From: Burkholderia ubonensis
GTDB taxonomy: Bacteria; Pseudomonadota; Gammaproteobacteria; Burkholderiales; Burkholderiaceae
Reading direction: 5' to 3'
DNA: 64,000 bases
Assembly (NCBI RefSeq): GCF_001718695.1
Contig: NZ_CP013422.1
Span: 1,612,001 to 1,676,000 of the forward strand
The first letter of the stretch is position 1; each line of letters opens with the position of its first letter. The notes under the pieces were generated by a model. That model was not told where the DNA came from, searched no databases, and saw only the letters and a program-made list of their open reading frames with translations. Positions 1 to 64,000 of this stretch are shown one piece after another. A program made the position numbers and the translations under genes.

Positions 1-2
1 CG

Positions 3-125
3 GTCATCCCGCTAATCGAGCCCTGGTCTCAGCGCAATCTCCACGTCTGCGTACAGCGCAATCCGGCGGAGAAGAACCTGTACCGCGACAAGCTGATCAG
101 CATGCTGTGCCATCCTTCGGAGTGA
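3..125 (+). CDS. C-terminal end of an unidentified protein (possibly a LysR-type regulator)
   Basis: An open frame enters from the left edge and stops with TGA at 123-125, giving about 40 codons that end in LCHPSE. The composition (…EPWSQRNLHVCVQR…) resembles the last strand and helix of a LysR-type effector domain, but the piece is too short to be sure. It points toward the convergent diguanylate cyclase gene. Only the tail is visible, so function is not assigned. Confidence 0.45.
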   Translation, partial: VIPLIEPWSQRNLHVCVQRNPAEKNLYRDKLISMLCHPSE

Positions 126-150
126 TACGCCAAGGTGTGGCTTGGTCTAG

Positions 151-1323
151 CTATCGTCCTTCAGCATGATGAATCAGCTGACTGCCGCCTTGCGACTTCG
201 CCCGATATAGCGCCTGATCTGCCGCTGCGAGCAAATCGGTGAGTGAAGGCACCTCGGAATTCGACGTCGCCAGGCCAATGCTGACGGTTGCGGAAATCCG
301 ATGATCGTCGGCGCTGTGGACCATCCTGGCAAACTGGCTCGCAATGCTTTCGCCGATCTCGTTCGCGCGATGGCTGTCGTGATCGGGCAGCAGAGCAGCG
401 AATTCTTCACCACCGATGCGCGCCAGAATCGTGTTCGCGTCGGTACTGGCGCGAACCACGCCCGCGAACGATCTCAGCACCTCGTCGCCGGTTTTGTGCC
501 CATAGCGATCGTTGATCTTCTTGAAGTGGTCGAGATCAAATGCAAGGAGCGTGACCGGGCGTCGACGTATCGCGCAATCGTTGATGATTCGCTCCCCCTC
601 TTCGAAGAACAGCCTGCGATTTCCCAGGCGCGTCAGGTAATCCGTACGGGACTCTTGCAGGAGTTCGCCGTGAACCTCCTCGCGGGTGAGCCGAAGTAGC
701 GTCATCGGCAAAACGACCGAATAGAGCACGCCTTCGTACATCGTGATCTTGCTCGAAATCGACAGTGCGCTCGCTCCAAAGACCGGGACCACCCAAGGCA
801 GGACGAAGGCTCTGGCAGCGTAGAACAGTGCATGGACGCCCGTCACCGCCACAGCGACGCGTCGAGCTTGAACGGCCGGCATCCCGTCGCGTCGTGTCAG
901 TTCGAGGGCCGTCATCGCGGAGACGAGCGCGATGGGCAGCGCGCTGGCATAGAGCCATACGGCGGCCTGCCCGCGCGCGCCGGCCGCCGCCCAGGTCAAC
1001 CCCATCAAGATCAGCAGGCCGATCGAGCCTGCGAGATACCGCCGGCCGTTGAACATTGCCACAGCGCGCAGAACCAGTAGATAGCCGCTCAGAATCACGA
1101 GATTGCTTACAGCCGCGCCCGCGGCGCCCAGCAGTTCAAGCCGGAACGCGGCCACGGCGCAACCGATCCCGAGCGTCGCATATCCGGCCGCCAGCATTCG
1201 CAGTTCGTTGCTGCGCTTGGGATGCGATACGTGCTCCCAATATGTCATGGCGGAACTGGCCCACAAGGTGCCGATCACTAGAAGGTAGAGGGTAGCCAGA
1301 TCGACTTTCATCGCCGTCGTCAA
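151..1323 (-). CDS. Membrane-bound GGDEF diguanylate cyclase
   Basis: 390 residues. Roughly the first 210 residues hold about six hydrophobic segments with no recognised sensory domain name. A GGDEF domain follows (about 225-385) with the active-site motif GGEEF at 304-308 and the usual FDLDHFKKIND metal/nucleotide segment near 262-272. It should make cyclic-di-GMP from two GTP at the inner membrane. The inhibitory I-site RxxD, expected just upstream of GGEEF, is not canonical here (A-S-T-D at 292-295), so product inhibition may be absent. No EAL domain is present. Start at the first ATG; an in-frame ATG four codons later is an alternative. The gene stands alone and converges on the fragment at the left edge. 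Confidence 0.9.
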   Translation of the reverse strand: MTTAMKVDLATLYLLVIGTLWASSAMTYWEHVSHPKRSNELRMLAAGYATLGIGCAVAAFRLELLGAAGAAVSNLVILSGYLLVLRAVAMFNGRRYLAGSIGLLILMGLTWAAAGARGQAAVWLYASALPIALVSAMTALELTRRDGMPAVQARRVAVAVTGVHALFYAARAFVLPWVVPVFGASALSISSKITMYEGVLYSVVLPMTLLRLTREEVHGELLQESRTDYLTRLGNRRLFFEEGERIINDCAIRRRPVTLLAFDLDHFKKINDRYGHKTGDEVLRSFAGVVRASTDANTILARIGGEEFAALLPDHDSHRANEIGESIASQFARMVHSADDHRISATVSIGLATSNSEVPSLTDLLAAADQALYRAKSQGGSQLIHHAEGR

Positions 1324-1676
1324 CGCGGTATCCCCGCCACGACGAGGAAAAGGTTAAGGGTCTATCGAGATTACGGCAAATGCGTCGGATTCTTGAAAAA
1401 TCTCGTGGACGCGGCGGTCTGCAGCGGGATGCCACGGGACGCGGTGTCATGTAGCCCCGATTCCGAGGCGGGCGACGTCATGCATCGCTCGTAGACCAAA
1501 ATAAAGCCGCCACCGTCGGGGATGCGGAGATGTCGCCTCGCCCGTCGCCGTTGACCAGACATCCGAAACCCTGCGGAAGTCGTGAGGCTGCACGCCGCGC
1601 AATAAGGTTGTCACTGAGCGCGGCATTGCAAAGACCCAGCTATTTGTATGAAGCCGCGGCAGACCACCATCGACTT
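1324..1676. other. Intergenic stretch without a supported gene
   Basis: About 350 bp between the diguanylate cyclase start and the toxin-antitoxin remnant. Open frames on both strands are short, poorly biased and match nothing I recognise. It presumably holds the cyclase promoter, but no clear -35/-10 pair is evident. Confidence 0.5.
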
Positions 1677-1933
1677 CTATGACTGCCCGGCCAGTGGCAT
1701 GGCAAAGAGGCGTTCATCCCACACCACGGGTCGAGGATCTGTCACGACGATTCGCGCCGCGTCGGGATGTGCCGGATTCACCAGCACGTCGAACGCTGCC
1801 CGGACGACGACGGAAGGGACGGCGCAGACTTCGGCAGGCCGTCGCGCACGAGCGCCTCCAATTCCGCCAGCGTGTGCGGGACCGGCTGCAACTCCATGAC
1901 CGCAGCCACGGCTTCAGGGGTGACGAGCAACAT
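1677..1933 (-). pseudogene. Scar of a RES-Xre toxin-antitoxin operon (antitoxin N-terminus joined to toxin C-terminus)
   Basis: From the ATG at 1933 the frame encodes a start like that of Xre/MbcA/ParS-type antitoxins, including the characteristic GLPKSA segment. Within a few codons after that segment a different frame takes over, reading AAFDVLVNPAHPDAARI and then PRPVVWDERLF, ending in TAG at 1677-1679. That second piece matches the usual C-terminus of RES-domain NAD-degrading toxins (NPxHPDxxxI … DPRLF). Family operons are ordered antitoxin then toxin, so an internal deletion removing the antitoxin C-terminus and most of the toxin explains the fusion. The junction lies near 1810-1825 and shifts frame, so no functional protein is expected. 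Recognition of the two halves is from memory of family motifs. Confidence 0.65.
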
Positions 1934-1948
1934 GGCGGCTCCCTGGCA

Positions 1949-1986
1949 GGTATCAAATGATGCGCGATTATAGTCAATCTGATACC
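1949..1986 (-). promoter_or_regulatory. Palindromic operator and -10 of the toxin-antitoxin remnant
   Basis: On the + strand GGTATCAAAT (1949-1958) and ATCTGATACC (1977-1986) form an inverted repeat matching at 9 of 10 positions with an 18-bp centre. Read on the minus strand a perfect TATAAT (+ strand 1967-1972) sits in the centre, 34 bp upstream of the ATG at 1933. This is the arrangement expected for an autoregulated Xre-RES operator overlapping its promoter. The downstream coding region is decayed, so the site is probably a relic. Confidence 0.6.
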
Positions 1987-2175
1987 GGAGCCACGCGGAT
2001 TCGCCGACGGCGGAATCGGGCGCAGCGGACGATCGGCTGGCACGAAGCCATCCAGTCTCGCCATCGTGAACATCGTCTCGGTGCAGCTGTCCGCTCCGCA
2101 CATCGCTTCGGTCCCGGCGTGGTCGGCCTCCCTGTTTCGACGTTTACCGCTCCAGCCGGATGACCACGCCGGGCG

Positions 2176-3651
2176 CTAATCGGCCGACGCATCCGGCGCG
2201 CGCGGCGTCTCGCCGGCCCGCTGGATCCAGCCGCCGCCCAGCGCGCGGTACAGGTCGACGAGGTTGGTCCAGCGCGCGAGCCGCGCGGTGATCAGCGACT
2301 GCTGCGCCGCGTACAGGTCGGTCTGCGCGGTCAGCACCGACAGGTAGCTGTCCACGCCGTTCCTGTAGCGCAGGTCCGACAGGTCGTAGCGTCGCTGCTG
2401 CGCGTGCTCGTTGCGCTGCAGCGCGGCGATCTGCTGGTCGTACGTGCCGCGTGCGGCCAGCCCGTCCGACACCTCGCGGAACGCCGACTGGATCGCCTTC
2501 TCGTAGTTCGCGATCTCGATGCGCTTCTGCACGTGCGCGAGATCGAGATTGGCGAGGTTCGCGCCGCCCTCGAAGATCGGCATCGCGATCTGCGGCGCGA
2601 ACGACCACGCCGCCGTGCCGGCCTTGAACAGCCCGCCGAGCGTCGGGCTCGCGGTGCCGAACGCACCCGTCAGCGAGATGCGCGGGAAGAACGCCGCGCG
2701 CGCCGCGCCGATGTTCGCGTTGGCCGCGAGCAGGTTCTGCTCCGCTTCCATGATGTCCGGACGGCGCGTCAGCAGGTCCGACGGCAGCCCGGCCGGGATG
2801 TCGGTCAGGAAGTTTTGCGCATCGAGCGGCAGGCCCGGCGGCAGGTCGTCCGGCAGCGGCTGGCCGATCAGCAGCACCAGTGCGTTCACCGCCTGCGCGC
2901 GGGCGCGCGCCTGCGCCTGCTGGTTCGCGAGCGCCGTCTCGACGATCGTCTGCGCCTGGCGCAGGTCGAGCTCCGAGCCGGTGCCGTTGTCGAACTTCAG
3001 TTTCGTCAGGTCGTACGACGCCTGTGCGGATTTCAGCGTATCGTCCGTCACCTTCAGCAGGTCGTCGTACGCGAGCACCGTCAGGTACTGGTCGGCAACC
3101 TGCGATACCAGCAGGATCTCCGACGCCTTGCGGGCCTGCGCGGTCGCGAAGTATTTCGCGAGCGCCTGATCCTTCAGGCTCTGGAGCCGGCCGAACAGGT
3201 CGAGCTCCCACGACGCCTGCAGCCCGACGTTGTAGGTCGTCGTGATGTTGCGCCCCGGGATGGCCGTGAGCGCGTTCGGCGTGCGCGTGCGGTTGCCGGT
3301 GCCGACCGCATCGAGCGTCGGCATCAGGTCCGCACGCGTGATCTGATACTGCGCACGCGCGGCCGCGACGTTCAGCACCGCGACCCGCAGGTCGCGGTTG
3401 TTCGTCAGCGCGATCTCGATCAGCCGCTGCAGGCGCGGATCGACGAAGAATTCGCGCCAGCCGATGTCGGTCGCCGCCTGGCCGTTCGCGCTGCGCGCGC
3501 CGGCCGCCGCGGCCGGCTGCGTCGCATAGACGCCGCCGGACGGAAACGCCTGCGCGACCGGCGCATCGGGCCGCGTGTAATGCGGCGCCATCGTGCAGCC
3601 CGCGGCGAAGAGCGCGGCCGCCGCGGCGGCCGCAACACGGATCCGATTCAT
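2176..3651 (-). CDS. Outer-membrane efflux lipoprotein, NodT/OprM type
   Basis: 491 residues, normal for the OprM family. A lipoprotein signal ends in LFAAGC with the acylated cysteine at residue 19, followed by two OEP repeats rich in the alpha-helical barrel pattern. It is the outer-membrane exit duct for the RND pump encoded upstream (gap 47 bp). The start MNRIRVA is chosen because GGGAGAA lies just before it and the lipobox is then at the normal distance. An ATG overlapping the pump stop codon would add 17 non-signal residues and is less likely. It is the last gene of the adaptor-pump-duct operon. Confidence 0.9.
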   Translation of the reverse strand: MNRIRVAAAAAAALFAAGCTMAPHYTRPDAPVAQAFPSGGVYATQPAAAAGARSANGQAATDIGWREFFVDPRLQRLIEIALTNNRDLRVAVLNVAAARAQYQITRADLMPTLDAVGTGNRTRTPNALTAIPGRNITTTYNVGLQASWELDLFGRLQSLKDQALAKYFATAQARKASEILLVSQVADQYLTVLAYDDLLKVTDDTLKSAQASYDLTKLKFDNGTGSELDLRQAQTIVETALANQQAQARARAQAVNALVLLIGQPLPDDLPPGLPLDAQNFLTDIPAGLPSDLLTRRPDIMEAEQNLLAANANIGAARAAFFPRISLTGAFGTASPTLGGLFKAGTAAWSFAPQIAMPIFEGGANLANLDLAHVQKRIEIANYEKAIQSAFREVSDGLAARGTYDQQIAALQRNEHAQQRRYDLSDLRYRNGVDSYLSVLTAQTDLYAAQQSLITARLARWTNLVDLYRALGGGWIQRAGETPRAPDASAD

Positions 3652-3698
3652 GTTTCTCCCATTGCGCGCCGTCGCGACGCGCGTTGTCGATTGCGCGC

Positions 3699-6600
3699 TC
3701 ATACGGTCTCCAGCACGCGCGCACGTTCGCTCGTCGCCGCCTCGCGATGCCGCTTCGCGATCAGCGTGTACACGGTCGGCAGCACGAACAGCGTGAACAG
3801 CGTGCCGACCAGCATGCCGGTCGAGACCGTGATCCCGATCGCGAAGCGGCTGGCCGCGCCCGCGCCGCGCGCGAAGATCAGCGGCACGAGCCCGGCGACC
3901 ATCGCCGCGGTCGTCATCAGGATCGGCCGCAGCCGCACGGCGGCCGCGTGCTCGATCGCCGCGCGCCGGTCGAGGTTCTGCGTGCGCTGCAGCTCGTTCG
4001 CGAAGCTCACCATCAGGATCCCGTGCTTCGAGATCAGCCCGATCAGCGTGACGAGCCCGATCTGCGTATAGATGTTCAGCGTCGCAAAGCCGAGATACAG
4101 CGGCACGAGCGCGCCGCACACCGACAGCGGCACCGACACGAGGATCACGAGCGGATCGCGCAGGCTCTCGAACTGCGCGGCGAGCACGAGGAAGATCACG
4201 ACGAGCGCGAACACGAACGTGACGGTCAGCCGGTTGCCCTCCTGCACGTACTGGCGCGATTCGCCGAGCCAGTCGATGTCGTAGCCGGGCGGCAGCGCCT
4301 GCTTCTGCAGGAACTCGACCGCCTGCCCCATCGTCACGCCCGGCGCGGCCACGGCCGACAGCGTCGCCGAGTTCATCTGGTTGAACTGCGTGAGCGCGTT
4401 CGCCTGGCTGCCGTTCGACACGTGCACGACCGTCGCGAGCGGCACCATCTTGCCGCTGCGCGTCTTCACGTAATAGCGGTTCAGCATGTCGGACGACAGG
4501 CGCTCCGCGCGCGCGACCTGCGGAATCACGTCGTACGAGCGCCCGTCGTGGTCGAAGCGGTTCACGTAGTTCTCGCCGACGAGCACCGCGAGCGTATCGG
4601 CGATGTCCTTCATCGTCACGCCGAGCGCGTTCGCCTGGTTGCGGTCGATCGTCACGCCGACCGCGCGGCTGTCGAACGTCAGGTCGCTGTCGACGACCGC
4701 GAACAGCCCGCTCTTCGACGCGGCGGCCTTCAGCTTGCCCATCGTCGCGAAGATGTCCTTGAAGTCGGCCGGCGCGCGCAGCACCATCTGGATCGGCAGG
4801 CCGCCGCTCGACGCGGGCAGCGACGGCAGCAGGAACGTGAACACCTGGTCGCCGGCGATCGCGTTCGCGCGCGCCTGCACGAGCGCCTGCAGATCGGCGG
4901 CGCCGCGCGTGCGCTTCGACCAGTCGACGAGGTTCACGCCGGCGAAGCCGAGATTGGCGCCGCCGACGCCGTTCAGCACGAAGCTCGTGTCGGCTTCCGG
5001 CAGCGAGCGGAACACCTTCTCGACTTGCGGCGCGTAGCGTTCGAGGTAGTCGAGGTTCGCGTACTGGGGCGCCTTCACCTGCAGCATGATCGAGCCCTGG
5101 TCCTCCTGCGGCGCGAGCTCGCGCTTCACGCCGCTGAACAGCAGCCCGATGCCGAGCAGCACGCCCGCGCCGAACACCAGCACCGCCGGCCGCGCGGCGA
5201 GGCTCGCGTGCAGCAGCCGCCGGTAGCCGTGCGTGACGCGCGACAGCGTGTGCTCGATCGCGCGCGCGATGCGCCCTTCCGACATCCGGCTGTCGAGCAG
5301 CAGCGAGCTCAGCATCGGCGACAGCGTCAGTGCGATCACTGCCGACACGCACACCGCGCCCGCGAGCGTGAACGCGAATTCGCGGAACAGCGATCCGGTC
5401 AGCCCGCCCATCAGGCCGATCGGCGCGTACACGGCGACGAGCGTGATCGTCATCACGATCACGGGCGACGCGATCTCGCGCGCGCCGAGCAGCGCCGCGC
5501 GCGCGGGCGGCTCGCCGGATTCGATGTGCCGGTGGATGTTCTCGACGACGACGATCGCGTCGTCGACGACGAGCCCGATCGCCAGCACCATCGCGAGCAG
5601 CGTGAGCAGGTTCAGCGAGAAGCCGGCCGCGAGCATCAGCGTGGCGGAGCCGACGAGCGCGAGCGGAATCGTCACGACCGGGATCACGACCGCGCGGAAC
5701 GAGCCGAGGAACAGGAAGATCACGATGACGACGATCGCGATCGCCTCGACGATCGTCTCGCGCACCTCGTCGATCGACGCGTTGACGAAGCGCGCGACGT
5801 CGAACACGTCGCCGATCCGGATGCTGGCCGGCTTGTTGCGCTCCATCGTCGGCAGCAGCGCCTGCACGCCGCGCACGATGTCGAGCGGGTTGCCCGACGG
5901 CGTCGCGTTGATCGCGATGTTCACCGCGCGGCGGCCGTTCATCAGCGCGCTCGCGTTGTATTGCTGCCCGCCGAGCTCGATGGTCGCGACGTCGCGCAGC
6001 CGCACGAAGCTGCCGGTCGCGTCGGACTTCACGACGAGGTTGCCGAACGCGCCGACGTCGGTCAGGTCGGTATTCGCGGAGATGTCGGCGACCGTGAGCG
6101 CGCCCTTCACCTGCCCCGGCGCGGCCTGCACGTTGTTCGCCTTCAGCGCGCTCGCCACGTCCGCCGCCGACAGCCCGTGCGCGGCGAGCCGCGACGCGTC
6201 GAGCCAGACCCGCATCGCGAGGTTCTGCCCGCCGACGATCTCGGCCGACGCGACGCCCGGCACGGTCGTGACGAGCGGCTGCGCGACCCGCACCACGTAG
6301 TCGGTAATCTCCGGAATCGACAGCGTGTCGCTCGAGAAGCCGAGATACATGACGGCCGTCGGCGCGTCGGTGAGCTTCGTGATCACCGAGTCGTACGCGC
6401 CTTCGGGCAGCTTGTACTTGACCTCCTGCACCTTCGCCATGATTTCCGTCATCGCGCGGTCGGCGTTCGCGTTCAGGCGCAGCCGCGCCTTCACGACGCT
6501 CTTGCCCTGCGTCGACGTGGAGCTCAGGTATTCGATGCCGTCCGCGGTCGCGATCGACTGCGCGATCGGCGTCGTCACGAAGCCCTGCATCAGCGCCTGC

Positions 6601-6809
6601 GACGCGCCGGGATACGCGGTTTCGACGCTGATCGTCGCGCTCTCGAGCATCGGGTACTGGCGCACCGGCAGCGCGCCGAGCGAGCGCAGCCCGATCAGCA
6701 GGACCAGCAGGCTGCAGACGAGCGACAGCACCGGCCGCCGGACGAAGATGTCGGTGAAGCGCGCGCCTTGCGTGGGGCCTTGCGTGGGGCCTTGCGTGGG
6801 CTGGCTCAT
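3699..6809 (-). CDS. RND multidrug efflux pump, inner-membrane transporter
   Basis: 1036 residues, the standard size for hydrophobe/amphiphile efflux RND transporters. TM1 begins near FVRRPVLSLVCSLLVLLIG, TM4 carries the proton-relay pair in VVDDAIVVVEN, and two large periplasmic loops are present. It drives proton-coupled export of hydrophobic or amphipathic compounds together with the adaptor (its start overlaps the adaptor stop as ATGA) and the downstream outer-membrane lipoprotein. The overall pattern is closer to MexI/MexB-like pumps than to heavy-metal RNDs. The N-terminus carries a threefold GPTQ repeat. The substrate cannot be told from sequence. Confidence 0.93.
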   Translation of the reverse strand: MSQPTQGPTQGPTQGARFTDIFVRRPVLSLVCSLLVLLIGLRSLGALPVRQYPMLESATISVETAYPGASQALMQGFVTTPIAQSIATADGIEYLSSTSTQGKSVVKARLRLNANADRAMTEIMAKVQEVKYKLPEGAYDSVITKLTDAPTAVMYLGFSSDTLSIPEITDYVVRVAQPLVTTVPGVASAEIVGGQNLAMRVWLDASRLAAHGLSAADVASALKANNVQAAPGQVKGALTVADISANTDLTDVGAFGNLVVKSDATGSFVRLRDVATIELGGQQYNASALMNGRRAVNIAINATPSGNPLDIVRGVQALLPTMERNKPASIRIGDVFDVARFVNASIDEVRETIVEAIAIVVIVIFLFLGSFRAVVIPVVTIPLALVGSATLMLAAGFSLNLLTLLAMVLAIGLVVDDAIVVVENIHRHIESGEPPARAALLGAREIASPVIVMTITLVAVYAPIGLMGGLTGSLFREFAFTLAGAVCVSAVIALTLSPMLSSLLLDSRMSEGRIARAIEHTLSRVTHGYRRLLHASLAARPAVLVFGAGVLLGIGLLFSGVKRELAPQEDQGSIMLQVKAPQYANLDYLERYAPQVEKVFRSLPEADTSFVLNGVGGANLGFAGVNLVDWSKRTRGAADLQALVQARANAIAGDQVFTFLLPSLPASSGGLPIQMVLRAPADFKDIFATMGKLKAAASKSGLFAVVDSDLTFDSRAVGVTIDRNQANALGVTMKDIADTLAVLVGENYVNRFDHDGRSYDVIPQVARAERLSSDMLNRYYVKTRSGKMVPLATVVHVSNGSQANALTQFNQMNSATLSAVAAPGVTMGQAVEFLQKQALPPGYDIDWLGESRQYVQEGNRLTVTFVFALVVIFLVLAAQFESLRDPLVILVSVPLSVCGALVPLYLGFATLNIYTQIGLVTLIGLISKHGILMVSFANELQRTQNLDRRAAIEHAAAVRLRPILMTTAAMVAGLVPLIFARGAGAASRFAIGITVSTGMLVGTLFTLFVLPTVYTLIAKRHREAATSERARVLETV
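6767..6802. repeat. 12-bp tandem repeat inside the RND pump N-terminus
   Basis: Three consecutive copies of CTTGCGTGGGGC on the + strand (6767-6778, 6779-6790, 6791-6802, the last with two differences) encode the repeated GPTQ tetrapeptide just after the pump start. Units are multiples of three, so copy-number change keeps frame. It is a likely slippage site in the cytoplasmic N-terminal tail. Confidence 0.85.
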
Positions 6810-7903
6810 CGCACGCTCTCCCGTTGCGCGGACGCGTCGGCGAGCGCCTGCACCTTCGCGCCCGGCGCGACGCGCAGCTGCCCGGTCGTCACGACCACGT
6901 CGCCGGCGCGCAGCCCGTCCTCGACGACGATGCGGCCCCGGTCGCGCGCGCCGATGCGCACCTGGCGCACGCGCGCCACGCCGACGCCGCGCGCGTCGCG
7001 CTGCTCGACCACGACGACGCTGTCGCCGGCCTGCGACGTCTGCACCGCGGTATCCGGCACGCTGATCACCGCGTCGCGGCCCGGCAGCGCCAGGTGCGCA
7101 TCGATGTACATGCCCGGGCGCAGCAGCTGGCCGGCGTTGGCCACGGTCGCCTGCACGGTGATGTTGCGCGTCTCGTCGCCGACCTGCGGCTCGATCGCGG
7201 TCACGCGCCCTTCGAAGGTGCGGCCCGGGTAGGCGTCCGTCGTCACGCGCACGGCTTGCCCGAGCGCGACGCGGCTCAGCGCCTTCTGCGGCACCGTGAA
7301 GTTCGCGTGCAGCGCATCGAGATCGGTGAGCGTCGCGATCGCGTCGCCCGGATTCAGGTACTGGCCGAGGTTCACGCGCCGCAGTCCGATCACGCCGGAA
7401 AACGGCGCGCGGATCAGCTTCTGCGTGATCACGGCCTGCGTCTCGCGGATGTCGGCGCGCGCGGCGTCGAGCTCGTAGCGGCGCGCGTCGAAGGTCGCCT
7501 TCGGTTCGGCGCCGTTCGGCACGAGCTGCTCGGCGCGCGCAAACTGCCGGCGCGTGTAGTCGGCCTTCGCCTGCAGCCCGGCGAGCTTCGCCTGCTCGGG
7601 TGCATCGTAGAGCTGCACGAGCGGCTGCCCGGCGCTCACGCGCGAGCCCGCGACGAAGCGGATGTCCACGACGCGCCCGGCGACTTCCGGCGCGATCGTC
7701 ACCTGCCGCACCGCTTCGAGCGAACCGACCGCATCGAGCGTCGGCGCATCGGCCTGCGGCTTCACGACGATGGTCTCGACCGGCAACGGCGCCGGTGGCG
7801 ACGCAGGCCGATCGGCCGCCGATACACGTTCCGTGCGCCAAAGGAACAATGCGCCGGACAGGACGACCAACGCGCCTGCGGCAAGGAACACAGAGCGTCT
7901 CAC
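6806..7903 (-). CDS. RND efflux periplasmic adaptor (membrane fusion protein)
   Basis: 365 residues. An N-terminal hydrophobic anchor (about 6-22) precedes a biotinyl-lipoyl-like half (VAGRVVDIRFVAGSRVSAGQPL), a coiled-coil hairpin (about 105-150), a second lipoyl half (IRAPFSGVIGLRRVNLGQYL), a beta-barrel and a membrane-proximal domain. It links the RND pump to the outer-membrane duct. First gene of the operon; it overlaps the pump gene by 4 bp. No dedicated regulator is adjacent; the promoter should lie in the 100 bp to the right of 7903, where nothing distinctive is seen. Confidence 0.92.
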   Translation of the reverse strand: MRRSVFLAAGALVVLSGALFLWRTERVSAADRPASPPAPLPVETIVVKPQADAPTLDAVGSLEAVRQVTIAPEVAGRVVDIRFVAGSRVSAGQPLVQLYDAPEQAKLAGLQAKADYTRRQFARAEQLVPNGAEPKATFDARRYELDAARADIRETQAVITQKLIRAPFSGVIGLRRVNLGQYLNPGDAIATLTDLDALHANFTVPQKALSRVALGQAVRVTTDAYPGRTFEGRVTAIEPQVGDETRNITVQATVANAGQLLRPGMYIDAHLALPGRDAVISVPDTAVQTSQAGDSVVVVEQRDARGVGVARVRQVRIGARDRGRIVVEDGLRAGDVVVTTGQLRVAPGAKVQALADASAQRESVR

Positions 7904-8009
7904 CGATATCTCCCCAATGAATCAGTCATGACGTCAGTTTGGGTGGAGCCGCCGCGCCCGGACGTCAACTTTTCGAATCCCCGTTTAAATTTTTCGCATG
8001 CCCGACACG

Positions 8010-8046
8010 AAAAAAGCCGCTTGCCGCGACGAACGCGGCAAGCGGC
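8010..8046 (-). terminator. Rho-independent terminator of the doxX operon
   Basis: A perfect 12-bp stem, GCCGCTTGCCGC (8016-8027) with GCGGCAAGCGGC (8035-8046), encloses a 7-nt loop. Read on the minus strand it is followed by six T residues (+ strand A run 8010-8015). It lies 21 bp beyond the stop of the DoxX gene, so it ends the leftward five-gene operon and insulates the RND operon. Confidence 0.9.
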
Positions 8047-8067
8047 GAAGCAACGCCCGCTACGAGC

Positions 8068-8502
8068 TCAGATGGTCGTGGCAGGCGCTCGCGGCGCATG
8101 AAGGGTCCATGCGCGCGCATACGGGTGTGACATCGCCAACAGGACGGCGCCGAACAGCAGCAATGGATTGGTGCCGACCGCCCCGCACATCAGGAACAGC
8201 GCGGACATCGCCGCCGCGCCGGCGACACCCCACGCGATCGCGATGCCGAGCAGGATCGATAATCCTGCCGCCAGTTCCAGCCAGGGCACGATCAGGTTCA
8301 CCGCGACGACGTGCGGAAGCGCGACGTGCACGATCGCGCCGGTCAGCGCGAGCCGCACGGCTTCGGGCGCCACCGCGGATCGCGAGACGGCTGCCGTCAG
8401 AAAGGGGCCTGCATCGAAGTGCCCGACGATCTTCGTCAAGCCCGCCCAGCTCCAGAACACGCCGAGCACGACGCGCAGCGCGAGCGCGGCGGCCGCCTTC
8501 AT
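8068..8502 (-). CDS. DoxX-family small membrane protein
   Basis: 144 residues with four hydrophobic helices and the DoxX-type N-terminus (LRVVLGVFWSWAGLTKI). Members are inner-membrane proteins, some linked to quinone or thiol redox chemistry; the exact role here is unknown. Its ATG overlaps the stop of the upstream exporter gene (ATGA), so the two are translationally coupled. It is the last gene of the leftward operon, followed by a strong terminator. Confidence 0.8.
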   Translation of the reverse strand: MKAAAALALRVVLGVFWSWAGLTKIVGHFDAGPFLTAAVSRSAVAPEAVRLALTGAIVHVALPHVVAVNLIVPWLELAAGLSILLGIAIAWGVAGAAAMSALFLMCGAVGTNPLLLFGAVLLAMSHPYARAWTLHAPRAPATTI

Positions 8503-9689
8503 CGCGCCACCTGCGGATGGCGGCGATGCAGCTGCCGGAAGCCGATCATGGTCACGCCGAGCAGACACGCGAACATGATGGCAATCGTCGCGTTCGTCTC
8601 CATGGGCAATGCGCTGACGACCCCCGACACGATCGAACCGAGCACCAGCATCAGGCAGCCCTGCAGGCTCGCCGCGGCGCCCGCGCGCCCCGGAAACAGC
8701 GCCATCGAGCGGGCCATCGCGTTCGAGAAGATGAAGCCCTGCGCGAATGCGATCAGCATGATCCCGCCGAGCGCGGTGACGAGCACGAGCGCGGTGCCGC
8801 TCGACGCGACGCACGCGACGCCGAGCGCGAACAGCACGATCCCGCCGCGCATCAACTGCTCGCCGCTGTAGCGCTTGATCAGGCTGCGGTTCAGCGTCGT
8901 GCCGCCGAGGTAGCACAGGCCGACGGCGAGCGCCGTCGATCCGAAGTACGACGCGCTGTGCCCGAGGCGATGCTGCACGATGTACGGCCCGATCACGTTC
9001 CACATCAGGAATGCCGAGAAGCTCATCCCGAGCATCCCGACGGCGGACAGGAAATGCGGATCGGACAGGATCTCGCGGTAGCCCGCTATCGTCTGCGCCG
9101 GCGTGCGCCGCATCTCGGGCCGCAGCGACTCGCGCAGGCCCGCGAACGCGAACGACAGCACGACGAGCCCGTAGCCGCAGTAGACGACGAAGTTCCAGCG
9201 CCAGCCCGCCATCTCCTGCACGAGCCCGCCGACGTACGGCGCGATCACCGGGCCGAGCCCGAATGCGAGACTCAGGTAGACGATCGCGACGCGGAAGCGG
9301 TCGCCCTTCACGGTATCGACGAGCACGGCGCGCGCGACCACCTGGCACGACCCGATCGCGAAGCCCTGGATCGCGCGACCGACCATCAGCGCCTCGAACG
9401 ACGGCGCGGCCACCGCGAGCGCGCTGCCCGCGATGAACAGCGCGAGGCCGGCCAGCACGGACGGCCGGCGCCCCCACCAGTCGGCGAGCATGCCGAACGC
9501 GAGCTGGCCGAGCGCATAGAACACGAGCGTGATGGTGATCGTGTTCTGCATCATGCTCGGCGCGACGCCGAGCTCGCGGCCGATCGCCGGAATGCTCGGC
9601 GCGTACAGGTCGATCGCGATCCCGCCGACGCTGTTGATCAGCGGCGCCAGGAACACGAGAAAGTTTTCGTATTGTTTGGAATCGGACAT
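8499..9689 (-). CDS. MFS exporter, Bcr/CflA-like
   Basis: 396 residues from ATG 9689 (MSDSKQ), about 12 membrane segments. The N-terminal pattern DLYAPSIPAIGRELG, the motif-A region FGMLADWWGRRPSVLAG and the motif-C region GPVIAPYVGG are typical of the Bcr/CflA drug-exporter branch. It most likely exports a small molecule across the inner membrane. A GTG-started 15-residue extension is possible but would add a polar lead; I prefer the ATG. It sits between the thermostable-hemolysin-like gene (57 bp gap) and DoxX (4 bp overlap), suggesting export of the product of this operon. Confidence 0.88.
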   Translation of the reverse strand: MSDSKQYENFLVFLAPLINSVGGIAIDLYAPSIPAIGRELGVAPSMMQNTITITLVFYALGQLAFGMLADWWGRRPSVLAGLALFIAGSALAVAAPSFEALMVGRAIQGFAIGSCQVVARAVLVDTVKGDRFRVAIVYLSLAFGLGPVIAPYVGGLVQEMAGWRWNFVVYCGYGLVVLSFAFAGLRESLRPEMRRTPAQTIAGYREILSDPHFLSAVGMLGMSFSAFLMWNVIGPYIVQHRLGHSASYFGSTALAVGLCYLGGTTLNRSLIKRYSGEQLMRGGIVLFALGVACVASSGTALVLVTALGGIMLIAFAQGFIFSNAMARSMALFPGRAGAAASLQGCLMLVLGSIVSGVVSALPMETNATIAIMFACLLGVTMIGFRQLHRRHPQVAR

Positions 9690-9746
9690 GGGGACGTTCC
9701 AGATGTAACGAGGCGGGCCGGCGCCGAAGCGCACGGCCCACCGGGA

Positions 9747-10373
9747 TCAATGACCAGGCGCGGCGAGCGCGACGTGCCGGGAAGCGCAGCGCGGCGGAGG
9801 CTTGTCGTCGAGCGGGCTCCAGGCGGGCAGCTCGTCGCGCGCGGCCATGCCGCCGATCTTCACCATGATCACGCGCGGCGCGTTGTCGTAGTACGTGCCC
9901 CAGTCGACGTGCTGGTCGCGCACGCGGCTCACGCTTGCGTGACCGAGATCGTCATAGCCGATCTGCAGCGACTGCACGATGTGCCGCACCCGCTCGGTCG
10001 CCGTCATCAGCACGTACCGGTAGTGATGCTGGGCAAGCGTGCGGAACACGTTCGCGATCAGGTAGCGCCCCGCGCCCTTCGAGCCGAACGACGAGAACTG
10101 CCCGAGTTCGACGAGCTCCGCGCGCGACAGCCCGTACAGATGCGTCAGCGACTCGTCCAGGTAGTACTCCGAGAAGAGCGGGGCGCTGTCGCCCCAGCTC
10201 AACCCGACGCACGCGTAGCCGGGCAGCGTCATCGCGCGGTCGGTCAGGCACCAGAACTGGTCGGGGCGCGGCTCCGGGCGCGCGCCGTGCGCCTGGTAGT
10301 AGTTCTGGGCGACCGCCAGCTGCATCGCGCGATAAGCGGCCTGCCCCGGATGGAAAGTTCGTACGATGTGCAC
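9747..10373 (-). CDS. Thermostable hemolysin family protein (delta-VPH-like, acyltransferase fold)
   Basis: 208 residues without signal peptide. The pattern fits the thermostable hemolysin family first named from Vibrio: an N-terminal Y/R-rich start, the CLTDRAMTLPGYACVGL stretch, then ELVELGQFSSFGSKGAGRYLIANVF and VLMTATERVRHIVQSLQ. The GxGRYLI segment and overall strand/helix order recall GNAT or autoinducer-synthase-like acyltransferases, so the hemolysin name may be historical. It lies 13 bp after the acyl ligase gene and before an exporter, which favours a role in joining an activated acyl group to an acceptor. That biochemical role is inference. Confidence 0.7.
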   Translation of the reverse strand: MHIVRTFHPGQAAYRAMQLAVAQNYYQAHGARPEPRPDQFWCLTDRAMTLPGYACVGLSWGDSAPLFSEYYLDESLTHLYGLSRAELVELGQFSSFGSKGAGRYLIANVFRTLAQHHYRYVLMTATERVRHIVQSLQIGYDDLGHASVSRVRDQHVDWGTYYDNAPRVIMVKIGGMAARDELPAWSPLDDKPPPRCASRHVALAAPGH

Positions 10374-10386
10374 GTTCGGCTCCCGA

Positions 10387-11864
10387 TCAGTACAGCGACG
10401 CCGCGAGATCGCGTTCGATCAGCTGGCGGCGCGGCCGGCCCGTGACCGTGTAATAGTCCTTGCGGAAGCGCTCGATGTCGGCCACCACCCGCACGCGCCG
10501 CACCCGCGCGAAATCCGCGAGCCGCGGCTCGAGGCGCGCCATCTCGCCGCGAATCGCCGCCTCGTCGTGCTGCGACAGCACGATCGCCGCCGGCTCTTCC
10601 CGGCCTTCGCCGAACACGACGATGTCGTCGATCAGCGCGCTTTCCTTGTAGACCGTCTCCACCCACTCCGGCGAGATGTTGCGGGCCGTCGACAGGATGA
10701 TCACGTGCTTCTTGCGGCCGGTGATGTACAGGTAGCCGTCGACGATCTCCGCGATGTCGCCCGTGTGCAGGTAGCCGTCGGTCAGCTCGCACGACGTGTC
10801 GTCCGAGTTGTAGTAGCCGGCGCACAGCGTCGGGGTGAGCACGCGCAGCTCGCCGTCGACGATCGTCGGCACGATGCCGTCGAGCAGCGGGCCGGCGGAG
10901 CCGATGCGGCGATGCCCCGGATGGTTCAGCGAGATGATCGAGCTGTTCTCGCTCAGGCCGTACGCTTCGTAGACCTGCACGCCGCGCTTGTCGAGCGATT
11001 CGAGCACGGTGGCCGGAATCTTCGCGCCGCCGGTGATGATGTGCGGATTGCGGCGGCCGAACAGGCTCGTGACACTCGTCGATTCGAGCAGCGCGTCGGC
11101 TTCCTCGAGCAGCTTCGGCGGCAGGTACAGGAAGTTCGGATCGACCTGCGCGATCAGATCCAGGTAGTCGCGCGCATTGCCGCTGCGCGCGCCGTACTCG
11201 GCATAGCGCGCCGGCATCAGCGTCAGCGAGCCGCCGGACAGGATCGGCAGGAACACGCCGAGCACCTGTTCGATCAGCAGGCTCATCGGCACGATCGACA
11301 GGTAGTCGAGCGGCGCCTGCGGCACGCGCTTCAGCACGTTCGTCACGAGCAGGCCGACCGCCTCGTCGCGGATCTTCACGCCCTTCGGCTTCGACGTCGT
11401 GCCGGACGTATGGATGATCCCGCAGATGCCGGGCTCGATCCGCTCGCCGGCCGGCGCGCCCTGCGCGGGCCACGCGCTGCGCTCGCTCGCGGCGTCGAGG
11501 CACGCGATGCCGGGCAGGATCGCGCTGATGCGCGCCGCGGTGTGCGCGTCCTGCGCGAAGATCGCGGTGGCCTTGTGCAGCAGGCTGCCGATCTGCTCGT
11601 CGGAGAATTCGATCGGCACCGGCAGCAGCACGGCCTTCACGCGGAAGATCGCCAGCATCGTCGCGACCCACGTATAGCTCGAGCGGGCGGCGATCCCGAA
11701 CACGAGCCCGCTGCAATCGCCGTACACGTCCTGCAGTGTCGCGGGGCGATCCGCTCCACGTCGGCGCGCAGTTCCGCGAGCGAATAGTCGCGGCCTTCCA
11801 TCTCGCGCACGACGATCCGGTCCTGCGCTTCGGCGAAATGACGTTCGAGGAGTGCGCTGATCAT
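10387..11864 (-). pseudogene. AMP-forming acyl/aryl ligase (ANL superfamily) with a single-base frameshift
   Basis: The start MISALLERHFAEAQDRIVV at 11864 overlaps the dioxygenase stop (ATGA) and reads to DVERIA. The rest of the enzyme (TLQDVYGDCSG onward) is in another frame. The shift falls at the G4 run 11743-11746 (C4 on the coding strand), where one missing base would restore about 492 residues. Motifs in the body: P-loop HTSGTTSKPKGV, YEAYGLSENSS, and YLHTGDIAEIVDGYLYITGRKKH. The C-terminal A10 lysine position reads TGRPRR, so the usual adenylation lysine is arginine. Expected role: ATP-dependent activation of a carboxylic acid. Either a real inactivation or a homopolymer sequencing error. 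Confidence 0.75.
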
Positions 11865-12787
11865 GCAATGGCTCCTTTGCGATAGCTTTGCGCGCCGAAG
11901 ATCCGGCGGCCCGTATCCGCGAGGCGGCGGCGGCCGTGCATCACGCGGGTGTTGTCGATCACGACGATGTCGCCCTTGTTCCAGAACAGGTCGTACGTGT
12001 AGCGCGCGGTCACGTCCTTGATTTCGTCCCACACCTCGAAATCGATGTCGGTGCCGTCTTCCCACGTGATGAGCGGCGGTTCGTAGTTCACGCTCGGCCC
12101 GAGCAGCGAATTGCAGAACGCGCGGCGGCCGGAGAAGCAGCTCGTGGTGATCGCATCCGTCACGCGTTCGGACGACACGAGGAACTGGTCGAGCCGGCGG
12201 TAGTGCTGGCCCGGCACGCGCTGGTTGACGACTTCGAGATGCGAGTCGTTCACCTCATGCGCGCTCACCTGCAGCTCGATGCTCAGGAAGCGCTGCACGT
12301 TCGGCCAGGGAATGCGGCGCGCGTACTTGATCCTGCGCTGCTCGAACAGGCGGCGGGTGGCCGGCGACAGCTCGTGCAGCACGCGCAGGCCGTCGCACAT
12401 CGTCGTCTCGGAGCCGACGCGCGCCGGCTCGAGGCAGAAGAACCACTGCAGATCCGGCGTGAACGGCAGGTTGCCGTTTTCCTGATGCAGGCCCATCTCG
12501 AGGTGGCCCGCGTCGATTTCCGCGGTGTTCTCGGTCGACGCCTTGCGCGCCGGATCGAACGTGACGCGCGCCGAGTGCTGGCTGACGAAGCGGTTGAAAT
12601 CCTCGAGCGTGTCCGCGAAGTTGCGGTAGATCACGACGCCCGAGTGCGCGAGATTTTCGTATAGCTGATCGGTATCGACGATGTCGATCGCCTTCTGGCC
12701 CGGCTCCAGGCTCTCGATCAATTCGAAGCCGAAGCGCGGCAATGGTTTGTGGTGGACCTGCGCGGTGACTACGTCAACATCCATCAT
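11861..12787 (-). CDS. TauD/TfdA-family Fe(II)/2-oxoglutarate-dependent dioxygenase
   Basis: 308 residues. The metal triad is visible as H101-x-E103 (GLHQENGNLPF) and H284 (NTRVMHGRR), with R294/R295 positioned to bind 2-oxoglutarate. The acidic ligand is Glu rather than the commoner Asp. The protein resembles SyrP-like and TauD-like hydroxylases that act on amino-acid-derived or acyl substrates. It is the first gene of the leftward operon and overlaps the acyl ligase. A perfect inverted repeat lies 36 bp upstream of the start. The substrate is unknown. Confidence 0.88.
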   Translation of the reverse strand: MMDVDVVTAQVHHKPLPRFGFELIESLEPGQKAIDIVDTDQLYENLAHSGVVIYRNFADTLEDFNRFVSQHSARVTFDPARKASTENTAEIDAGHLEMGLHQENGNLPFTPDLQWFFCLEPARVGSETTMCDGLRVLHELSPATRRLFEQRRIKYARRIPWPNVQRFLSIELQVSAHEVNDSHLEVVNQRVPGQHYRRLDQFLVSSERVTDAITTSCFSGRRAFCNSLLGPSVNYEPPLITWEDGTDIDFEVWDEIKDVTARYTYDLFWNKGDIVVIDNTRVMHGRRRLADTGRRIFGAQSYRKGAIA

Positions 12788-12822
12788 GTGTGCCTCTCAC
12801 TCTCAGTGTGGTTAGTCTTGGT

Positions 12823-12850
12823 GTGTTCGAGTCCTGGCCTCGTCGAACAC
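12823..12850 (-). promoter_or_regulatory. Inverted repeat upstream of the dioxygenase operon (candidate operator)
   Basis: GTGTTCGA (12823-12830) and TCGAACAC (12843-12850) are perfect 8-bp arms separated by 12 bp, located 36-63 bp upstream of the dioxygenase ATG. An AT-rich block (about 12882-12915) lies just further upstream. The neighbouring LysR gene makes a LysR site plausible; a leader hairpin is the alternative. Confidence 0.5.
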
Positions 12851-12994
12851 CACTCAATTTACCGACACGAAGCGGCACGCCGTTTTAAAAATTAAAAGCT
12901 GGATGTAATTTTGTTGAGAGATTCGTGAGAAAGCCCGCCGGGTGCTTCCCCACGCGAAAAAATCAGCCGGGCGGCACGCGCCGCCGCGGCCCGC

Positions 12995-13951
12995 TCAGAG
13001 CGCGTGCGCCGCGCCGGGTTCGAGCGCGTTCGCGCTTGCGAGATCCTTGAACAGCATCCGCATGCTGCGGATGTCGTGGTTCTTTTCCATCTGGGTCGCC
13101 CAGATCACGTCGAGCGTGAAGGTCGGAAAGCCGAGCGGCACGTCGCAGATCTGCACCGACGGCGGGATCGACAGGTACGGAATCAGCCGTTGCGGCAGCG
13201 TCAGCACGACCGGCAGCCGCGAGACGATGTTCAGGCAGGCCTGATACGTATTCGCCCGCGCGACGATGTTGCGCGAGCGCCCGAGCTTCTCGAGCCAGCC
13301 GTCGATCATGTTGCGCTCGGAGATCCACGGCGTCGGGAACACGTGATGCATGTCGCAGAACTCGTCGAGCGTCACGCGCGTCGTCGGCGCGAGCTTGCGC
13401 GATGCGGTCAGGCACACGAACGTGTCGGACAGCACCGATTCCCATTGCAGGTCCGGATGCAGCCGGTGATAGCCGGGGCCGAAGCCGGTCGCGAAATCGA
13501 TCTCGCCGGCGAGCAGCCGCTCGACCGGTAATTCGCGGCCGAGCCGCTCGACGATCAGCGACGTCTCGCGGCCGCGCTTCATGAACGATTCGAGCACACC
13601 CGGCAGCAGCAACAGCTCGAAATACTCCGGCGCGCACACGCGGATCACGCGGTGCGCCGCCGCGGCGACCTGGTCGTCGTCCATGTCCGCGCAATGGTTC
13701 ACCGCATCGATCACGTTGCGCAGATACGGCTCGATCGCCTCGGCTTTCGGCGTCGCCACGAGGCTGCCGTGATCGACATCGAACAGCACGTCGTGAAAGC
13801 AGTTGCGCAGCCGCTTCAGGCAATAGCTGACGGTCGGCTGGCTGATGCTCAGCACCTCGGCGGTGCGGCGCGCGCTCTTGTGTTCGTACAGGCACAGAAA
13901 CACCATCACGTCCTGCAAGTCGAGTTGGCGCAATACGTTGTTGTTGAGCAC
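12995..13951 (-). CDS. LysR-type transcriptional regulator
   Basis: 318 residues. The N-terminal winged helix-turn-helix (about 10-70) contains SARRTAEVLSISQPTVSYCLKRLR, followed by a two-lobed effector domain. It is transcribed in the same direction as the dioxygenase-ligase operon and ends 207 bp before it, an unusual orientation for LysR genes, which are usually divergent from targets. The only evident inverted repeat in that gap is in front of the operon. Probable regulator of the operon; effector unknown. Confidence 0.88.
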   Translation of the reverse strand: MLNNNVLRQLDLQDVMVFLCLYEHKSARRTAEVLSISQPTVSYCLKRLRNCFHDVLFDVDHGSLVATPKAEAIEPYLRNVIDAVNHCADMDDDQVAAAAHRVIRVCAPEYFELLLLPGVLESFMKRGRETSLIVERLGRELPVERLLAGEIDFATGFGPGYHRLHPDLQWESVLSDTFVCLTASRKLAPTTRVTLDEFCDMHHVFPTPWISERNMIDGWLEKLGRSRNIVARANTYQACLNIVSRLPVVLTLPQRLIPYLSIPPSVQICDVPLGFPTFTLDVIWATQMEKNHDIRSMRMLFKDLASANALEPGAAHAL

Positions 13952-14029
13952 GATATTTCCTTATCGTTATTGTTGTCGCCGGCCTCATTTGTTGCGGTCT
14001 TTATCTTAAACCCATCGAGGTTCGGTCTG

Positions 14030-14581
14030 TCACGCCTGCTCCCCTCGCGCCCACCCTGCGCCATCGGACGGGAGCGCTTCGCCCGGTAGCGCGAGAAGCG
14101 CACGCTTCAGGAGCGATGCAAGTGTCGTGCGGTCGTCCCGATCCAGCCCGCCGAGCAACAGATTCAGTGTGTCCACGTGTACATTCACCGCCCTGTCGAT
14201 CAGTGCGAGCCCTTCGCGAGTCAATCGCACGGCCATTCCCCTGCCGTCGTGCGGATTCGGCACGCGCTCGACGAAGCCCGCCTGTTCGAGCCGCATCAGC
14301 CGGTTGGTGATTGCGCCCGACGTGATCATCAATGAGCGGTACAGTTGCGTCGGCGACAATTCATACGGCTTTCCCGCGCGCCGCAGCGTCGCGAGCACGT
14401 CGAACTCCCCTTCCTTGAAACCGAACGGCGACAGCGCCTCGGCGCGCGCCTTTTCACAGTGCTTCGCCAGCCGCGCCAGCCGGCCGAAGATCTCCATCGA
14501 CGTCACGTCGAGCCCGGGCCGCTCGTCGCGCCACTGCGCGACGACGAGGTCAACGTGATCTTCGGTACCCGGAACCGTCAT
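14030..14581 (-). CDS. MarR-family transcriptional regulator
   Basis: 183 residues. The core winged helix (about 55-140) reads GEFDVLATLRRAG … LSPTQLYRSLMITSGAITNRLMRLEQAGFVERVPNPHDGRGMAVRLTREG, a clear MarR wing and recognition helix. It is divergent from the alpha/beta hydrolase gene with 106 bp between starts, where an 18-bp dyad lies. Likely an autorepressor that also controls the hydrolase, responding to a small phenolic or acyl ligand as is common in the family; the ligand is not deducible. Confidence 0.9.
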   Translation of the reverse strand: MTVPGTEDHVDLVVAQWRDERPGLDVTSMEIFGRLARLAKHCEKARAEALSPFGFKEGEFDVLATLRRAGKPYELSPTQLYRSLMITSGAITNRLMRLEQAGFVERVPNPHDGRGMAVRLTREGLALIDRAVNVHVDTLNLLLGGLDRDDRTTLASLLKRALLALPGEALPSDGAGWARGEQA

Positions 14582-14631
14582 GAATATCCTCGCATTCGAT
14601 GGGGGCTTGGTCGCTCAACTTGCAGCCAATA

Positions 14632-14649
14632 TATCTCAATATTAAGATA
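14632..14649. promoter_or_regulatory. Probable MarR operator
   Basis: TATCT-N8-AGATA forms a perfect 5-bp-arm dyad of 18 bp in the AT-rich centre of the divergent MarR/hydrolase region, 51 bp from the MarR start and 39 bp from the hydrolase start. Size and position fit a MarR-family site that controls both promoters. Confidence 0.6.
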
Positions 14650-14687
14650 GTTCAGAAGTACACGGGGGACAGCAGTGGAGCAGGCAG

Positions 14688-15497
14688 ATGGCAAAACTAT
14701 CATTCAAAGACCACGATCTCTATTACGCGGACATCGGCAGCGGCCTGCCGATCATGCTGATTCACGATCTGGGCAGCTGCGGACTCGCCTGGGCACGCCA
14801 GGTGCCGTTCCTGCGTCACGCGGGATATCGCGTGATCGTGCCGGACCTGCCCGGTCACGGCGCGTCGTCGTACCCGGATCGCACGCTTGACGTGAGGGAA
14901 CTTGCCGGCAGCCTGCAGTTTCTGCTGGATTATCTTGGCCTCGAAAGTGCCGCCCTCGTCGGCATCTCGCTTGGTAGCGCGATCGCCTTGACGATCGCGC
15001 TCGATGCGCCCGCACGCGTCGGCAAGCTGGTGGTGTGCAACGGCTGTTCGAACCTGGTCGACGACGATTTCGTCCGGCGCTTCGAGTTCTGGAAATGCGG
15101 TTTCGCGCGCGACGATGGCGCAAGCCGCTGGTTCGAGGAAATGTGGCCGCTGATGGTGAGCGCCGAATTCGCTCAATCGGAAGCTGGCGAGATCGCGTAT
15201 CAGATCGGCCATGCGCGCGCGGCAACCACCGATTCCGCGCAGCTTGCCCGCCTTTGCATCGGGATCGCGAACTACGACGTCAGAAGGCGACTGAATCTCG
15301 TACGCAGCGAAACGCTCGTGTTGCAAAGCGAAGACGGCAGCATTTTTCCGGCGACCGAAGGGCAACGGCTCGCTGCCATGATTCCGGGTGCCCGCTACGG
15401 AACGCTTCCCGGAGGCGGACATCATGCAAATCTCGACCGCGCCGGGGCGTTCAATTGGGCGGTATTGCGCTTTCTTGGCGGGTCAAATGCTGTGTAG
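14688..15497 (+). CDS. Alpha/beta-fold hydrolase
   Basis: 269 residues of the 3-oxoadipate-enol-lactonase / esterase branch. The nucleophile elbow is GISLGS with Ser94, an oxyanion HDLGS segment lies near 26-30, and the terminal histidine lies in GGGHHANLD near residue 246. Soluble, no signal peptide. Divergent from the MarR gene, which probably regulates it. Substrate unknown. The elbow is GxSxGS with Leu rather than Met, still compatible with activity. Confidence 0.88.
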   Translation: MAKLSFKDHDLYYADIGSGLPIMLIHDLGSCGLAWARQVPFLRHAGYRVIVPDLPGHGASSYPDRTLDVRELAGSLQFLLDYLGLESAALVGISLGSAIALTIALDAPARVGKLVVCNGCSNLVDDDFVRRFEFWKCGFARDDGASRWFEEMWPLMVSAEFAQSEAGEIAYQIGHARAATTDSAQLARLCIGIANYDVRRRLNLVRSETLVLQSEDGSIFPATEGQRLAAMIPGARYGTLPGGGHHANLDRAGAFNWAVLRFLGGSNAV

Positions 15498-15531
15498 GGT
15501 TTCGCACGAATCTCGTCTGGAGGCGTGAGGT

Positions 15532-15633
15532 GCGTGGGCCGTCATCAACGGCACCGCAGGCGACGAAGCCGGCTTCGCGCTCGGCTTCCTCGGCTACTGG
15601 CTGACCGCGTTTGTCTACGTCGAGCAATGGTGA
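15532..15633 (+). pseudogene. Short C-terminal remnant of a membrane protein
   Basis: Immediately after an in-frame TGA the frame reads AWAVINGTAGDEAGFALGFL, then GYWLTAFVYVEQW and a stop at 15631-15633. The composition is that of a terminal transmembrane helix with good codon bias, quite unlike the surrounding random-looking sequence. No upstream coding part is seen. I interpret it as the tail of a deleted membrane-protein gene; the family is not recognised. Confidence 0.4.
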
Positions 15634-16397
15634 GAACGTCGTTGTTGGCGGAAAGTGCGCAGCAACGCCGTCGCCCGGCCGGATTCGGCTCCGAACGCAA
15701 ACGGTCGTAATCGTTCGTGTTCGCCCGTAGCGCCATTCATCGTCGTAGCACTCCGACCTAGAAGTCCGCCATCTCACGTCTGCACCAGGTCATCGCTCTA
15801 CATCGGAAGCGGTCGATCTCTCGGCGATCCGTCGATGGTGCTGAACAGCGCTCGAAGCGCTGCATCATGGGTTCATGACGCATCGCGGCCATCGACATCG
15901 CACAACGCTTGTTCACTCCCGGCTCGAAGCACGGGAAACCGGCACGTCGGTGCTTTGAAGCGTCTCCGTGATGCGTACTTTATCGACATCCAGCCAGCAT
16001 GAATTTGTGGAAGATGACAACGCATCTGCAAAAACTGCCAGAGTTTTGCTGATGCACGATGTCCTGTCGGCGGTCCATTGCCGAACCGCGCGCCGATTCG
16101 AGGCGGTCGTTCGGAGACGGCGCCATATACCGGACGATCCGATCGGGATCGACTTTCATCTGCTTCGCCTGCTCCCCGTCGAGCCATCGGCGGAAGCAAG
16201 GTCGTCGATGCTTGCGAAGCAAAATGTCACTTCCGACGTCGACACGGGGCATGCAGATTGCATGGACGAGCCTGACCGAGGCCCCACACGATGCACCTCG
16301 CACGCGCGAAAGCGCGGCAATGTGCATACTGGCGTGACTCGCTCCACCCGCCGCTTGCGGCCGTATCGCAACAGCATCACCACGAGGAGGCTCACGC
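15634..16397. other. Long intergenic region without a supported gene
   Basis: About 760 bp of mixed composition, less GC-biased at third positions than the flanks. Several short open frames overlap on both strands, none with convincing start, bias or family signature. Together with the membrane-protein tail at its left edge it looks like decayed coding DNA. The last 30 bp contain a good ribosome-binding site (AGGAGG) for the DUF2945 gene. Confidence 0.5.
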
Positions 16398-16625
16398 ATG
16401 ACGACGCCGTTCGAACCGGGCGACCATGTCCGCTGGAATTCCGAAGCCGGTTACGTGACCGGCACGATCATTGCGGTGCACACGCAGGATTTCGACTACA
16501 AAGGCCATCGTCATCGCGCGTCGCCCGACGACCCCCAATACGAAATAAAAAGCGACCGGACCGATCACGTCGCCGCGCATCGGGGCCGCGTGCTCGAACG
16601 CGTCGCCGGCAAGGAGCGCACGTGA
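16398..16625 (+). CDS. DUF2945 small protein (Tudor-like/HVA1 family)
   Basis: 75 residues: GDHVRWNSEAGYVTGTIIAVHT … YEIKSDRTDHVAAHRGRVL, the typical DUF2945 pattern of a small beta-barrel. A strong AGGAGG lies 10 bp upstream of the ATG. The stop overlaps the GTG start of the DUF488 gene (GTGA), so the two are coupled. Function of the family is not established. Confidence 0.88.
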   Translation: MTTPFEPGDHVRWNSEAGYVTGTIIAVHTQDFDYKGHRHRASPDDPQYEIKSDRTDHVAAHRGRVLERVAGKERT

Positions 16626-17197
16626 CGCTCCCGTTCTACACGATCGGCCATTCGAACCGCACGCTCGGCGAACTCGTCGCGATGCTGCGGGCCGTCGACA
16701 TCACGCTGCTCGTCGATATCCGCAAGATGACGCGCTCGCGCACCAATCCGCAGTTCAACGAAGCGACGCTGCCGGTCGCGCTGGCGCCGTCCGACATCGC
16801 CTATGAACACGTCGCCGCGCTCGGCGGCCTGCGCGGCAAGTCGCGCGACGTGCCCGACGCACTCAACGGCTTCTGGACGAACCGCAGCTTCCATCGGTAT
16901 GCCGACTACGCGCTGTCGCCGGAATTCCGCGCCGGCCTCACGCGGCTGATCGCGCTCGGGGAGCAGCAGCGCTGCGCGCTCATGTGTTCGGAGGCCGTGT
17001 GGTGGCGCTGTCACCGGCGCATCGTCGCCGACTACCTGATCGCGCGCGGCGAGACGGTGCTGCACATCATGGGCCTGAATCGTGTCGAGCCGGCGCGCAT
17101 CACGGCCGGCGCGACGGTCCGCGACGACGGTGCGGTCGTCTATCCGGACGCCGACGGCGATACGCAGGAAGATGCCGCGCCGCAATCGAACGAATGA
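16622..17197 (+). CDS. DUF488 family protein
   Basis: 191 residues from a GTG start that overlaps the DUF2945 stop. Family hallmarks are the opening TIGHSNRTLGELVAML, the VDIRKMTRSRTNPQFN loop, and the cysteine/histidine motif CSEAVWWRCHRRIVADYL near the middle. Cytosolic. DUF488 proteins have no firm activity; the conserved Cys-His cluster suggests a catalytic or metal-binding role. The start is fixed by the GTGA overlap and the conserved N-terminal TIGHS. Confidence 0.88.
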   Translation: MTLPFYTIGHSNRTLGELVAMLRAVDITLLVDIRKMTRSRTNPQFNEATLPVALAPSDIAYEHVAALGGLRGKSRDVPDALNGFWTNRSFHRYADYALSPEFRAGLTRLIALGEQQRCALMCSEAVWWRCHRRIVADYLIARGETVLHIMGLNRVEPARITAGATVRDDGAVVYPDADGDTQEDAAPQSNE

Positions 17198-17222
17198 CCG
17201 GGCGTCGGCGCTGCCCGCGCCG

Positions 17223-17300
17223 GCTGGTTGATGCGGTTGGGTGACGCGGTTGGTTGATGCGACGGGTTGACACGACCGGTTGACGCAGCCGGCCGATGCG
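17223..17300. repeat. Six degenerate 13-bp tandem repeats
   Basis: Six consecutive 13-bp units of the form (g/a)nnGGTTGAtGCG occupy 17223-17235, 17236-17248, 17249-17261, 17262-17274, 17275-17287 and 17288-17300. They lie directly after the DUF488 gene and before the TauE/SafE gene. Units differ by one to four bases. The function is unknown; an old slippage array or a set of protein-binding sites are both possible. Confidence 0.75.
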
Positions 17301-17446
17301 CCGCCGCACGGCGGCCGCCCGTGCGCGTCTGAAACGGAGCGCACGCACCGCCTTTGCGCGGACGCGATCCTGCATTACCATCGGGCCACCTTCGCGCTCG
17401 CGCTCGCCGCCGGCGCGCCCTGCCACGCTACCCTTCCTGCGCACCG

Positions 17447-18184
17447 ATGCTCGTCCTCATCATCCTCGCCGGCCTCTGGGCCGGCCTGCAGAACTCCCTC
17501 GCGGGCGGCGGCTCGTTCGTCACGCTGCCCGCGCTGATCGTGTCGGGCCTGTCGCCGCTCTCCGCGAACATCACGTCGACGGTCGCGCTCTTTCCCGCAC
17601 AGGTGACGACCGGCTGGGCCAGCCGCCACCATGTGCGCGGCGCGGGCCAGCTGCCGTTTCGCGCGCTGTTCCTGATCAGCATCGTCGGCGGCGCGCTCGG
17701 CGGCCTGCTGCTGCTGAAGACGCCGTCGTCGATCTTCTCGCGGCTCGTGCCGTGGCTCGTGCTGTTCGCGACGGCCGTGTTCGCGTGGGGCAGCTTCCTG
17801 CGCAAGCCGAGCGAGGAGACGGTCCATCTCGGCCCCGTCACGACCGCCGTTGCGCAGTTCGCGATCGCGATCTACGGCGGCTATTTCGGCGGGGGCATCG
17901 GCTTCCTGATGATGGCGGCGCTGACGATGGCGGGCCTGTCGCCGCGTCACGCGGCCTCGACGAAGAACGCGCTCGCGGGCGTGATGAACGCGTCGGCGGT
18001 CGTGCTGTTCCTGACCTCGCCGCACCTGCACTGGTCCGCCGCGCTCGCGCTCGGCGGCGGCGCCGTCGTCGGCGGGCTGTGCGGATCGTGGGCGCTGCAC
18101 CGCGTCAACGAGCGCGTGCTGCGGCTCGGCATCGTGTGCATCGGCATCGCGCTGACCATCGGGCTGTTCGTCAGGCCGCTGTGA
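17447..18184 (+). CDS. TauE/SafE family sulfite/anion permease
   Basis: 245 residues and about eight hydrophobic segments. The two-fold TauE/SafE repeat is visible as GLWAGLQNSLAGGGSFVTLPAL near the N-terminus and AIYGGYFGGGIGFLMMAALTMAGLSPRHAASTKN in the second half. Predicted inner-membrane transporter of sulfur-containing or other organic anions. ATG 17447 is chosen because the hydrophobic repeat begins at once; in-frame upstream sequence is arginine-rich and not membrane-like. Confidence 0.9.
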   Translation: MLVLIILAGLWAGLQNSLAGGGSFVTLPALIVSGLSPLSANITSTVALFPAQVTTGWASRHHVRGAGQLPFRALFLISIVGGALGGLLLLKTPSSIFSRLVPWLVLFATAVFAWGSFLRKPSEETVHLGPVTTAVAQFAIAIYGGYFGGGIGFLMMAALTMAGLSPRHAASTKNALAGVMNASAVVLFLTSPHLHWSAALALGGGAVVGGLCGSWALHRVNERVLRLGIVCIGIALTIGLFVRPL

Positions 18185-18389
18185 CGCGCGCGCCGCGAGC
18201 GTCGTCGCTATGCGCCCGCGTCGATGCGCGGGCGAACTCGCCAGCCGCCGCGCGATCGTGCCCGCCGTCGGTCAATGCTGCCGCCGATGTTGAATGCGTC
18301 GGCCGGTAGGCCGGGCGATGCCTGCCGCTCGCGCGCCGGGCCGCGGCCATCGGCGTGACGCAGTCGCCGAGCCTGCGCACGCGCAACGT

Positions 18390-18968
18390 TCAGCCGAACG
18401 GCCGCACGCCGATCAGCCAGCCGTGCAGGAACAGCGCGAACACGGCCCATGCGACGACGCCGGCCGCGATCGCCGACACATCGCCCGACAGACGGCCCGC
18501 CGGATAACGGACGCGGTCGCGCCGATCGCGCGTGCGCGACACGATGAACAGGATGAGCGACCACGCGAAGAACGCGCCGAACAGCACGACCGCGTGCAGC
18601 GTGCCGTTCGCGAGCAGGTGCGCGACGGCCCATACCATCACGCCGGCCAGCATCGGGTGCCCGACGAGCCCCTTGATGCGGTTGCCCGGCACATACGCCG
18701 CCGCGATCAGCACGAACGCGAGCGCGGTCAGCACGCCGGTCAGGTGCCGCACGCCGACCGGCGAGACCCACAGCAGCGTCGCGCTGTCGCGGGCGATCCC
18801 GCAGCCGCGCACGACCAACACCAAGCCGATCAGCGACGCAACCGAATAGCCGGCCTTCCAGCCGCGCTCACCGACGCGCGCGATTGTCGCGGCGCGCCAG
18901 CGGCTGGCCACGATGCGGATCGAATGCACACCAAGAAAGATCACTAAACCGAGAATCAGGACGAACAT
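18390..18968 (-). CDS. NnrU family membrane protein
   Basis: 192 residues with about six hydrophobic segments and the NnrU signature: LGLVIFLGVHSIRI at the start, VGHPMLAGVMVWAVAHLLANGTLHAVVLFGAFFAWS in the middle. The family is linked to nitric-oxide/nitrite metabolism in denitrifiers and to isoprenoid-modifying relatives; no denitrification genes are nearby, so its role here is open. Monocistronic, converging on the TauE/SafE gene. Confidence 0.88.
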   Translation of the reverse strand: MFVLILGLVIFLGVHSIRIVASRWRAATIARVGERGWKAGYSVASLIGLVLVVRGCGIARDSATLLWVSPVGVRHLTGVLTALAFVLIAAAYVPGNRIKGLVGHPMLAGVMVWAVAHLLANGTLHAVVLFGAFFAWSLILFIVSRTRDRRDRVRYPAGRLSGDVSAIAAGVVAWAVFALFLHGWLIGVRPFG

Positions 18969-19351
18969 CGGCTGTCTCCATCTGCAACGATGAGTGGGGA
19001 ATGCATTCAGCGCGGCGTTCGATGCGCCGTTCGCGGGGCGGGTGTCGCGGTGCGGGCCGCTCAGATGTCGCGTGCGGCTCGCGCCGATCATAAACGCCGG
19101 GCCGGTCGTTGTGAAGCGCGGAGAAACAGCGCGCGGCATGCTTGAAGTTTCGTCTAGCGGATGCGAGCAACGTGCGGCGCGCGAATCGTCAGGGCGTATG
19201 CGTGCGGACGGCGCAGGGCACTGAGCATCGAGTAAGAGTCCTGAGCGTCGCGTGCCGAGCGCCGAGCGCAGCGAACATCGACCGCCGCGGGTCCAGTATC
19301 GACAAGCCCCGAACACTGAACAATCCGCAGTTGCCGTCACGCCGACCGACG
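18969..19351. other. Intergenic region without a supported gene
   Basis: About 380 bp between the NnrU start and the TfoX-domain stop. It includes a loosely repetitive stretch (about 19220-19270) of GAGC/GCCGAGC units. It should contain the NnrU promoter, but no convincing hexamers or hairpins stand out. Confidence 0.45.
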
Positions 19352-19885
19352 CTACGCCTGCTTACGCTTCGACGCCGGTTTCGCTCCGGATTTCGTTTTC
19401 GCTTTCGACGCACGCTTCGAAGCCGATTCCGTCGCCCGCTTCGCGTCAGGTTTCGCGGACGGCTTGACACTGCGCCCACGCATCGACCGCGACTCCGCCT
19501 CACCCTCGTCCACCGGCTTCCGCCTCGCCTTCGCTTTGCGCTTCGGCGGCCCCGCCAGCAACGCGGCCCGATACGCGCCGCGGCACCAGTCGAACAGCGC
19601 GCTCGCATCCTCGAGCACGTCGGCCGGGGTTTCGTAATAGCCTTCGAGATTGACGGTGCGCGTGCGTCCCGAATACGAAAACGGTCCCATCCCGGCTGCG
19701 ACGAAGGCGGGCCGGCTCACGTCGTCGACGCGCAGGAACAGCGACCCGCGCGACATGAACCCGAACATCACGCCGTCGATCCGCAACGCCGCGCCGCTGA
19801 AGAATCGCGTCACCACGACGTTGCCGAGCATCGCGAGCCGATACGCGATCTCGTCGCCGTGCGCCTTGTCTGCCTGCCAGCTCAT
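19352..19885 (-). CDS. TfoX N-terminal-domain protein with a histone-H1-like tail
   Basis: 177 residues. Residues 1-105 form a TfoX/Sxy N-terminal domain (YRLAMLGNVVVTRFFSGAALRIDGVMFGFMSRGSLFLRV). The last 65 or so residues are a low-complexity Lys/Ala/Ser/Arg tail ending in ASKRKQA, much like bacterial histone-H1-like proteins. The ATG at 19885 lies 25 bp from the next gene. TfoX proteins are linked to competence regulation in gamma-proteobacteria; the tail suggests DNA or RNA binding here, which is inference. Confidence 0.82.
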   Translation of the reverse strand: MSWQADKAHGDEIAYRLAMLGNVVVTRFFSGAALRIDGVMFGFMSRGSLFLRVDDVSRPAFVAAGMGPFSYSGRTRTVNLEGYYETPADVLEDASALFDWCRGAYRAALLAGPPKRKAKARRKPVDEGEAESRSMRGRSVKPSAKPDAKRATESASKRASKAKTKSGAKPASKRKQA

Positions 19886-19910
19886 CGGCACGCTCCTTCT
19901 TGCCGGTGCA

Positions 19911-21020
19911 TCACGCGGCGCCGACGCAGCGTTGCGTCCATGCGTCGAATTCGGCGGCGTCGAAGCCGAGCGCCGCCGCGCTGTCGCGAATCTGCCGCCA
20001 CGTCGCACGATCGACCGGAATGCCGTGCGCGAGCCGCTCGGCGCGGCTCGCCTCCTCCGGCTCGCCGGGCATCTGCACCGGCGCGTCGCCGGAACGCGGC
20101 GACGCCTTCGCCCACGCGACGAACGCATCGGCCTCGCGCTGCGCATCGGCCGCATCGAACGCGTTCGGATCGATCAACACCGACAGCATGCCGTTGACGA
20201 TCGCGCTGGTCTTCTGCAACGTGCCGTCGTAGGTCGTATGCCCGCCGACGAGTGCGCCGCCGAACACCTCGCACATCGCGGCGAGCGCATAACCCTTGTG
20301 CAGCCCGAACGGCAGCAGCGCGCCGAACGGCTGCTCGTGCATCACGGCCGGATCGTCGGTCGGCCGGCCGCGATGGTCGATCAGCGCGCCCGCCGGCACG
20401 CGCTTGCGCTGGTGGTACGCGACGCGCGTCTTGCCGTACGCGACCGCGCTGGTCGCGAAATCGAGCAGCAGCGGCGCGCGCCCGGCGCGCGGATACGCGG
20501 CGCAGAACGGATTGGTGCCGAACCGGGGATCGGCGCCGTGAAGCGGCGCGACCAGCAGATCGCCCGGCACGTTGACGAAATGGAACGAAGCGAGCCCCGA
20601 TCGCGCGCATTGCTCGGCCCAGTGGCCGATGCGGCCGAGATGATGCACGTCGCGCAATCCGATCGCGCAGATGCCCATGCGCCGCGCGCGCTCGATGCCC
20701 TCGACCATTGCCTCGAACGCGATCACCTGCCCGAAGCCGCGGCCGCCGTCGATCGTCAGCACCGCGCCGCCGTCGCGCACGATCGCCGCATGCCGGTTCA
20801 ACTGCAACTGCCCTTCGCGGCAGGATGCGACGTAGTTCGGGATCATCCCGATGCCGTGCGAATCGTGACCGGCGAGGTTCGCGCCGACCAGGTGCTCGGC
20901 AACCAGCCGCGCCTCGCGCGCGCTGCTGCCGGCCCGTTCCCACAGCGCGGCGACGAAGTCGTGCAGCGGTTCGGCGCGCATGCACAACGCATCGGTATCG
21001 GGTATCGGCGGCATAGTCAT
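19911..21020 (-). CDS. Ldh2/malate dehydrogenase family NAD(P)-dependent oxidoreductase
   Basis: 369 residues. Family features: HLVGANLAGHDSHGIGMIPNYV with the catalytic His, RDVHHLGRIGHWAE, and FGTNPFCAAYP. Members of this fold oxidise malate, lactate, ureidoglycolate, delta-1-piperidine carboxylates or related 2-hydroxy/imino acids. GGAG lies about 10 bp before ATG 21020; an ATG two codons in is possible. It is transcribed with the M20 peptidase upstream (55 bp gap) and the TfoX-domain gene downstream (25 bp). Exact substrate not inferred. Confidence 0.88.
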   Translation of the reverse strand: MTMPPIPDTDALCMRAEPLHDFVAALWERAGSSAREARLVAEHLVGANLAGHDSHGIGMIPNYVASCREGQLQLNRHAAIVRDGGAVLTIDGGRGFGQVIAFEAMVEGIERARRMGICAIGLRDVHHLGRIGHWAEQCARSGLASFHFVNVPGDLLVAPLHGADPRFGTNPFCAAYPRAGRAPLLLDFATSAVAYGKTRVAYHQRKRVPAGALIDHRGRPTDDPAVMHEQPFGALLPFGLHKGYALAAMCEVFGGALVGGHTTYDGTLQKTSAIVNGMLSVLIDPNAFDAADAQREADAFVAWAKASPRSGDAPVQMPGEPEEASRAERLAHGIPVDRATWRQIRDSAAALGFDAAEFDAWTQRCVGAA

Positions 21021-21075
21021 CGGCAGGACTCCAGGGGTTCAGACCGACGTCGGCGCGATCGGCCGACCATCGCGC

Positions 21076-22530
21076 TCAGCGCGCGGTCGCGATCACGTCG
21101 GCCACCGCCGCGGTCAGCTTCTTCGCGTACGGCACGTGCAGGAACTCGTTCGGGCCATGCGCGTTCGACTTCGGCCCGAGCACGCCGCACACCATGAACT
21201 GCGCGGCCGGGAAGCCTTCCTGCAGCACGTTCATCAGCGGGATCGTGCCGCCGAGGCCCATGTACGCGCAGTCCGCGCTGAAGTGGCGGCGCGACGCGGC
21301 GTCGAGCGACGCCGCCAGCCACGGCGCGACGTCGGGCGCCGCCCAGCCGGTCGCCGCGCCCGCGTCGGGCTTGAACGTGACCTTCGCGTTGTACGGCGGG
21401 TCGACTTCGAGCAGTTCCTTCAGCTGCTGCACGGCCTGCGCGGCATCGACGAGCGGCGGCAGGCGCAGCGACAGCTTGAACGCGGTGCGCGGGCGCAGCA
21501 CGTTGCCCGCGTCGGCGAGCGGCGGCATGCCCGCCGCGCCCGTCACCGACAGCGACGGCCGCCACGTCGAGTTGAGCAGCGCCTCGCGCGGATCGGTCGT
21601 GGTCGGCAGCACCGGCTTGCCGTCCGCGCCGCACGCCCACGGCAGCCCCTTCCACACCGTGTCGCCGAGAATCGCGGCGGTCGCCTCCGCTTCGCGCAGG
21701 CGGCTCGCGGGAATCTCGCAATGGAACGCGCCCGGCAGCAGGTTGCCGTTCTTCGCGTCCTCGAGCCGTTCGAACAGCTGGCGCATCACGCGGAAGCTCG
21801 ACGGCGCGATGCCGCCGAACACGCCCGAATGCACGCCCTCCTCGAGCACCTCGACCTGCAGGTCACCGGACACGAGCCCGCGCAGCGACGTCGTGAGCCA
21901 CATCTGGTCGTAGTTGCCGGCGCCGGAATCGAGGCACACGACGAGCGACACCTGGCCGAGCCGGTCGCGCAGCGCGTCGACGTACGGCAGCAGGTCGTAG
22001 CTGCCCGACTCCTCGCAGGTCTCGATCAGGCCGACGCAGCGCGGCCGCTCGACGCCCTGCGCGTCGAGCGCGCCGAGCGCCGCGAGGCTCGCGTAGATCG
22101 CATAGCCGTCGTCCGCGCCGCCGCGGCCGTACAGCTTGCCGTTCTCGAACTTCGGCGTCCACGGGCCGAGATCCGCGCGCCAGCCGTCGAATTCGGGCTG
22201 CTTGTCGAGGTGGCCGTACAGCAGGATCGTGTCGGTGCTGCCCGAGCGCGTCGCGGGCGTCTCGAAGAAGATCACCGGCGTGCGGCCGGGCAGGCGCACG
22301 ATCTCGAGCTTCAGGCCCTTGACCGGCTGGCGCTCGGCCCATTGCGCGGCATCGGTGACGACACGCTCGAGATAGCCGCGCTTCTCCCAGTCGGGATCGA
22401 ATGCGGGACTCTTCGCGGGAATCGCGATGTAGTCGGTCAGCGCATGGAGGATTTCATCGTTCCACTTGCGCTCGATGAAGGTGACGAGCTTGTCATGGTC
22501 GAGGACGGGGGTAGTGTCGACGGAGGTCAT
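21076..22530 (-). CDS. M20-family metallopeptidase (dipeptidase/carboxypeptidase type)
   Basis: 484 residues. Zinc-site motifs GHLDKQPEFDGW, GRGGADDGYA and LIETCEESGS are intact, with the lid/dimerisation domain between about 210 and 390. The size matches CNDP-like M20 dipeptidases. Cytosolic hydrolysis of short peptides or N-acylated amino acids is expected. First gene of a short leftward group with the Ldh2-family enzyme. Confidence 0.9.
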   Translation of the reverse strand: MTSVDTTPVLDHDKLVTFIERKWNDEILHALTDYIAIPAKSPAFDPDWEKRGYLERVVTDAAQWAERQPVKGLKLEIVRLPGRTPVIFFETPATRSGSTDTILLYGHLDKQPEFDGWRADLGPWTPKFENGKLYGRGGADDGYAIYASLAALGALDAQGVERPRCVGLIETCEESGSYDLLPYVDALRDRLGQVSLVVCLDSGAGNYDQMWLTTSLRGLVSGDLQVEVLEEGVHSGVFGGIAPSSFRVMRQLFERLEDAKNGNLLPGAFHCEIPASRLREAEATAAILGDTVWKGLPWACGADGKPVLPTTTDPREALLNSTWRPSLSVTGAAGMPPLADAGNVLRPRTAFKLSLRLPPLVDAAQAVQQLKELLEVDPPYNAKVTFKPDAGAATGWAAPDVAPWLAASLDAASRRHFSADCAYMGLGGTIPLMNVLQEGFPAAQFMVCGVLGPKSNAHGPNEFLHVPYAKKLTAAVADVIATAR

Positions 22531-23029
22531 GGCGGGTGCCTGGATCGGGCTGACGAAGATTCGGATGATACGCCGACGGCCCGCCGCCCGGGTGCATTCA
22601 CGGCGCGCTGGCTTTCAGTGCCCTTTCCGCCACGGCCGGCAAGCGATACCGTTCGGCAGAACGCGCCCCATCAACCAAAACGATTACGAGCCGCCGGATT
22701 ATTTAGGCCGCGAATTGATTTAGCCATTTCGTCAAGGATATTTACCGGGCGCCGGTTGTTCCGCGCATCCAGCGAATGACCGAGAAAATCGGCGAAGCCT
22801 TTATCAGTAAAGGCCGAGCGCCCGACATACCGAAACGGCGCGTCGCTGCCCGCCTACTTTCAATGACATGAATCAATATTAAAGTCATTAAATTCCGGCG
22901 TTTACCATTACCAGAACGGGCCAAAGCGATAACATGGCGACGTTAATAAAACGGCGATCCATTTCGGAATCGTCCACCGGCGCCGGCCGCGCCACCTCAA
23001 CCGCATCACGTCCGTTCAAGGAGCCTCGC
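22531..23029. other. Divergent regulatory region upstream of adiC
   Basis: About 500 bp with no gene. It contains a perfect 7-bp-arm stem-loop GCCTTTA-TCAG-TAAAGGC at 22797-22814 and an AT-rich block from 22860 to 22960 likely to hold the adiC promoter. No regulator gene such as adiY is adjacent. Confidence 0.5.
22862..22889 (+). promoter_or_regulatory. Inverted repeat in the adiC upstream region
   Basis: AATGAC (22862-22867) and GTCATT (22884-22889) are perfect 6-bp arms with a 16-bp AT-rich spacer, 140-168 bp upstream of the adiC ATG. A candidate binding site for the regulator of the acid-resistance operon; it could also be chance in AT-rich DNA. Confidence 0.35.
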
Positions 23030-24556
23030 ATGTCCGATGCCAGCTCGTCCTCCTCCCGTTCCACCGCTGCGTCGGCAGCGTCCGACGCGCCGAAGATCGG
23101 CGTCGTTCCCGCCACGCTGATGGTGGCGGGCAACATGATGGGTTCCGGCGTCTTCATGCTGCCCGCGAACCTCGCCGCCACCGGCGGCATCGCGATCTTC
23201 GGCTGGTTGATCACCGTCGTCGGCGCCGTCTCGCTCGCGCTGGTGTTCGCGAAGCTCGCGGCGATCGACCCGGCCGCCGGCGGCCCCTACGCGTACGCCA
23301 GAAAATCGTTCGGCCCGTACATGGGCTATCAGACCAACCTGATCTACTGGCTCGCGAACGTGCTCGGCAACGTCGGCCTCGCGGTCGCGGGACTCGGCTA
23401 CCTCACGCACTTCTTCCCGGTGATGAAGGACCCGCTGGTGTTCGCGCTCGCGCAGATCTTCGTGATCTGGCTGTTCACCTACGCGAACATCCTCGGGCCG
23501 AACGTGGTCGGCCGCGTGCAGTCGGTCACGACCGTCGTCGCGCTGGTGCCGATCCTCGGGATGGCCCTGTTCGGCTGGTTCTGGTTCAGCAAGGACGTCT
23601 ATCTCGCGGGCTGGAACGTGTCGGGCACGAGCAGCATCGGCGCGATCGGCGCGACGCTGAACTTCACGCTGTGGGCGTTCATCGGCGTCGAGAGCGCGTC
23701 GGTGTCGGCCGGCGTGGTCGAGAATCCGTCGCGCAACGTGCCGATCGCGACCGTCGGCGGCGTGGTGCTCGCGGCCGTCTGCTACGTGCTCAGCTCGACC
23801 GTCATCATGGGGATGATTCCGAACAAGGCGCTGCTCGCCTCGAGCGCGCCGTTCGCCGACGCCGCGCGCCTCGCGCTCGGCGACACCGCCGCGAACGCGG
23901 TCGCGCTGTGCGCGGCGCTCGGCTGCCTCGGCTCGCTCGCGGGCTGGACGCTGCTGGTCGGACAGACCGCGAAGGCCGCGGCCGACGACGGCCTGTTCGC
24001 CAGCGTGTTCGCACGCGTGAACTCGAAGAACGTGCCGTCGGCCGGGCTCGCGATCGTCGCCGTGATCATGTCCGTGCAGGTGCTCGCGACGATGTCGCCG
24101 AGCGCAAGCCAGCAGTTCGGCAAGATCGCGTCGATCGCGGTGATCATGACGCTGCTGCCGTACATCTACTCGTGCATCGCGATCAAGGTGCTCGGCTACG
24201 GCAAGATGCCGCCGCACCAGTTCACGTTCTACACGATCGTCGGCCTGATCGGCGCGGTCTACTCGCTGTGGGCGATGGTCGGCTCCGACGGCCAGCAGAC
24301 GCGCTGGTCGCTGATCTTCGTGATCGCGACGATCGTGTTCTACGAACTGTCGATCAACCGCCAGCGCGAAATCGAGGAAACCCACGTCCATCCGGGCGGC
24401 CGTTCGCCGCGCTGGGTGCGCTACTTCGCGCTCGGCGTCACCATCGTCGCGCTCGCCGCGACGTTCTGGATCTCCGTCGGCCAGCACGAGGCCGATATCC
24501 TTCACGCACGCTCGCCGGCCGCGGGCGTCGCGGCAACCCAGCACACGGGGGAATAA
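23030..24556 (+). CDS. adiC: Arginine:agmatine antiporter AdiC
   Basis: 508 residues, APC superfamily with about twelve membrane helices. It follows E. coli AdiC closely through GNMMGSGVFMLPANLAATGGIAIFGWL, NFTLWAFIGVESASVSAGVVENPSRNVPIATVGG and GCLGSLAGWTLLVGQTAKAAADDGLF. It swaps external arginine for internal agmatine, removing a proton per cycle when paired with AdiA. ATG 23030 is chosen for the AAGGAG seven bases upstream; an in-frame ATG 32 codons earlier gives a Ser/Arg-rich lead. The adiA gene starts 3 bp after the stop. The C-terminus is longer than in E. coli. Confidence 0.93.
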   Translation: MSDASSSSSRSTAASAASDAPKIGVVPATLMVAGNMMGSGVFMLPANLAATGGIAIFGWLITVVGAVSLALVFAKLAAIDPAAGGPYAYARKSFGPYMGYQTNLIYWLANVLGNVGLAVAGLGYLTHFFPVMKDPLVFALAQIFVIWLFTYANILGPNVVGRVQSVTTVVALVPILGMALFGWFWFSKDVYLAGWNVSGTSSIGAIGATLNFTLWAFIGVESASVSAGVVENPSRNVPIATVGGVVLAAVCYVLSSTVIMGMIPNKALLASSAPFADAARLALGDTAANAVALCAALGCLGSLAGWTLLVGQTAKAAADDGLFASVFARVNSKNVPSAGLAIVAVIMSVQVLATMSPSASQQFGKIASIAVIMTLLPYIYSCIAIKVLGYGKMPPHQFTFYTIVGLIGAVYSLWAMVGSDGQQTRWSLIFVIATIVFYELSINRQREIEETHVHPGGRSPRWVRYFALGVTIVALAATFWISVGQHEADILHARSPAAGVAATQHTGE

Positions 24557-24559
24557 CAG

Positions 24560-26899
24560 ATGACCGCTTCCTTGACCCAACCGGCATTGCGCCGCCTCGG
24601 GATGAAGGCGCTGCTCGTGCAGCACGACATCGACGAGCGAACCGCGACCGGCCGCGCCGCCACCGCGCTCGCCGAAGAATTGCGCACGCGGCTCGTCGAC
24701 GTCGTGATCGCGACCTCCGCCGACGACGCGTGCGCGGTGGTCGTCGCCGATCCGGCGATCCAGTGCCTGCTGCTCAACTGGGAGCTCGGCAACGATCCGG
24801 CCCACGCGCCCGCGCAGGCCGTGCTCGACGCGATGCGCGCGCGCAATGCGACGGTGCCGGTGTTCCTGCTCGCGAGCCGCGCGAGCGCGGCCGCGATTCC
24901 GGTCGACGCGATGCGCAAGGCCGACGACTTCATCTGGATGCTGGAGGACACCACCGCGTTCATCGGCGGGCGGATCGTCGCCGCGATCGAACGCTACCGC
25001 GAAACGGTGCTGCCGCCGATGTTCCGCGCGCTCGCGCAGTTCTCGCGCGTGTACGAATACTCGTGGCACACGCCGGGCCACACGGGCGGCACCGCGTTCC
25101 TGAAGTCGCCGGTCGGGCGCGCCTACTTCGAATTCTTCGGCGAAGCGCTGTTTCGCTCGGACCTGTCGATCTCGGTCGGCGAACTCGGCTCGCTGCTCGA
25201 CCACTCCGGCCCGATCGGCGACAGCGAGCGCTATGCGGCGCGCGTGTTCGGCGCGCATCGCACGTATCACGTGACGAACGGCTCGTCGATGTCGAACCGC
25301 GTGATCCTGATGGCGAGCGTCACGCGCAATCAGGTCGCGCTGTGCGACCGCAACTGCCACAAATCGGCCGAGCACGCGATGACGATGTCCGGCGCGATTC
25401 CGACCTACCTGATCCCGTCGCGCAACCACTACGGCATCATCGGCCCGATCATGCCCGAGCGGCTCACGGCCGCGGCCGTGCGGCTCGCGATCGACGCGAA
25501 CCCGCTGGTGCGCGGCCGCGACGGCATCAGCCCGACGCCCGTGCACGCGCTGATCACGAACTCGACCTACGACGGGCTGTGCTACAACGTCGCGCGCGTC
25601 GAGGAGCTGCTCGGCCAGAGCGTCGACCGCCTGCATTTCGACGAAGCCTGGTACGGCTATGCGCGCTTCAACCCGATCTACCGCGATCGTTATGCGATGC
25701 ACGGCGATCCGGCGCAGCACGACGCGAGCAAGCCGACGGTGTTCGCGACGCAATCGACGCACAAGCTGCTCGCGGCGCTGTCGCAGGCGTCGTTCATCCA
25801 TATCCGCGACGGCCGCAATCCGATCGAGCACGCGCGCTTCAACGAGGCGTACATGATGCACGCGTCGACGTCGCCGAACTACGCGATCATCGCGTCGAAC
25901 GACGTGAGCGCGGCGATGATGGACGGCCCCGGCGGCGAAGCGCTGACGACCGACGCGATCCGCGAGGCCGTGTCGTTTCGCCGGATGCTGGCGCGCCTGC
26001 ATGCGGAATACGACGAGAACGACGACTGGTTCTTCGACGGCTGGCAGCCGGACACGGTCGTCGACCGCAAGACCGGGCGACGCGTGCCGTTCCACGAAGC
26101 GGACGAGACGCTGCTCGCGACCGATCCGTCGTGCTGGGTGCTGCATCCGGGCGACACGTGGCACGGCTTCGGCGCGATCGAGGACGACTACTGCATGCTC
26201 GACCCGATCAAGGTGTCGATCGTCACGCCGGGCGTCGCGCCGCACGGCGGGCTGATGCCGGTCGGCATTCCCGCGTCGGTGGTGACGGCCTATCTTGACC
26301 GGCAAGGGATCGTCGTCGAAAAGACGACCGACTTCACGATCCTGTTCCTGTTCTCGCTCGGCGTGACGAAGGGCAAGTGGGGCACGCTCGTCAACACGCT
26401 GCTCGACTTCAAGCGCGACTACGATGCGAACGCGCCGCTCGAGCAAGCGCTGCCGGAGCTCGTCGCGCGCTATCCGGAGCGTTACGGCAAGCTGGGGCTG
26501 CGCGAGCTGTGCGATCTGATGTTCGCCGCGATGAGCGACCTGAAGACGACCGAGATGATGTCGCGCGGCTTCTCGACGCTGCCGCAGCCGGACTACAGCC
26601 CGGCCGAGGCGTACGAGCATCTGGTTCACAACGACATCGAGATGCTCGAGCTGTCGGAGATGGCCGGCCGCACCGTCGCGACCGGCGTCGTGCCCTATCC
26701 GCCCGGCATTCCGCTGCTGATGCCGGGCGAGAACGCAGGGCCGGCCGACGGTCCGCTGCTCGGTTACCTGAAAGCGCTCGAACAGTTCGACCGGCGCTTC
26801 CCGGGCTTCACGCACGATACGCACGGCGTCGAAGTGGACGACGGCGTGTACCGCATCGCGTGCATCAGGCAGGCGGGCCGCGATAGCGCCGCGCGCTGA
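24560..26899 (+). CDS. adiA: Biodegradative arginine decarboxylase AdiA (PLP-dependent)
   Basis: 779 residues, as expected for the inducible fold-type I decarboxylases. Order: N-terminal flavodoxin-like wing (1-150), PLP domain with D361 in RLHFDEAWYGYARFNPIY and the Schiff-base lysine K402 in TQSTHKLLAALSQAS, C-terminal domain. The stretches around STYDGLCYN and GKWGTLVNTLLDFKRDYDANAPL match AdiA better than lysine or ornithine decarboxylases. With AdiC it forms the arginine-dependent acid-resistance pair: arginine to agmatine plus CO2, consuming a proton. A ribosome-binding site (GGGGGAATAACAG) overlaps the adiC end. Confidence 0.93.
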   Translation: MTASLTQPALRRLGMKALLVQHDIDERTATGRAATALAEELRTRLVDVVIATSADDACAVVVADPAIQCLLLNWELGNDPAHAPAQAVLDAMRARNATVPVFLLASRASAAAIPVDAMRKADDFIWMLEDTTAFIGGRIVAAIERYRETVLPPMFRALAQFSRVYEYSWHTPGHTGGTAFLKSPVGRAYFEFFGEALFRSDLSISVGELGSLLDHSGPIGDSERYAARVFGAHRTYHVTNGSSMSNRVILMASVTRNQVALCDRNCHKSAEHAMTMSGAIPTYLIPSRNHYGIIGPIMPERLTAAAVRLAIDANPLVRGRDGISPTPVHALITNSTYDGLCYNVARVEELLGQSVDRLHFDEAWYGYARFNPIYRDRYAMHGDPAQHDASKPTVFATQSTHKLLAALSQASFIHIRDGRNPIEHARFNEAYMMHASTSPNYAIIASNDVSAAMMDGPGGEALTTDAIREAVSFRRMLARLHAEYDENDDWFFDGWQPDTVVDRKTGRRVPFHEADETLLATDPSCWVLHPGDTWHGFGAIEDDYCMLDPIKVSIVTPGVAPHGGLMPVGIPASVVTAYLDRQGIVVEKTTDFTILFLFSLGVTKGKWGTLVNTLLDFKRDYDANAPLEQALPELVARYPERYGKLGLRELCDLMFAAMSDLKTTEMMSRGFSTLPQPDYSPAEAYEHLVHNDIEMLELSEMAGRTVATGVVPYPPGIPLLMPGENAGPADGPLLGYLKALEQFDRRFPGFTHDTHGVEVDDGVYRIACIRQAGRDSAAR

Positions 26900-26914
26900 G
26901 CGAAGGCGGTGAGC

Positions 26915-26940
26915 AGCGACCGGCGTCACGGCCGGTCGCT
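26915..26940. terminator. Stem-loop between convergent adiA and TPR-like gene
   Basis: AGCGACCGGC (26915-26924) pairs perfectly with GCCGGTCGCT (26931-26940) around a 6-nt loop, 15 bp after the adiA stop. A GC-rich palindrome follows at 26944-26959. There is no T run on either side, so it is a possible factor-dependent or bidirectional terminator rather than a classical one. Confidence 0.55.
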
Positions 26941-26974
26941 AACGGCCCCGGCCGGGGCCGGGGGTGCCGGCCCG

Positions 26975-27709
26975 CTACGCGGGCAACTTGGCGACCCACG
27001 CGGCAAGCTGCGCTTCGCCTTCGTCGTCGAGCTTGCCGCTGAGTTCTCCATACCACTGCACGATCGCGTCGGCCGGCTGCGTGGCCTTCAGGATCTCGAG
27101 GCTGTTCTCGAGGAACGCGCCGAAGAACGGAATCCCGCGCATGTAGAGGAACGTCGAATCGGTGATGCGCACATGGCCGTACACGTCGCGCAGCCACCCG
27201 AGATGCGGCAGCGCCTCGCGCGCATGACCGCTTTGCATCAATGCCGAAATGAAGTTCGTGCGCGCGGCGACGTCGGACTGTTCGTGCGTCTCATGATTGA
27301 TCTCGGCCGCCTTCTGCATCCACGCCTCGCCGCGCTCCACTTCGTCGCACATCACCGACGTCGTCGCGAGCTGCACCGCGTTGTGCGCACTCGGCTCATG
27401 GCCGAACAATTCGAGCCAGTAAGGGAATGCCTCCGCGTAGCGCTGCAGCGCCGAATACGACAGCGCGCACAGACGCGCCGCGTCGGCCAGCCGTTGCGCA
27501 TGCGGCGCGGCAGCCGCGATCGCCGCTTCGTGCCGGCCGGCCTGATATGCCGCCAGCGCCGCGGCCAGTTCGGGGGCGATGTCGGGGCCGCGCTGTTCGT
27601 CCGCGTCGGCGTCCGACGGCTGCGTGCGTTGCGTAGACGATGCGGGCGGCGTGAGCAAGGCGGCCTCGTCGCGCGGTTTCTTCCCGAACAGCTTTCCCAG
27701 CAGACCCAT
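26975..27709 (-). CDS. Helical-repeat (TPR-like) protein of unknown function
   Basis: 244 residues from MGLLGKLFGKK (ATG 27709, AAGGA upstream). The N-terminus is a short basic/hydrophobic lead, then a charged linker (30-60), then helices spaced like tetratricopeptide repeats (ALAAYQAGRHEAAIAAAAP, ALSYSALQRYAEAFPYWLELF, AISALMQSGHAREALPHLGWL-type units). Soluble. It converges on adiA. Proteins starting LLGKLFGKKP are widespread in Burkholderia with no known role. Confidence 0.75.
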   Translation of the reverse strand: MGLLGKLFGKKPRDEAALLTPPASSTQRTQPSDADADEQRGPDIAPELAAALAAYQAGRHEAAIAAAAPHAQRLADAARLCALSYSALQRYAEAFPYWLELFGHEPSAHNAVQLATTSVMCDEVERGEAWMQKAAEINHETHEQSDVAARTNFISALMQSGHAREALPHLGWLRDVYGHVRITDSTFLYMRGIPFFGAFLENSLEILKATQPADAIVQWYGELSGKLDDEGEAQLAAWVAKLPA

Positions 27710-27870
27710 GTCGTTGTCCTTGTCGTTATGGTGAAGGAATGGCGGCGCCGCATCCACGGCCGCCGCACGGCGACCGCCATCTTACGCGTGCGACGCGGTG
27801 GCGGAAACGGGCAACGGGAAAAGCGAAAAGGCGACCGCCGCGTGCAGCCGTCCAGGAGCGCCGCGACGCG

Positions 27871-28845
27871 TCACGCGCGCGGCGGCCGCACGCCGCGATC
27901 CATGCTGCGCCGGTACGCGGCGGGACTCGTCGCCGCGATGCGCCGGAAATGCCGGCGCAGCGACTCCTCCGACCCGAAGCCCGCGCGCGCCGCGACCTGC
28001 GCGAGCGGCAGCGCCGGATTCGCTTCGAGCAGATCCTTCGCGACGTTCACGCGCTCGCGGACCAGCCACGCGACCGGCGACATCCCGGTCGCGTCGGCGA
28101 ACTGCCGCTGCAGCGTGCGCGGGCTCATCGCGGCCTGCGCGGCGAGTGACGCGAGCGTATGCGGCTCGGCCGCGTGCGCGCGCATCCAGTCGATCAGCCG
28201 GGCGAGCCGGTCGCTGCCGCCCGGCGCCACCGGGCGCGGCACGAACTGCGCCTGCCCGCCGTCGCGATGCGGCGGCAGCACGAGACGCTGCGCAACGCGA
28301 TTGGCGATCGCGCCGCCGTGATCGCGGCGCACGAGATGCAGCAGCATGTCGAGCCCCGCCGCCGACCCGGCCGACGTGATGACCTGCCCTTCGTCGACGT
28401 ACAGCGCGTCCGGATTCACGCGCAACGCCGGATAGCGCGCCTGCAGGCGCTCCGCGTAGCGCCAGTGGGTGGTCGCGGTCAGGCCGTCGAGCACGCCCGC
28501 CGCGGCCAGCACGAACACGCCGGAACAGATCGAGCAGAGGCGCGCACCGCGCCGGTGCGCGGCGCGCAGTTTCTTCACCAGCGGTTCGGGCGGCAGTTCG
28601 TCCGGATCGCGCCAGCCGGGGATCACGATCGTGTCCGCGCGGTCGAGCATCGCGAGCCGGTACGGCGCGGCGACCGTGATGCCGCCGGCCGCGCGCACGG
28701 GGCCCGGCTCGCTCGCGCACACCGCGAAGCGATACCAGCCGACGCCCAGCTCCGGGCGTTCGAGCGCGAACAGTTCGACCACGCAGCCGAATTCGAACGT
28801 GCAGAGGCGATCGTAGGCGAGCGCGACGACGAGATGGTTTTGCAT
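27871..28845 (-). CDS. ftrA: GlxA/FtrA-type AraC transcriptional regulator
   Basis: 324 residues. Residues 1-190 form a DJ-1/PfpI-like domain with the nucleophile-elbow cysteine in CSICSGVFVLAAAG, and 210-320 carry the two AraC helix-turn-helix motifs (LASLAAQAAMSPRTLQRQF … VAARAGFGSEESLRRHFRR). Divergent from the rhodanese gene with 111 bp between starts, the typical FtrA context. It probably activates the rhodanese; the effector is unknown. Confidence 0.85.
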   Translation of the reverse strand: MQNHLVVALAYDRLCTFEFGCVVELFALERPELGVGWYRFAVCASEPGPVRAAGGITVAAPYRLAMLDRADTIVIPGWRDPDELPPEPLVKKLRAAHRRGARLCSICSGVFVLAAAGVLDGLTATTHWRYAERLQARYPALRVNPDALYVDEGQVITSAGSAAGLDMLLHLVRRDHGGAIANRVAQRLVLPPHRDGGQAQFVPRPVAPGGSDRLARLIDWMRAHAAEPHTLASLAAQAAMSPRTLQRQFADATGMSPVAWLVRERVNVAKDLLEANPALPLAQVAARAGFGSEESLRRHFRRIAATSPAAYRRSMDRGVRPPRA

Positions 28846-28956
28846 GGCGTGATGTTACCGGAACTTGTCGATCGCGCCACTGCCGGAAAACCGGCGCGCA
28901 CGCGATACTGGCCTCGTTGCGGCGCATTCCGCGCCGCCTGCTCAGGAGCGCATTTC

Positions 28957-29376
28957 ATGTCATATGTCACCGACGTCCCGGCCGCCGACAGCGCAAGCGC
29001 CGCCACGCATTTCGAAGCGTCGCTGCGCTTCGAAACCGATTGCTGGGACGTTCACGACGCGCTCGCGTCCGGCGCGCCCGATTTCGTGCTGCTCGACGTC
29101 CGCGGCCCCGACCAGTTCGCCGCCGGCCACGTGCCCGGCGCCCGCAACCTGCCGCATCGCAAGATCGTCGCGGGCAAGCTCGCCGGCTACCCGGCCGATA
29201 CGCTGTTCGTCGTGTACTGCGCCGGGCCGCACTGCAACGGCGCCGCCCGCGCCGCGATCCGCCTCGCGCGGCTCGGCCGGCCGGTCAAGCTGATGATCGG
29301 CGGCGTCACCGGCTGGCGCGACGAAGGTTTCGCGCTGAGCAACGATGCGCAAATGGAAACCGGTGCCATGCACTGA
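28957..29376 (+). CDS. Rhodanese-like sulfurtransferase
   Basis: 139 residues, single rhodanese domain. DVRGPDQFAAGHVPGARNLPHRKI is the CDC25-like start, and the active-site loop reads CAGPHCN with the persulfide cysteine at 88. No signal peptide, so cytosolic. An AGGAG lies 10 bp upstream of ATG 28957. Divergent from ftrA, which likely regulates it. Role in sulfur transfer or thiol stress is family knowledge, not shown here. Confidence 0.9.
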   Translation: MSYVTDVPAADSASAATHFEASLRFETDCWDVHDALASGAPDFVLLDVRGPDQFAAGHVPGARNLPHRKIVAGKLAGYPADTLFVVYCAGPHCNGAARAAIRLARLGRPVKLMIGGVTGWRDEGFALSNDAQMETGAMH

Positions 29377-29477
29377 TCGTCGCTAAAAACGCAACAATCA
29401 ATTGCCGAAGGAAGGCCTGCACACGAACGGGAAAAGCGCGACAATCGGTCCCATTGCAGTCCGGATGGAGCAGCAAC

Positions 29478-29804
29478 ATGCAGACCGAAGTCCTGATTCA
29501 AGTCGCCGGCTCAGTCGCCGCGATCGCGCTCTACTTTCTCCCGGCGATCATCGCCGACCGGCGCCGCCGCCACGACAAGCTGACGGTCGCGCTGTTCAAC
29601 GCGCTGTTCGCGTGGACCGGCATCGGCTGGCTGATGACCCTGTACTGGGCCTGCCAGCCGAATCCGCGGGCCGACGTCGCGCAGACGATCCTCGCGCAGC
29701 GCCGCGGCATCAGCATGCGCACCTTCTCGACCGGCCTCGTCGAACGCGTGCAGCGCCGCGTCGCCGCCCAGGAGGAATGGGCGCAGAAGCAGGGCTGCCG
29801 CTGA
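29478..29804 (+). CDS. Superinfection-immunity family membrane protein
   Basis: 108 residues with two hydrophobic helices (about 7-25 and 38-58: LFNALFAWTGIGWLMTLYWAC), separated by a basic RRRRHDK loop, then a charged tail. This matches the Imm superinfection-immunity family named from phage T4. No phage genes are near, and many bacteria carry such genes as housekeeping membrane proteins. Monocistronic, 9 bp from the convergent P450. Confidence 0.8.
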   Translation: MQTEVLIQVAGSVAAIALYFLPAIIADRRRRHDKLTVALFNALFAWTGIGWLMTLYWACQPNPRADVAQTILAQRRGISMRTFSTGLVERVQRRVAAQEEWAQKQGCR

Positions 29805-29813
29805 ACCGCCTGT

Positions 29814-31010
29814 TCACGCCTGGCTCGCGATGCCGAAGTTCGGCATCCTGATGTTGGTCGACGCGCGGTAGTCCCACACGAGCCCGCTGGGCAGCTCGCC
29901 GCTGCTCGCATGTAACCACACGTCGAACGCCCCCGTCGTCACCGCCCGCGCGATCCGCTCGCCGGGACAGCCGTGCGGCCCCGCGCCGAAGCCGAAAGTC
30001 GGCGCAGGCGCGCGGCCGGGCAGCAGGCGATGCGGCTCGCGATGCACGGCCGGATCGCGGTTCGCCGCCGCGAGCACGACCAGGATCGCGTCGCCCGCGT
30101 CGACGGTCACGCCGTCCAGCGTCGTGCGCGCCGCGACGAAGCGGCGCGTGTTCTGCACCGGCGCGTCGAAGCGTGCGACTTCCGCGACGAACGCATCGAG
30201 CGCAGCGGCATCCGGAATCGCCCGCCCGCCGTCGGCGCTCGCGCGCGCCGACTCTTCCCATGCGATCAGCACGTTGCCGAGCCACGCGGCCGTCGCCTCG
30301 CACGTCTGCGACAGCAGCCCGACCAGATTCGCAATCAGCGCGCCGCCGGCCTGCCAGCCCGCGGCGCGCGCCGCATCCTGAACCGCCGCGACGAGCGACC
30401 CGTCCCGGGCGCGCGTGCGTGCGACCCGCTCCGTCATCCGTTCGAGCAAGCGCCGCGCAGCATCGCTTGCACGCGCCAGCGTCGCGTCGTCCGACAGCGG
30501 CGACAGCGGCGACAGCGCGGCGACGAACGCGACGACGAGCGCAGCGATGTCGTCGAGCTGTGCTTCATCGAAGCCGAGCAGATCGGCGACCGCGCAGACG
30601 GGCACCGTCAGGCACCATGCGTTCAATGCCTCGGCGTCGAGCGGCGCGCGCAGGCGGCGGCCGGCGAGCGACGCGGTCCGCTCGCGCAACGCGAGCGCGT
30701 CGACCGACGCGAGCGCCGCCTGCATCGCCCGTTTCGGCGCGTCGTGCCGCAGCGCGCCGTCGTTCATGCGGATCAGTTGGCCGAACAGCTCGCCCGCCGT
30801 CGTGCCGCGCAACGCGGGCGGCACCGGCGCGGCGAGCGGCCGGACCCGGCACGCGGGGTGGCCGAGCACCGCCGCCACGCTGGCCGCGCGGCTCGCGACC
30901 CACAGGCCGAGCGTGGCGTCGAACGCGAGCGGCGGCCCGTCGACGAGCGCCGCATAGTACGGATAGGGATCGCGGTGCGTAACCGCGGCAATCGGATCGG
31001 TCGGGTTCAT
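29814..31010 (-). CDS. Cytochrome P450
   Basis: 398 residues, soluble bacterial type. The heme loop FGFGAGPHGCPGE gives the cysteine thiolate ligand, the K-helix ExxR is EVAR, and the I-helix reads LLSQTCEATAAWLGN with an E-x-T pair for oxygen activation. No ferredoxin or reductase gene is adjacent, so redox partners must come from elsewhere. The substrate is unknown. The start MNPTDPIAAVTHRDPYPYY is typical. Confidence 0.92.
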   Translation of the reverse strand: MNPTDPIAAVTHRDPYPYYAALVDGPPLAFDATLGLWVASRAASVAAVLGHPACRVRPLAAPVPPALRGTTAGELFGQLIRMNDGALRHDAPKRAMQAALASVDALALRERTASLAGRRLRAPLDAEALNAWCLTVPVCAVADLLGFDEAQLDDIAALVVAFVAALSPLSPLSDDATLARASDAARRLLERMTERVARTRARDGSLVAAVQDAARAAGWQAGGALIANLVGLLSQTCEATAAWLGNVLIAWEESARASADGGRAIPDAAALDAFVAEVARFDAPVQNTRRFVAARTTLDGVTVDAGDAILVVLAAANRDPAVHREPHRLLPGRAPAPTFGFGAGPHGCPGERIARAVTTGAFDVWLHASSGELPSGLVWDYRASTNIRMPNFGIASQA

Positions 31011-31100
31011 GCACGCAGTATCGGCGCGCAGGCCGGCAGCATGTTTCGGGTCGACGTGAAATGTCGATGTGCGGGTGTGTGGGGGCTTCGAGGGCGCGCG

Positions 31101-31127
31101 GGCCGCGGGCCGCGGGCCGCGGGCCGC
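31101..31127. repeat. GGCCGCG tandem repeat
   Basis: Four near-perfect 7-bp GGCCGCG units in the extremely GC-rich leader upstream of the P450 gene. Probably a slippage product; no coding role is evident. Confidence 0.7.
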
Positions 31128-31264
31128 AGTGGCGCGGTGGCGCGTGGGCGCAGGGGCCGCGGCGGCGCGTGTGGGCGGGATAGGCCCGACAACCGCAATG
31201 CCGCTGTGAACCCGCCAGCACAATAGGCGCAGCGGCCGTACCGAACCGGCGCCCCGCTCCTGCG

Positions 31265-31531
31265 TCAGGCCGCCGAACGAAAGCGAAACGTTTGCATCCG
31301 CACGCGCACCCGGCCGGCCGAAATCGCGCGCGGCTCCGGCACGACCGTCTCGTGATGGAACATCTCCTGCCGGAAGTGCCCGCTGTCGTCGAACCACTGG
31401 CAAATCAGCCAGTCGGCGTCGTCAAACACGACCGGGCCTGCATAGATCACCGTCATGCGCGGCCCGCCGGTTTTCAACGTCACGACATCGCCGACGCGAA
31501 AGCGGCTGCGGTGATTTTCTCGGATTGTCAT
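31265..31531 (-). CDS. DUF2158/YodC-like small protein
   Basis: 88 residues from MTIRENHRSRF. The core FRVGDVVTLKTGGPRMTVIYAG … WLICQWFDDSGHFRQEMFHHETVVP matches the YodC/DUF2158 pattern (GDVVxLKSGGPxMTV … CxWF). Small soluble beta protein of unknown function. An in-frame extension upstream is AT-rich and not family-like. Confidence 0.85.
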   Translation of the reverse strand: MTIRENHRSRFRVGDVVTLKTGGPRMTVIYAGPVVFDDADWLICQWFDDSGHFRQEMFHHETVVPEPRAISAGRVRVRMQTFRFRSAA

Positions 31532-31867
31532 CGCTCTCTCGATTTTTATATATTCATTATTTCCGGCGCCCCGCCGGCCGATCATTCGGATATGCCGCAG
31601 ATTAACAATCCGAAAAATAACCGGCAACTCCCGAAAACCGAAAAAATACCGGTCTTAAAATCGGGACAATACGTAAATCGGGTACGCCGGGCGCATGATT
31701 GGCGCCAATGCCGGCGCGGCTTGCGCGCCGACTCCCGCCAATCGGCCGGAATTCGCAGAGTAAACGATGTAATTGCCGCAGTCACCGAAGATTAAATCGA
31801 CTGCGGCTTCGTTTGATAACGGTCAACCGGTATCCATCTGGAAAACGTTACCCCGATTTAGCCACGA
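31532..31867. other. AT-richer intergenic region with an inverted repeat
   Basis: About 335 bp with no gene, with markedly more A/T than the flanks. GCCGCAGTC (31775-31783) and GACTGCGGC (31799-31807) form a perfect 9-bp-arm hairpin 61-93 bp beyond the stop of the PEP-mutase-family gene; no T run follows, so terminator function is uncertain. The DUF2158 promoter should be in the left part. Confidence 0.5.
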
Positions 31868-32728
31868 TCATTCTGCGAAACGGACCGGCGAATTGTCCCG
31901 CGCGGCGAACCAGCGATCGAGATCGCTGCCCGGCACCGCCTCTTGCGCGAAGGTAAACGTGCCGTCGCGCGCCATTTCCGTCGCCGCCCTCAGAAATGCG
32001 CCGAGCGCGGCCCGCGCCAGCGCGCTGCCCACGCTCACGCGCTTCACGCCGAGCGCCGCGAGCGCATCGACGCTGAGCGACACGCCCTGCAGCCCCATCA
32101 CGACGTTGACCGGCGCATCGACCGCGTGCGTGAGCTCGGCGATCTCGCCGGGATCGGTCAGGCCCGGCGCGTACAGCACGTCGGCGCCCGCGTCGCGATA
32201 GGCGACGAGGCGCGCGATCGTGTCGGCCAGGTCGCGCCGGCCGTGCAGGTAGTTTTCGCAACGCGCGGTCAGCGTGAACGGGAACGGCAGCGCGCGCGCC
32301 GCGGTGACCGCCGCCGCGATGCGCTCGACCGCCGCGTCGTGCGGATAGATCGGCGCGTCGGGACGGCCCGTCGCGTCCTCGATCGAGCCGCCGACCGCGC
32401 CTGCCCCGGCGGCGAGCCGGATCGTCTCGGCGACCGTCTCCGGCGCGTCGCCGAAGCCGTTCTCGAGGTCGGCGCTCACCGGCAAGCCGCCTGCCGCGAC
32501 GATCTCGGCGATGTGCGCCAGCATCGCGTCGCGGCCGACCGCGTTGTCCGGCAGGCCGCGCGCATAGGCATAGCCGGCGCTCGTCGTCGCCAGCGCGTGG
32601 AAGCCGGCCATCGCGAGCAGGCGCGCGGTGCCGGCGTCCCACGGATTCGGCAGGATGAACGCGCCGGGCTGCGCATGCAGCGCGCGGAATGCGTGCGCGT
32701 GGCGGGACTGAAGGTCAGGATGGGTCAT
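31868..32728 (-). CDS. Isocitrate lyase/PEP mutase family enzyme
   Basis: 286 residues, TIM-barrel of the ICL/PEPM superfamily: GAFILPNPWDAGTARLLAMAGFHALATTSAGYAYARG, then the metal-site segment LPVSADLENGFGD and GGSIEDATG. The isocitrate-lyase KRCGH loop is missing; TARCENYL stands in its region, so isocitrate cleavage is unlikely. Probably a C-C or P-C bond lyase/mutase acting on a 2-oxo acid or oxaloacetate-like compound. Monocistronic. Confidence 0.88.
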   Translation of the reverse strand: MTHPDLQSRHAHAFRALHAQPGAFILPNPWDAGTARLLAMAGFHALATTSAGYAYARGLPDNAVGRDAMLAHIAEIVAAGGLPVSADLENGFGDAPETVAETIRLAAGAGAVGGSIEDATGRPDAPIYPHDAAVERIAAAVTAARALPFPFTLTARCENYLHGRRDLADTIARLVAYRDAGADVLYAPGLTDPGEIAELTHAVDAPVNVVMGLQGVSLSVDALAALGVKRVSVGSALARAALGAFLRAATEMARDGTFTFAQEAVPGSDLDRWFAARDNSPVRFAE

Positions 32729-32848
32729 CGAGGGCTCCGTCGGAATGGGGAAGCCCCAGCATACGCGCGCGGCGTGCGGCGACGATACGGCGTGCGTTGA
32801 AATGTGGGTGCGCGAAGCGGACGGGGACGGCCGGCGCTTCGCGATCCG

Positions 32849-33709
32849 TCAGACCACGTAGGCGCCCTTCGCGTGCAGTTCGGCTTCCGCGCGCTCGAGC
32901 GCGGCGATCGCGTCGCTGCCTTCGAGCGCCAGCAGCTGCGCGACGAGCGCTTCGGCGAGCGCGTGCGCGGCGACGAGCGACGGGAAGAACGACGGGCTGT
33001 CGTGCGTGAAGATCAGCTGCGCATCGGCGTGCAGCGCGATCGGCGACACCGCGCTGTCGGTGATCGCGACGATCCGGCTACCCTGCGCCCTCGCGGCCTG
33101 CGCGACGCGCGTGGCCTCCGCCGAGTACGGCGCGAAGCTGACGATCACGGTCGCGCTGTGCTTCGCGATCGAGCGCAGTTCCATTTCGAGCGAGCCGGCG
33201 ACGCCGGCGAGCAGCGACACGGTCGGCCGGAACAGCCGGTAGCCGTACACGAGCCCGAACGCGACCGGATAGCACGAGCGGAATCCCGCGACGTGCACGT
33301 GCGACGCCTTGCGGATCAGCTTCGCCGCTTCGGCGAGCGCCTGCGCGTTCTGCGCGGCGGTCGCGGCGAGGTTGTGCTGCTGCGCGGCGAGCAGGTCGTG
33401 CGCGAGCGACGCCTTCGCGTCGGGCCGCACGAGCGAGCGCGCGCGTTGCGTCAGCGGCTCGGGGCGCGTGCGCACGCGCGCGACGCACAGGTCGCGCAAC
33501 TCGTTCCAGCCGGGAAAACCGAATTGCTGCGCGAGCCGCACGAGCGACGCGGGCTGCACCTGCGCGCGCTGCGCGACCTTGCGCATCGACGACACGGCGA
33601 CTTCGTCGGGATGATCGAGCAGAAATGCCGCGCCCGCCTGGAATTGCGGGCTCAGCTCGGAAAATTGCGCCCGGATCCGGGACGCGAGTTCGTCGAAATT
33701 GGCGGCCAT
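32849..33709 (-). CDS. MurR/RpiR-family transcriptional regulator
   Basis: 286 residues. An N-terminal HTH_6 domain (about 1-77; VAVSSMRKVAQRAQVQPASLVRLAQQFGFPGWNELRDL) is followed by a SIS sugar-phosphate-binding domain (about 125-265; VHVAGFRSCYPVAFGLVYGYRLF … VIVSFAPYSAEATRVAQAARAQGSRIVAITDS). The family controls sugar or amino-sugar genes, yet no sugar operon is adjacent, so the target is unknown. Confidence 0.9.
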   Translation of the reverse strand: MAANFDELASRIRAQFSELSPQFQAGAAFLLDHPDEVAVSSMRKVAQRAQVQPASLVRLAQQFGFPGWNELRDLCVARVRTRPEPLTQRARSLVRPDAKASLAHDLLAAQQHNLAATAAQNAQALAEAAKLIRKASHVHVAGFRSCYPVAFGLVYGYRLFRPTVSLLAGVAGSLEMELRSIAKHSATVIVSFAPYSAEATRVAQAARAQGSRIVAITDSAVSPIALHADAQLIFTHDSPSFFPSLVAAHALAEALVAQLLALEGSDAIAALERAEAELHAKGAYVV

Positions 33710-33764
33710 CTTGGTGAGAACGGGAACCGGTCGCTCATGGTATCACCGGCCCCGCACGCACCCG

Positions 33765-34118
33765 TCAGCGCACCACGTCGATCCGGTCGGCGTCGACCTT
33801 CACGCGGCCCGACCACTTGCGCTCGAATTCGCCGGTCAGCTTCACTTCGCTCTTGTCGCTGACGGGCTGGCCGCCGGCCCACAGCTTGTCATCGATCTCG
33901 ACGCGGATCGTGCCGGTCGCATCGGCGAATTCATAGTCCTCGCCGCCGACGTGCTTGACGATGCGGCCCTGCAGCTGCACGTGCTGATCGTCCTTGCCGT
34001 TCGCGAGCAGCTCCTTCACGGTGGTGGTCGTCAATGCGGACGGCCCCGTGTATTGCGCGTAGACGGCGGCCGGCAGCGCGGCGAGCGCGATCGTCAGGAT
34101 TCTGGCCAGTTGCTTCAT
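33765..34118 (-). CDS. YgiW/NirD-type periplasmic OB-fold (BOF) protein
   Basis: 117 residues with a signal peptide cleaved near AVYA-QY, then a single OB-fold: VKELLANGKDDQHVQLQGRIVKHVGGEDYEFADATGTIRVEIDDKLW. It matches the YgiW/YdeI stress-tolerance family. It is divergent from a QseBC-like two-component system, the same order as ygiW-qseBC in enterobacteria, with a response-regulator-type box between them. Confidence 0.88.
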   Translation of the reverse strand: MKQLARILTIALAALPAAVYAQYTGPSALTTTTVKELLANGKDDQHVQLQGRIVKHVGGEDYEFADATGTIRVEIDDKLWAGGQPVSDKSEVKLTGEFERKWSGRVKVDADRIDVVR

Positions 34119-34177
34119 GATCTCGTTTCCTTTTCTTCGATGGTGCGCCGCGCCCGGATCGAGCGCGACGGCCAGAG

Positions 34178-34192
34178 CTTACGAAGCGTAAG
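34178..34192. promoter_or_regulatory. Palindrome in the BOF/response-regulator divergent region
   Basis: CTTACG-AAG-CGTAAG, a perfect 6-bp-arm dyad, 60-74 bp upstream of the BOF-gene start. It overlaps a half-site-like TTAAG on its right. Candidate second operator for the response regulator. Confidence 0.45.
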
Positions 34193-34250
34193 ATTAAGCG
34201 CACCTGAAGGCGCGAACCGCGCGACGCGGTCGTGGCGCCGGGCGCCGGCA

Positions 34251-34267
34251 CTTAAGCACGACCTAAG
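34251..34267 (+). promoter_or_regulatory. PmrA/QseB-like response-regulator box
   Basis: CTTAAG-N5-CCTAAG, a direct repeat with the 11-bp period of PmrA/QseB boxes (consensus CTTAAT-N5-CTTAAT), located 62 bp upstream of the response-regulator ATG. It fits positive autoregulation of the two-component operon. Confidence 0.6.
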
Positions 34268-34328
34268 ATACGGGCGCTTATCATGGACACCCCGGGCGCA
34301 TCGCGCCCTGCTGAAGAGATACCAATCC

Positions 34329-34991
34329 ATGCGCGTACTGCTCGTCGAAGACGATCCGCTGATCGGCAGCGGGCTCGAACACGGTCTGAAGCAGGAAGGC
34401 TTCGCGGTCGACTGGGTGAAGGACGGCGACGCCGCATCGCTCGCGCTGCGCACCACCGGCTACGGCCTGCTGCTGCTCGACCTCGGCCTGCCCAACCGCG
34501 ACGGCCTGTCGGTGCTCGCCGCGCTGCGCCGCCGCGACGAGACCCTGCCGGCGATCGTCATCACCGCGCGCGACGGCCTGTCCGACCGCATCGCCGGACT
34601 CGACAGCGGCGCGGACGATTACCTCGTGAAGCCGTTCGCGCTCGAGGAACTGCTCGCGCGCATCCGCGCGGTCAACCGGCGTCACGCCGGGCGCGCGCAG
34701 ACCACGCTCGCGGTCGGCCCGCTGCGGCTCGATCCCGTCAAGCACCTCGTCTGGCTCGACGACGCCGAAGTGACGCTGTCGCCGAAGGAATTCGTGCTGC
34801 TGCACGAGCTGATGCGCGAGCCGGGCGCGGTGATTTCCCGCGAGCAGTTCGAGGAGCGCCTGTACAGCTGGGGCGAGGAAATCGAAAGCAACGCGGTGCA
34901 GGTGCACATCCACAACCTGCGCAAGAAGCTCGGTCACGACATGATCCGCACGGTGCGCGGCGTCGGCTACCGGATCGGTGACGCGGCATGA
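34329..34991 (+). CDS. OmpR-family response regulator, QseB/PmrA-like
   Basis: 220 residues: receiver domain (1-115) with acidic pocket EDD at 7-9 and phosphoacceptor D51 in LLLLDLGLPNRDG, then a winged-helix DNA-binding domain ending in LRKKLGHDMIRTVRGVGYRIG. The sensor kinase starts 24 bp downstream. Synteny with a divergent YgiW-type gene and the box upstream favour a QseB-like role (membrane or metal/cationic stress), which is inference. Confidence 0.9.
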   Translation: MRVLLVEDDPLIGSGLEHGLKQEGFAVDWVKDGDAASLALRTTGYGLLLLDLGLPNRDGLSVLAALRRRDETLPAIVITARDGLSDRIAGLDSGADDYLVKPFALEELLARIRAVNRRHAGRAQTTLAVGPLRLDPVKHLVWLDDAEVTLSPKEFVLLHELMREPGAVISREQFEERLYSWGEEIESNAVQVHIHNLRKKLGHDMIRTVRGVGYRIGDAA

Positions 34992-35015
34992 CGAGCCTGC
35001 GGCGCGCGCTCATTC

Positions 35016-36362
35016 ATGCGCTGGCGCGGCGCATCGCTGCGGCGGCGCCTGCTGTTCTGGTTGCTGCCCGCCGCCTGCGTGATCGGCCTGCTCGCGAGCG
35101 CGGGCACCTACTGGGGCGCGCTGCGCGAACTCGACGACCTGCTCGACGACCAGATGCGCAGCATGACGAAACAAATCGTCGTCGGCCCGAACGGCGAGCT
35201 GTCGTTCAGCGGCGACGCCCGCGGCAAGCACCGCTTCAAGGTCGACGATCCCGACGTGGTGCTGCTGCAGGTGTGGCGCAACGGCACGCTCGTCTATTCG
35301 ACCGACCGCGATTCGACGCTGCCGCCGCCGGCGCAGGCCGGCATCGCGAGCATCGACGTCGCCGGCCAGTCGTGGCGCACCTACGTGACCGAACGCGGCG
35401 GCACGACGATTCGCGTCGCGCAGGCGCGCCACGCGCGCTGGGAAGCGATCGCCGGCATCGCCGTGCATCTGCTGTGGCCGGTGCTGTCGATGCTGCCCGT
35501 GCTGGCGATCGGGCTGTGGTTCGGCATCGGTGCGGGGCTGCGGCCGCTGCGCCTGATCGCCGCCGGCCTCAAGCGCCGCAATGCCAACAATCTCGAACCG
35601 GTGGACGTCGCGTCGATGCCGAACGAGGTGCGGCCGCTCGCCGAAGCGATCAACGACCTGCTCGCCCGCCTGGACCGCTCGTTCACGCTGCAGCGGCATT
35701 TCATCGCCGACGCCGCGCACGAGCTGCGCACGCCGATCATGGGCCTGTCGATCCAGTCGCAGCTGCTGCGGCGCGCGGCGACGCCCGACGAACGCGAGCG
35801 CATCCTCGCGCAGATCCACGCCGGGACGACGCGGCTCGGCCATCTCGCCGAACAGCTGCTCACGCTCGCCCGCATCGAGCCGGACGCGCAGACGGCCGAG
35901 TTCGCGCCGGTCGATCTCGCCGCGCTGTGCCGCGCGGTGGTCGCGGATCGCGCGCGCGTCGCCGATGCGCATCGCGTCGACCTCGGCGCGATCGGCGCGT
36001 CGCCCGTCACGGTCGCCGGCAACGCCGATACCTTGCGCGTGCTGCTGAACAATCTCGTCGACAACGCGATCCGCTATGCGGGCGACGGCGCCTGCATCGA
36101 CGTGAGCACACGCGTCGACGGCGCGACGCCCGTGCTCGAAGTGTCGGACGACGGCCCCGGCATTCCGGAAGCGGAGCGCGCGGACGTGTGGGAGCGGTTC
36201 TATCGCGGCGCCGGCGCGCAGGCGGCGACGTCGTCGGGCAGCGGGCTCGGCCTGTCGATCGTCAAGCGGATCGCCGAGCAGCATCGCGCGACGGTCACGC
36301 TCGGCACGAGCGCGGGCGGCCACGGGCTCACCGTGACGGTGCGCTTCCCGGCCGCGGCATGA
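35016..36362 (+). CDS. Sensor histidine kinase, QseC-like
   Basis: 448 residues. TM1 at about 10-32, a periplasmic region of about 110 residues (LDDLLDDQMRSMTKQIV … VLLQVWRNGTLVYST) of the two-component-sensor N-terminal type, TM2 near 145-172, HAMP linker, H-box FIADAAHELRTP with H235, then N, G1 (DDGPGIP) and G2 (GSGLGLSIV) boxes. It phosphorylates the response regulator encoded just upstream. Another frame remains open from the ATG that overlaps the regulator stop, but all family motifs are in this frame. Confidence 0.9.
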   Translation: MRWRGASLRRRLLFWLLPAACVIGLLASAGTYWGALRELDDLLDDQMRSMTKQIVVGPNGELSFSGDARGKHRFKVDDPDVVLLQVWRNGTLVYSTDRDSTLPPPAQAGIASIDVAGQSWRTYVTERGGTTIRVAQARHARWEAIAGIAVHLLWPVLSMLPVLAIGLWFGIGAGLRPLRLIAAGLKRRNANNLEPVDVASMPNEVRPLAEAINDLLARLDRSFTLQRHFIADAAHELRTPIMGLSIQSQLLRRAATPDERERILAQIHAGTTRLGHLAEQLLTLARIEPDAQTAEFAPVDLAALCRAVVADRARVADAHRVDLGAIGASPVTVAGNADTLRVLLNNLVDNAIRYAGDGACIDVSTRVDGATPVLEVSDDGPGIPEAERADVWERFYRGAGAQAATSSGSGLGLSIVKRIAEQHRATVTLGTSAGGHGLTVTVRFPAAA

Positions 36363-36401
36363 CGAGGCAAGACGAGTCCTGACGCGGGCCGGTCGCGCGG
36401 C

Positions 36402-36475
36402 TTGTCCACAGATTTTGTTGGCAAGCTTGTGGACAACCAGCCGCCAACGACAGCAAGCCATTGATCCGAAAAGAT
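36402..36475 (+). repeat. DnaA-box-like repeat, copy 1 of 9
   Basis: First 9-mer TTGTCCACA and inverted second 9-mer TGTGGACAA are perfectly symmetric, giving GTCCACA/TGTGGAC pairing. The spacer is 17 bp with the conserved TGTTGGCAAGC. The tail CAAGCCATTGATCCGAAAAG is present but the ATCCTGCGC block is replaced. Confidence 0.85.
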
Positions 36476-36823
36476 TTGATCGGTGTGCGCAGCAAACGCG
36501 CCGTCGCGCATGGCTATCGCATGTGATACGCAGCAAAGCGACGTCGCCGCGGACACCGCTGGTAGCCTCGACATCGCGAACCGTGCGGCTCGGCGATACC
36601 GAATTCATTGAAGCGGCAGTTCATGCCGACCCAGCTTCGTCACGCACTCGCCAGCAGTCCGACGTATTTCAACGATGCGATCGAATGGTCGACCGTGACG
36701 TTTCGATCAGCCGCCATCGCGAAACAACAGCTGCCGTCGTTCCGGAAAGTCGCGCCGACGGGCATTTGCACGCCGTGAACCGCCGCGCAGCGGGACACCG
36801 CGCCACACGATCGCCACATGCAC

Positions 36824-36900
36824 TTCTCCACAGAAAATGTTGGCAAGCTTGTGGATATCCTGCGCATCGCGACGCTAAGCCCTTGATCCGACAGACTTTG
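36824..36900 (+). repeat. DnaA-box-like repeat, copy 2 of 9
   Basis: TTCTCCACA, 17-bp spacer (GAAAA variant then TGTTGGCAAGC), TGTGGATAT, then CCTGCGCAT and the tail CTAAGCCCTTGATCCGACAG, close to consensus throughout. Confidence 0.85.
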
Positions 36901-37016
36901 GCACGTGTGATGCAGACGCTGCGCCAGCCGGGCCGCGTTATGCACGGCTTCGCCGCAGTTCGCATCACGATGCCACGCGGCCAGACCCGCGCTGCACGAC
37001 GTGCGCATCGCGGCAC

Positions 37017-37083
37017 TTACACACAGATTTTGTTGGCAAGCTTGTGGATATCCTGCGCAAGCGTTCGCTAAGCCATTGATCGG
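37017..37083 (+). repeat. DnaA-box-like repeat, copy 3 of 9
   Basis: TTACACACA (one mismatch to the E. coli DnaA consensus TTATNCACA), 17-bp spacer, TGTGGATAT, CCTGCGCA and the tail CTAAGCCATTGATC. The end of the tail diverges. Confidence 0.85.
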
Positions 37084-37272
37084 CCGGCGATTCGCGCGCC
37101 ATGTCAACGTTTCGGCACGGCCGTCGCGCCGCACCGGCGACCCCCGTGCGTCCCTTGACGGCCGCACACGCGACGCGTCACGATCACACGACGCCGCGCA
37201 CGTCACGCGTCGGCGCCACGGGCCGGCCGCTCCGCCCGCATTCGACAACGACACATCACTCCGAGGAAGGCC

Positions 37273-37473
37273 ATGGAACATTTCAACGCAGGGCAAATGC
37301 TGGTCGCGCTCGTGCTCGTCGCGATCGTCGTCTATCCGTACGTGCGCATCGTGCGGCGCACGGGCCACTCGGGCTGGTGGATCCTGACGATGTTCGTGCC
37401 GGTGCTGAACTTCATCATGTTGTGGGTCTTCGCGTTCGCACGCTGGCCCGCCACCGACGATCGGCAACGCTAG
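37273..37473 (+). CDS. Small two-helix membrane protein
   Basis: 66 residues from ATG 37273 with AGGAAGG eight bases upstream. Two hydrophobic segments (about 8-24 and 34-56) flank a basic turn RIVRRTGHSGWW; the GHSGWWILTMFVPVLNFIMLWVFAF half recalls DUF805/DUF5684-like small membrane proteins. It lies between repeat copies 3 and 4 and is the only credible gene in that stretch. Function unknown. Confidence 0.75.
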   Translation: MEHFNAGQMLVALVLVAIVVYPYVRIVRRTGHSGWWILTMFVPVLNFIMLWVFAFARWPATDDRQR

Positions 37474-37538
37474 GGCCTGCTCACGCTTATAACGGGCTTG
37501 CGAACCGGCCTGCGCATCGGATGAGCCGGCCGGCCCGC

Positions 37539-37614
37539 TTGTCCACAGATTATGTTGGCAAGCATGTGGACAGCGTGCGCATACCGGCACCAAGCGCTTG
37601 ATCCGAAAGACTTT
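37539..37614 (+). repeat. DnaA-box-like repeat, copy 4 of 9
   Basis: TTGTCCACA and TGTGGACAG keep GTCCACA/TGTGGAC pairing around the 17-bp spacer. The tail CAAGCGCTTGATCCGAAAGA is nearly identical to copy 5. Confidence 0.85.
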
Positions 37615-37663
37615 CTGCGCGGTGCTCCAAATGCGGCACGCGGCGCGCAACGCCGCCTCCCGC

Positions 37664-37740
37664 TTGTCCACAGATTGTGTTGGCAAGCATGTGGATAGCC
37701 TGCGCATACCGCAATCAAGCGCTTGATCCGAAAGACTTTG
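37664..37740 (+). repeat. DnaA-box-like repeat, copy 5 of 9
   Basis: TTGTCCACA, 17-bp spacer, TGTGGATAG, CCTGCGCAT and the tail CAAGCGCTTGATCCGAAAGA. It is the closest relative of copy 4, so these two may stem from a recent local duplication. Confidence 0.85.
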
Positions 37741-37811
37741 TTCCCATCGCTTCGAATCGGGCAGCGCCCGCCGCCGCGGCCGCGTTGCGGCAAGCGCGGC
37801 GGCCGGCCGGC

Positions 37812-37888
37812 TTTTCCACAGATTTTGTTGGCAAGCGTGTGGATATCCTGAGCATGCGTGACGCAAGTGGTTGATCTCACAACGTTTG
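37812..37888 (+). repeat. DnaA-box-like repeat, copy 6 of 9
   Basis: TTTTCCACA, 17-bp spacer, TGTGGATAT, CCTGAGCAT and a diverged tail CAAGTGGTTGATC. It ends about 55 bp from the penA stop codon. Confidence 0.85.
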
Positions 37889-37942
37889 GCTGCCGCGGTC
37901 ACGACTGCGGCAGCGCCTGCCTCGATCGCCGCGCCCCGCCCG

Positions 37943-38836
37943 TCACGCGAATGTCGCGACCGCGATCCGCGCCGCCGCCGCGATCACGTCGTCCCTCCCC
38001 TTCGCATCGGCGCGCGCCTGCGTGTAGTACACGGTCAGCACGATCGGCCCGCGCGCGGGCGGCCAGAGCACGCCGATGTCGTTGATCGTCCCGTAGTCGC
38101 CGGTGCCGGTCTTGTCGCCGACCTGCCATCCCGTCGGCACGCCCGCGCGAATCCGCTTGTCGCCCGTCTTGTTGCCGCGCAGCCATTGCACGTACTGCGC
38201 ACGCTGCGGCGCCGGCAACGCATCGCCGAGCGCCAGTGCGCGCAGGCTCGCCGCCATCGCGGCGGGCGTCGTCGTGTCGCGCGCGTCGCCCGGCAGCGCG
38301 GTATTCAGTTCGGTTTCCCAACGGTCGAGCCGGAACGTATCGTCGCCGATCGAGCGCGCGAACGCGGTCACCGCCGCCGGCCCGCCGAGCAGCTTCATCA
38401 GCAGGTTCGCGGCCGCATTGTCGCTGTACTGGGCCGTCGCCTCGCACAGCTGCGCCACCGTCATCCCGGTGTCGACATGCCGGCCCGACACGGGCGAGGA
38501 GTTGACGAGATCGGCCTGCGCATACGTCACGCGCTGCTGCAGCAAACCGGGATGCTCGACGCTCCGCGCGAGCACCGCCGCGCCGAGCATCGCCTTGAAC
38601 GTGCTGCAGAACGGAAACCGCTCGTCGGCGCGATGCTGCACGCGCCGGCCGGTCGCGGTATCGAGCGCGTACACGCCGAGGCGGCCGCCCGCCGCCCGCT
38701 CGAGCGCGGCGAACGTCGCGGCGGACGCGATGTCGGGTGCGGCGGCCGACGGCGCCGCGCACGCGCCGACGGTCACGACGAGCGGCGCCGTCGCGGCGGC
38801 CAGCAGCAAAGTTCGACGTTGCGAAGAGTAGGTCAT
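37943..38836 (-). CDS. penA: Class A beta-lactamase, Burkholderia Pen type
   Basis: 297 residues. Catalytic motifs: S78-T-F-K81, SDN at 138-140, the omega-loop ETELN with the general-base Glu at 174, and KTG in [12 protein letters not shown] Cys precedes the catalytic Ser and pairs with C131, as in carbapenem-tolerant Pen/KPC-like enzymes. The signal has a twin arginine ([10 protein letters not shown]) and a lipobox-like VGAC ending at C26, consistent with Tat-exported lipoprotein Pen enzymes. It hydrolyses beta-lactams in the periplasm. Divergent from the LysR gene penR, with overlapping promoters between. Which named Pen variant it is cannot be told here. Confidence 0.93.
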
Positions 38837-38886
38837 GTCGTTTGTCTCGTGGTGAATGGAAGCAGGATGCCGGCCCGGCGACACGC

Positions 38887-38915
38887 AATATCCCGGCTTT
38901 ACGTTTGCCTGACAA
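38887..38915 (-). promoter_or_regulatory. Predicted penA promoter
   Basis: On the minus strand TTGTCA (+ strand 38910-38915) and GATATT (+ strand 38887-38892) are separated by exactly 17 bp and lie about 50 bp upstream of the penA ATG. It overlaps the predicted penR promoter head-on. Confidence 0.5.
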
Positions 38916-38926
38916 GCAACGATAAT
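38898..38926 (+). promoter_or_regulatory. Predicted penR promoter
   Basis: TTTACG (38898-38903) and GATAAT (38921-38926) with a 17-bp spacer, 25 bp upstream of the penR ATG. Overlap with the penA promoter fits LysR-type autorepression coupled to beta-lactamase control. Confidence 0.45.
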
Positions 38927-38950
38927 TGAGCGCTGACAAAAGAATTTCTT

Positions 38951-39841
38951 ATGACAACGCTCCGCCCTCACCTTCCACTGAATGCGTTGCGCGCATTCGA
39001 ATCGTCGGCGCGCCACCTGAACTTCACGCGCGCCGGCCTCGAGCTGAGCGTGACCCAGGCCGCGGTCAGCCAGCAAGTTCGCGCGCTCGAGGAGCGGCTC
39101 GGCTGCATGCTGTTCACGCGCCTGCCGCGCGGGCTCGGGCTCACCGACGAGGGGCGCGCGCTGCTGCCCGTGCTGAGCGACGCGTTCAGCCGCATCGAGA
39201 CGGTGCTCAAGCAGTTCGACGGCGGGCGCTTCCACGAGGTGCTGTCGATCGGGGTCGTCGGCACGTTTGCCCTAGGCTGGCTAATGCCGCGACTGAAGCG
39301 ATTCGGCGACGTCCACCCGTTCGTCGAGCTGCGGCTGCGCACCAACAACAACGTCGTCGACCTGGCGGCCGAGGGGCTCGATTTCGCGATCCGCTTCGGC
39401 GTCGGCAACTGGCCGGCGACGCGCAATGAACGGCTGCTCGATGCGCCGCTCACCGCGCTGTGCACGCCGGAGATCGCCGCGCGCGTCTCGCAGCCCGGCG
39501 ATCTCGCGAACGAAACGCAGCTGCGCTCGTACCGCACCGACGAATGGCTCGGCTGGTTCGCGGCCGCGCAGCTCGAACCGTGGCCGGTCAACGGCCCCGT
39601 GTTCGACTCGTCGCGGCTGATGGTCGAGGCGGCGATGCAGGGCGCGGGCGTCGCGCTCGCGCCGGCCTGCATGTTCACGCGCGAGCTGCAGCTCGGCCTG
39701 CTCGCGCGGCCGTTCGACATCGACGTGCAGGCGGGCGGCTACTGGCTCACGTCGCTGAAATCGAAGCCGCTCACGCCGGCGATGACGCTGTTTCGCGACT
39801 GGATCGTCGCGGAAGCGGCCGACGCCCCGCCGCACGAATGA
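38951..39841 (+). CDS. penR: LysR-type beta-lactamase regulator (AmpR/PenR)
   Basis: 296 residues with the AmpR-type opening [44 protein letters not shown] and effector domain ([26 protein letters not shown]). AmpR-type regulators sense muropeptide intermediates released when beta-lactams disturb the wall and then activate the divergent lactamase gene. Position and sequence fit PenR of Burkholderia. A repeat copy begins 11 bp after its stop. Confidence 0.9.
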
Positions 39842-39852
39842 GGCACGCGTGT

Positions 39853-39930
39853 TTGTCCACAGAAAATGTTGGCAAGGATGTGGATATCCTGGGCACCCGG
39901 CGCGTAACCCGTTGATCTGGCACGAATTCC
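39853..39930 (+). repeat. DnaA-box-like repeat, copy 7 of 9
   Basis: TTGTCCACA, 17-bp spacer (GAAAA variant as in copy 2), TGTGGATAT, CCTGGGCA and the diverged tail TAACCCGTTGATC. First copy on the far side of penA-penR. Confidence 0.85.
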
Positions 39931-40019
39931 AGGTGCCACGTGCGCATCGCGCATTGGCCGCCACAGGATCGAGGCGAACGCGGCCGATTCCGAACTATGA
40001 GGAATCTATCGCGTGACAC

Positions 40020-40099
40020 TTATCCACAGATTTTGTTGGCAAACCTGTGGATATTCCGCCAAAGTGCCGCGCAAGCCACTGATGCAAAAGGGAATTTGG
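40020..40099 (+). repeat. DnaA-box-like repeat, copy 8 of 9
   Basis: TTATCCACA is a perfect E. coli-type DnaA box, and TATCCACAG/CTGTGGATA pair over 9 bp around the 15-bp remainder of the spacer. The tail is the most diverged (CAAGCCACTGATG). This copy shows the A-T version of the arm covariation. Confidence 0.85.
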
Positions 40100-40205
40100 T
40101 AGATCGCGCGCCGCAGGTCAACGATGCGACATCGATTGGCACCTGTGCGTCACCTGTGCGGTGCCCGTTTCACGACCGTCCGACAAGTGTCCGATCGTGA
40201 GCCGG

Positions 40206-40285
40206 TTCTCCACAGATTTTGTTGGCAAGCTTGTGGATATCCTGCGCATCCGCCCCCTAACTCATTGAGCGCACGGGAATTTGTA
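40206..40285 (+). repeat. DnaA-box-like repeat, copy 9 of 9
   Basis: TTCTCCACA, 17-bp spacer with TGTTGGCAAGC, TGTGGATAT and CCTGCGCAT match consensus; the tail reads CTAACTCATTGAGC. It ends about 60 bp before the stop of the small coiled protein gene on the other strand. Confidence 0.85.
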
Positions 40286-40348
40286 TGCACGGCGCTGGAT
40301 CGGGCAGCGCCGGCGCGGGCAGCAACGCACGCGCCGGCACCGTCCGCG

Positions 40349-40600
40349 TCAATGCCGGTCGAGACCGCTGCGCAGGTCGCGCGCCTTGTTGCGCAGCGCC
40401 TCGTAGCCGGAGCGCGCATGCTCGGGCAGATCCGGGTCGCCGATCAGCGCACCCAGGGTTTCGATCAGGCTGTAGAGAATGCCTTTCGCCGCGCCGACGG
40501 CGATGCGCTGCGATTCGATCGACTCGTGCAGGTGGTTGACCGCCGCTTCGAGATGCTCGAGCTTCTGCTCGCCGTCGTCGGGCCGCTTGTCCGTGGTCAT
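40349..40600 (-). CDS. Small soluble helical protein of unknown function
   Basis: 83 residues from MTTDKRPDDGEQKLEHLEAAVNHLHESI. Heptad-like spacing between about 12 and 40 suggests a short coiled coil; no membrane or signal segment. GGAGG lies 8 bp before ATG 40600; an in-frame ATG six codons earlier is possible. Well-biased codons support coding. Upstream of it on the same strand is the glucosidase gene terminus. Confidence 0.7.
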   Translation of the reverse strand: MTTDKRPDDGEQKLEHLEAAVNHLHESIESQRIAVGAAKGILYSLIETLGALIGDPDLPEHARSGYEALRNKARDLRSGLDRH

Positions 40601-40698
40601 CTTGGATGCCTCCGCCATAGTTAAAGGGTCATGTCGCGATTCTATGCCGCTGCGCGCGTATGTGGCACGACCTGGCTCAACGACGCGCCGCCCGGCCG

Positions 40699-42918
40699 CT
40701 ACAGCACCGCGACGACCTTCACGCGCCCCGGCTCCGCCGCCGCGACCACCTGGCCGTCGACACGCCGGAACGTCAGCGACACGCTGTCGTCGCCGACCCG
40801 CAGATCGTCGATCCGCAGCCAGTCGACGCCTTCCGGCAGCGCCGGCCGTTCGACCCGCACTTCGTGACGGGCTGCGTCGACGCTCACGCCGAGGCACGCC
40901 TGCAGCATCATGAACGGCGCGCCGGCGGCCCACGCCTGCGGCAGGCACGCGACCGGATACGCGGTCGGCGGCTCGCCGCGCCGGCGCGGGAACCCGCAGA
41001 ACAGTTCCGGCAGCCGCATCTCGAAGCTGACCGCCGCCTCGAACAGCGAACGCAGCAGGTTCAGCACGGCGGCCTTGTCGCCGTAGCGCGCGAGCCCGCG
41101 CGCGGCGAGCGCATTGTCGTGCGGCCACACCGAGCCGTTGTGATACGCCATCGGATTGAAGCGCGGCTGGCCGGCCGCCAGCGTGCGCACGCCCCAGCCG
41201 GTCTGGAACAGCGTCGAGCCGAGCGCATCCGCGACCGCCGCGCCGCGCGCCGGGTCCGGCAAGCCGAACGCGAGCAGATGCCCGGCGTTCGACGCGAGCA
41301 CGCGGCACAGCTCGCCGTGGCCGTCGAGCGCGATCCCGTAGAAATTCGCGTCGGGCATCCAGAACAGCGCCTCCACCTGCTCGCGCAGCAGCTTCGCGCG
41401 CAGCGCATAGCGCGTCGCGTCGGCCGCATGGCCGCGCCGCTGCGAGCACGCCGACATCGCGTCGAACGCCGCGCACGCATATGCCTGCACTTCGACGAGC
41501 GCGATCGGCCCGTCGGGAAAGCGCCCGTCCGCATGGAACACCGAATCGTGGCTGTCCTTCCAGCCCTGGTTCGCGAGCCCGCGCTCCGACGTGCGCTGGT
41601 AATCGAGGAGTCCGTAAGGATTGCGGTCGCACTTGTCGCTCACCCACTGGATCGCGCGTTCGAGCGCGGGCCACAGTTCGTCGATCAGCGCGTCGTCGCC
41701 GGTGTGCTCGACATACGCGCCCGCCAGCACGACGAACAGCGGCGTCGTGTCGACGCCGCCGTAGTACAGCGCGAACGGCACCTCGCCCGTCGCCGCCATC
41801 TCGCTCTTGCGGAACTCATGCATGATCTTGCCCGGCTCGGCGTCACGGAACGCCGACGTCTCGCGCGCCTGATGCGCGGCCAGAAAACGCAGCACGCCGC
41901 GCGCGAGCGACGGCTGCAGCCACAGCATCTGCAGCGACGTGATCACCGCGTCGCGGCCGAACGGCGTCGAGAACCACGGAATGCCGGCATACGGATACGG
42001 GCCGGTGTCGAGCTGCGTCGTCAGCAGCCCGAGATCCGCGAGCGAACGGTCGAGCCACGCGTTGAACAGCGGGTTGCCGGTGCGCACGCGGGCCATCGTC
42101 GCGCGCCGCGCGCGCATCGCGCGGTGCACCGCGACGAGCGCGGTGCGCAACGCGGCGCGGCCGCACCCGGGCGTCTCGCCGCGCGCCGCGCCGACGGTCG
42201 CCTCGACGCTCAGGTAGATCGACACGCACGCCTGCGCGGCGATCGTCAGCCGGTAATCGGCGCGGTCGACCGACAGCGCGTCGGGCGCCGGCGAGAAGTT
42301 GAGCGTCACCGCGCGCTCGACGCGATCGAGCCCGTCGTAGCGCAGCCGCACCGCGCCCGCGTCGATGCGCGGCTGAGCGATCGTGCCGCGGCGCGCGCGA
42401 TGCGTGCCGCGCACCTCGAACATGTCCTTGAAATCGGCGGCGAACGACACCGACAGCGGCACCTCGGCCTCGCTCGCGCCGTAGTTCGTCAGCGTCAGCG
42501 CTTCGTACAGCACGTTGTTCGCGAGCACGCGCATCCGCTCGATGTGGATCACCCCTTCGGGCGTCTCGCGGCCGCCGAGCGGCGGCAGCGGCCGGTTCGT
42601 CAGGTGCGCGGTGAACGACGCGTTGTCGGCGCTGGTCGCGCCCGACAGCAGCGATGGCGCGCGGCCGCCGAAGGTCAGCCGCCATTTCGACAGCACGCGC
42701 ATGTCGTCGACGAACAGCCCGTCGTCGTGCCCGCTGACGTCGCCGAGCGCGTCGCTGACCACGAACGCGTCGCCGGCCTTCAGCACGTACTGGTTGTTGC
42801 GCGCGTCCGCCTGCGGGTCGGCCTCGGGCGCGATGAATGCGGGGCCCGACGCCTGGGTCGGGGGCACAGGCGCGACTTGCGGCGCGCGCGTCGTCGTCTC
42901 GTCGGCGTGATTCGGCAT
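40699..42918 (-). CDS. Amylo-alpha-1,6-glucosidase / glycogen-debranching-like enzyme
   Basis: 739 residues. An N-terminal GDE_N domain (about 40-260; YVLKAGDAFVVSDALGDVSGHDDGLFVDDMRVLSKWRLTFGG) precedes an (alpha/alpha)6 glycosidase domain with GIPWFSTPFGRDAVITSLQMLW, GLANQGWKDSHDSVFHADG and AYHNGSVWPHDNALAARGLARYG. The acids in these segments fit the family's catalytic pair. Expected to release alpha-linked glucose from storage or osmoprotectant glycans; exact substrate open. No glycogen operon is adjacent. Confidence 0.88.
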   Translation of the reverse strand: MPNHADETTTRAPQVAPVPPTQASGPAFIAPEADPQADARNNQYVLKAGDAFVVSDALGDVSGHDDGLFVDDMRVLSKWRLTFGGRAPSLLSGATSADNASFTAHLTNRPLPPLGGRETPEGVIHIERMRVLANNVLYEALTLTNYGASEAEVPLSVSFAADFKDMFEVRGTHRARRGTIAQPRIDAGAVRLRYDGLDRVERAVTLNFSPAPDALSVDRADYRLTIAAQACVSIYLSVEATVGAARGETPGCGRAALRTALVAVHRAMRARRATMARVRTGNPLFNAWLDRSLADLGLLTTQLDTGPYPYAGIPWFSTPFGRDAVITSLQMLWLQPSLARGVLRFLAAHQARETSAFRDAEPGKIMHEFRKSEMAATGEVPFALYYGGVDTTPLFVVLAGAYVEHTGDDALIDELWPALERAIQWVSDKCDRNPYGLLDYQRTSERGLANQGWKDSHDSVFHADGRFPDGPIALVEVQAYACAAFDAMSACSQRRGHAADATRYALRAKLLREQVEALFWMPDANFYGIALDGHGELCRVLASNAGHLLAFGLPDPARGAAVADALGSTLFQTGWGVRTLAAGQPRFNPMAYHNGSVWPHDNALAARGLARYGDKAAVLNLLRSLFEAAVSFEMRLPELFCGFPRRRGEPPTAYPVACLPQAWAAGAPFMMLQACLGVSVDAARHEVRVERPALPEGVDWLRIDDLRVGDDSVSLTFRRVDGQVVAAAEPGRVKVVAVL

Positions 42919-43064
42919 CGATGCTCCTGTGTTGGGCAGCACGCGCAGCGCGCGTCGCTCGTTCCGCACAGGATAGGCCAGAACGATGGATGTGCGCAGC
43001 GCGTGTGTGGCAGAGGCGCTGCGTGGGCGCGTGGGCGCGAGTGGCTGGCGTGGCCCGCCCGGCG

Positions 43065-44099
43065 TCAGTCCACCGGGCACATCGCGAGCCGCCCCATCGC
43101 CTCGCCCGCGCCGCGCACGGCACAGGTCGCGGGCTCGTCGGCGACGCGGGCGACCAGCCCCGTCTCGTCGCGCAGCAGGCGTTCGAGATCCGCGAGCAGC
43201 GCGCCGCCGCCCGTCAGCACCACGCCGCGATGCGCGATGTCGGTCACCAGTTCGGCCGGCGCGTTTTCCAGCACCGATTTCACCGCGCCGATCACCTGCT
43301 TGAGCGGCGCGGCGAGCGCGTCGGCCACGTCGTGATTGGACAGCTCGATCGAGCGCGGCAGCCCATCGCCGATGCCGCGTCCGATCGCGCGCGTCGACGT
43401 GCGCGGCACGGCGCTGGTGGCCGAGCCGATCGTCTGCTTGACGCGCTCGGCCGTCTGTTCGCCCAGCAGCACGCCGTACACGTTGCGCACGTAGTTGATG
43501 ATCGCGGCGTCGAACTGGTTGCCGCCGACGCGGATCGCCTCGCGATACACGATGCCGCCGAGCGCGATCACCGCGACTTCGGTCGTCCCGGCGCCGATGT
43601 CGACGACCATCGAGCCGACCGGCTCGGTGACCGGCAGGCCCGCGCCGAGCCCGGCCGCGAGCGCTTCCTCGATCAGCGCCACGTCCGATACGCCGGCCGC
43701 GAACGCGGCTTCGCGCACCGCGCGACGCTCGACGGCCGTCGCGCCCGACGGCACGCACAGCGCGACCTCGACGCGCCGGCCGAACCGCGAGCGCGTGCGC
43801 GACATGTCGATGAAGTGGCGGATCATCTGCTCGGCTGCGTGCGCGTCGGCGATCACGCCGTGCTGCAGCGGCCGCACCGCCTCGAGATGGATGGGCTCGC
43901 GGCCGAGCAGCGCCTTCGCGCGTTCGCCGACCGCCTCGAGGGTCGGACGCGCATCGGACATGCCGGCCTTGCGGAAACAGATGACCGACGGCTGGTTCAG
44001 CACGACGCCCCGGTCGTGCGTATAGATCCGCGTGGTCGCGGTACCCGGATCGATCGCGACGGGATGCGCGAACAGCTTTCCGAACAGCGGTGTCGACAT
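43065..44099 (-). CDS. MreB-like actin-family protein (secondary copy)
   Basis: 344 residues, typical MreB length, from MSTPLFGKLF (AAAAGGG five bases upstream of ATG 44099). Actin-fold motifs: phosphate-1 IDPGTATTRIYTHDRGVVLNQPSVI, phosphate-2 SMVVDIGAGTTEVAVIALGGIVY, adenosine segment GVVLTGGGALLADL. Divergence from canonical MreB (for example PGTAT for LGTAN) and the absence of mreC/mreD mark it as a paralogue. It may polymerise with ATP beneath the inner membrane, but the specific role is unknown. Confidence 0.88.
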   Translation of the reverse strand: MSTPLFGKLFAHPVAIDPGTATTRIYTHDRGVVLNQPSVICFRKAGMSDARPTLEAVGERAKALLGREPIHLEAVRPLQHGVIADAHAAEQMIRHFIDMSRTRSRFGRRVEVALCVPSGATAVERRAVREAAFAAGVSDVALIEEALAAGLGAGLPVTEPVGSMVVDIGAGTTEVAVIALGGIVYREAIRVGGNQFDAAIINYVRNVYGVLLGEQTAERVKQTIGSATSAVPRTSTRAIGRGIGDGLPRSIELSNHDVADALAAPLKQVIGAVKSVLENAPAELVTDIAHRGVVLTGGGALLADLERLLRDETGLVARVADEPATCAVRGAGEAMGRLAMCPVD

Positions 44100-44369
44100 A
44101 TCAACCCTTTTCATGAACAAACCGGCCGGAACGGCCGGCCCGCATCGATGCGGCACGCATTTGCGGTCCCATCACGGACTTAGCGGCAAATCGTTCCGAT
44201 ACTTTAGGCAATTCTAATGATTTTTTTGCGACGAAATGACCGAAAACCCGGGCCGGCCGCCGCACGACTACGCGCCGAGCGCTCGCGCTGCGCTTGTAAA
44301 ACACGTTAATCTCTCGGTTTTGCCTGCTTCCGGCAGGCTTCCGACGCCCATCACGCCAGGTATTCCAAC

Positions 44370-46835
44370 ATGACAGCGCCTGCCTCCCTTCGCTGGCTCG
44401 CGGCGCGCCGGCTCGGCGCAACGCTCGTTGCGCTCTGGTGCTGCGCCGCCGCCGCGCAGCCCGTGCCGGCCGCCGACACCGCAACGCGCGCCGCCCAGGC
44501 AGGCGCCGGCACGGCCGGCGCCGCTTCGGCCGCGGCCGCGGCATCGACGACGATGGTGGCCGCCGCCGCCGTAGCACCCGCCGCAGCCCCCACACCGAGC
44601 TGCACCGCCGACGGCGGTCCGGCCGGCCGCCCATCGGTCGGCCTCGTGCTGTCCGGCGGCGGTGCGCGCGGCTATGCGCATCTCGGCGTGCTGAAGGTGC
44701 TCGAGGACAACCGCATCCCCATCGACTGCATCGCGGCCACCAGCATGGGCGCCGTGGTCGGCGGCCTGTATGCGAGCGGGATGCCCGCTGCCGAGATGCA
44801 GAAGCGCCTGTCGGAAACGAATCTCGCCGACATCGCGTTCGACGTGACCGAGCGCGCGGACCTGCCGCAGAGCCGCCGCGAGGACGAACGGCTGTACGCG
44901 AACGGCGCGACGCTCGGCTTCAGCGGCAAGGGCGTGAAGGCGCCGGCGGGGATCGTGCAGGGCAACCGGCTGCAGGCGCTGCTCGCCGACTGGACCGCCG
45001 CCGTGCCGATCAACCAGCCGTTCGACAAGCTGCCGATTCCGTATCGCGCGATCGCGACCGACCTGCAGACCGGGCAGATGGTGGTGCTCGATCACGGCTC
45101 GCTGCCGCTCGCGATCCGCGCGAGCATGGCGATGCCGGGCCTGTTCGCGCCCGCCGAGATCAACGACCGGGCGCTGGTGGACGGCGGCCTCGTCAGGAAC
45201 CTGCCCGTCGATAGCGCGCGGCAGATGGGCGCGGACGTCGTGATCGCGGTCGACATCGGCTCGCAGCTGCGGCCGCTCGACGCGCTCGCGTCGCCCGCCG
45301 ACGTGGCTCAGCAGATGGTCGGCATCCTGATCCGCCAGAACGTGGCGGCGCAACGCAAGCAGCTCGCGCCGCAGGACGTGCTGCTCACGCCCGAGCTCGG
45401 CACGCTCACGTTCACCGATTTCCAGAAGGCGAACGAGGCAATCGCCGCCGGCGCGGCCGCCGCGACCGCGGCGCTGCCGCGCCTGAAGCGCTACGCGCTC
45501 ACGCCGGAGCAGTACGCCGCCTACCGGGCGGCGCACACGCAGCCCCTGCCGCCGGCGATCCGGATCACCGACATCGAGATCCGGACCAACGGCGGCGTGC
45601 CGCAGCGGGTCGTCAGGGACGCGCTGCACGTGAAGCCCGGCGACACCTACGACCCGAAGGCGGTCAGCCGGGACCTGCTGACGCTCACGACGGGCGGCAA
45701 TTTCGAGGGCGTCACGCAGCAGGTCGTCAGTAACGGCGACGACAACCGGCTCGTGATCGATGCGCGCGAAAAATATTGGGGTCCGAATTTCCTGCTGTTC
45801 GGCCTCGGCATGTCGAGCAGCTCGACCGACCAGGGCGGGTTCCGGCTGCACGTCGGCTACCGGCGCCCGTGGCTCACCGAGTCCGGTCTCGAGTTCCGCA
45901 CGGACGCGACGGTCGGCAGCGACCTGAACGCGGTGCACGTCGAGCTGCGCCAGCCGCTGTCGGTGAAGTACGGCGATTACATCGCGCCCTACGCCGAATA
46001 CCAGCGCCGCTACGCGAATCTGTACGACGATAGCGGCGACGTGAAGGTCACGCAGTACATGGTCCAGACGGCGCGCGCCGGTATCGACTTCGGCGCGCCG
46101 ATCGGGCGGCTCGGCGATTTCCGGATCGGCCTCGCGTATACGCACAGCCACGGTTCGCCCACCTACAACCTGCCGCTGCAGCTGCTCGACCCCGACGTGA
46201 CCGATCAGACGGCGCTGCTGTTCCCCAGCTACTCCGCGGATGCGCTGTCGGCCCGTGCGCGGCTCGTGATCGACCAGCTCGACGATCCGATGTTCCCGCG
46301 CAAGGGCTACTTCGCCGAATTCCGCGTCGAACGCTCGCTGATGTCGCGCAACGGCGCGTCGTCGGAAACGGTCGATTCCAGGATCACCGACGCGCCCTAC
46401 ACCGAGCTGTACGGCAAGCTGATGGTCGCGCAGCAGTTCGGCCGGCACAGCGTCAGCGCGGGCGTCGAGGGCGGCAAGAGCATCGGCGGCACGAACCTGA
46501 TCAACGCGTTCAACTTCACGCTCGGCGGGTTCCAGCATCTGGCGGCCTACGCGGCCGACCAGCTGAACGGCGATTCGCTCGTCTACGGGCAGATCACCTA
46601 CATGAACCAGCTTGCGACGTTCAATTCGTCGCCCGTCAAGGCGCTCTTCGTCGGTGCGAGCGCGGAGGTCGGCAACGTGTGGTCGGGCGGCGCGAGGATC
46701 GGCGGCGGCGCGCTGAAGCAGAGCTACACGTTCTTCACCAGCCTGACGACCGCGTTCGGCCCGCTGTACATGGGTGTCGCGCTCGCGCCGGGCGGCCGGC
46801 GCAACATCTACCTGCAGCTCGGCCGCACGTATTGA
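44370..46835 (+). CDS. Patatin-like phospholipase with C-terminal POTRA and beta-barrel (PlpD/type Vd-like)
   Basis: 821 residues. Signal peptide (to about AAAAQ, residue 30), an Ala-rich linker (31-78), a patatin domain (88-290) with oxyanion loop GGGARG 96-101, catalytic Ser125 in ATSMG (first Gly of GxSxG is Ala) and the dyad Asp271 in DGG, then a POTRA-like region (about 395-460) and a 16-strand-type Omp85/BamA barrel to the C-terminal aromatic residue. It matches patatin autotransporters of the PlpD type, which place a lipase outside the cell via their own barrel. Its proline-free Ala linker is longer than usual. Convergent with the RstB-like kinase. Confidence 0.92.
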   Translation: MTAPASLRWLAARRLGATLVALWCCAAAAQPVPAADTATRAAQAGAGTAGAASAAAAASTTMVAAAAVAPAAAPTPSCTADGGPAGRPSVGLVLSGGGARGYAHLGVLKVLEDNRIPIDCIAATSMGAVVGGLYASGMPAAEMQKRLSETNLADIAFDVTERADLPQSRREDERLYANGATLGFSGKGVKAPAGIVQGNRLQALLADWTAAVPINQPFDKLPIPYRAIATDLQTGQMVVLDHGSLPLAIRASMAMPGLFAPAEINDRALVDGGLVRNLPVDSARQMGADVVIAVDIGSQLRPLDALASPADVAQQMVGILIRQNVAAQRKQLAPQDVLLTPELGTLTFTDFQKANEAIAAGAAAATAALPRLKRYALTPEQYAAYRAAHTQPLPPAIRITDIEIRTNGGVPQRVVRDALHVKPGDTYDPKAVSRDLLTLTTGGNFEGVTQQVVSNGDDNRLVIDAREKYWGPNFLLFGLGMSSSSTDQGGFRLHVGYRRPWLTESGLEFRTDATVGSDLNAVHVELRQPLSVKYGDYIAPYAEYQRRYANLYDDSGDVKVTQYMVQTARAGIDFGAPIGRLGDFRIGLAYTHSHGSPTYNLPLQLLDPDVTDQTALLFPSYSADALSARARLVIDQLDDPMFPRKGYFAEFRVERSLMSRNGASSETVDSRITDAPYTELYGKLMVAQQFGRHSVSAGVEGGKSIGGTNLINAFNFTLGGFQHLAAYAADQLNGDSLVYGQITYMNQLATFNSSPVKALFVGASAEVGNVWSGGARIGGGALKQSYTFFTSLTTAFGPLYMGVALAPGGRRNIYLQLGRTY

Positions 46836-46860
46836 TGCGCCGCGCGGCCGGCCGTGCCGG

Positions 46861-47991
46861 TCACGCGGGCCAGCTGATTTCGAAGCGCGCGCCGCCGAGT
46901 TCGGCCGGATCGACCACCGCGATCCGGCCGTTGTGCGCCTGCAGCACCTGCCGCGTGATCGCGAGGCCGAGGCCGTAGCCGCCGGTGCGCCGGTCGAGCC
47001 GCACGAACGCTTCGAAGATCCGCTCGCGCTCGGATTCGGGCACGCCGGGGCCATCGTCCTCGACGTAGATGCCGATATTGCCGTGGCCGATCGCGATGCC
47101 GACCACGATGCGCGAACGCGCGTACTTGCTCGCGTTGCGCAGCAGGTTGCGCATCGCGTACGACATCAGCCGCCGGTCCATCTCCACGCGCACGTCGGTC
47201 GCGATCGCGATGCGCGTCTCGATCGTCTTCTCCGGATACAGCAGCGCGGCGTCGTTGACCTGATGCTCGAGCCATGCGGCCAGCGCCGTCGGCTCGAGGT
47301 TCGACTGCAGCGAACTGTATTCGAGCCGCGCGTAGGTCAGGCTCATGTCGATCAGCTCGTCGAGCTCGGTGACGTCCTGCGCGATGCTGTCGAGCGCGCT
47401 CTCGTATTCGGCCGCCGAGCCGGGCTCGCGCAGGATCTCGAGCGCGAAGCGCACGCGCGCGAGCGGCGTGCGCAGCTCGTGCGAGATCCCGTTCGTGAGG
47501 TCGCGCTGCGCGGCGATCAGGCGCTCCATCCGCATCGCGAGCGCGTTCAGCGTGCGCGCGAGCGGGCCGATGATCACGCTGTGCGATTCGCGCGCGCGCG
47601 TGTTGAAGCGCCCGCCGGTGAAGTCGATCGCGCGCTCGCGCACCATCACGAGGTCCGACCACACCGGCCGCATCCAGCGGTACGCGGCAAGCGCGGGCGC
47701 GGCGAACACGAACGCGAGCACGAGCCACACGTCGCCCGGCAGCGCGTCGAACGCATGCCACACGAGGCGCGGCGACAGCACGACGCACAGCGCGAGCGCC
47801 GGCACGAGCGCCGTCAGCAGCACGAGGCCGAGCAGATGCAGGTAGGTGCGCACGTACAGGCGCGACCAGCTTGGGATGCGGTCGGCGCGCGTGTCGGTCC
47901 ACGCGCGGCGGAAATGCATCCAGCGCCATCTGACGTAGCGCAGCGGCGACAGGCGGGGCGCATTGGGATGCGCGGCGGGTCGTTTGATCAT
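46861..47991 (-). CDS. Sensor histidine kinase, RstB-like
   Basis: 376 residues from MIKRPAAH (ATG 47991). Two membrane segments at about 52-73 and 87-104 with almost no periplasmic loop between them, then HAMP, the H-box DLTNGISHELRTPLARVRFALE with H171, and N/G boxes (RNLLRNASKYA, DDGPGVP, GGYGLGLAIT). The H-box is of the RstB type. The short periplasmic part suggests sensing within or at the membrane. It follows its response regulator by 55 bp. Confidence 0.9.
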   Translation of the reverse strand: MIKRPAAHPNAPRLSPLRYVRWRWMHFRRAWTDTRADRIPSWSRLYVRTYLHLLGLVLLTALVPALALCVVLSPRLVWHAFDALPGDVWLVLAFVFAAPALAAYRWMRPVWSDLVMVRERAIDFTGGRFNTRARESHSVIIGPLARTLNALAMRMERLIAAQRDLTNGISHELRTPLARVRFALEILREPGSAAEYESALDSIAQDVTELDELIDMSLTYARLEYSSLQSNLEPTALAAWLEHQVNDAALLYPEKTIETRIAIATDVRVEMDRRLMSYAMRNLLRNASKYARSRIVVGIAIGHGNIGIYVEDDGPGVPESERERIFEAFVRLDRRTGGYGLGLAITRQVLQAHNGRIAVVDPAELGGARFEISWPA

Positions 47992-48046
47992 CGCGGGTCT
48001 CGGGTCTCGGCTATCGGATGGGGCAGCCGCGCCGGCCCGCGCGGCG

Positions 48047-48757
48047 TCAGTCCCACGCATGCTTGCTGAACTGGTAGCCCTTGCTGCGAATCGTCTTGAT
48101 CCGCTGCGGGTTGCTCGCGTCGTCGCGCAGCTTGCGGCGCAGCTTCGAGATGCGCCCGTCGATCGTGCGGTCGAGGCCGTCGAATTCGACGCCGCGCAGC
48201 TGCAGCATCAGGTCGTCGCGGCTGACGACCTCGCCCGCGTGGCAGACGAGCGCCCACAGCAGGTCGAACTCGGCCGACGTCAGGTCCGGCGCGCTGCCGT
48301 CCGGCAGCATGACGGTGCGGTCGGTGCGGTCGATCGAGAACTTGCCGAACGTATGGCGCTCCGGCTGCGGGGCCGAGCCGTCGGCGGCGCGCGCCGGCGC
48401 GCGGCGCAGCTGCGCCTTGATCCGCGCGAGCAGGATGCGCGGTTCCACCGGCTTGTGCACGTAGTCGTCCGCGCCGATTTCGAGGCCGAGCAGCTCGTCG
48501 AACGGCTCGTCGCGCGCGGTCACCATGATGATGACGCCGTCGTACTGCTTGCGCGCCTCGCGGCAGATCTCGAAGCCGTCCTTGCCCGGCAGGTTCACGT
48601 CGAGGATGACGAGATCCGGGCGGATGGACAGGATCGCCGGCACTGCGGCATCACCGTGCAGCACGGTGTCGACTTCATAGTCGTTCTTGCGCAGATAGCC
48701 GGCGATCAGCGTGGAGAGGCGAGTGTCGTCTTCGACGAGCAGGATCCGGAAAGGCAT
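48047..48757 (-). CDS. OmpR-family response regulator, RstA-like
   Basis: 236 residues from MPFRILLVEDD (ATG 48757; a GTG two codons earlier is an alternative). The receiver domain has D53 in LVILDVNLPGKDG, and the winged helix ends in RISKLRRKLRDDASNPQRIKTIRSKGYQFS, the RstA-type C-terminus. Forms a two-gene system with the kinase downstream. Divergent from the glutaminase gene with 223 bp between starts. Confidence 0.9.
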   Translation of the reverse strand: MPFRILLVEDDTRLSTLIAGYLRKNDYEVDTVLHGDAAVPAILSIRPDLVILDVNLPGKDGFEICREARKQYDGVIIMVTARDEPFDELLGLEIGADDYVHKPVEPRILLARIKAQLRRAPARAADGSAPQPERHTFGKFSIDRTDRTVMLPDGSAPDLTSAEFDLLWALVCHAGEVVSRDDLMLQLRGVEFDGLDRTIDGRISKLRRKLRDDASNPQRIKTIRSKGYQFSKHAWD

Positions 48758-48980
48758 GGGCACACAATCGGTTCAACAGGGAAGCGGCGCAGGAACGGAC
48801 AAGGTTCGGCAGCCGAAACGTACCGCATGATACTGCGCCTGCCGGATGCGCATCTTCTTATCTCGAAAAATGAGGGCGCAAATACCTGTCGGCGGCGCAT
48901 GGCGCTTGACGAATTCGCGCCGAAACGGTTCCATACGGGCTCGCCGCAATCCGGGCGCCGCGCCGCCCTCGCCTGAAGTC

Positions 48981-49895
48981 ATGAATTACCAACCGATCCT
49001 CGAACGCATCCACACCGAACTCGCCCCCTGGATCGGCCAGGGCCGCGTCGCCGACTACATCCCCGAACTCGCGAAGGTGCCCGCCGACAAGTTCGGAATG
49101 GCGGTCGTGACGCTCGACGGAAACGTTTACACGGTCGGCGACGCACGCGAGCGCTTCTCGATCCAGAGCATCTCGAAGCTGTTCGCGTGCACGCTCGCGT
49201 TCCAGCTGCTCGGCGACGCGCTGTGGGACCGGGTCGGGCGCGAACCGTCGGGCAACGCGTTCAACTCGCTCGTTCAGCTCGAGACCGAGCGCGGCAAGCC
49301 GCGCAATCCGTTCATCAACGCGGGCGCGCTCGTCGTCACCGACGTGCTGTGCCGCCGCTTCGTGAAAGCCGAGACCGCGCTCGTCGAATTCGTGCGGCGG
49401 CTGATCGGCGCGGCCGACATCGACTACGATTCGCGCGTCGCGCTGTCGGAACTGCAGCACGCCGAGCGCAACCGCGCGATGGCGCACTTCATGGCGAGCT
49501 TCGGCAACATGCAGATGCCGCCCGAGACGGTCGTCGACGCGTACTGCCGCCAGTGCGCGATCGAAATGAACTGCGTCGAGCTCGCGCGCGCGGCGCTGTT
49601 CCTCGCGAACGGCGGCGTCGCGCCGGTCACGGGCGAACGGATCGTCGATTCGAGTTCCGCGAAACGGCTGTCCGCGCTGATGCTGACCTGCGGCACCTAC
49701 GACGCGGCCGGCGACTTCGTGTACCGGGTCGGCCTGCCCGCGAAGAGCGGCGTCGGCGGCGGGATTGTCGCGGTGCTGCCCGGCGAGATGGCGGTGTGCG
49801 TATGGGCGCCGGGGCTGGACGCGAACGGGAACTCGCTCGCTGGGACCAGGGCTTTGGAATGGTTGACGACTTATTCGGGGCGGTCGATTTTTTGA
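48981..49895 (+). CDS. glsA: Glutaminase
   Basis: 304 residues, beta-lactamase-like serine glutaminase fold. Nucleophile Ser63 in the SxxK-like SIQSISKLF, and family segments NPFINAGALVVTDVL, MASFGNMQMPPETVVDAYCRQC and LPAKSGVGGGIVAVLPGEMAVCVWAPGLDANGNSLAG are all present. Converts glutamine to glutamate and ammonia; can contribute to acid resistance as well as nitrogen metabolism. Monocistronic. Confidence 0.95.
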   Translation: MNYQPILERIHTELAPWIGQGRVADYIPELAKVPADKFGMAVVTLDGNVYTVGDARERFSIQSISKLFACTLAFQLLGDALWDRVGREPSGNAFNSLVQLETERGKPRNPFINAGALVVTDVLCRRFVKAETALVEFVRRLIGAADIDYDSRVALSELQHAERNRAMAHFMASFGNMQMPPETVVDAYCRQCAIEMNCVELARAALFLANGGVAPVTGERIVDSSSAKRLSALMLTCGTYDAAGDFVYRVGLPAKSGVGGGIVAVLPGEMAVCVWAPGLDANGNSLAGTRALEWLTTYSGRSIF

Positions 49896-49950
49896 GGTGG
49901 CGGGGACAAGCTCGCCTCAGCGGGGGCGAGGGCGGCAGGTGAATATCGGT

Positions 49951-49964
49951 GCGCACCGGTGCGC
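49951..49964. promoter_or_regulatory. Perfect 14-bp palindrome after glsA
   Basis: GCGCACCGGTGCGC is self-complementary and sits 56 bp after the glutaminase stop, where composition changes from high to lower GC. It could be a weak transcription-stop hairpin or a junction feature of the following patch. Confidence 0.4.
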
Positions 49965-50143
49965 TTAATGGTGGATTCGGCCATTGGGAGCGATTGACCC
50001 GGAGCGGTCCCTCGATTTTCTGCAAAGCGGTCGCTCCAAAGCACGAATCAACCGTTGAGCCTTGTGGTACCAAAGAAGATTTCGACGAGCAAAGCTAAGA
50101 GTACCTGGCCATGACGGCTCATCCCACTCAACGGCAACGCAAC

Positions 50144-50701
50144 CTACTTTGCGACAGCCTTTGTCGCCTGCTTTATGAATTCGGCTTTGGCCGCCCTTGC
50201 CAACTCTTCTGGTATCGGTGTACTACGAACGGACTTGTCCAGTTCTGCCAACGCGCTACCACGGGCAATCAATGCGGGGTATACATAGGTCAAGCAATAC
50301 TCCCCAAGGCGCTTGTATTCGCGTACTGCGGCAGCAGCGTCTCGCTCGTACATGCCAAAATTGGCCGCGTCCACCTGCTGCAACTTCCCTGAATACGCCT
50401 CGTTGTCTGTTCCTCGAGCCAGCGCGGTGAAGAAGATCATGCGCATGCTTGCTTCTCTCATTGCCTCGTAGACCGCCTCCGCTTGTTGTGTGTTCAAGCC
50501 ACCTTTCAGTAGAAGGTCACGGTCGTAAGTGAACCAGTTCCGCTCGTAGATCGCTTTCTCGCACGCCACAAACTTGGTCTGCCAGTCCGCATCTTTGTAC
50601 GCTCCAAAACCATCGTCAACACCGGCGGCCATAGCATGGGGCAACCCCGTTGCTTGTACGACGAAGAGTGCAGCAAGCAGAGTTTTTTTCATCATCTTCA
50701 T
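50144..50701 (-). CDS. Exported protein of unknown function
   Basis: 185 residues. The signal peptide MKMMKKTLLAALFVVQATGLPHAMA ends near residue 25, followed by a helical mature part with two cysteines (FVACEKAIYERN, GEYCLTYVYPAL) that could form a disulfide. No recognised domain. AAGGA lies five bases upstream of ATG 50701. Codon use and GC are clearly lower than in the surrounding genes, and the gene sits next to an insertion sequence, so acquisition by transfer is likely. Confidence 0.75.
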   Translation of the reverse strand: MKMMKKTLLAALFVVQATGLPHAMAAGVDDGFGAYKDADWQTKFVACEKAIYERNWFTYDRDLLLKGGLNTQQAEAVYEAMREASMRMIFFTALARGTDNEAYSGKLQQVDAANFGMYERDAAAAVREYKRLGEYCLTYVYPALIARGSALAELDKSVRSTPIPEELARAAKAEFIKQATKAVAK

Positions 50702-50859
50702 TCATCCTTGTTGAGTAGTTCAGCGATCGTAGTAGCAGATTACGAAGTGGGAATTGTAGTGCTGGCATTGGAACGACCGCTCATGGCTGCGCTGTGGAAC
50801 GCTGTCTGTCCGATTTTGTCGACGATTCTGCCTCGGCAGTCGACTGACCGCTTCTGGCC

Positions 50860-52500
50860 GAGGCCGTGTAAAAACGCGCAGAACGGCCGACCGATCCCTC
50901 CTCGGCGGGAGCACAGTTGCGTTAGGACGTGACGCAGGCAAATGAAGTGATCGTGTTTTACTGGCAAACAGCGTCGGCGCGCGCATTCACGCGCCTGCCA
51001 GCTTCATCGCTCGCATCGTCTTTGCGAACCCGAGAATCCTGATGACTCGCTTGAGGTTGTATGCCAGCACGTGCAAACTCATTTCAGCGGCGACATGGCC
51101 AAGTCCGCGCGTCTGGAAGTGCGTCGCCCCATCCAGTACTTGAGTGTGCCGAACACGTGCTCGACCGTGCGCCGTCGCATCGTCATGGCATCGAGCTGGC
51201 GATCCAGCCTGGACTGCATCGCCTCGAGCACCGCTGCGTGTTCCCATCGTCGAATACGCCGATAGTCAGTGGGCGTGCACCGGTTCTTTATCGGGCATTT
51301 CGGGCAAGCGCTGCTCCAGTAGGTACGCAGGGCCATCGGAGTTTCGCGCTCGACGGAAGTAAATCGGTAAATCGCCCGTTGCCCCGCTGGACATAGGTAT
51401 TGGTCGTCTTTGGCGATGTAGATGAAGTCGGCCCGATCGAACCGTCCATCTGCCTTTGCACTGGAGGTTTGTGTTTTTGGCACCAGAGCTGCAATACCAG
51501 CGTCATCGCATGCTTTGATCTCCGTGCCGCTGTAATACCCGCGATCGGCCAGCGCCTTGAGCTTCTTCTTGCCCATCGCTTCGCGCGCGGCTTTGGCCAT
51601 CGGGCTTAGCTGAGCGCGGTCACTACCGACGTTCGTCACTTCGTGTGTCACGATGAGGTGGTGCTTCGTATCAACAGCCACCTGAACGTTGTAGCCCACC
51701 ACGCCTGTGCACTTGGCTTGCGACATCATCGAACGTGAGTCGGGATCAGTCAGCGAACCCTGTTTTTCCGGTAAATCATTCAACAGTTCCGCGGCCCGAT
51801 CCAGATCGCGCATCTGCTCGCGCAGCGTCTCGATCTTTTCCCGCAGCCGTTCGGTTTTCGCTTCGACCTCTGCGGGTTGCGTGCGATCAGCAGTTTCCAG
51901 CGCATCCAGATAGCGCTGGATGCTTTGCTCGATCTGCTCCTGACGCTTTGCGATCTTGTTGGGCGTGAAGTTGTTATCGCGACTGTTGACCGCCTTGAAC
52001 TTGCTGCCGTCGATGGCAACGACTGCTTGCGTGAACAGCTTCAGGTCGCGGCATATCACCACGAAGCGGCGGCATACATTGCGAATGCCGGCGCCATTGC
52101 TGCCCGTGAACTCGGCAATCGTCTTGAAGTCCGGCGCGAGGCGACCGGTCAGCCACATCAGTTCGACATTACGCTGGCACTCGCGCTCCAGACGTCGGCT
52201 CGACTGCACACGATTGAGTAGCCGTAGATGTAGAGTTTGAGCAGAACGGACGGATGGTAAGACGGTCGGCCCGTGATCGCCGGCGTGGTGCCTTCGAAGC
52301 CCATGGAAGCCAGATCGAGTTCGTCTACGAATGCGTCGACGATCCGCACGGGATCGTCTTCAGCGATAAAGTCTTCGAGACACTCCGGCAGCAACGTGGC
52401 CTGATTGCGGCTTGCACCTTCGACGAATCGCCCCATCTCCGCCTCTCGCGCTAACAGGTTGATTCAGTCTAGGCGATCGCGCGGGTTTTGACACACCCTC
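50860..52500 (-). mobile_element. IS1182-family-like insertion sequence, inactivated
   Basis: 1641 bp, normal for IS1182-group elements. The ends read GAGGCCGTGTAAAAAC on the left and, in reverse complement on the right, GAGGGTGTGTCAAAAC: imperfect inverted repeats matching at about 13 of 16 positions. GGCC flanks both sides (50856-50859 and 52501-52504), a likely 4-bp palindromic target duplication. It holds one transposase gene on the minus strand broken by two frameshifts. Boundaries are my inference from these repeats. Confidence 0.7.
50987..52436 (-). pseudogene. IS1182-family DDE transposase with two single-base deletions
   Basis: Three pieces read in order: MGRFVEGASRNQATLLPECL…GYHPSV-type N-terminus to LKLYIYGY (frame 1, from 52436), then NRVQSSRRLERECQRNVELM to LKYWMG (frame 2), then ATHFQTRGLGHVAAEMSLHV to the stop at 50987 (frame 3). 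One base is missing at about 52220 and another in the G run near 51128-51131. The DDE segments (VAIDGSKFKAVNSRDNN, ADRGYYSG, RRTVEHVFGTLKYWMG) are intact in themselves. Restored length would be about 480 residues. Probably inactive, or decayed through programmed-frameshift-like loss. Confidence 0.8.
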
Positions 52501-52550
52501 GGCCGCTTGCGGGCAGCCGTGGTCGGCATTCGCGATGCCCGATAACCGGG

Positions 52551-53171
52551 CTATCGATCCAGCGCGAGCTTCGCACCCAGACCGAGCAAGACAGTCCCCA
52601 TCACGGCATCGATCGGCTTGCGTATGCGCGCGTAACCCACTTGCACGCGCTCGGTGGAAAACAGAATCGCCATCGCGCCGAACCACGTCAGCGAGACTGC
52701 CGTAACGATGGCCAGGGTCGCGCCGTGCACCCACAGCGGGGCATGCGCCGGCAGGACCGTGATGAAAAGGCTGCCGAAAAACGCCGCCGCTTTCGGGTTG
52801 GTAAGTCCGACCAACAGACCTCGTCGATATGCCTGCCCGTCGCTCTTGGCGGACTGCGCATCTACCTCGGTTTGCTGCATCGGTTTTCTCAACCCGGCGA
52901 GCGTCTTTCCGCCGAGATAGACGAGATAAACCGCGCCGGCGATCCGAATGACTTCATACAGCCATGCGAGCTTTGCGAGGATGAGCCCAAGGCCGAAGAT
53001 TGCCAGCGCCGCCCATAACGCATGTGAAGTCGAAATGCCGGCAGTCGCGTAAAGACCGGCTCGTCGTTTGGCAAGTGCATGCGACGTGACGGCGATAAGG
53101 TCGGGACCGGGGCTGACGCAGGCCAGAAGCATTACGCCGCCGACGGCGGCGAGTTGGGCAACGTAGGTCAT
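52551..53171 (-). CDS. LysE/RhtB-family amino-acid exporter
   Basis: 206 residues with about six membrane helices. Family signature: the opening GGVMLLACVSPGPDLIAVTSHALAKRRAGLYATAGISTSHALWA, then YLVYLGGKTL and GLTNPKAAAFFGSLFITVLP. It exports an amino acid or homoserine-lactone-like compound across the inner membrane; specificity not deducible. Starts with ATG 53171, ends about 50 bp from the insertion sequence. Confidence 0.9.
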   Translation of the reverse strand: MTYVAQLAAVGGVMLLACVSPGPDLIAVTSHALAKRRAGLYATAGISTSHALWAALAIFGLGLILAKLAWLYEVIRIAGAVYLVYLGGKTLAGLRKPMQQTEVDAQSAKSDGQAYRRGLLVGLTNPKAAAFFGSLFITVLPAHAPLWVHGATLAIVTAVSLTWFGAMAILFSTERVQVGYARIRKPIDAVMGTVLLGLGAKLALDR

Positions 53172-53321
53172 ATAAGCGCTATAGCCTTTGAGAAGACCAT
53201 GATGGGCGGACTCACTCTAGCACGGCCAAAATGGGCTAAACCGGCTCAATAGCCGTCGCATTCAAATGCATGCTTCGTCTTGACGCTTATCGGTATCGAA
53301 CTCCCCACGCACGAACCGTTC

Positions 53322-55214
53322 TCAAACCGTCGCAAGAATCAACCGCGCAGGCGTCACCCCGATGAGCAATCCGTCGTCGCGGTTCGCCAGATAGCGCTGG
53401 TTCAACTCCTCCGGCGTCCACGCATTGATCTGGCCGAATCCCAACGCACTCAACTTCTCGGCAATGACGGCCGGCTCGAAAAAGGTTTTCCACGGCTCGC
53501 CGCGCTCGGCGAGCCGCGCCGTAAACTGCTCCATCGCGATACGCATGATCGTCGGCAAGCCCGAAAGCGGCGTCACGTACTCGAACAGCACGGCGCTGCC
53601 TTTCGCGCAACCGGCGATGAAGCGCAACGTGTCGATGACCGCCTCCTCGTCGAGATACATCGTCACGCCGAGCCAGCTGAAAACGGCCGGCGCATCGGCG
53701 TCGAAACCCGCCCGCGCCAATCCCTCCGCCAGCCCGACGCTTTCGAAGTCGACCGGCACGAAATGCAGCGACGACGGCACCGCGATGCCTGCCTCACGCA
53801 AGCGAGCCTGCTTCCACGCCTGCGTTGCCGGCAAATCGACCTCGAAGATTCGCCCGGGCATATCGGGATGCCGAAACGCGCTGGTATCGAGCCCCGCCCC
53901 GAGAATCACGTACTGACGAATGCCGCGTTCGACGGCCTCGCGCCACACGTCTTCGGCCAGCCGGCTGCGCACGATGACCGAGCTGCGCATGCCGACCGAC
54001 GGCGGCTCGCGGAATCGGTCGAGATTGTCACGCAGCGCCTGTGCTTCGGCGGCGCCGAGGATCGGCAGCGCAACGGGATCGTCGAGCACCAGCGGCCGAT
54101 CGAGCAGTTGATGTGCGGCGCGCTGCGTCGCGACCATCAACGCGCTCGGCTTCGGGCCGCCGTCGACTGGCGACATGTCGCGGCCGGCGAGATGCGCGGC
54201 GTTCAGATACGCGAGCAGCGAATCGTCGAGGCCCACGCCCAGTTGCAGATCGGGCTCGCGCATCAACGCATCGCGCACACGTGCCTCCAGCACCGCGTCG
54301 TCTCCGCAAAAGCTGTCGCGGAACAGTTGCTGCCAGCGCCCGACGATCGCCTGCACCGGCGCGGCGCCGGGGTCGACACCGGCTGCCATGTTCGCCCTCA
54401 GCTCGACCACCAGCGCCGGCCATGCGCGATGCTTCGCGCTCGCGAACTGACGACGGCGCACCCCGTCGGCCTGCGCCGGACTGAGATACTTCGCGAGCAG
54501 CGCGCAGCGCGCGTGCATGAAGGCTTCGTCGATCCATTCCAGCATCTCGACGGTAATGCCCACGATTTGCCGCGCGCGCGGCTCGCGCAGCTGCATCAGC
54601 ATCAGCTTGGTCGCGAGGTCCGGGTCATTGCGCGTCATCCGGACCACGAGCCGGATCCAGCGCCACGCCAAAGCCTGAGCCGCATCGCTCGCGGTGGGCA
54701 ACGCGTTCTGCATGGCAACGCGGACCTCCTCTATCAGCGCGGCCCATGCCGGATCCGACGGCGCCGCCGTCTCGGGCCCGGATGCCAGCAACGCATCGAG
54801 TTCTTCGTCATCGAGATGCTTTTCGTACATGTTCATCAGCTCCAGAGCGTTCATCCAATCGGCGGCGGCGATCTCGCTGCCGGCGCAAACCATGTCGACG
54901 ATGTATTGCAAGCGACGGCCAAGGCGCTGCGCGCGCAGCGCCTGCGCATTCAACTCGGCGATCTGTCGTTGCAGCAGTTCCAGCGGAACGCGAGCCGGGT
55001 CGCCCTCGAGGCTCGCCTTGATGTCCGGCAGCGAATACCCGAAACGTTTCAGCGCCTCGATGCGATGCAGCCGGATCAGGTCATCCTGCCCATACAGGCG
55101 CGCGCCGCCTTCGGTACGCTGCGACGGCGACAGCAGCCCGATCGCGTCGTAGTGGTGAAGCGTACGGACAGTCAATCCCGCCTTGTTCGCGAGTTCGCCG
55201 ATTTTCAGTCGCAT
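53322..55214 (-). CDS. MerR regulator fused to a class I SAM methyltransferase
   Basis: 630 residues. An N-terminal MerR domain (1-110; MRLKIGELANKAGLTVRTLHHYDAIGLLSPSQRTEGGARLYGQDDL) is followed by a TipAS-like helical effector region (about 115-340), then a leucine-carboxyl/Rv0145-type methyltransferase domain (about 345-630; QYVILGAGLDTSAFRHPDMPGRIFEVDLPATQAWK, FSWLGVTMYLDEEAVIDTLRFIAG). The SAM-binding ILGAGLD motif is intact. Continuous frame, good codon bias, no sign of artefactual joining. The promoter in front is MerR-type, so it probably controls itself. Coupling of sensing and methylation is inference. Confidence 0.85.
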   Translation of the reverse strand: MRLKIGELANKAGLTVRTLHHYDAIGLLSPSQRTEGGARLYGQDDLIRLHRIEALKRFGYSLPDIKASLEGDPARVPLELLQRQIAELNAQALRAQRLGRRLQYIVDMVCAGSEIAAADWMNALELMNMYEKHLDDEELDALLASGPETAAPSDPAWAALIEEVRVAMQNALPTASDAAQALAWRWIRLVVRMTRNDPDLATKLMLMQLREPRARQIVGITVEMLEWIDEAFMHARCALLAKYLSPAQADGVRRRQFASAKHRAWPALVVELRANMAAGVDPGAAPVQAIVGRWQQLFRDSFCGDDAVLEARVRDALMREPDLQLGVGLDDSLLAYLNAAHLAGRDMSPVDGGPKPSALMVATQRAAHQLLDRPLVLDDPVALPILGAAEAQALRDNLDRFREPPSVGMRSSVIVRSRLAEDVWREAVERGIRQYVILGAGLDTSAFRHPDMPGRIFEVDLPATQAWKQARLREAGIAVPSSLHFVPVDFESVGLAEGLARAGFDADAPAVFSWLGVTMYLDEEAVIDTLRFIAGCAKGSAVLFEYVTPLSGLPTIMRIAMEQFTARLAERGEPWKTFFEPAVIAEKLSALGFGQINAWTPEELNQRYLANRDDGLLIGVTPARLILATV

Positions 55215-55238
55215 TGCTTTCTCGATCGTCGAGGGTCA

Positions 55239-55269
55239 ACGTTAAAAGCTGACGTAGCGTCAGGTGCAA
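55239..55269 (-). promoter_or_regulatory. MerR-type promoter with 19-bp spacer and central operator
   Basis: On the minus strand TTGCAC (-35; + strand 55264-55269) and TAACGT (-10; + strand 55239-55244) are 19 bp apart, the distorted spacing typical of MerR-activated promoters. The spacer contains the perfect dyad CTGACG-CTA-CGTCAG (55249-55263). It lies about 25 bp upstream of the MerR-methyltransferase start, so the protein likely activates its own gene. Confidence 0.75.
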
Positions 55270-55650
55270 GGGGAATCGACGGGTTGGGGGCATCGCTCCG
55301 GCCCCCAGCGGTCCCTCGTTGCGCAGCGTGCATCGTGCCATGACAGACGGCGCCGGATCGCGCCGATGCGCGAGCTTGGCGAAAAGGTGACGAAACGCAG
55401 CCCAATATACAGACTGTCGCACCGCAAGCACGGCGAAGCACGCGCGTATCTAGGGACCGGTCACGGCGGGCAGTAATTCACTCCGCCCCGTCGCCGCGCT
55501 TCTCGGATGAGTTTTCGCGAACGGAGACATCGGAATATGTCACTTGTCGGCACATTTGCGGCTGCTTACGATCGATTCGACTAGTCAAGGCGGGCGCGCT
55601 CGGCATGGCCGACGCGAGCCCGGTCTCTTCTCTATCGACAGGTGCCCGGC
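55270..55650. other. Divergent intergenic region before the D-amino-acid cluster
   Basis: About 380 bp with no supported gene. A dyad GACAT-N6-ATGTC lies at 55526-55541, just upstream of a predicted promoter (see the next entry), where a LysR-type protein could bind. Confidence 0.5.
55544..55572 (+). promoter_or_regulatory. Predicted promoter of the MFS-LysR-amidase-dsdA cluster
   Basis: TTGTCG (55544-55549) and TACGAT (55567-55572) with a 17-bp spacer, about 78 bp upstream of the MFS start, preceded by the GACAT/ATGTC dyad. Confidence 0.4.
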
Positions 55651-56886
55651 ATGATCGACCCGAACAAGAGCAGACGCGCCAGCTTCGCGGTATTCGCGCT
55701 GCTATATCTAGGCTATTGCATTTCATACATCGACCGCTCGGCGATCGCGCTCTCGCTCGTTGCCATCGGCAAGGAGTTTCATGTCGGCTCGGCCGCGCTC
55801 GGCATCGTCATGAGCACGTTCTATATCAGCTATGCCGCCATGCAGATTCCCGGCGGCTGGATCGCCGACCGCTGGGGCAGCAAGAAGGTCATCGTCGTCT
55901 CGGTGGCATTCTGGTCGCTGTTCACTTTGATGACCGGCCTCGCGTGGTCGCTCGCCTCGTTGATCGCGATCCGTTTCATCTTCGGTCTGGGCGAAGGCGG
56001 TTATCCCGGCGCGGCCGTCAAGGGCGTCACCGAATCGGTGGCGCGAGCGGATCGTCCGAAGATGTCCGCGCTGCTGATGTCGTCGAACTACGTCGGCAGT
56101 TTCATCGCGCCGCTCGCGATCGCACCGCTGATTCTGCTGCTCGGCTGGCGCCATGCATTTTTCGTTGCGGGCTGCGCCGGCCTCGTGTTCGCGCTGTTTT
56201 ATCTGTTCGCCGTGAAGGATACGCATCAGAAGCGCGATTCAAATGGCCGCGCCGCGCGCATCGACGGCGACGCGACGCGCGCGCTGCTCAAGATGCCGCT
56301 GATGTGGAAGATCCTGTTGACGTGGTTCGGCATGGGCATCGTCAACAAGGGGCTCGACGCATGGATGCCCGCGTATCTGCTGACCGAGCGCCACCTCGAT
56401 CTGAAGGCCGTCGGCATGCTTACACCGTTGCCGTTCGTCGCGGCGAGCATCTCGACCGCACTCGGCGGCTGGATTCTCACGCGCTGGTTCGATGGTCGCG
56501 AGAAGTGGCTGATGGCCGCGTGCTGCGCGATCTCGGGGTTCTTCCTCTACCAGATGTACACGGCGCAAACGGTGACGGGCGTGATCGCGTATCAGTCGAT
56601 CGTCTACTTCTTCAAATCGTTCGTGTTCGCAGGCGTGTTCGCGTTGCCGGCCAAATTCCTGCCGACCAATCTCATCGGCACAGGCGCGGGAATGGTCAAC
56701 TTCGGCGGTCAGGTAGCGGGGTTCGTTGCGCCCGCAATCATCGGCCTGCTGGTGTCGGCGACGGGCAACTACGACGCCGTGTTCGGCTTTCTGATCGTGG
56801 CAACGGCGTTCGCGCTCGTCACGAGTCTGTCGATTCGTCTGGTGCCCGAAGCCACTCCGCACGTGGGCGCGACGAAAGAAGCCTGA
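55651..56886 (+). CDS. MFS transporter of the anion:cation symporter type
   Basis: 411 residues and twelve predicted helices. YLGYCISYIDRSAIALSL, then GWIADRWGSKKVIVVSVAFWSLFTLMTGLAW and FIFGLGEGGYPGAAVKGVTESV are typical of the ACS branch that imports organic acids and amino-acid derivatives. ATG 55651 is preferred (AGGTG upstream) over a GTG three codons earlier. First gene of a rightward group with LysR, amidase and D-serine dehydratase, so it probably takes up their substrate. Confidence 0.88.
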   Translation: MIDPNKSRRASFAVFALLYLGYCISYIDRSAIALSLVAIGKEFHVGSAALGIVMSTFYISYAAMQIPGGWIADRWGSKKVIVVSVAFWSLFTLMTGLAWSLASLIAIRFIFGLGEGGYPGAAVKGVTESVARADRPKMSALLMSSNYVGSFIAPLAIAPLILLLGWRHAFFVAGCAGLVFALFYLFAVKDTHQKRDSNGRAARIDGDATRALLKMPLMWKILLTWFGMGIVNKGLDAWMPAYLLTERHLDLKAVGMLTPLPFVAASISTALGGWILTRWFDGREKWLMAACCAISGFFLYQMYTAQTVTGVIAYQSIVYFFKSFVFAGVFALPAKFLPTNLIGTGAGMVNFGGQVAGFVAPAIIGLLVSATGNYDAVFGFLIVATAFALVTSLSIRLVPEATPHVGATKEA

Positions 56887-56947
56887 TCGCTCGACGGCGG
56901 CGACAGGCGCTATGATGAAGCATCACGTGTCATCACATCGAGCCATC

Positions 56948-57874
56948 ATGAGCGCCCGCATTCTTCAGGAAGCCGCCGTCCGCTACTTCCTCGAAGTGGT
57001 CAACACCGGCTCCGTTGCCGACGCCGCCAGTCGTTTGAACGTCGTGCCTTCCGCCGTGAGCAGGCAAATCGCGCGGCTCGAAAGCGAGCTCGGCACGCCG
57101 CTGTTCGTGCGGCGATCGCGCGGCATGGTGCCGAGCAAGGCAGGCGAAATGCTCGCCGCGTATGCGCGCCGTTCGCAGCTCGACGCGGAGCAGATTTCTC
57201 TGGAAATCGACGCACTGCGCGGTGAAGCCGAACGCACGATCCGCATCGCCTGCACGGAAGGATTCTCGGCCACGTTCGTGCCGCGCGCGATGGCGGTGTT
57301 CCGCCGAACCGTCGCCCCGGCGTCGTTCGAGGTCGTGGTCGACACGGCCGCAGGCGTCACGCAGCGCGTGCGCGAAGCCGAATGCGATGTCGGTCTGACG
57401 TTCAGTTTCGGACCGGAAAAAGACATCCACACCGCGTTCTCCATGCCTTCGCCGATTCACGCGATCGTCGCGGCATCGCATCCGCTCGCGCAGGAGCCGC
57501 AGGTTTCGTTCCGTCGACTGCTCGCTTATCCGCTCGCGTTGCCGGGCGTGCATTCGACGCTGCACAAGCTGATCGATATCTATTGCAGCCGCGAAGGCGT
57601 CGCATGCAAGAGCGTGCTGAGCAGCGCAACGCTCGAAACGCTGCTCGGCTTCACCATCGCCAGCGACGCCGTCACGTTCAGCGGAGAACTGTTTGTGCGG
57701 CCGCGTCTGGCATCGGGCGAGCTGGTCGCGTTGCACGTGCCGGAACTCACGACGAGCGAACGCGCCATCGAAATCCAGACGCTCGCGCGGCGTGCGTTGC
57801 CGCCGCTTCTGGACGCGTTTATCGAGCACTTGAGCCGCGAGCTCGCACCTGCCGCACGCGTTGAGCAAAAGTGA
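56948..57874 (+). CDS. LysR-type transcriptional regulator
   Basis: 308 residues from MSARILQEAAVRYF; an ATG 12 codons earlier is also possible and neither has a strong ribosome-binding site. Helix-turn-helix SVADAASRLNVVPSAVSRQIARLESELG and a standard effector domain with FSFGPEKDIH. It lies inside the cluster, 61 bp after the MFS gene and 88 bp before the amidase, all in the same direction. Likely local regulator. Confidence 0.88.
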   Translation: MSARILQEAAVRYFLEVVNTGSVADAASRLNVVPSAVSRQIARLESELGTPLFVRRSRGMVPSKAGEMLAAYARRSQLDAEQISLEIDALRGEAERTIRIACTEGFSATFVPRAMAVFRRTVAPASFEVVVDTAAGVTQRVREAECDVGLTFSFGPEKDIHTAFSMPSPIHAIVAASHPLAQEPQVSFRRLLAYPLALPGVHSTLHKLIDIYCSREGVACKSVLSSATLETLLGFTIASDAVTFSGELFVRPRLASGELVALHVPELTTSERAIEIQTLARRALPPLLDAFIEHLSRELAPAARVEQK

Positions 57875-57962
57875 ATCCACGTTTCGATATTCATCACTGG
57901 TCGCTGCCTTTCTCGTCGTCTACATTGGCGCTCTGTTGCATGACCGTTTAAAGGACCGCCCG

Positions 57963-59492
57963 ATGAGCGACCGCCACGAACTCACCCGCCATACCGCCGT
58001 CGCGTTGCGCGCGCTGTTGCTGGCGCGGGAAATCTCCGCTGTTGAACTGCTCGATGCCTGCATCGCGCGCATCGAAACGCTCAATCCGTATGTCAACGCA
58101 ATCACGGCGACGAGTTTCGAACGCGCACGCCGCGAAGCGCGCGCCGCCGACGCCGCGCTCGCACGCGGCAATGCCGTCGGTGTACTGCACGGCTTGCCTG
58201 TCGGCATCAAGGATCTCGAAGAAACCGAAGGCCTTCTGACCACCTACGGTTCGCCGTTGTACCGCGCAAACATTCCCGCACAGGACAACACGCTGGTGCG
58301 CCGGTTGCGCGCGGCAGGCGCGATCGTGGTCGGCAAGACCAACGTGCCCGAAATGGGCGCGGGTGCGAACAGCTTCAATCCGGTGTGGGGCGCGACGGGC
58401 AATCCATTCGATCCGCGTCTGAATGCGGGCGGTTCGTCGGGCGGCTCGGCAGCGGCGCTTGCGCTCGATATGGTGCCGCTCGCATCCGGTTCGGACACGG
58501 GCGGCTCGCTACGGATTCCGGCGGCCAAATGCGGCGTGGTCGGTTTGCGCACCTCGCCGGGGCTCGTGCCCAGCGATCGCAAGCCGCTCGGCTGGACGCC
58601 AATTGCCGTGGTGGGGCCGATGGGTCGCACCGTCGAGGACACGTGGCTCCAACTCGCCGCGACGGTCGGGCAATCCGGCAGCGATCCGCTCGGTTATCCG
58701 TGCGCGCTCGACGCGACGATGGAACGCCGCGCGCACACGGATCTCGCGACGCTGCGTGTGGGCTACACGGAAGATTTCGGTGTCTGCGCGGTCGATGACG
58801 ATATCCGCGCCGTGTTTCGCCGCAGGATCGCGTTGCTGCGCGGCGAAGTGGCCGTCTGCGAGCCGATCGACGTCGATTTCTCGGGCGCGCATCAATGCTT
58901 CGACGTGTTGCGCGCGGAAGCCTTCGTCGCGGGTCTGCAAAAAGCCTACGAGACGAATCCCGATCTGCTCGGGCCGAATCCGCGCGCCAACTACGAAATG
59001 GGCATCAACCTCGGTCTTGCCGATTGCGTGCGCGCGCATGCCGACCAGACGCGGCTGTTCCGCCGCTTCCAGACGCTGTTCGATCGCTACGACGTGATCC
59101 TGTCGCCCACGACGCCTGTTTCGCCGTTCCGTTGGACGCAGCCGTATCTGAAATCGGTGAACGGCATCGCACTGGAAAACTACTATCGCTGGCTGTCGCT
59201 GACCTATGTCGTCACGCTGACGACGAATCCGGCCGTGTCGCTGCCGTGCGGCGTCGATCATCGCGGCATGCCGTTCGGCTTGCAGATGATCGGTGCATTT
59301 CGCGGCGATCTTGCGCTGCTCGACGCGGCACGCGCATTCGAAACACTCTTCGAGTCGTCGGACGAAATGCGCCGCCCGATTCCCGATGTCGCGAAATTGC
59401 GCGCATCGGATGTCGATCTCCGTTCCATCGTCACGCATCCGCCGGTGCTGGACGCCGCGTCGTCCTCCCACGCTTGCGCTTCGGCAGTCTGA
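57963..59492 (+). CDS. Amidase-signature family amidohydrolase
   Basis: 509 residues. Catalytic triad of the amidase signature: K83 ([10 protein letters not shown]), the GGSSGG loop at 156-161 and nucleophile S182 in [18 protein letters not shown] lies eight bases before ATG 57963. The next gene dsdA starts 8 bp after the stop. It probably hydrolyses an amide or N-substituted form of a hydroxy amino acid whose product DsdA then deaminates; this pathway is inferred from the tight linkage. Confidence 0.9.
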
Positions 59493-59500
59493 TTTTGCCC

Positions 59501-60862
59501 ATGACCGATTCCATCTACGGCAAGCCACTCGAATCCTGGCTTCGCGACTACCCGCTTCTGCGCCCATTGATGGCGCTCGAGCCGGTCGAGTGGTTCAACC
59601 CCGCCGTCGCGCCGCTGACCGAAGCGCTCGATGACATTGCGCTGGACGCCTCGCATATCGCCGATGCGAGCGCGCGCCTGCAACGCTTCGCGCCGCTGCT
59701 GGCCGACCTGTTCGCAGATGTGTGCGACACGGGCGGCATCATCGAATCGCCGCTCACCGACGTGCCTGCGTTCGCGCAGGCATTGAGCGAACGTTACGGC
59801 GTGGAAACGCCGCGGCGCCTGCTGCTCAAGCAGGACAGCCATCTGCCGATCTCCGGCTCGATCAAGGCGCGTGGCGGCATCTATGAAGTGCTCTTCTACG
59901 CCGAGCAGCTTGCGCTGCGCCACGGCTTGCTCAACGACGGCGACGATTACCGCGTCCTCGCCGGCGACGCATGTCGCGCGCTGTTTCGCGAGCACCGCAT
60001 CGCGGTCGGGTCGACCGGCAATCTCGGCATGTCGATCGGCATCGCGAGCGCGACGCTCGGCTTTGCGGCGACCGTGCATATGTCCACCGATGCGCGCCAA
60101 TGGAAGAAGGACCGCCTGCGCGCGCATGGCGTGACGGTCGTGGAGTATGCGGGCGATTACGGCGAAGCGATCGAGAACGGCCGGCGTCTTGCGGCTAACG
60201 ATCCGATGTGCCACTTCGTCGACGACGAAAATTCGACGACGCTGTTCCTCGGCTATGCGGTCGCGGGTGAGCGCCTGAAGCGTCAGCTCGAAGCGTCGAA
60301 CGTGCGTGTCGATGCGACGCATCCGCTCTTCGTGTATCTGCCTTGCGGCGTAGGCGGCGGCCCGGGCGGTGTCGCGTTCGGCTTGAAGCTCGCCTTCGGC
60401 GATGCGGTGCACTGTGTTTTCGCGGAGCCGACCCATTCGCCGTGCATGTTGATGGGCGTGCTGACCGGCTTGCACGAGCAGCTTGCGGTGCAGGATTTCG
60501 GTATCGACAACGTGACGGCCGCCGACGGCCTCGCGGTCGGACGCCCTTCCGGATTCGTCGGTCGTGCGATGCAACGGATGATCGATGGCTATTTCACCGT
60601 CGAGGATCGCGAGCTATATGCAATGCTCGCGCTGATGGCGCAGACGAGCGACATCCGGCTGGAGCCGTCGGCGCTGGCCGGCGCACCGGGTTTCGCGCGC
60701 GTGTCGACGGAGCGGCAAGGTTACCGTGCCCGCATGCAACTGGACGACTCCGTCATGCGGGACGCGACGCATGTGATCTGGGCAACGGGCGGCGGTATGG
60801 TGCCGCAAGCTGAGATGAACGCATATCTGCAGGCCGGGCGGCAGGCACTGGCGGGGTCTTGA
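59501..60862 (+). CDS. dsdA: D-serine dehydratase (D-serine ammonia-lyase)
   Basis: 453 residues, the DsdA size. PLP lysine K122 in [17 protein letters not shown], glycine loop [19 protein letters not shown], and [21 protein letters not shown] with the end segment [12 protein letters not shown] match fold-type II D-serine dehydratase. It converts D-serine to pyruvate and ammonia. It shares an operon with the amidase (8 bp gap) and an MFS importer; no dsdC/dsdX are present, the LysR gene upstream taking that place. Confidence 0.93.
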
Positions 60863-60889
60863 TTGCGGCTTCGAGGCTATAACTGGATC

Positions 60890-60922
60890 GGGCGCCCGGC
60901 CGGTGGCCCCGTGCTGTTTTTT
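60890..60922 (+). terminator. Possible terminator after dsdA
   Basis: A GC-rich stretch able to form short stems (GGCC-GGT-GGCC) is followed within seven bases by a run of six T residues (60917-60922). It lies 28 bp after the dsdA stop. The stem is short, so confidence is modest. Confidence 0.4.
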
Positions 60923-61088
60923 CAGCGCTTGCGCTAGCGTCGTTCAGAACATTTCAGATTGCTGCTCTGCTGCCCAACCTATCATTGCTGCACAGCAGCC
61001 GGAAGCGTCGCGCGACGCTCTTCATATCGATGCGCGGAAAGCCGGCCCATGAAGCGAAAGGCAATTCCCATCTGAAGGAGCGAGCAAA

Positions 61089-61913
61089 ATGAGCCGGATT
61101 ACGACGCCTGACGGTACTGAAATCTATTACAACGACTGGGGAACCGGGCAGCCGATCGTGCTGGTTGGCGGGTGGCTGGTCAGCGCCGACATGTGGGAAT
61201 ACCAGGCGCACTTCCTCGCCAGCAACGGCTTCCGCGTCATAGCGTATGATCGCCGGGGCTTTGGACGGTCGAGCCAGCCGTGGTCGGGCTACGACTACGA
61301 CAGCCTCACGAGCGACCTGGACGAGTTGATTCAGCAGCTGGACCTCACCGACGCCATTTTGGTCGGCTACTCGATGGGCGGCGGAGAAGTTGCACGATAC
61401 ATCGGTACGCGCGGATCGAAGCGTGTCGCCAAGGTCGTTCTTCTCAGCGCGACGACCCCGTTACTCATGGCAGGGGCCGATAACCCGGCGGGCGTTCCCC
61501 GCGACATTTTCGACGGATTGCGTGCCGGCGTACTCCATGATCGCGCCGATTTTCTGGTCAATTTCGGTCGCGCCTTTACAGGAGCCGATCATGACGCGTC
61601 GGTGGTCACGCAGGCGATGCTCGACTGGACATTCGATATGGCAATCACGGCGAGCATCAAGGCAACCCATGACTGCATTGCATCGTTTTCCGAAACCGAT
61701 TTGCGTCCCGACCTGAAAAAATTCGATATCCCCACGCTGGTCATCCACGGCGGCGCCGACCCCGTTGTGCCAATCGACCTTTCGGGCAAGGTGTCTGCCG
61801 AGCTGATTCCCGGTGCGAGACTGGTTGTCTACGAGGGCGCCTATCATGCGTTGTACTACACGCACAAGGATCGCCTCAATCAGGACATCTTGGACTTTGC
61901 CCGATCGTCGTAG
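61089..61913 (+). CDS. Alpha/beta hydrolase, non-heme haloperoxidase-like
   Basis: 274 residues. Nucleophile elbow VGYSMGGGE with Ser95, the VGGWLVSADMWEYQ oxyanion loop, acid Asp in HGGADPVVP and terminal His in GAYHALYY are those of the cofactor-free haloperoxidase/perhydrolase group, whose members are usually esterases. AAGGAG lies 9 bp before the ATG. Monocistronic. Confidence 0.92.
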   Translation: MSRITTPDGTEIYYNDWGTGQPIVLVGGWLVSADMWEYQAHFLASNGFRVIAYDRRGFGRSSQPWSGYDYDSLTSDLDELIQQLDLTDAILVGYSMGGGEVARYIGTRGSKRVAKVVLLSATTPLLMAGADNPAGVPRDIFDGLRAGVLHDRADFLVNFGRAFTGADHDASVVTQAMLDWTFDMAITASIKATHDCIASFSETDLRPDLKKFDIPTLVIHGGADPVVPIDLSGKVSAELIPGARLVVYEGAYHALYYTHKDRLNQDILDFARSS

Positions 61914-62161
61914 GACTGCCGCCGCCGCTTCGACATGGCTCAGGCAAGCGCCGCAAGCCCTTGCCGAACGCGATCGCGATGCATCCAGCCCACCATACGG
62001 ATGCCGACGCGGAAAACGGGCTGCGGAAAGCGGTTGGTCGCGCAACCGGAACCGCCGGCGGTGCGATCGCGCGGGAGCTTCGTATCATTGCGGCGATCGA
62101 AGCATTCCCGTGCAACGTACACCTCCGGCGTCAGACCTCAAAACCAACCACCGAACCGCGC

Positions 62162-62545
62162 TCACAAATCTCCCCGCACCTCCCCCGTTCCCAGCGCGCT
62201 CCGCTGCCGGTTGACTTCCGCCCAAAGCTCATCGCTGTCGTCATTGCGCAGCAGGACCATCCAGTCCAGTTGATTGTCGGTCACGCCGAAGTATTCCAGG
62301 ATTTCCCGGCGAACCGTATCGATGAACTGCGCGTATTCCGGGGTTGCCTGGGCCTGCGCGTGCAAGGCATCGTATGCTGCATCGTCCGCGCCGCCGCCGT
62401 GCTCGTCGATATAGCGCGAGATCCACTGGTCTCGTTCGTGGTCGTAATCGGCCTCGGCACGCATCGCTTGCACAGCCGTGTAGAAATCCAATTGGGCAAA
62501 CGCGGCGATCGCCGCCGTTGTCGCCTCGTCGAATGTAGTCGTCAT
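62162..62545 (-). CDS. Small acidic protein of unknown function
   Basis: 127 residues from MTTTFDEATTAAIAAFAQLDF (an in-frame ATG seven codons earlier is possible; no clear ribosome-binding site decides). Strongly acidic and helical, no membrane or signal segments; YDHERDQWISRYIDEHGGGADDAAYDALHAQ and EYFGVTDNQLDWMVLL stand out. Codon bias supports coding. Not a family I recognise. Confidence 0.65.
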   Translation of the reverse strand: MTTTFDEATTAAIAAFAQLDFYTAVQAMRAEADYDHERDQWISRYIDEHGGGADDAAYDALHAQAQATPEYAQFIDTVRREILEYFGVTDNQLDWMVLLRNDDSDELWAEVNRQRSALGTGEVRGDL

Positions 62546-62902
62546 TCCATCTCTCATGTTGGTCATCGCACATCATCGCACGGGGCGCACGCCTGGGGAC
62601 GCGCGCGCTCCGGTATGCCGCCCATCGCGGCCGCCTGCGCGACAAAACGCATATTTTGCCGCACTCCACGAACCTGAGCGCCGACACGAACGCCGCTCGC
62701 GAATAGCCGATAATGGCCGCAGCCGCTGGCAGAGGGCAACGCGGCGCACGCCCGCATGGTCGGCACGTGTACCACCCCACCGGCTTACATTGCCCGACCT
62801 GAAACACGCGCGCGCCCGAACCGTTGCCGCCGTATCCGCCCCAGCCGATTGTTTGAACCCACCGAAGTGACCATCGAAGTGACCCACGGGAGAGCATCAG
62901 CC

Positions 62903-63538
62903 ATGCAACCGGAACACGCTTCAGATCACGCCACGAACGACCCGACAGGCCCGGATGCACGCGCACACGCGCCGCTTCCGCCGCTCGTGCCCGCGCAAAC
63001 CGCGCTCGTCGTCATGCATTACCAGACCGACATTCTCGGGCTCTTTCCGTCGGCGGCGCCCACGCTGCTCGCGAACACACGCCGGCTCTGCGACGCGGCG
63101 CGCGCGGGCGGCGCGCACGTCTGCTTCGCGAATCTCCACTTCAGTCCCGGCTACCCCGAAGTCAGCCCGCGCAACAAGAACGGCCAAGGGATCAAGCAGC
63201 TCGGCCGGTTCGTCGACGACGGCCCATGCCCCGAACTCGGCCGGCTCGACGGCGAGCCGCTGATCGCCGCACATCGCGCCAGCGTGTTCTTCGGCACCGA
63301 TCTGCAGGCACGGCTCGCCGCGCGAGGCATCGACACGCTGATCATGGTCGGCATTGCGTCGACCGGTGTCGTGCTGTCGTCGGTCGCGTATGCGAGCGAC
63401 GCGGATTTCCGCCTGTATACGGTCAAGGATTGCTGTTACGACCCGGACCAGGTCGTACATGAACATCTGTTCGCCACCGCATTCGATTCGCGCACGACGG
63501 TGCTGTCGCTCGAACAGGCGCTGCGCCTGCTCACGTGA
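62903..63538 (+). CDS. Isochorismatase-fold (cysteine-hydrolase family) protein lacking the usual cysteine
   Basis: 211 residues from MQPEHASDH (GGGAGA upstream of ATG 62903). The fold is clear: ALVVMHYQTDILG with the triad Asp, a central segment with Lys candidates in NKNGQGIKQ, and LIMVGIASTGVVLSSVAYASDADFRLYTVKDCCYDPD. Where amidases of this family have TNxCV the sequence reads STGVV, so the nucleophilic Cys is absent. Isochorismatases such as EntB also lack it, but no isochorismate pathway genes are near. Either a vinyl-ether-type hydrolase or a non-catalytic relative. Confidence 0.82.
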   Translation: MQPEHASDHATNDPTGPDARAHAPLPPLVPAQTALVVMHYQTDILGLFPSAAPTLLANTRRLCDAARAGGAHVCFANLHFSPGYPEVSPRNKNGQGIKQLGRFVDDGPCPELGRLDGEPLIAAHRASVFFGTDLQARLAARGIDTLIMVGIASTGVVLSSVAYASDADFRLYTVKDCCYDPDQVVHEHLFATAFDSRTTVLSLEQALRLLT

Positions 63539-63605
63539 ATGCGCAGCGCGCCGGCCGCGCCGACCACACCGTGGGCGGCCGGCGCGGCACGCGCGACGTC
63601 GCGCC

Positions 63606-64000
63606 TCACTTCGCGATATACACGCCCGTCGTCGGGCACGTGCCCTGCGTGCTGCCGTCGGTCACGAGCGACGCGGCGCTCGGGAATTGCGCGGTCGCGT
63701 CCGTCTTCACCGCGATCCACGCCTCGGTGAAATAGCTGACGCCGTTCGCCTTCGTGCATTTCAGCGACACCGCGCTGCGCGTGTTGCTGCCGAACGCGCC
63801 TTCGAACGCGGACAGCAGCTGGTTGCGGGTTACGGTTCGGCCTGCGTTCGCCTGCAGAAACGCATTGAACGACGTGTTGCCGAGGCGGCTGATCATGCCG
63901 GCCGCCTGGTTCCAGTACGCATCGGGCGACGCCGCGTTCGCACAGGTGCCGTGCTTGAACCACTCGTGCTTGTCGAGGCACGACGCGACGCCGGGCATGT
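63606..64000 (-). CDS. Ribonuclease T2 family protein (partial, runs off the right edge)
   Basis: The C-terminal 130 or so residues are visible. LDKHEWFKHGTCANAAS contains the conserved second active-site segment of RNase T2 (H-E-x-x-K-H-G-T-C), followed by the family pattern LLSAFEGAFG and the C-terminal LKCTKANGVSYFTEAWIAV. The first active-site segment and the signal peptide must lie beyond base 64000. Members are secreted or periplasmic endoribonucleases. Confidence 0.85.
   Translation of the reverse strand, partial: MPGVASCLDKHEWFKHGTCANAASPDAYWNQAAGMISRLGNTSFNAFLQANAGRTVTRNQLLSAFEGAFGSNTRSAVSLKCTKANGVSYFTEAWIAVKTDATAQFPSAASLVTDGSTQGTCPTTGVYIAK

Follow-up and report, generated by a model that had tools for sequence, protein, structure and literature searches.

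DARS sites have been characterised in E. coli, and we take the two loci, DARS1 and DARS2, to lie in the bioD-uvrB gap and the rppH-mutH gap, respectively. The core of DARS1 reads TTATCCACT-ATTCC-TGTGGATAA-CCA-TGTGTATTA and that of DARS2 TTATTCACC-TTTTC-TGTGGATAG-AGT-TGTGAAGAA. The pairs of boxes II and III found in these gaps are those that an excerpt of PMC11317965 lists for DARS1 and DARS2, and the same excerpt states that double boxes 2-3 bp apart are favoured by E. coli DnaA. According to excerpts of further studies, the head-to-head arrangement of boxes I and II and the placement of IHF are important at DARS (PMC10380432, PMC4245941), and DARS2 is weakened when IBS1-2 are shifted by 5-10 bp (PMC4245941). 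The arrangement by itself is, however, no proof of DARS function, since two of 52 similarly arranged box pairs of E. coli are DARS and DARS plasmids at higher copy are deleterious (both from the text available for PMC5835720). As to their distribution, the DARS2 core was described by Kasho et al. as a specific feature of E. coli-related gamma-proteobacteria (excerpt of PMC4245941); two reviews, in the parts available, extend DARS-like sequences to many proteobacteria or to beta-proteobacteria that are close, one of them stating that DARS1/2-like sequences are conserved in many proteobacterial species (excerpt of PMC10380432). Conservation of the DARS2 spacing is stated in an excerpt of PMC5742627, and DARS-like sequences were reported for V. 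cholerae (excerpt of PMC6090056). Among the matches listed in a literature search, the titles and abstract openings mentioned neither DARS in Burkholderia nor arrays of DARS, and no paper joining DARS and DnaA with betaproteobacteria was found. Two further systems are of interest here: datA, which inactivates DnaA rather than reactivating it (PMC10380432), and the Vibrio site crtS, whose likeness to DARS has been drawn in print (excerpt of PMC3937223).

The locus described here is located in a window of 64,000 nucleotides from Burkholderia ubonensis, the whole stretch of DNA that was analysed. Nine modules lie within 36402..40285, all on the + strand and with the outer boxes of each 17 bp apart, and they are interspersed with three genes or open reading frames (ORFs):

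36402..36479, + strand: module 1; box I 36402-36410, box II (inverted) 36416-36424, box III (inverted) 36428-36436, IHF-like site 36454-36466 (8/9)
36824..36901, + strand: module 2; box I 36824-36832, II 36838-36846, III 36850-36858, IHF-like site 36876-36888 (8/9)
37017..37094, + strand: module 3, with box I TTACACACA; box I 37017-37025, II 37031-37039, III 37043-37051, IHF-like site 37069-37081 (8/9)
37273..37473, + strand: small membrane-protein-like ORF (DUF805-like) between modules 3 and 4; PF05656, 26.8 bits against a cut-off of 25.7
37539..37616, + strand: module 4; box I 37539-37547, II 37553-37561, III 37565-37573, IHF-like site 37591-37603 (8/9)
37664..37741, + strand: module 5; box I 37664-37672, II 37678-37686, III 37690-37698, IHF-like site 37716-37728 (8/9)
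37812..37889, + strand: module 6; box I 37812-37820, II 37826-37834, III 37838-37846, IHF-like site 37864-37876 (8/9)
37943..38836, - strand: blaPEN (PEN family class A beta-lactamase, Bcc type) between modules 6 and 7; NF000320 above cut-off
38951..39841, + strand: penR (LysR-type regulator) between modules 6 and 7; NF041130 above cut-off
39853..39930, + strand: module 7; box I 39853-39861, II 39867-39875, III 39879-39887, IHF-like site 39905-39917 (8/9)
40020..40097, + strand: module 8, with box I TTATCCACA; box I 40020-40028, II 40034-40042, III 40046-40054, IHF-like site 40072-40084 (7/9)
40206..40283, + strand: module 9; box I 40206-40214, II 40220-40228, III 40232-40240, IHF-like site 40258-40270 (7/9)

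A search for the two-box pattern on both strands (at most 3 mismatches) returned 19 rows, 17 of which correspond to the nine copies and two to a single unrelated site at 15980, compared to a mean of 0.05 rows in shuffled sequences. The initial annotation had described nine copies in one orientation with a constant 17-bp spacing between the outer boxes as exceeding chance, and these numbers bear it out; its statement that every copy starts with TTnTCCACA does not hold for copy 3, which starts with TTACACACA. Mapping of the copies over the organism's own 6.68-Mb genome placed all nine matches of the core pattern (at most 3 mismatches) at the array locus and on one strand, instead of the hundreds of scattered copies that would mark an ordinary repeat; the reversed pattern, searched as a control, gave 0 matches. 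None of the five ORFs examined around the array contains a module, and neither does the penA-penR promoter gap (38837-38950), for which reason a role of the modules in penA regulation was rejected.

Each module consists of three DnaA-box slots arranged as 9-5-9-3-9 bp, with boxes I and II head to head, followed by an IHF-like site, for instance TTGTCCACA-GATTT-TGTTGGCAA-GCT-TGTGGATAT; including the IHF-like site, the compact unit comprises 78 bp. The locus had been credited with eighteen box-like 9-mers, a number that has to be raised to 27 slots because each 17-bp spacer harbours a third DnaA-box slot, which is degenerate. Judged by the consensus TTWTNCACA, box I of the nine modules matches at 7-8 of the 8 consensus positions, box III at 6-7 and box II, which is TTGCCAACA in all nine, at 5. 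In each of three module sets, the mean DnaA-box match exceeds 5/8 at three offsets only (1+, 15- and 27-). The mean matches in 34 modules of other genera are 7.35, 5.59 and 7.09 of 8, a conservation that is partly selected, as these modules were chosen by the core matrix described below. The conserved tail AAGCCnTTGATC noted previously was found again and could now be matched to the reversed IHF consensus YAANNNNTTGATW. This IHF-like site occupies module position 53-65 and agrees with the consensus at 7-8 of 9 positions in each of the nine modules. For a match of at least 8/9, the frequencies are 83% among 101 array modules, 32% among 44 second-locus modules and 40% among 43 modules from L219-L253, compared to at most 0.02% in shuffled sequences. 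A weak fourth motif, [GC]GGCA, was observed near position 97 (within 85-112) in 73 of 106 modules and in 14% of shuffled sequences.

The core geometry of the modules is exactly that of the E. coli DARS sites, and the resemblance is specific. A 35-column core matrix, which was built from 38 Burkholderia modules without any E. coli input, assigns scores of 28.7 to DARS1 and 22.2 to DARS2, which are the top two within 214,904 bp of MG1655 including oriC, dnaA, mioC and datA (next score, 14.0); the best score in one random 4.6-Mb sequence, both strands considered, was 21.2. The MG1655 pieces that contain oriC and datA obtain low scores. DARS1 and the module share three boxes, with 5 bp between the head-to-head boxes I and II and 3 bp between boxes II and III. 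However, DARS1 is present in a single copy, has a strong box II and other neighbouring genes, and the scanned bioD-uvrB stretch contains no IHF match at up to one mismatch. DARS2 shares the core geometry and carries IHF-like sites (one mismatch) on the downstream side of box III, but these begin 93 and 109 bp downstream of the first base of box I, compared to 52 bp in the module, so that the module site lies at position 53-65 and not at 94-122. DARS2 is likewise a single-copy element with a stronger box II; box II is the strongest box in E. coli and matches at only 5/8 positions in the array modules. In addition, DARS2 requires the Fis sites FBS2-3 (excerpt of PMC4245941), whereas the Fis consensus is not enriched at the modules (13 of 106 stretches of 115 bp, compared to 9.6% in shuffled sequences). 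Neither uvrB nor mutH lies downstream of the array; its neighbours comprise a histidine kinase gene as well as blaPEN and penR. Of the earlier suggestion of a datA- or DARS-like locus, the second half is thus retained on account of the core geometry, the cross-recognition of DARS1 and DARS2 and the phased IHF-like site; the first half is abandoned, the best core-matrix score in a 5.5-kb MG1655 piece holding datA being 3.0.

Judged from the DNA sequence, the locus is probably a tandem array of nine DARS-type, IHF-linked elements that control DnaA activity. DnaA would occupy box I and, 5 bp away in head-to-head orientation, the double box II-III with its 3-bp spacing, and the DNA would be bent by IHF sitting at the fixed site downstream. 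The DnaA molecules arranged in this way would interact and release ADP, as they do at E. coli DARS, and the resulting apo-DnaA would be reloaded with ATP. The array would thereby raise the level of ATP-DnaA, which fires the DnaA-dependent origin of chromosome 1. If the modules work as built, DNA-driven reactivation of DnaA would be widespread in this order, joined to an IHF site in one 78-bp unit that can be amplified into arrays.

The core motif is present in all 65 genomes of the genus, and the array is located on chromosome 2, identified as the contig carrying parB2, in each of the 16 long-contig genomes measured. There it occupies a mid-arm site about a quarter of chromosome 2 (0.165-0.343) away from parB2; the array was rejected as a replication origin because of this distance. 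Related modules away from the array, usually one, were found in 61 of the 65 genomes, and related modules occur in other genera and families. In B. ubonensis, 11 of 12 module matches in the genome lie on chromosome 2; this placement of most units on the secondary chromosome is a testable candidate for the way in which chromosomes 1 and 2 are co-timed, a subject that an excerpt of a B. cenocepacia replication study calls 'worth exploring' (PMC4948915). The array may help to time chromosome copying, and it may act as a site that coordinates the chromosomes, one of the options of the initial annotation. It is even conceivable, although we consider it rather unlikely, that it serves as a replicon-coupling device acting in the opposite direction to Vibrio crtS: as chromosome 2 carries most of the DARS-type dose, a chromosome 2 fork passing the mid-arm array would double the DnaA-reactivating capacity and license chromosome 1 to fire again in a DnaA-dependent manner, so that chromosome 1 would wait for chromosome 2. 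The likeness to crtS is one of analogy only, in that a non-coding site on one chromosome informs another by its replication; crtS, a chromosome 1 site, has RctB as its target (excerpt of PMC6090056), whereas the array resembles DnaA sites and is found on chromosome 2.

Passive titration, in which the 27 box slots would hold DnaA and delay initiation with the nucleotide unchanged and IHF merely shaping the DNA, is an unlikely alternative. It would account for the many boxes within 3.9 kb; the DARS reaction could suffer from the degeneracy of box II, and deletion of the switch loci of E. coli lowers DnaA binding and titration (excerpt of PMC12371093). However, a sink could do without a fixed geometry of 9-5-9-3-9 bp and without an IHF-like site kept in one register across genera, and the affinity of the array is not maximised, since it holds only one of the 22 perfect copies of TTATCCACA in the genome.

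It is quite improbable that the array is a datA-like element at which DnaA and IHF stimulate ATP hydrolysis and thereby shut initiation down. Although datA also joins DnaA boxes with an IHF site, which is essential and sensitive to spacing (PMC10380432), the MG1655 piece holding it scores at most 3.0 against 28.7 and 22.2 for DARS1 and DARS2, and datA membership was rejected on the core matrix. Furthermore, the box layouts are unrelated: the IHF match of datA is central, between box groups that lie more than 50 bp off on each side, whereas the module has one box core with the IHF-like site outside.

The DnaA-box likeness could also be accidental and the modules bind another protein, for example a chromosome 2 organiser or a replicon-specific initiator. 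The middle block TGTTGGCAA is a poor DnaA box in the array, yet its information content (2.06 bits) at least equals that of the outer boxes (1.86 and 1.98 bits), so the block is maintained and might serve another protein. This reading is nevertheless very improbable: in two other genera a module carries the canonical box TGTGGATAA in the middle slot, with spacing and tail unchanged, and the parB1 replicon as well as single-contig genomes have modules too.

It is scarcely credible that the modules form a family of hairpins or small structured RNAs, another proposal of the initial annotation. The outer arms are palindromic, and the arms of copies 1, 4 and 8 do match each other as described, but the conclusion that symmetry is being kept has to be withdrawn, as arm covariation over 38 modules equals that of shuffled sequences (0.065 and 0.064, respectively). 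Of 44 second-locus modules, 38 have lost pair 6-30 and 33 have lost pair 7-29, with no compensating change. The folding of module 8 is slightly better than that of its shuffles (z = -1.74), whereas seven of the nine modules range from -0.55 to +0.71 and module 7 reaches +1.86. No module matched Rfam at the gathering threshold, and a scan for promoters and terminators yielded no terminator-like site and two promoter-like sites, both in the penA-penR gap and none at the modules.

Finally, that the modules represent an ordinary mobile or dispersed repeat can be dismissed almost entirely: copy number differs among species, but the nine matches are confined to a single locus, the ORFs examined are free of modules, and the copies are old and separately maintained, since orthologues at four array positions (30 named loci) are 85-92% identical between species, compared to 70% for copies inside one genome. 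The flanks of these orthologues are 67-80% identical and thus less conserved than the modules. At penR-linked loci whose penR is at most 77% identical (48 of 79), no module was found. In a blastn search of the array against plasmid records (best 15 of at least 5000), Burkholderia records of 2.4-3.5 Mb take the first four places, and the remaining rows mostly reflect beta-lactamase and LysR homology.

Nine copies of the ~78-bp module lie in one shared orientation between 36402 and 40283 of the window, as the initial annotation had described, and a two-box pattern allowing up to three mismatches gave 19 rows on both strands of the window compared to a shuffle mean of 0.05; 17 of these rows come from the nine copies and two from one unrelated place. 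The spacing of the modules is irregular, and blaPEN, penR and a small ORF that looks like a membrane protein break up the array; no module was found in any of these three or in the penA-penR gap. A dispersed repeat, one of the readings initially offered, is contradicted by the core pattern, which in the whole genome (6,684,845 bases, three contigs, the window covering C3:1612001-1676000) matched nine times, always within the array and on a single strand, with no match in the reversed control. ARAGORN additionally calls a tRNA-Val at 40751-40847 (-), which lies inside long ORFs and is probably spurious.

Conservation by position, determined without gaps for 106 copies from 14 genus clusters, divides the module into the following segments, the first five lines following a DnaA-box reading:

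1-9, conserved: box I
10-14, conserved, A/T-rich: 5-bp spacer
15-23, conserved: box II, inverted
24-26: 3-bp spacer
27-35, conserved: box III, inverted
36-44: conserved block
45-52: nearly random (0.18 bits)
53-65, conserved: YAANNNNTTGATW, which is the IHF consensus in reverse
66-76: conserved block with an A/T stretch at 74-76

The information content is 2.06 bits for the middle block 15-23 and 1.86 and 1.98 bits for the outer boxes. The earlier inference that symmetry of the arms is being kept fails. In each of three module sets, the mean match to TTWTNCACA exceeds 5/8 at three offsets only; window modules match at 7-8 positions in box I, 6-7 in box III and 5 of 8 in box II (TTGCCAACA), which is TTATCCACA or near it in some other genera. 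Window modules 1-7 match the IHF consensus, printed as WATCAANNNNTTR in PMC4585315, at 8/9 positions, and modules 8 and 9 match it at 7/9. The share of modules with at least 8/9 matches is 83% for the array (101 distinct modules), 32% for the second locus (44 related modules outside the penR-linked array) and 40% for loci L219-L253 (43 modules), with shuffles reaching at most 0.02% in each case. IHF sites carry an A/T stretch at the place corresponding to module positions 74-76. A weak fourth motif, [GC]GGCA, is present at positions 94-103, mostly 96-97, in 73 of 106 array copies (shuffles 14%).

Among the options considered initially, a DARS-like element is best supported. The cores of E. coli DARS1 and DARS2, as read from MG1655, have the 9-5-9-3-9 layout of the modules. 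A 35-column matrix built exclusively from 38 Burkholderia modules (alignment A2) and then run on E. coli scores DARS1 with 28.7 and DARS2 with 22.2, and its best score in one random 4.6-Mb sequence, both strands, is 21.2. In 214,904 bp of MG1655, which is less than 5% of that genome and comprises the DARS1, DARS2, datA, oriC, dnaA, mioC and uvrB-moaA pieces and three further 50-kb pieces, the DARS cores rank first and second, followed by a score of 14.0; the maxima are 9.4 in the oriC piece and 3.0 in the datA piece. The box II-III pair with its 3-bp spacing corresponds to the 'double DnaA box' for which the E. coli DnaA protein has a preference, and the DARS1 and DARS2 pairs are on the list given for it (PMC11317965). 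Unlike in DARS2, the Fis consensus is not enriched in the array, and the distance of the IHF site from the boxes differs; because of these two differences, the array is not classed as DARS2 but is filed as what may be a new DARS-type variant, one that includes an IHF-like site within the unit. Of 52 box pairs of similar arrangement in E. coli, two were found to be DARS, and DARS at higher copy is deleterious there (PMC5835720), which warns against over-reading the arrangement of the modules.

Judging from the build of the module, DnaA would occupy its three boxes, IHF would bend the DNA beside them, and ADP would be released from DnaA as in the DARS mechanism (PMC10380432, PMC4245941). We conjecture that the weak box II would make each unit weak, with copy number compensating.

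The array is conserved in the genus. The core pattern (up to three mismatches) matched 3-11 times in each of the 65 genus genomes, our own included, and a few of these matches belong to the second locus. They are confined to a single strand in 62 genomes; in each of G017, G036 and G043, a single match lies on the opposite strand, and that of G017, the only one of the three among the genomes with individual matches listed (up to G019), is the second-locus element. Among 79 penR-linked loci, those whose penR shows 90% identity or more number 31; all are labelled Burkholderia, including B. cepacia, B. cenocepacia, B. ubonensis, B. ambifaria and B. dolosa, and they carry 7-9 modules each, except for a 3.3-kb contig with three. 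The remaining 48, with penR at most 77% identical, have no module. At four array positions, modules of different species are 85-92% identical and their flanks 67-80% (30 of the 31 loci, the short contig being left out; 150 random pairs per position), and copies inside one genome 70%; each copy thus appears to be separately maintained. In one species (G006:C46:209614-220230), the first and second modules are ~10.6 kb apart compared to 0.4 kb here, so that the array may have taken in additional DNA while keeping its modules.

Position was determined in 16 of the 65 genomes, picked for an array on a long contig among those listed. The contig bears a chromosome-2-type parB in all 16, at 0.165-0.343 of the contig from the array (median 0.255), and the box-to-IHF direction always points to the origin; conserved synteny may account for some of this agreement. 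With the B. cenocepacia figure of 33 kb/min reported in PMC4948915, carried over between species, the array of our genome would be copied ~16 minutes after ori2 firing.

The broad model R2 gave 12 matches in our genome, namely the nine of the array, C3:566602, C3:5771 and one on C1, and none on C2. Sites noted outside the array are:

C3:566602-566679 (L083): on the opposite arm of chromosome 2, a complete but diverged module that keeps the tail register and scores 27.8 with the matrix
C3:5771-5804 (L051:5771): at the chromosome-2 origin, ~3.6 kb from parB2, a pair of overlapping DARS-core-like triples, one on each strand and neither followed by an IHF tail
C1:2800047 (L073) and C1:57177 (L081): chromosome-1 DARS-core-like triples without IHF tail, the latter just upstream of an ORF which, by reading only, we take to resemble topoisomerase IV subunit B

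The second-locus module, typically TTATCCCCA...TGTTGATAA, is present in 61 of 65 genus genomes, usually once and in eight genomes two or three times. In 15 genomes measured, it lies on the contig with a chromosome-1-type parB, 0.36-0.45 of the contig away. Its direction is towards the origin in 13 of these genomes and the opposite in G014 and G028. In our genome, it is located between ORFs presumed, by reading only, to be PBP1A-like and threonine-dehydratase-like.

Outside the genus, model R1 (E<=0.01) matched 143 of 177 genomes, many of them weakly; adding 23 genus members gives 166 matching genomes out of the family's 200, from 20 of 25 genera. In 12 genomes of other genera that have long contigs, single-contig genomes among them, modules are single or grouped in two to four. 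R2 (E<=0.001) matched 217 of 300 order genomes, an upper bound for full modules because many matches are weak and cover the core only. Since the models and matrices selected these modules, agreement in layout is partly built in; what is independent of the selection is that box II is canonical, that the tail is fixed in place and that the control is empty. The 28 loci examined from the R2 order search (85,118 bases) contain 62 core matches, and for 47 of them the tail matches best at offset 52-54; the same loci reversed contain no core match. Tandem DARS-plus-IHF arrays of 6-7 modules are found in four genomes of f8, another family of the order (L274, L281, L270 and L262, from G503, G445, G474 and G415), and in three of these arrays box II is mostly the canonical-like TGTGGACAA or TGTGGATAA.
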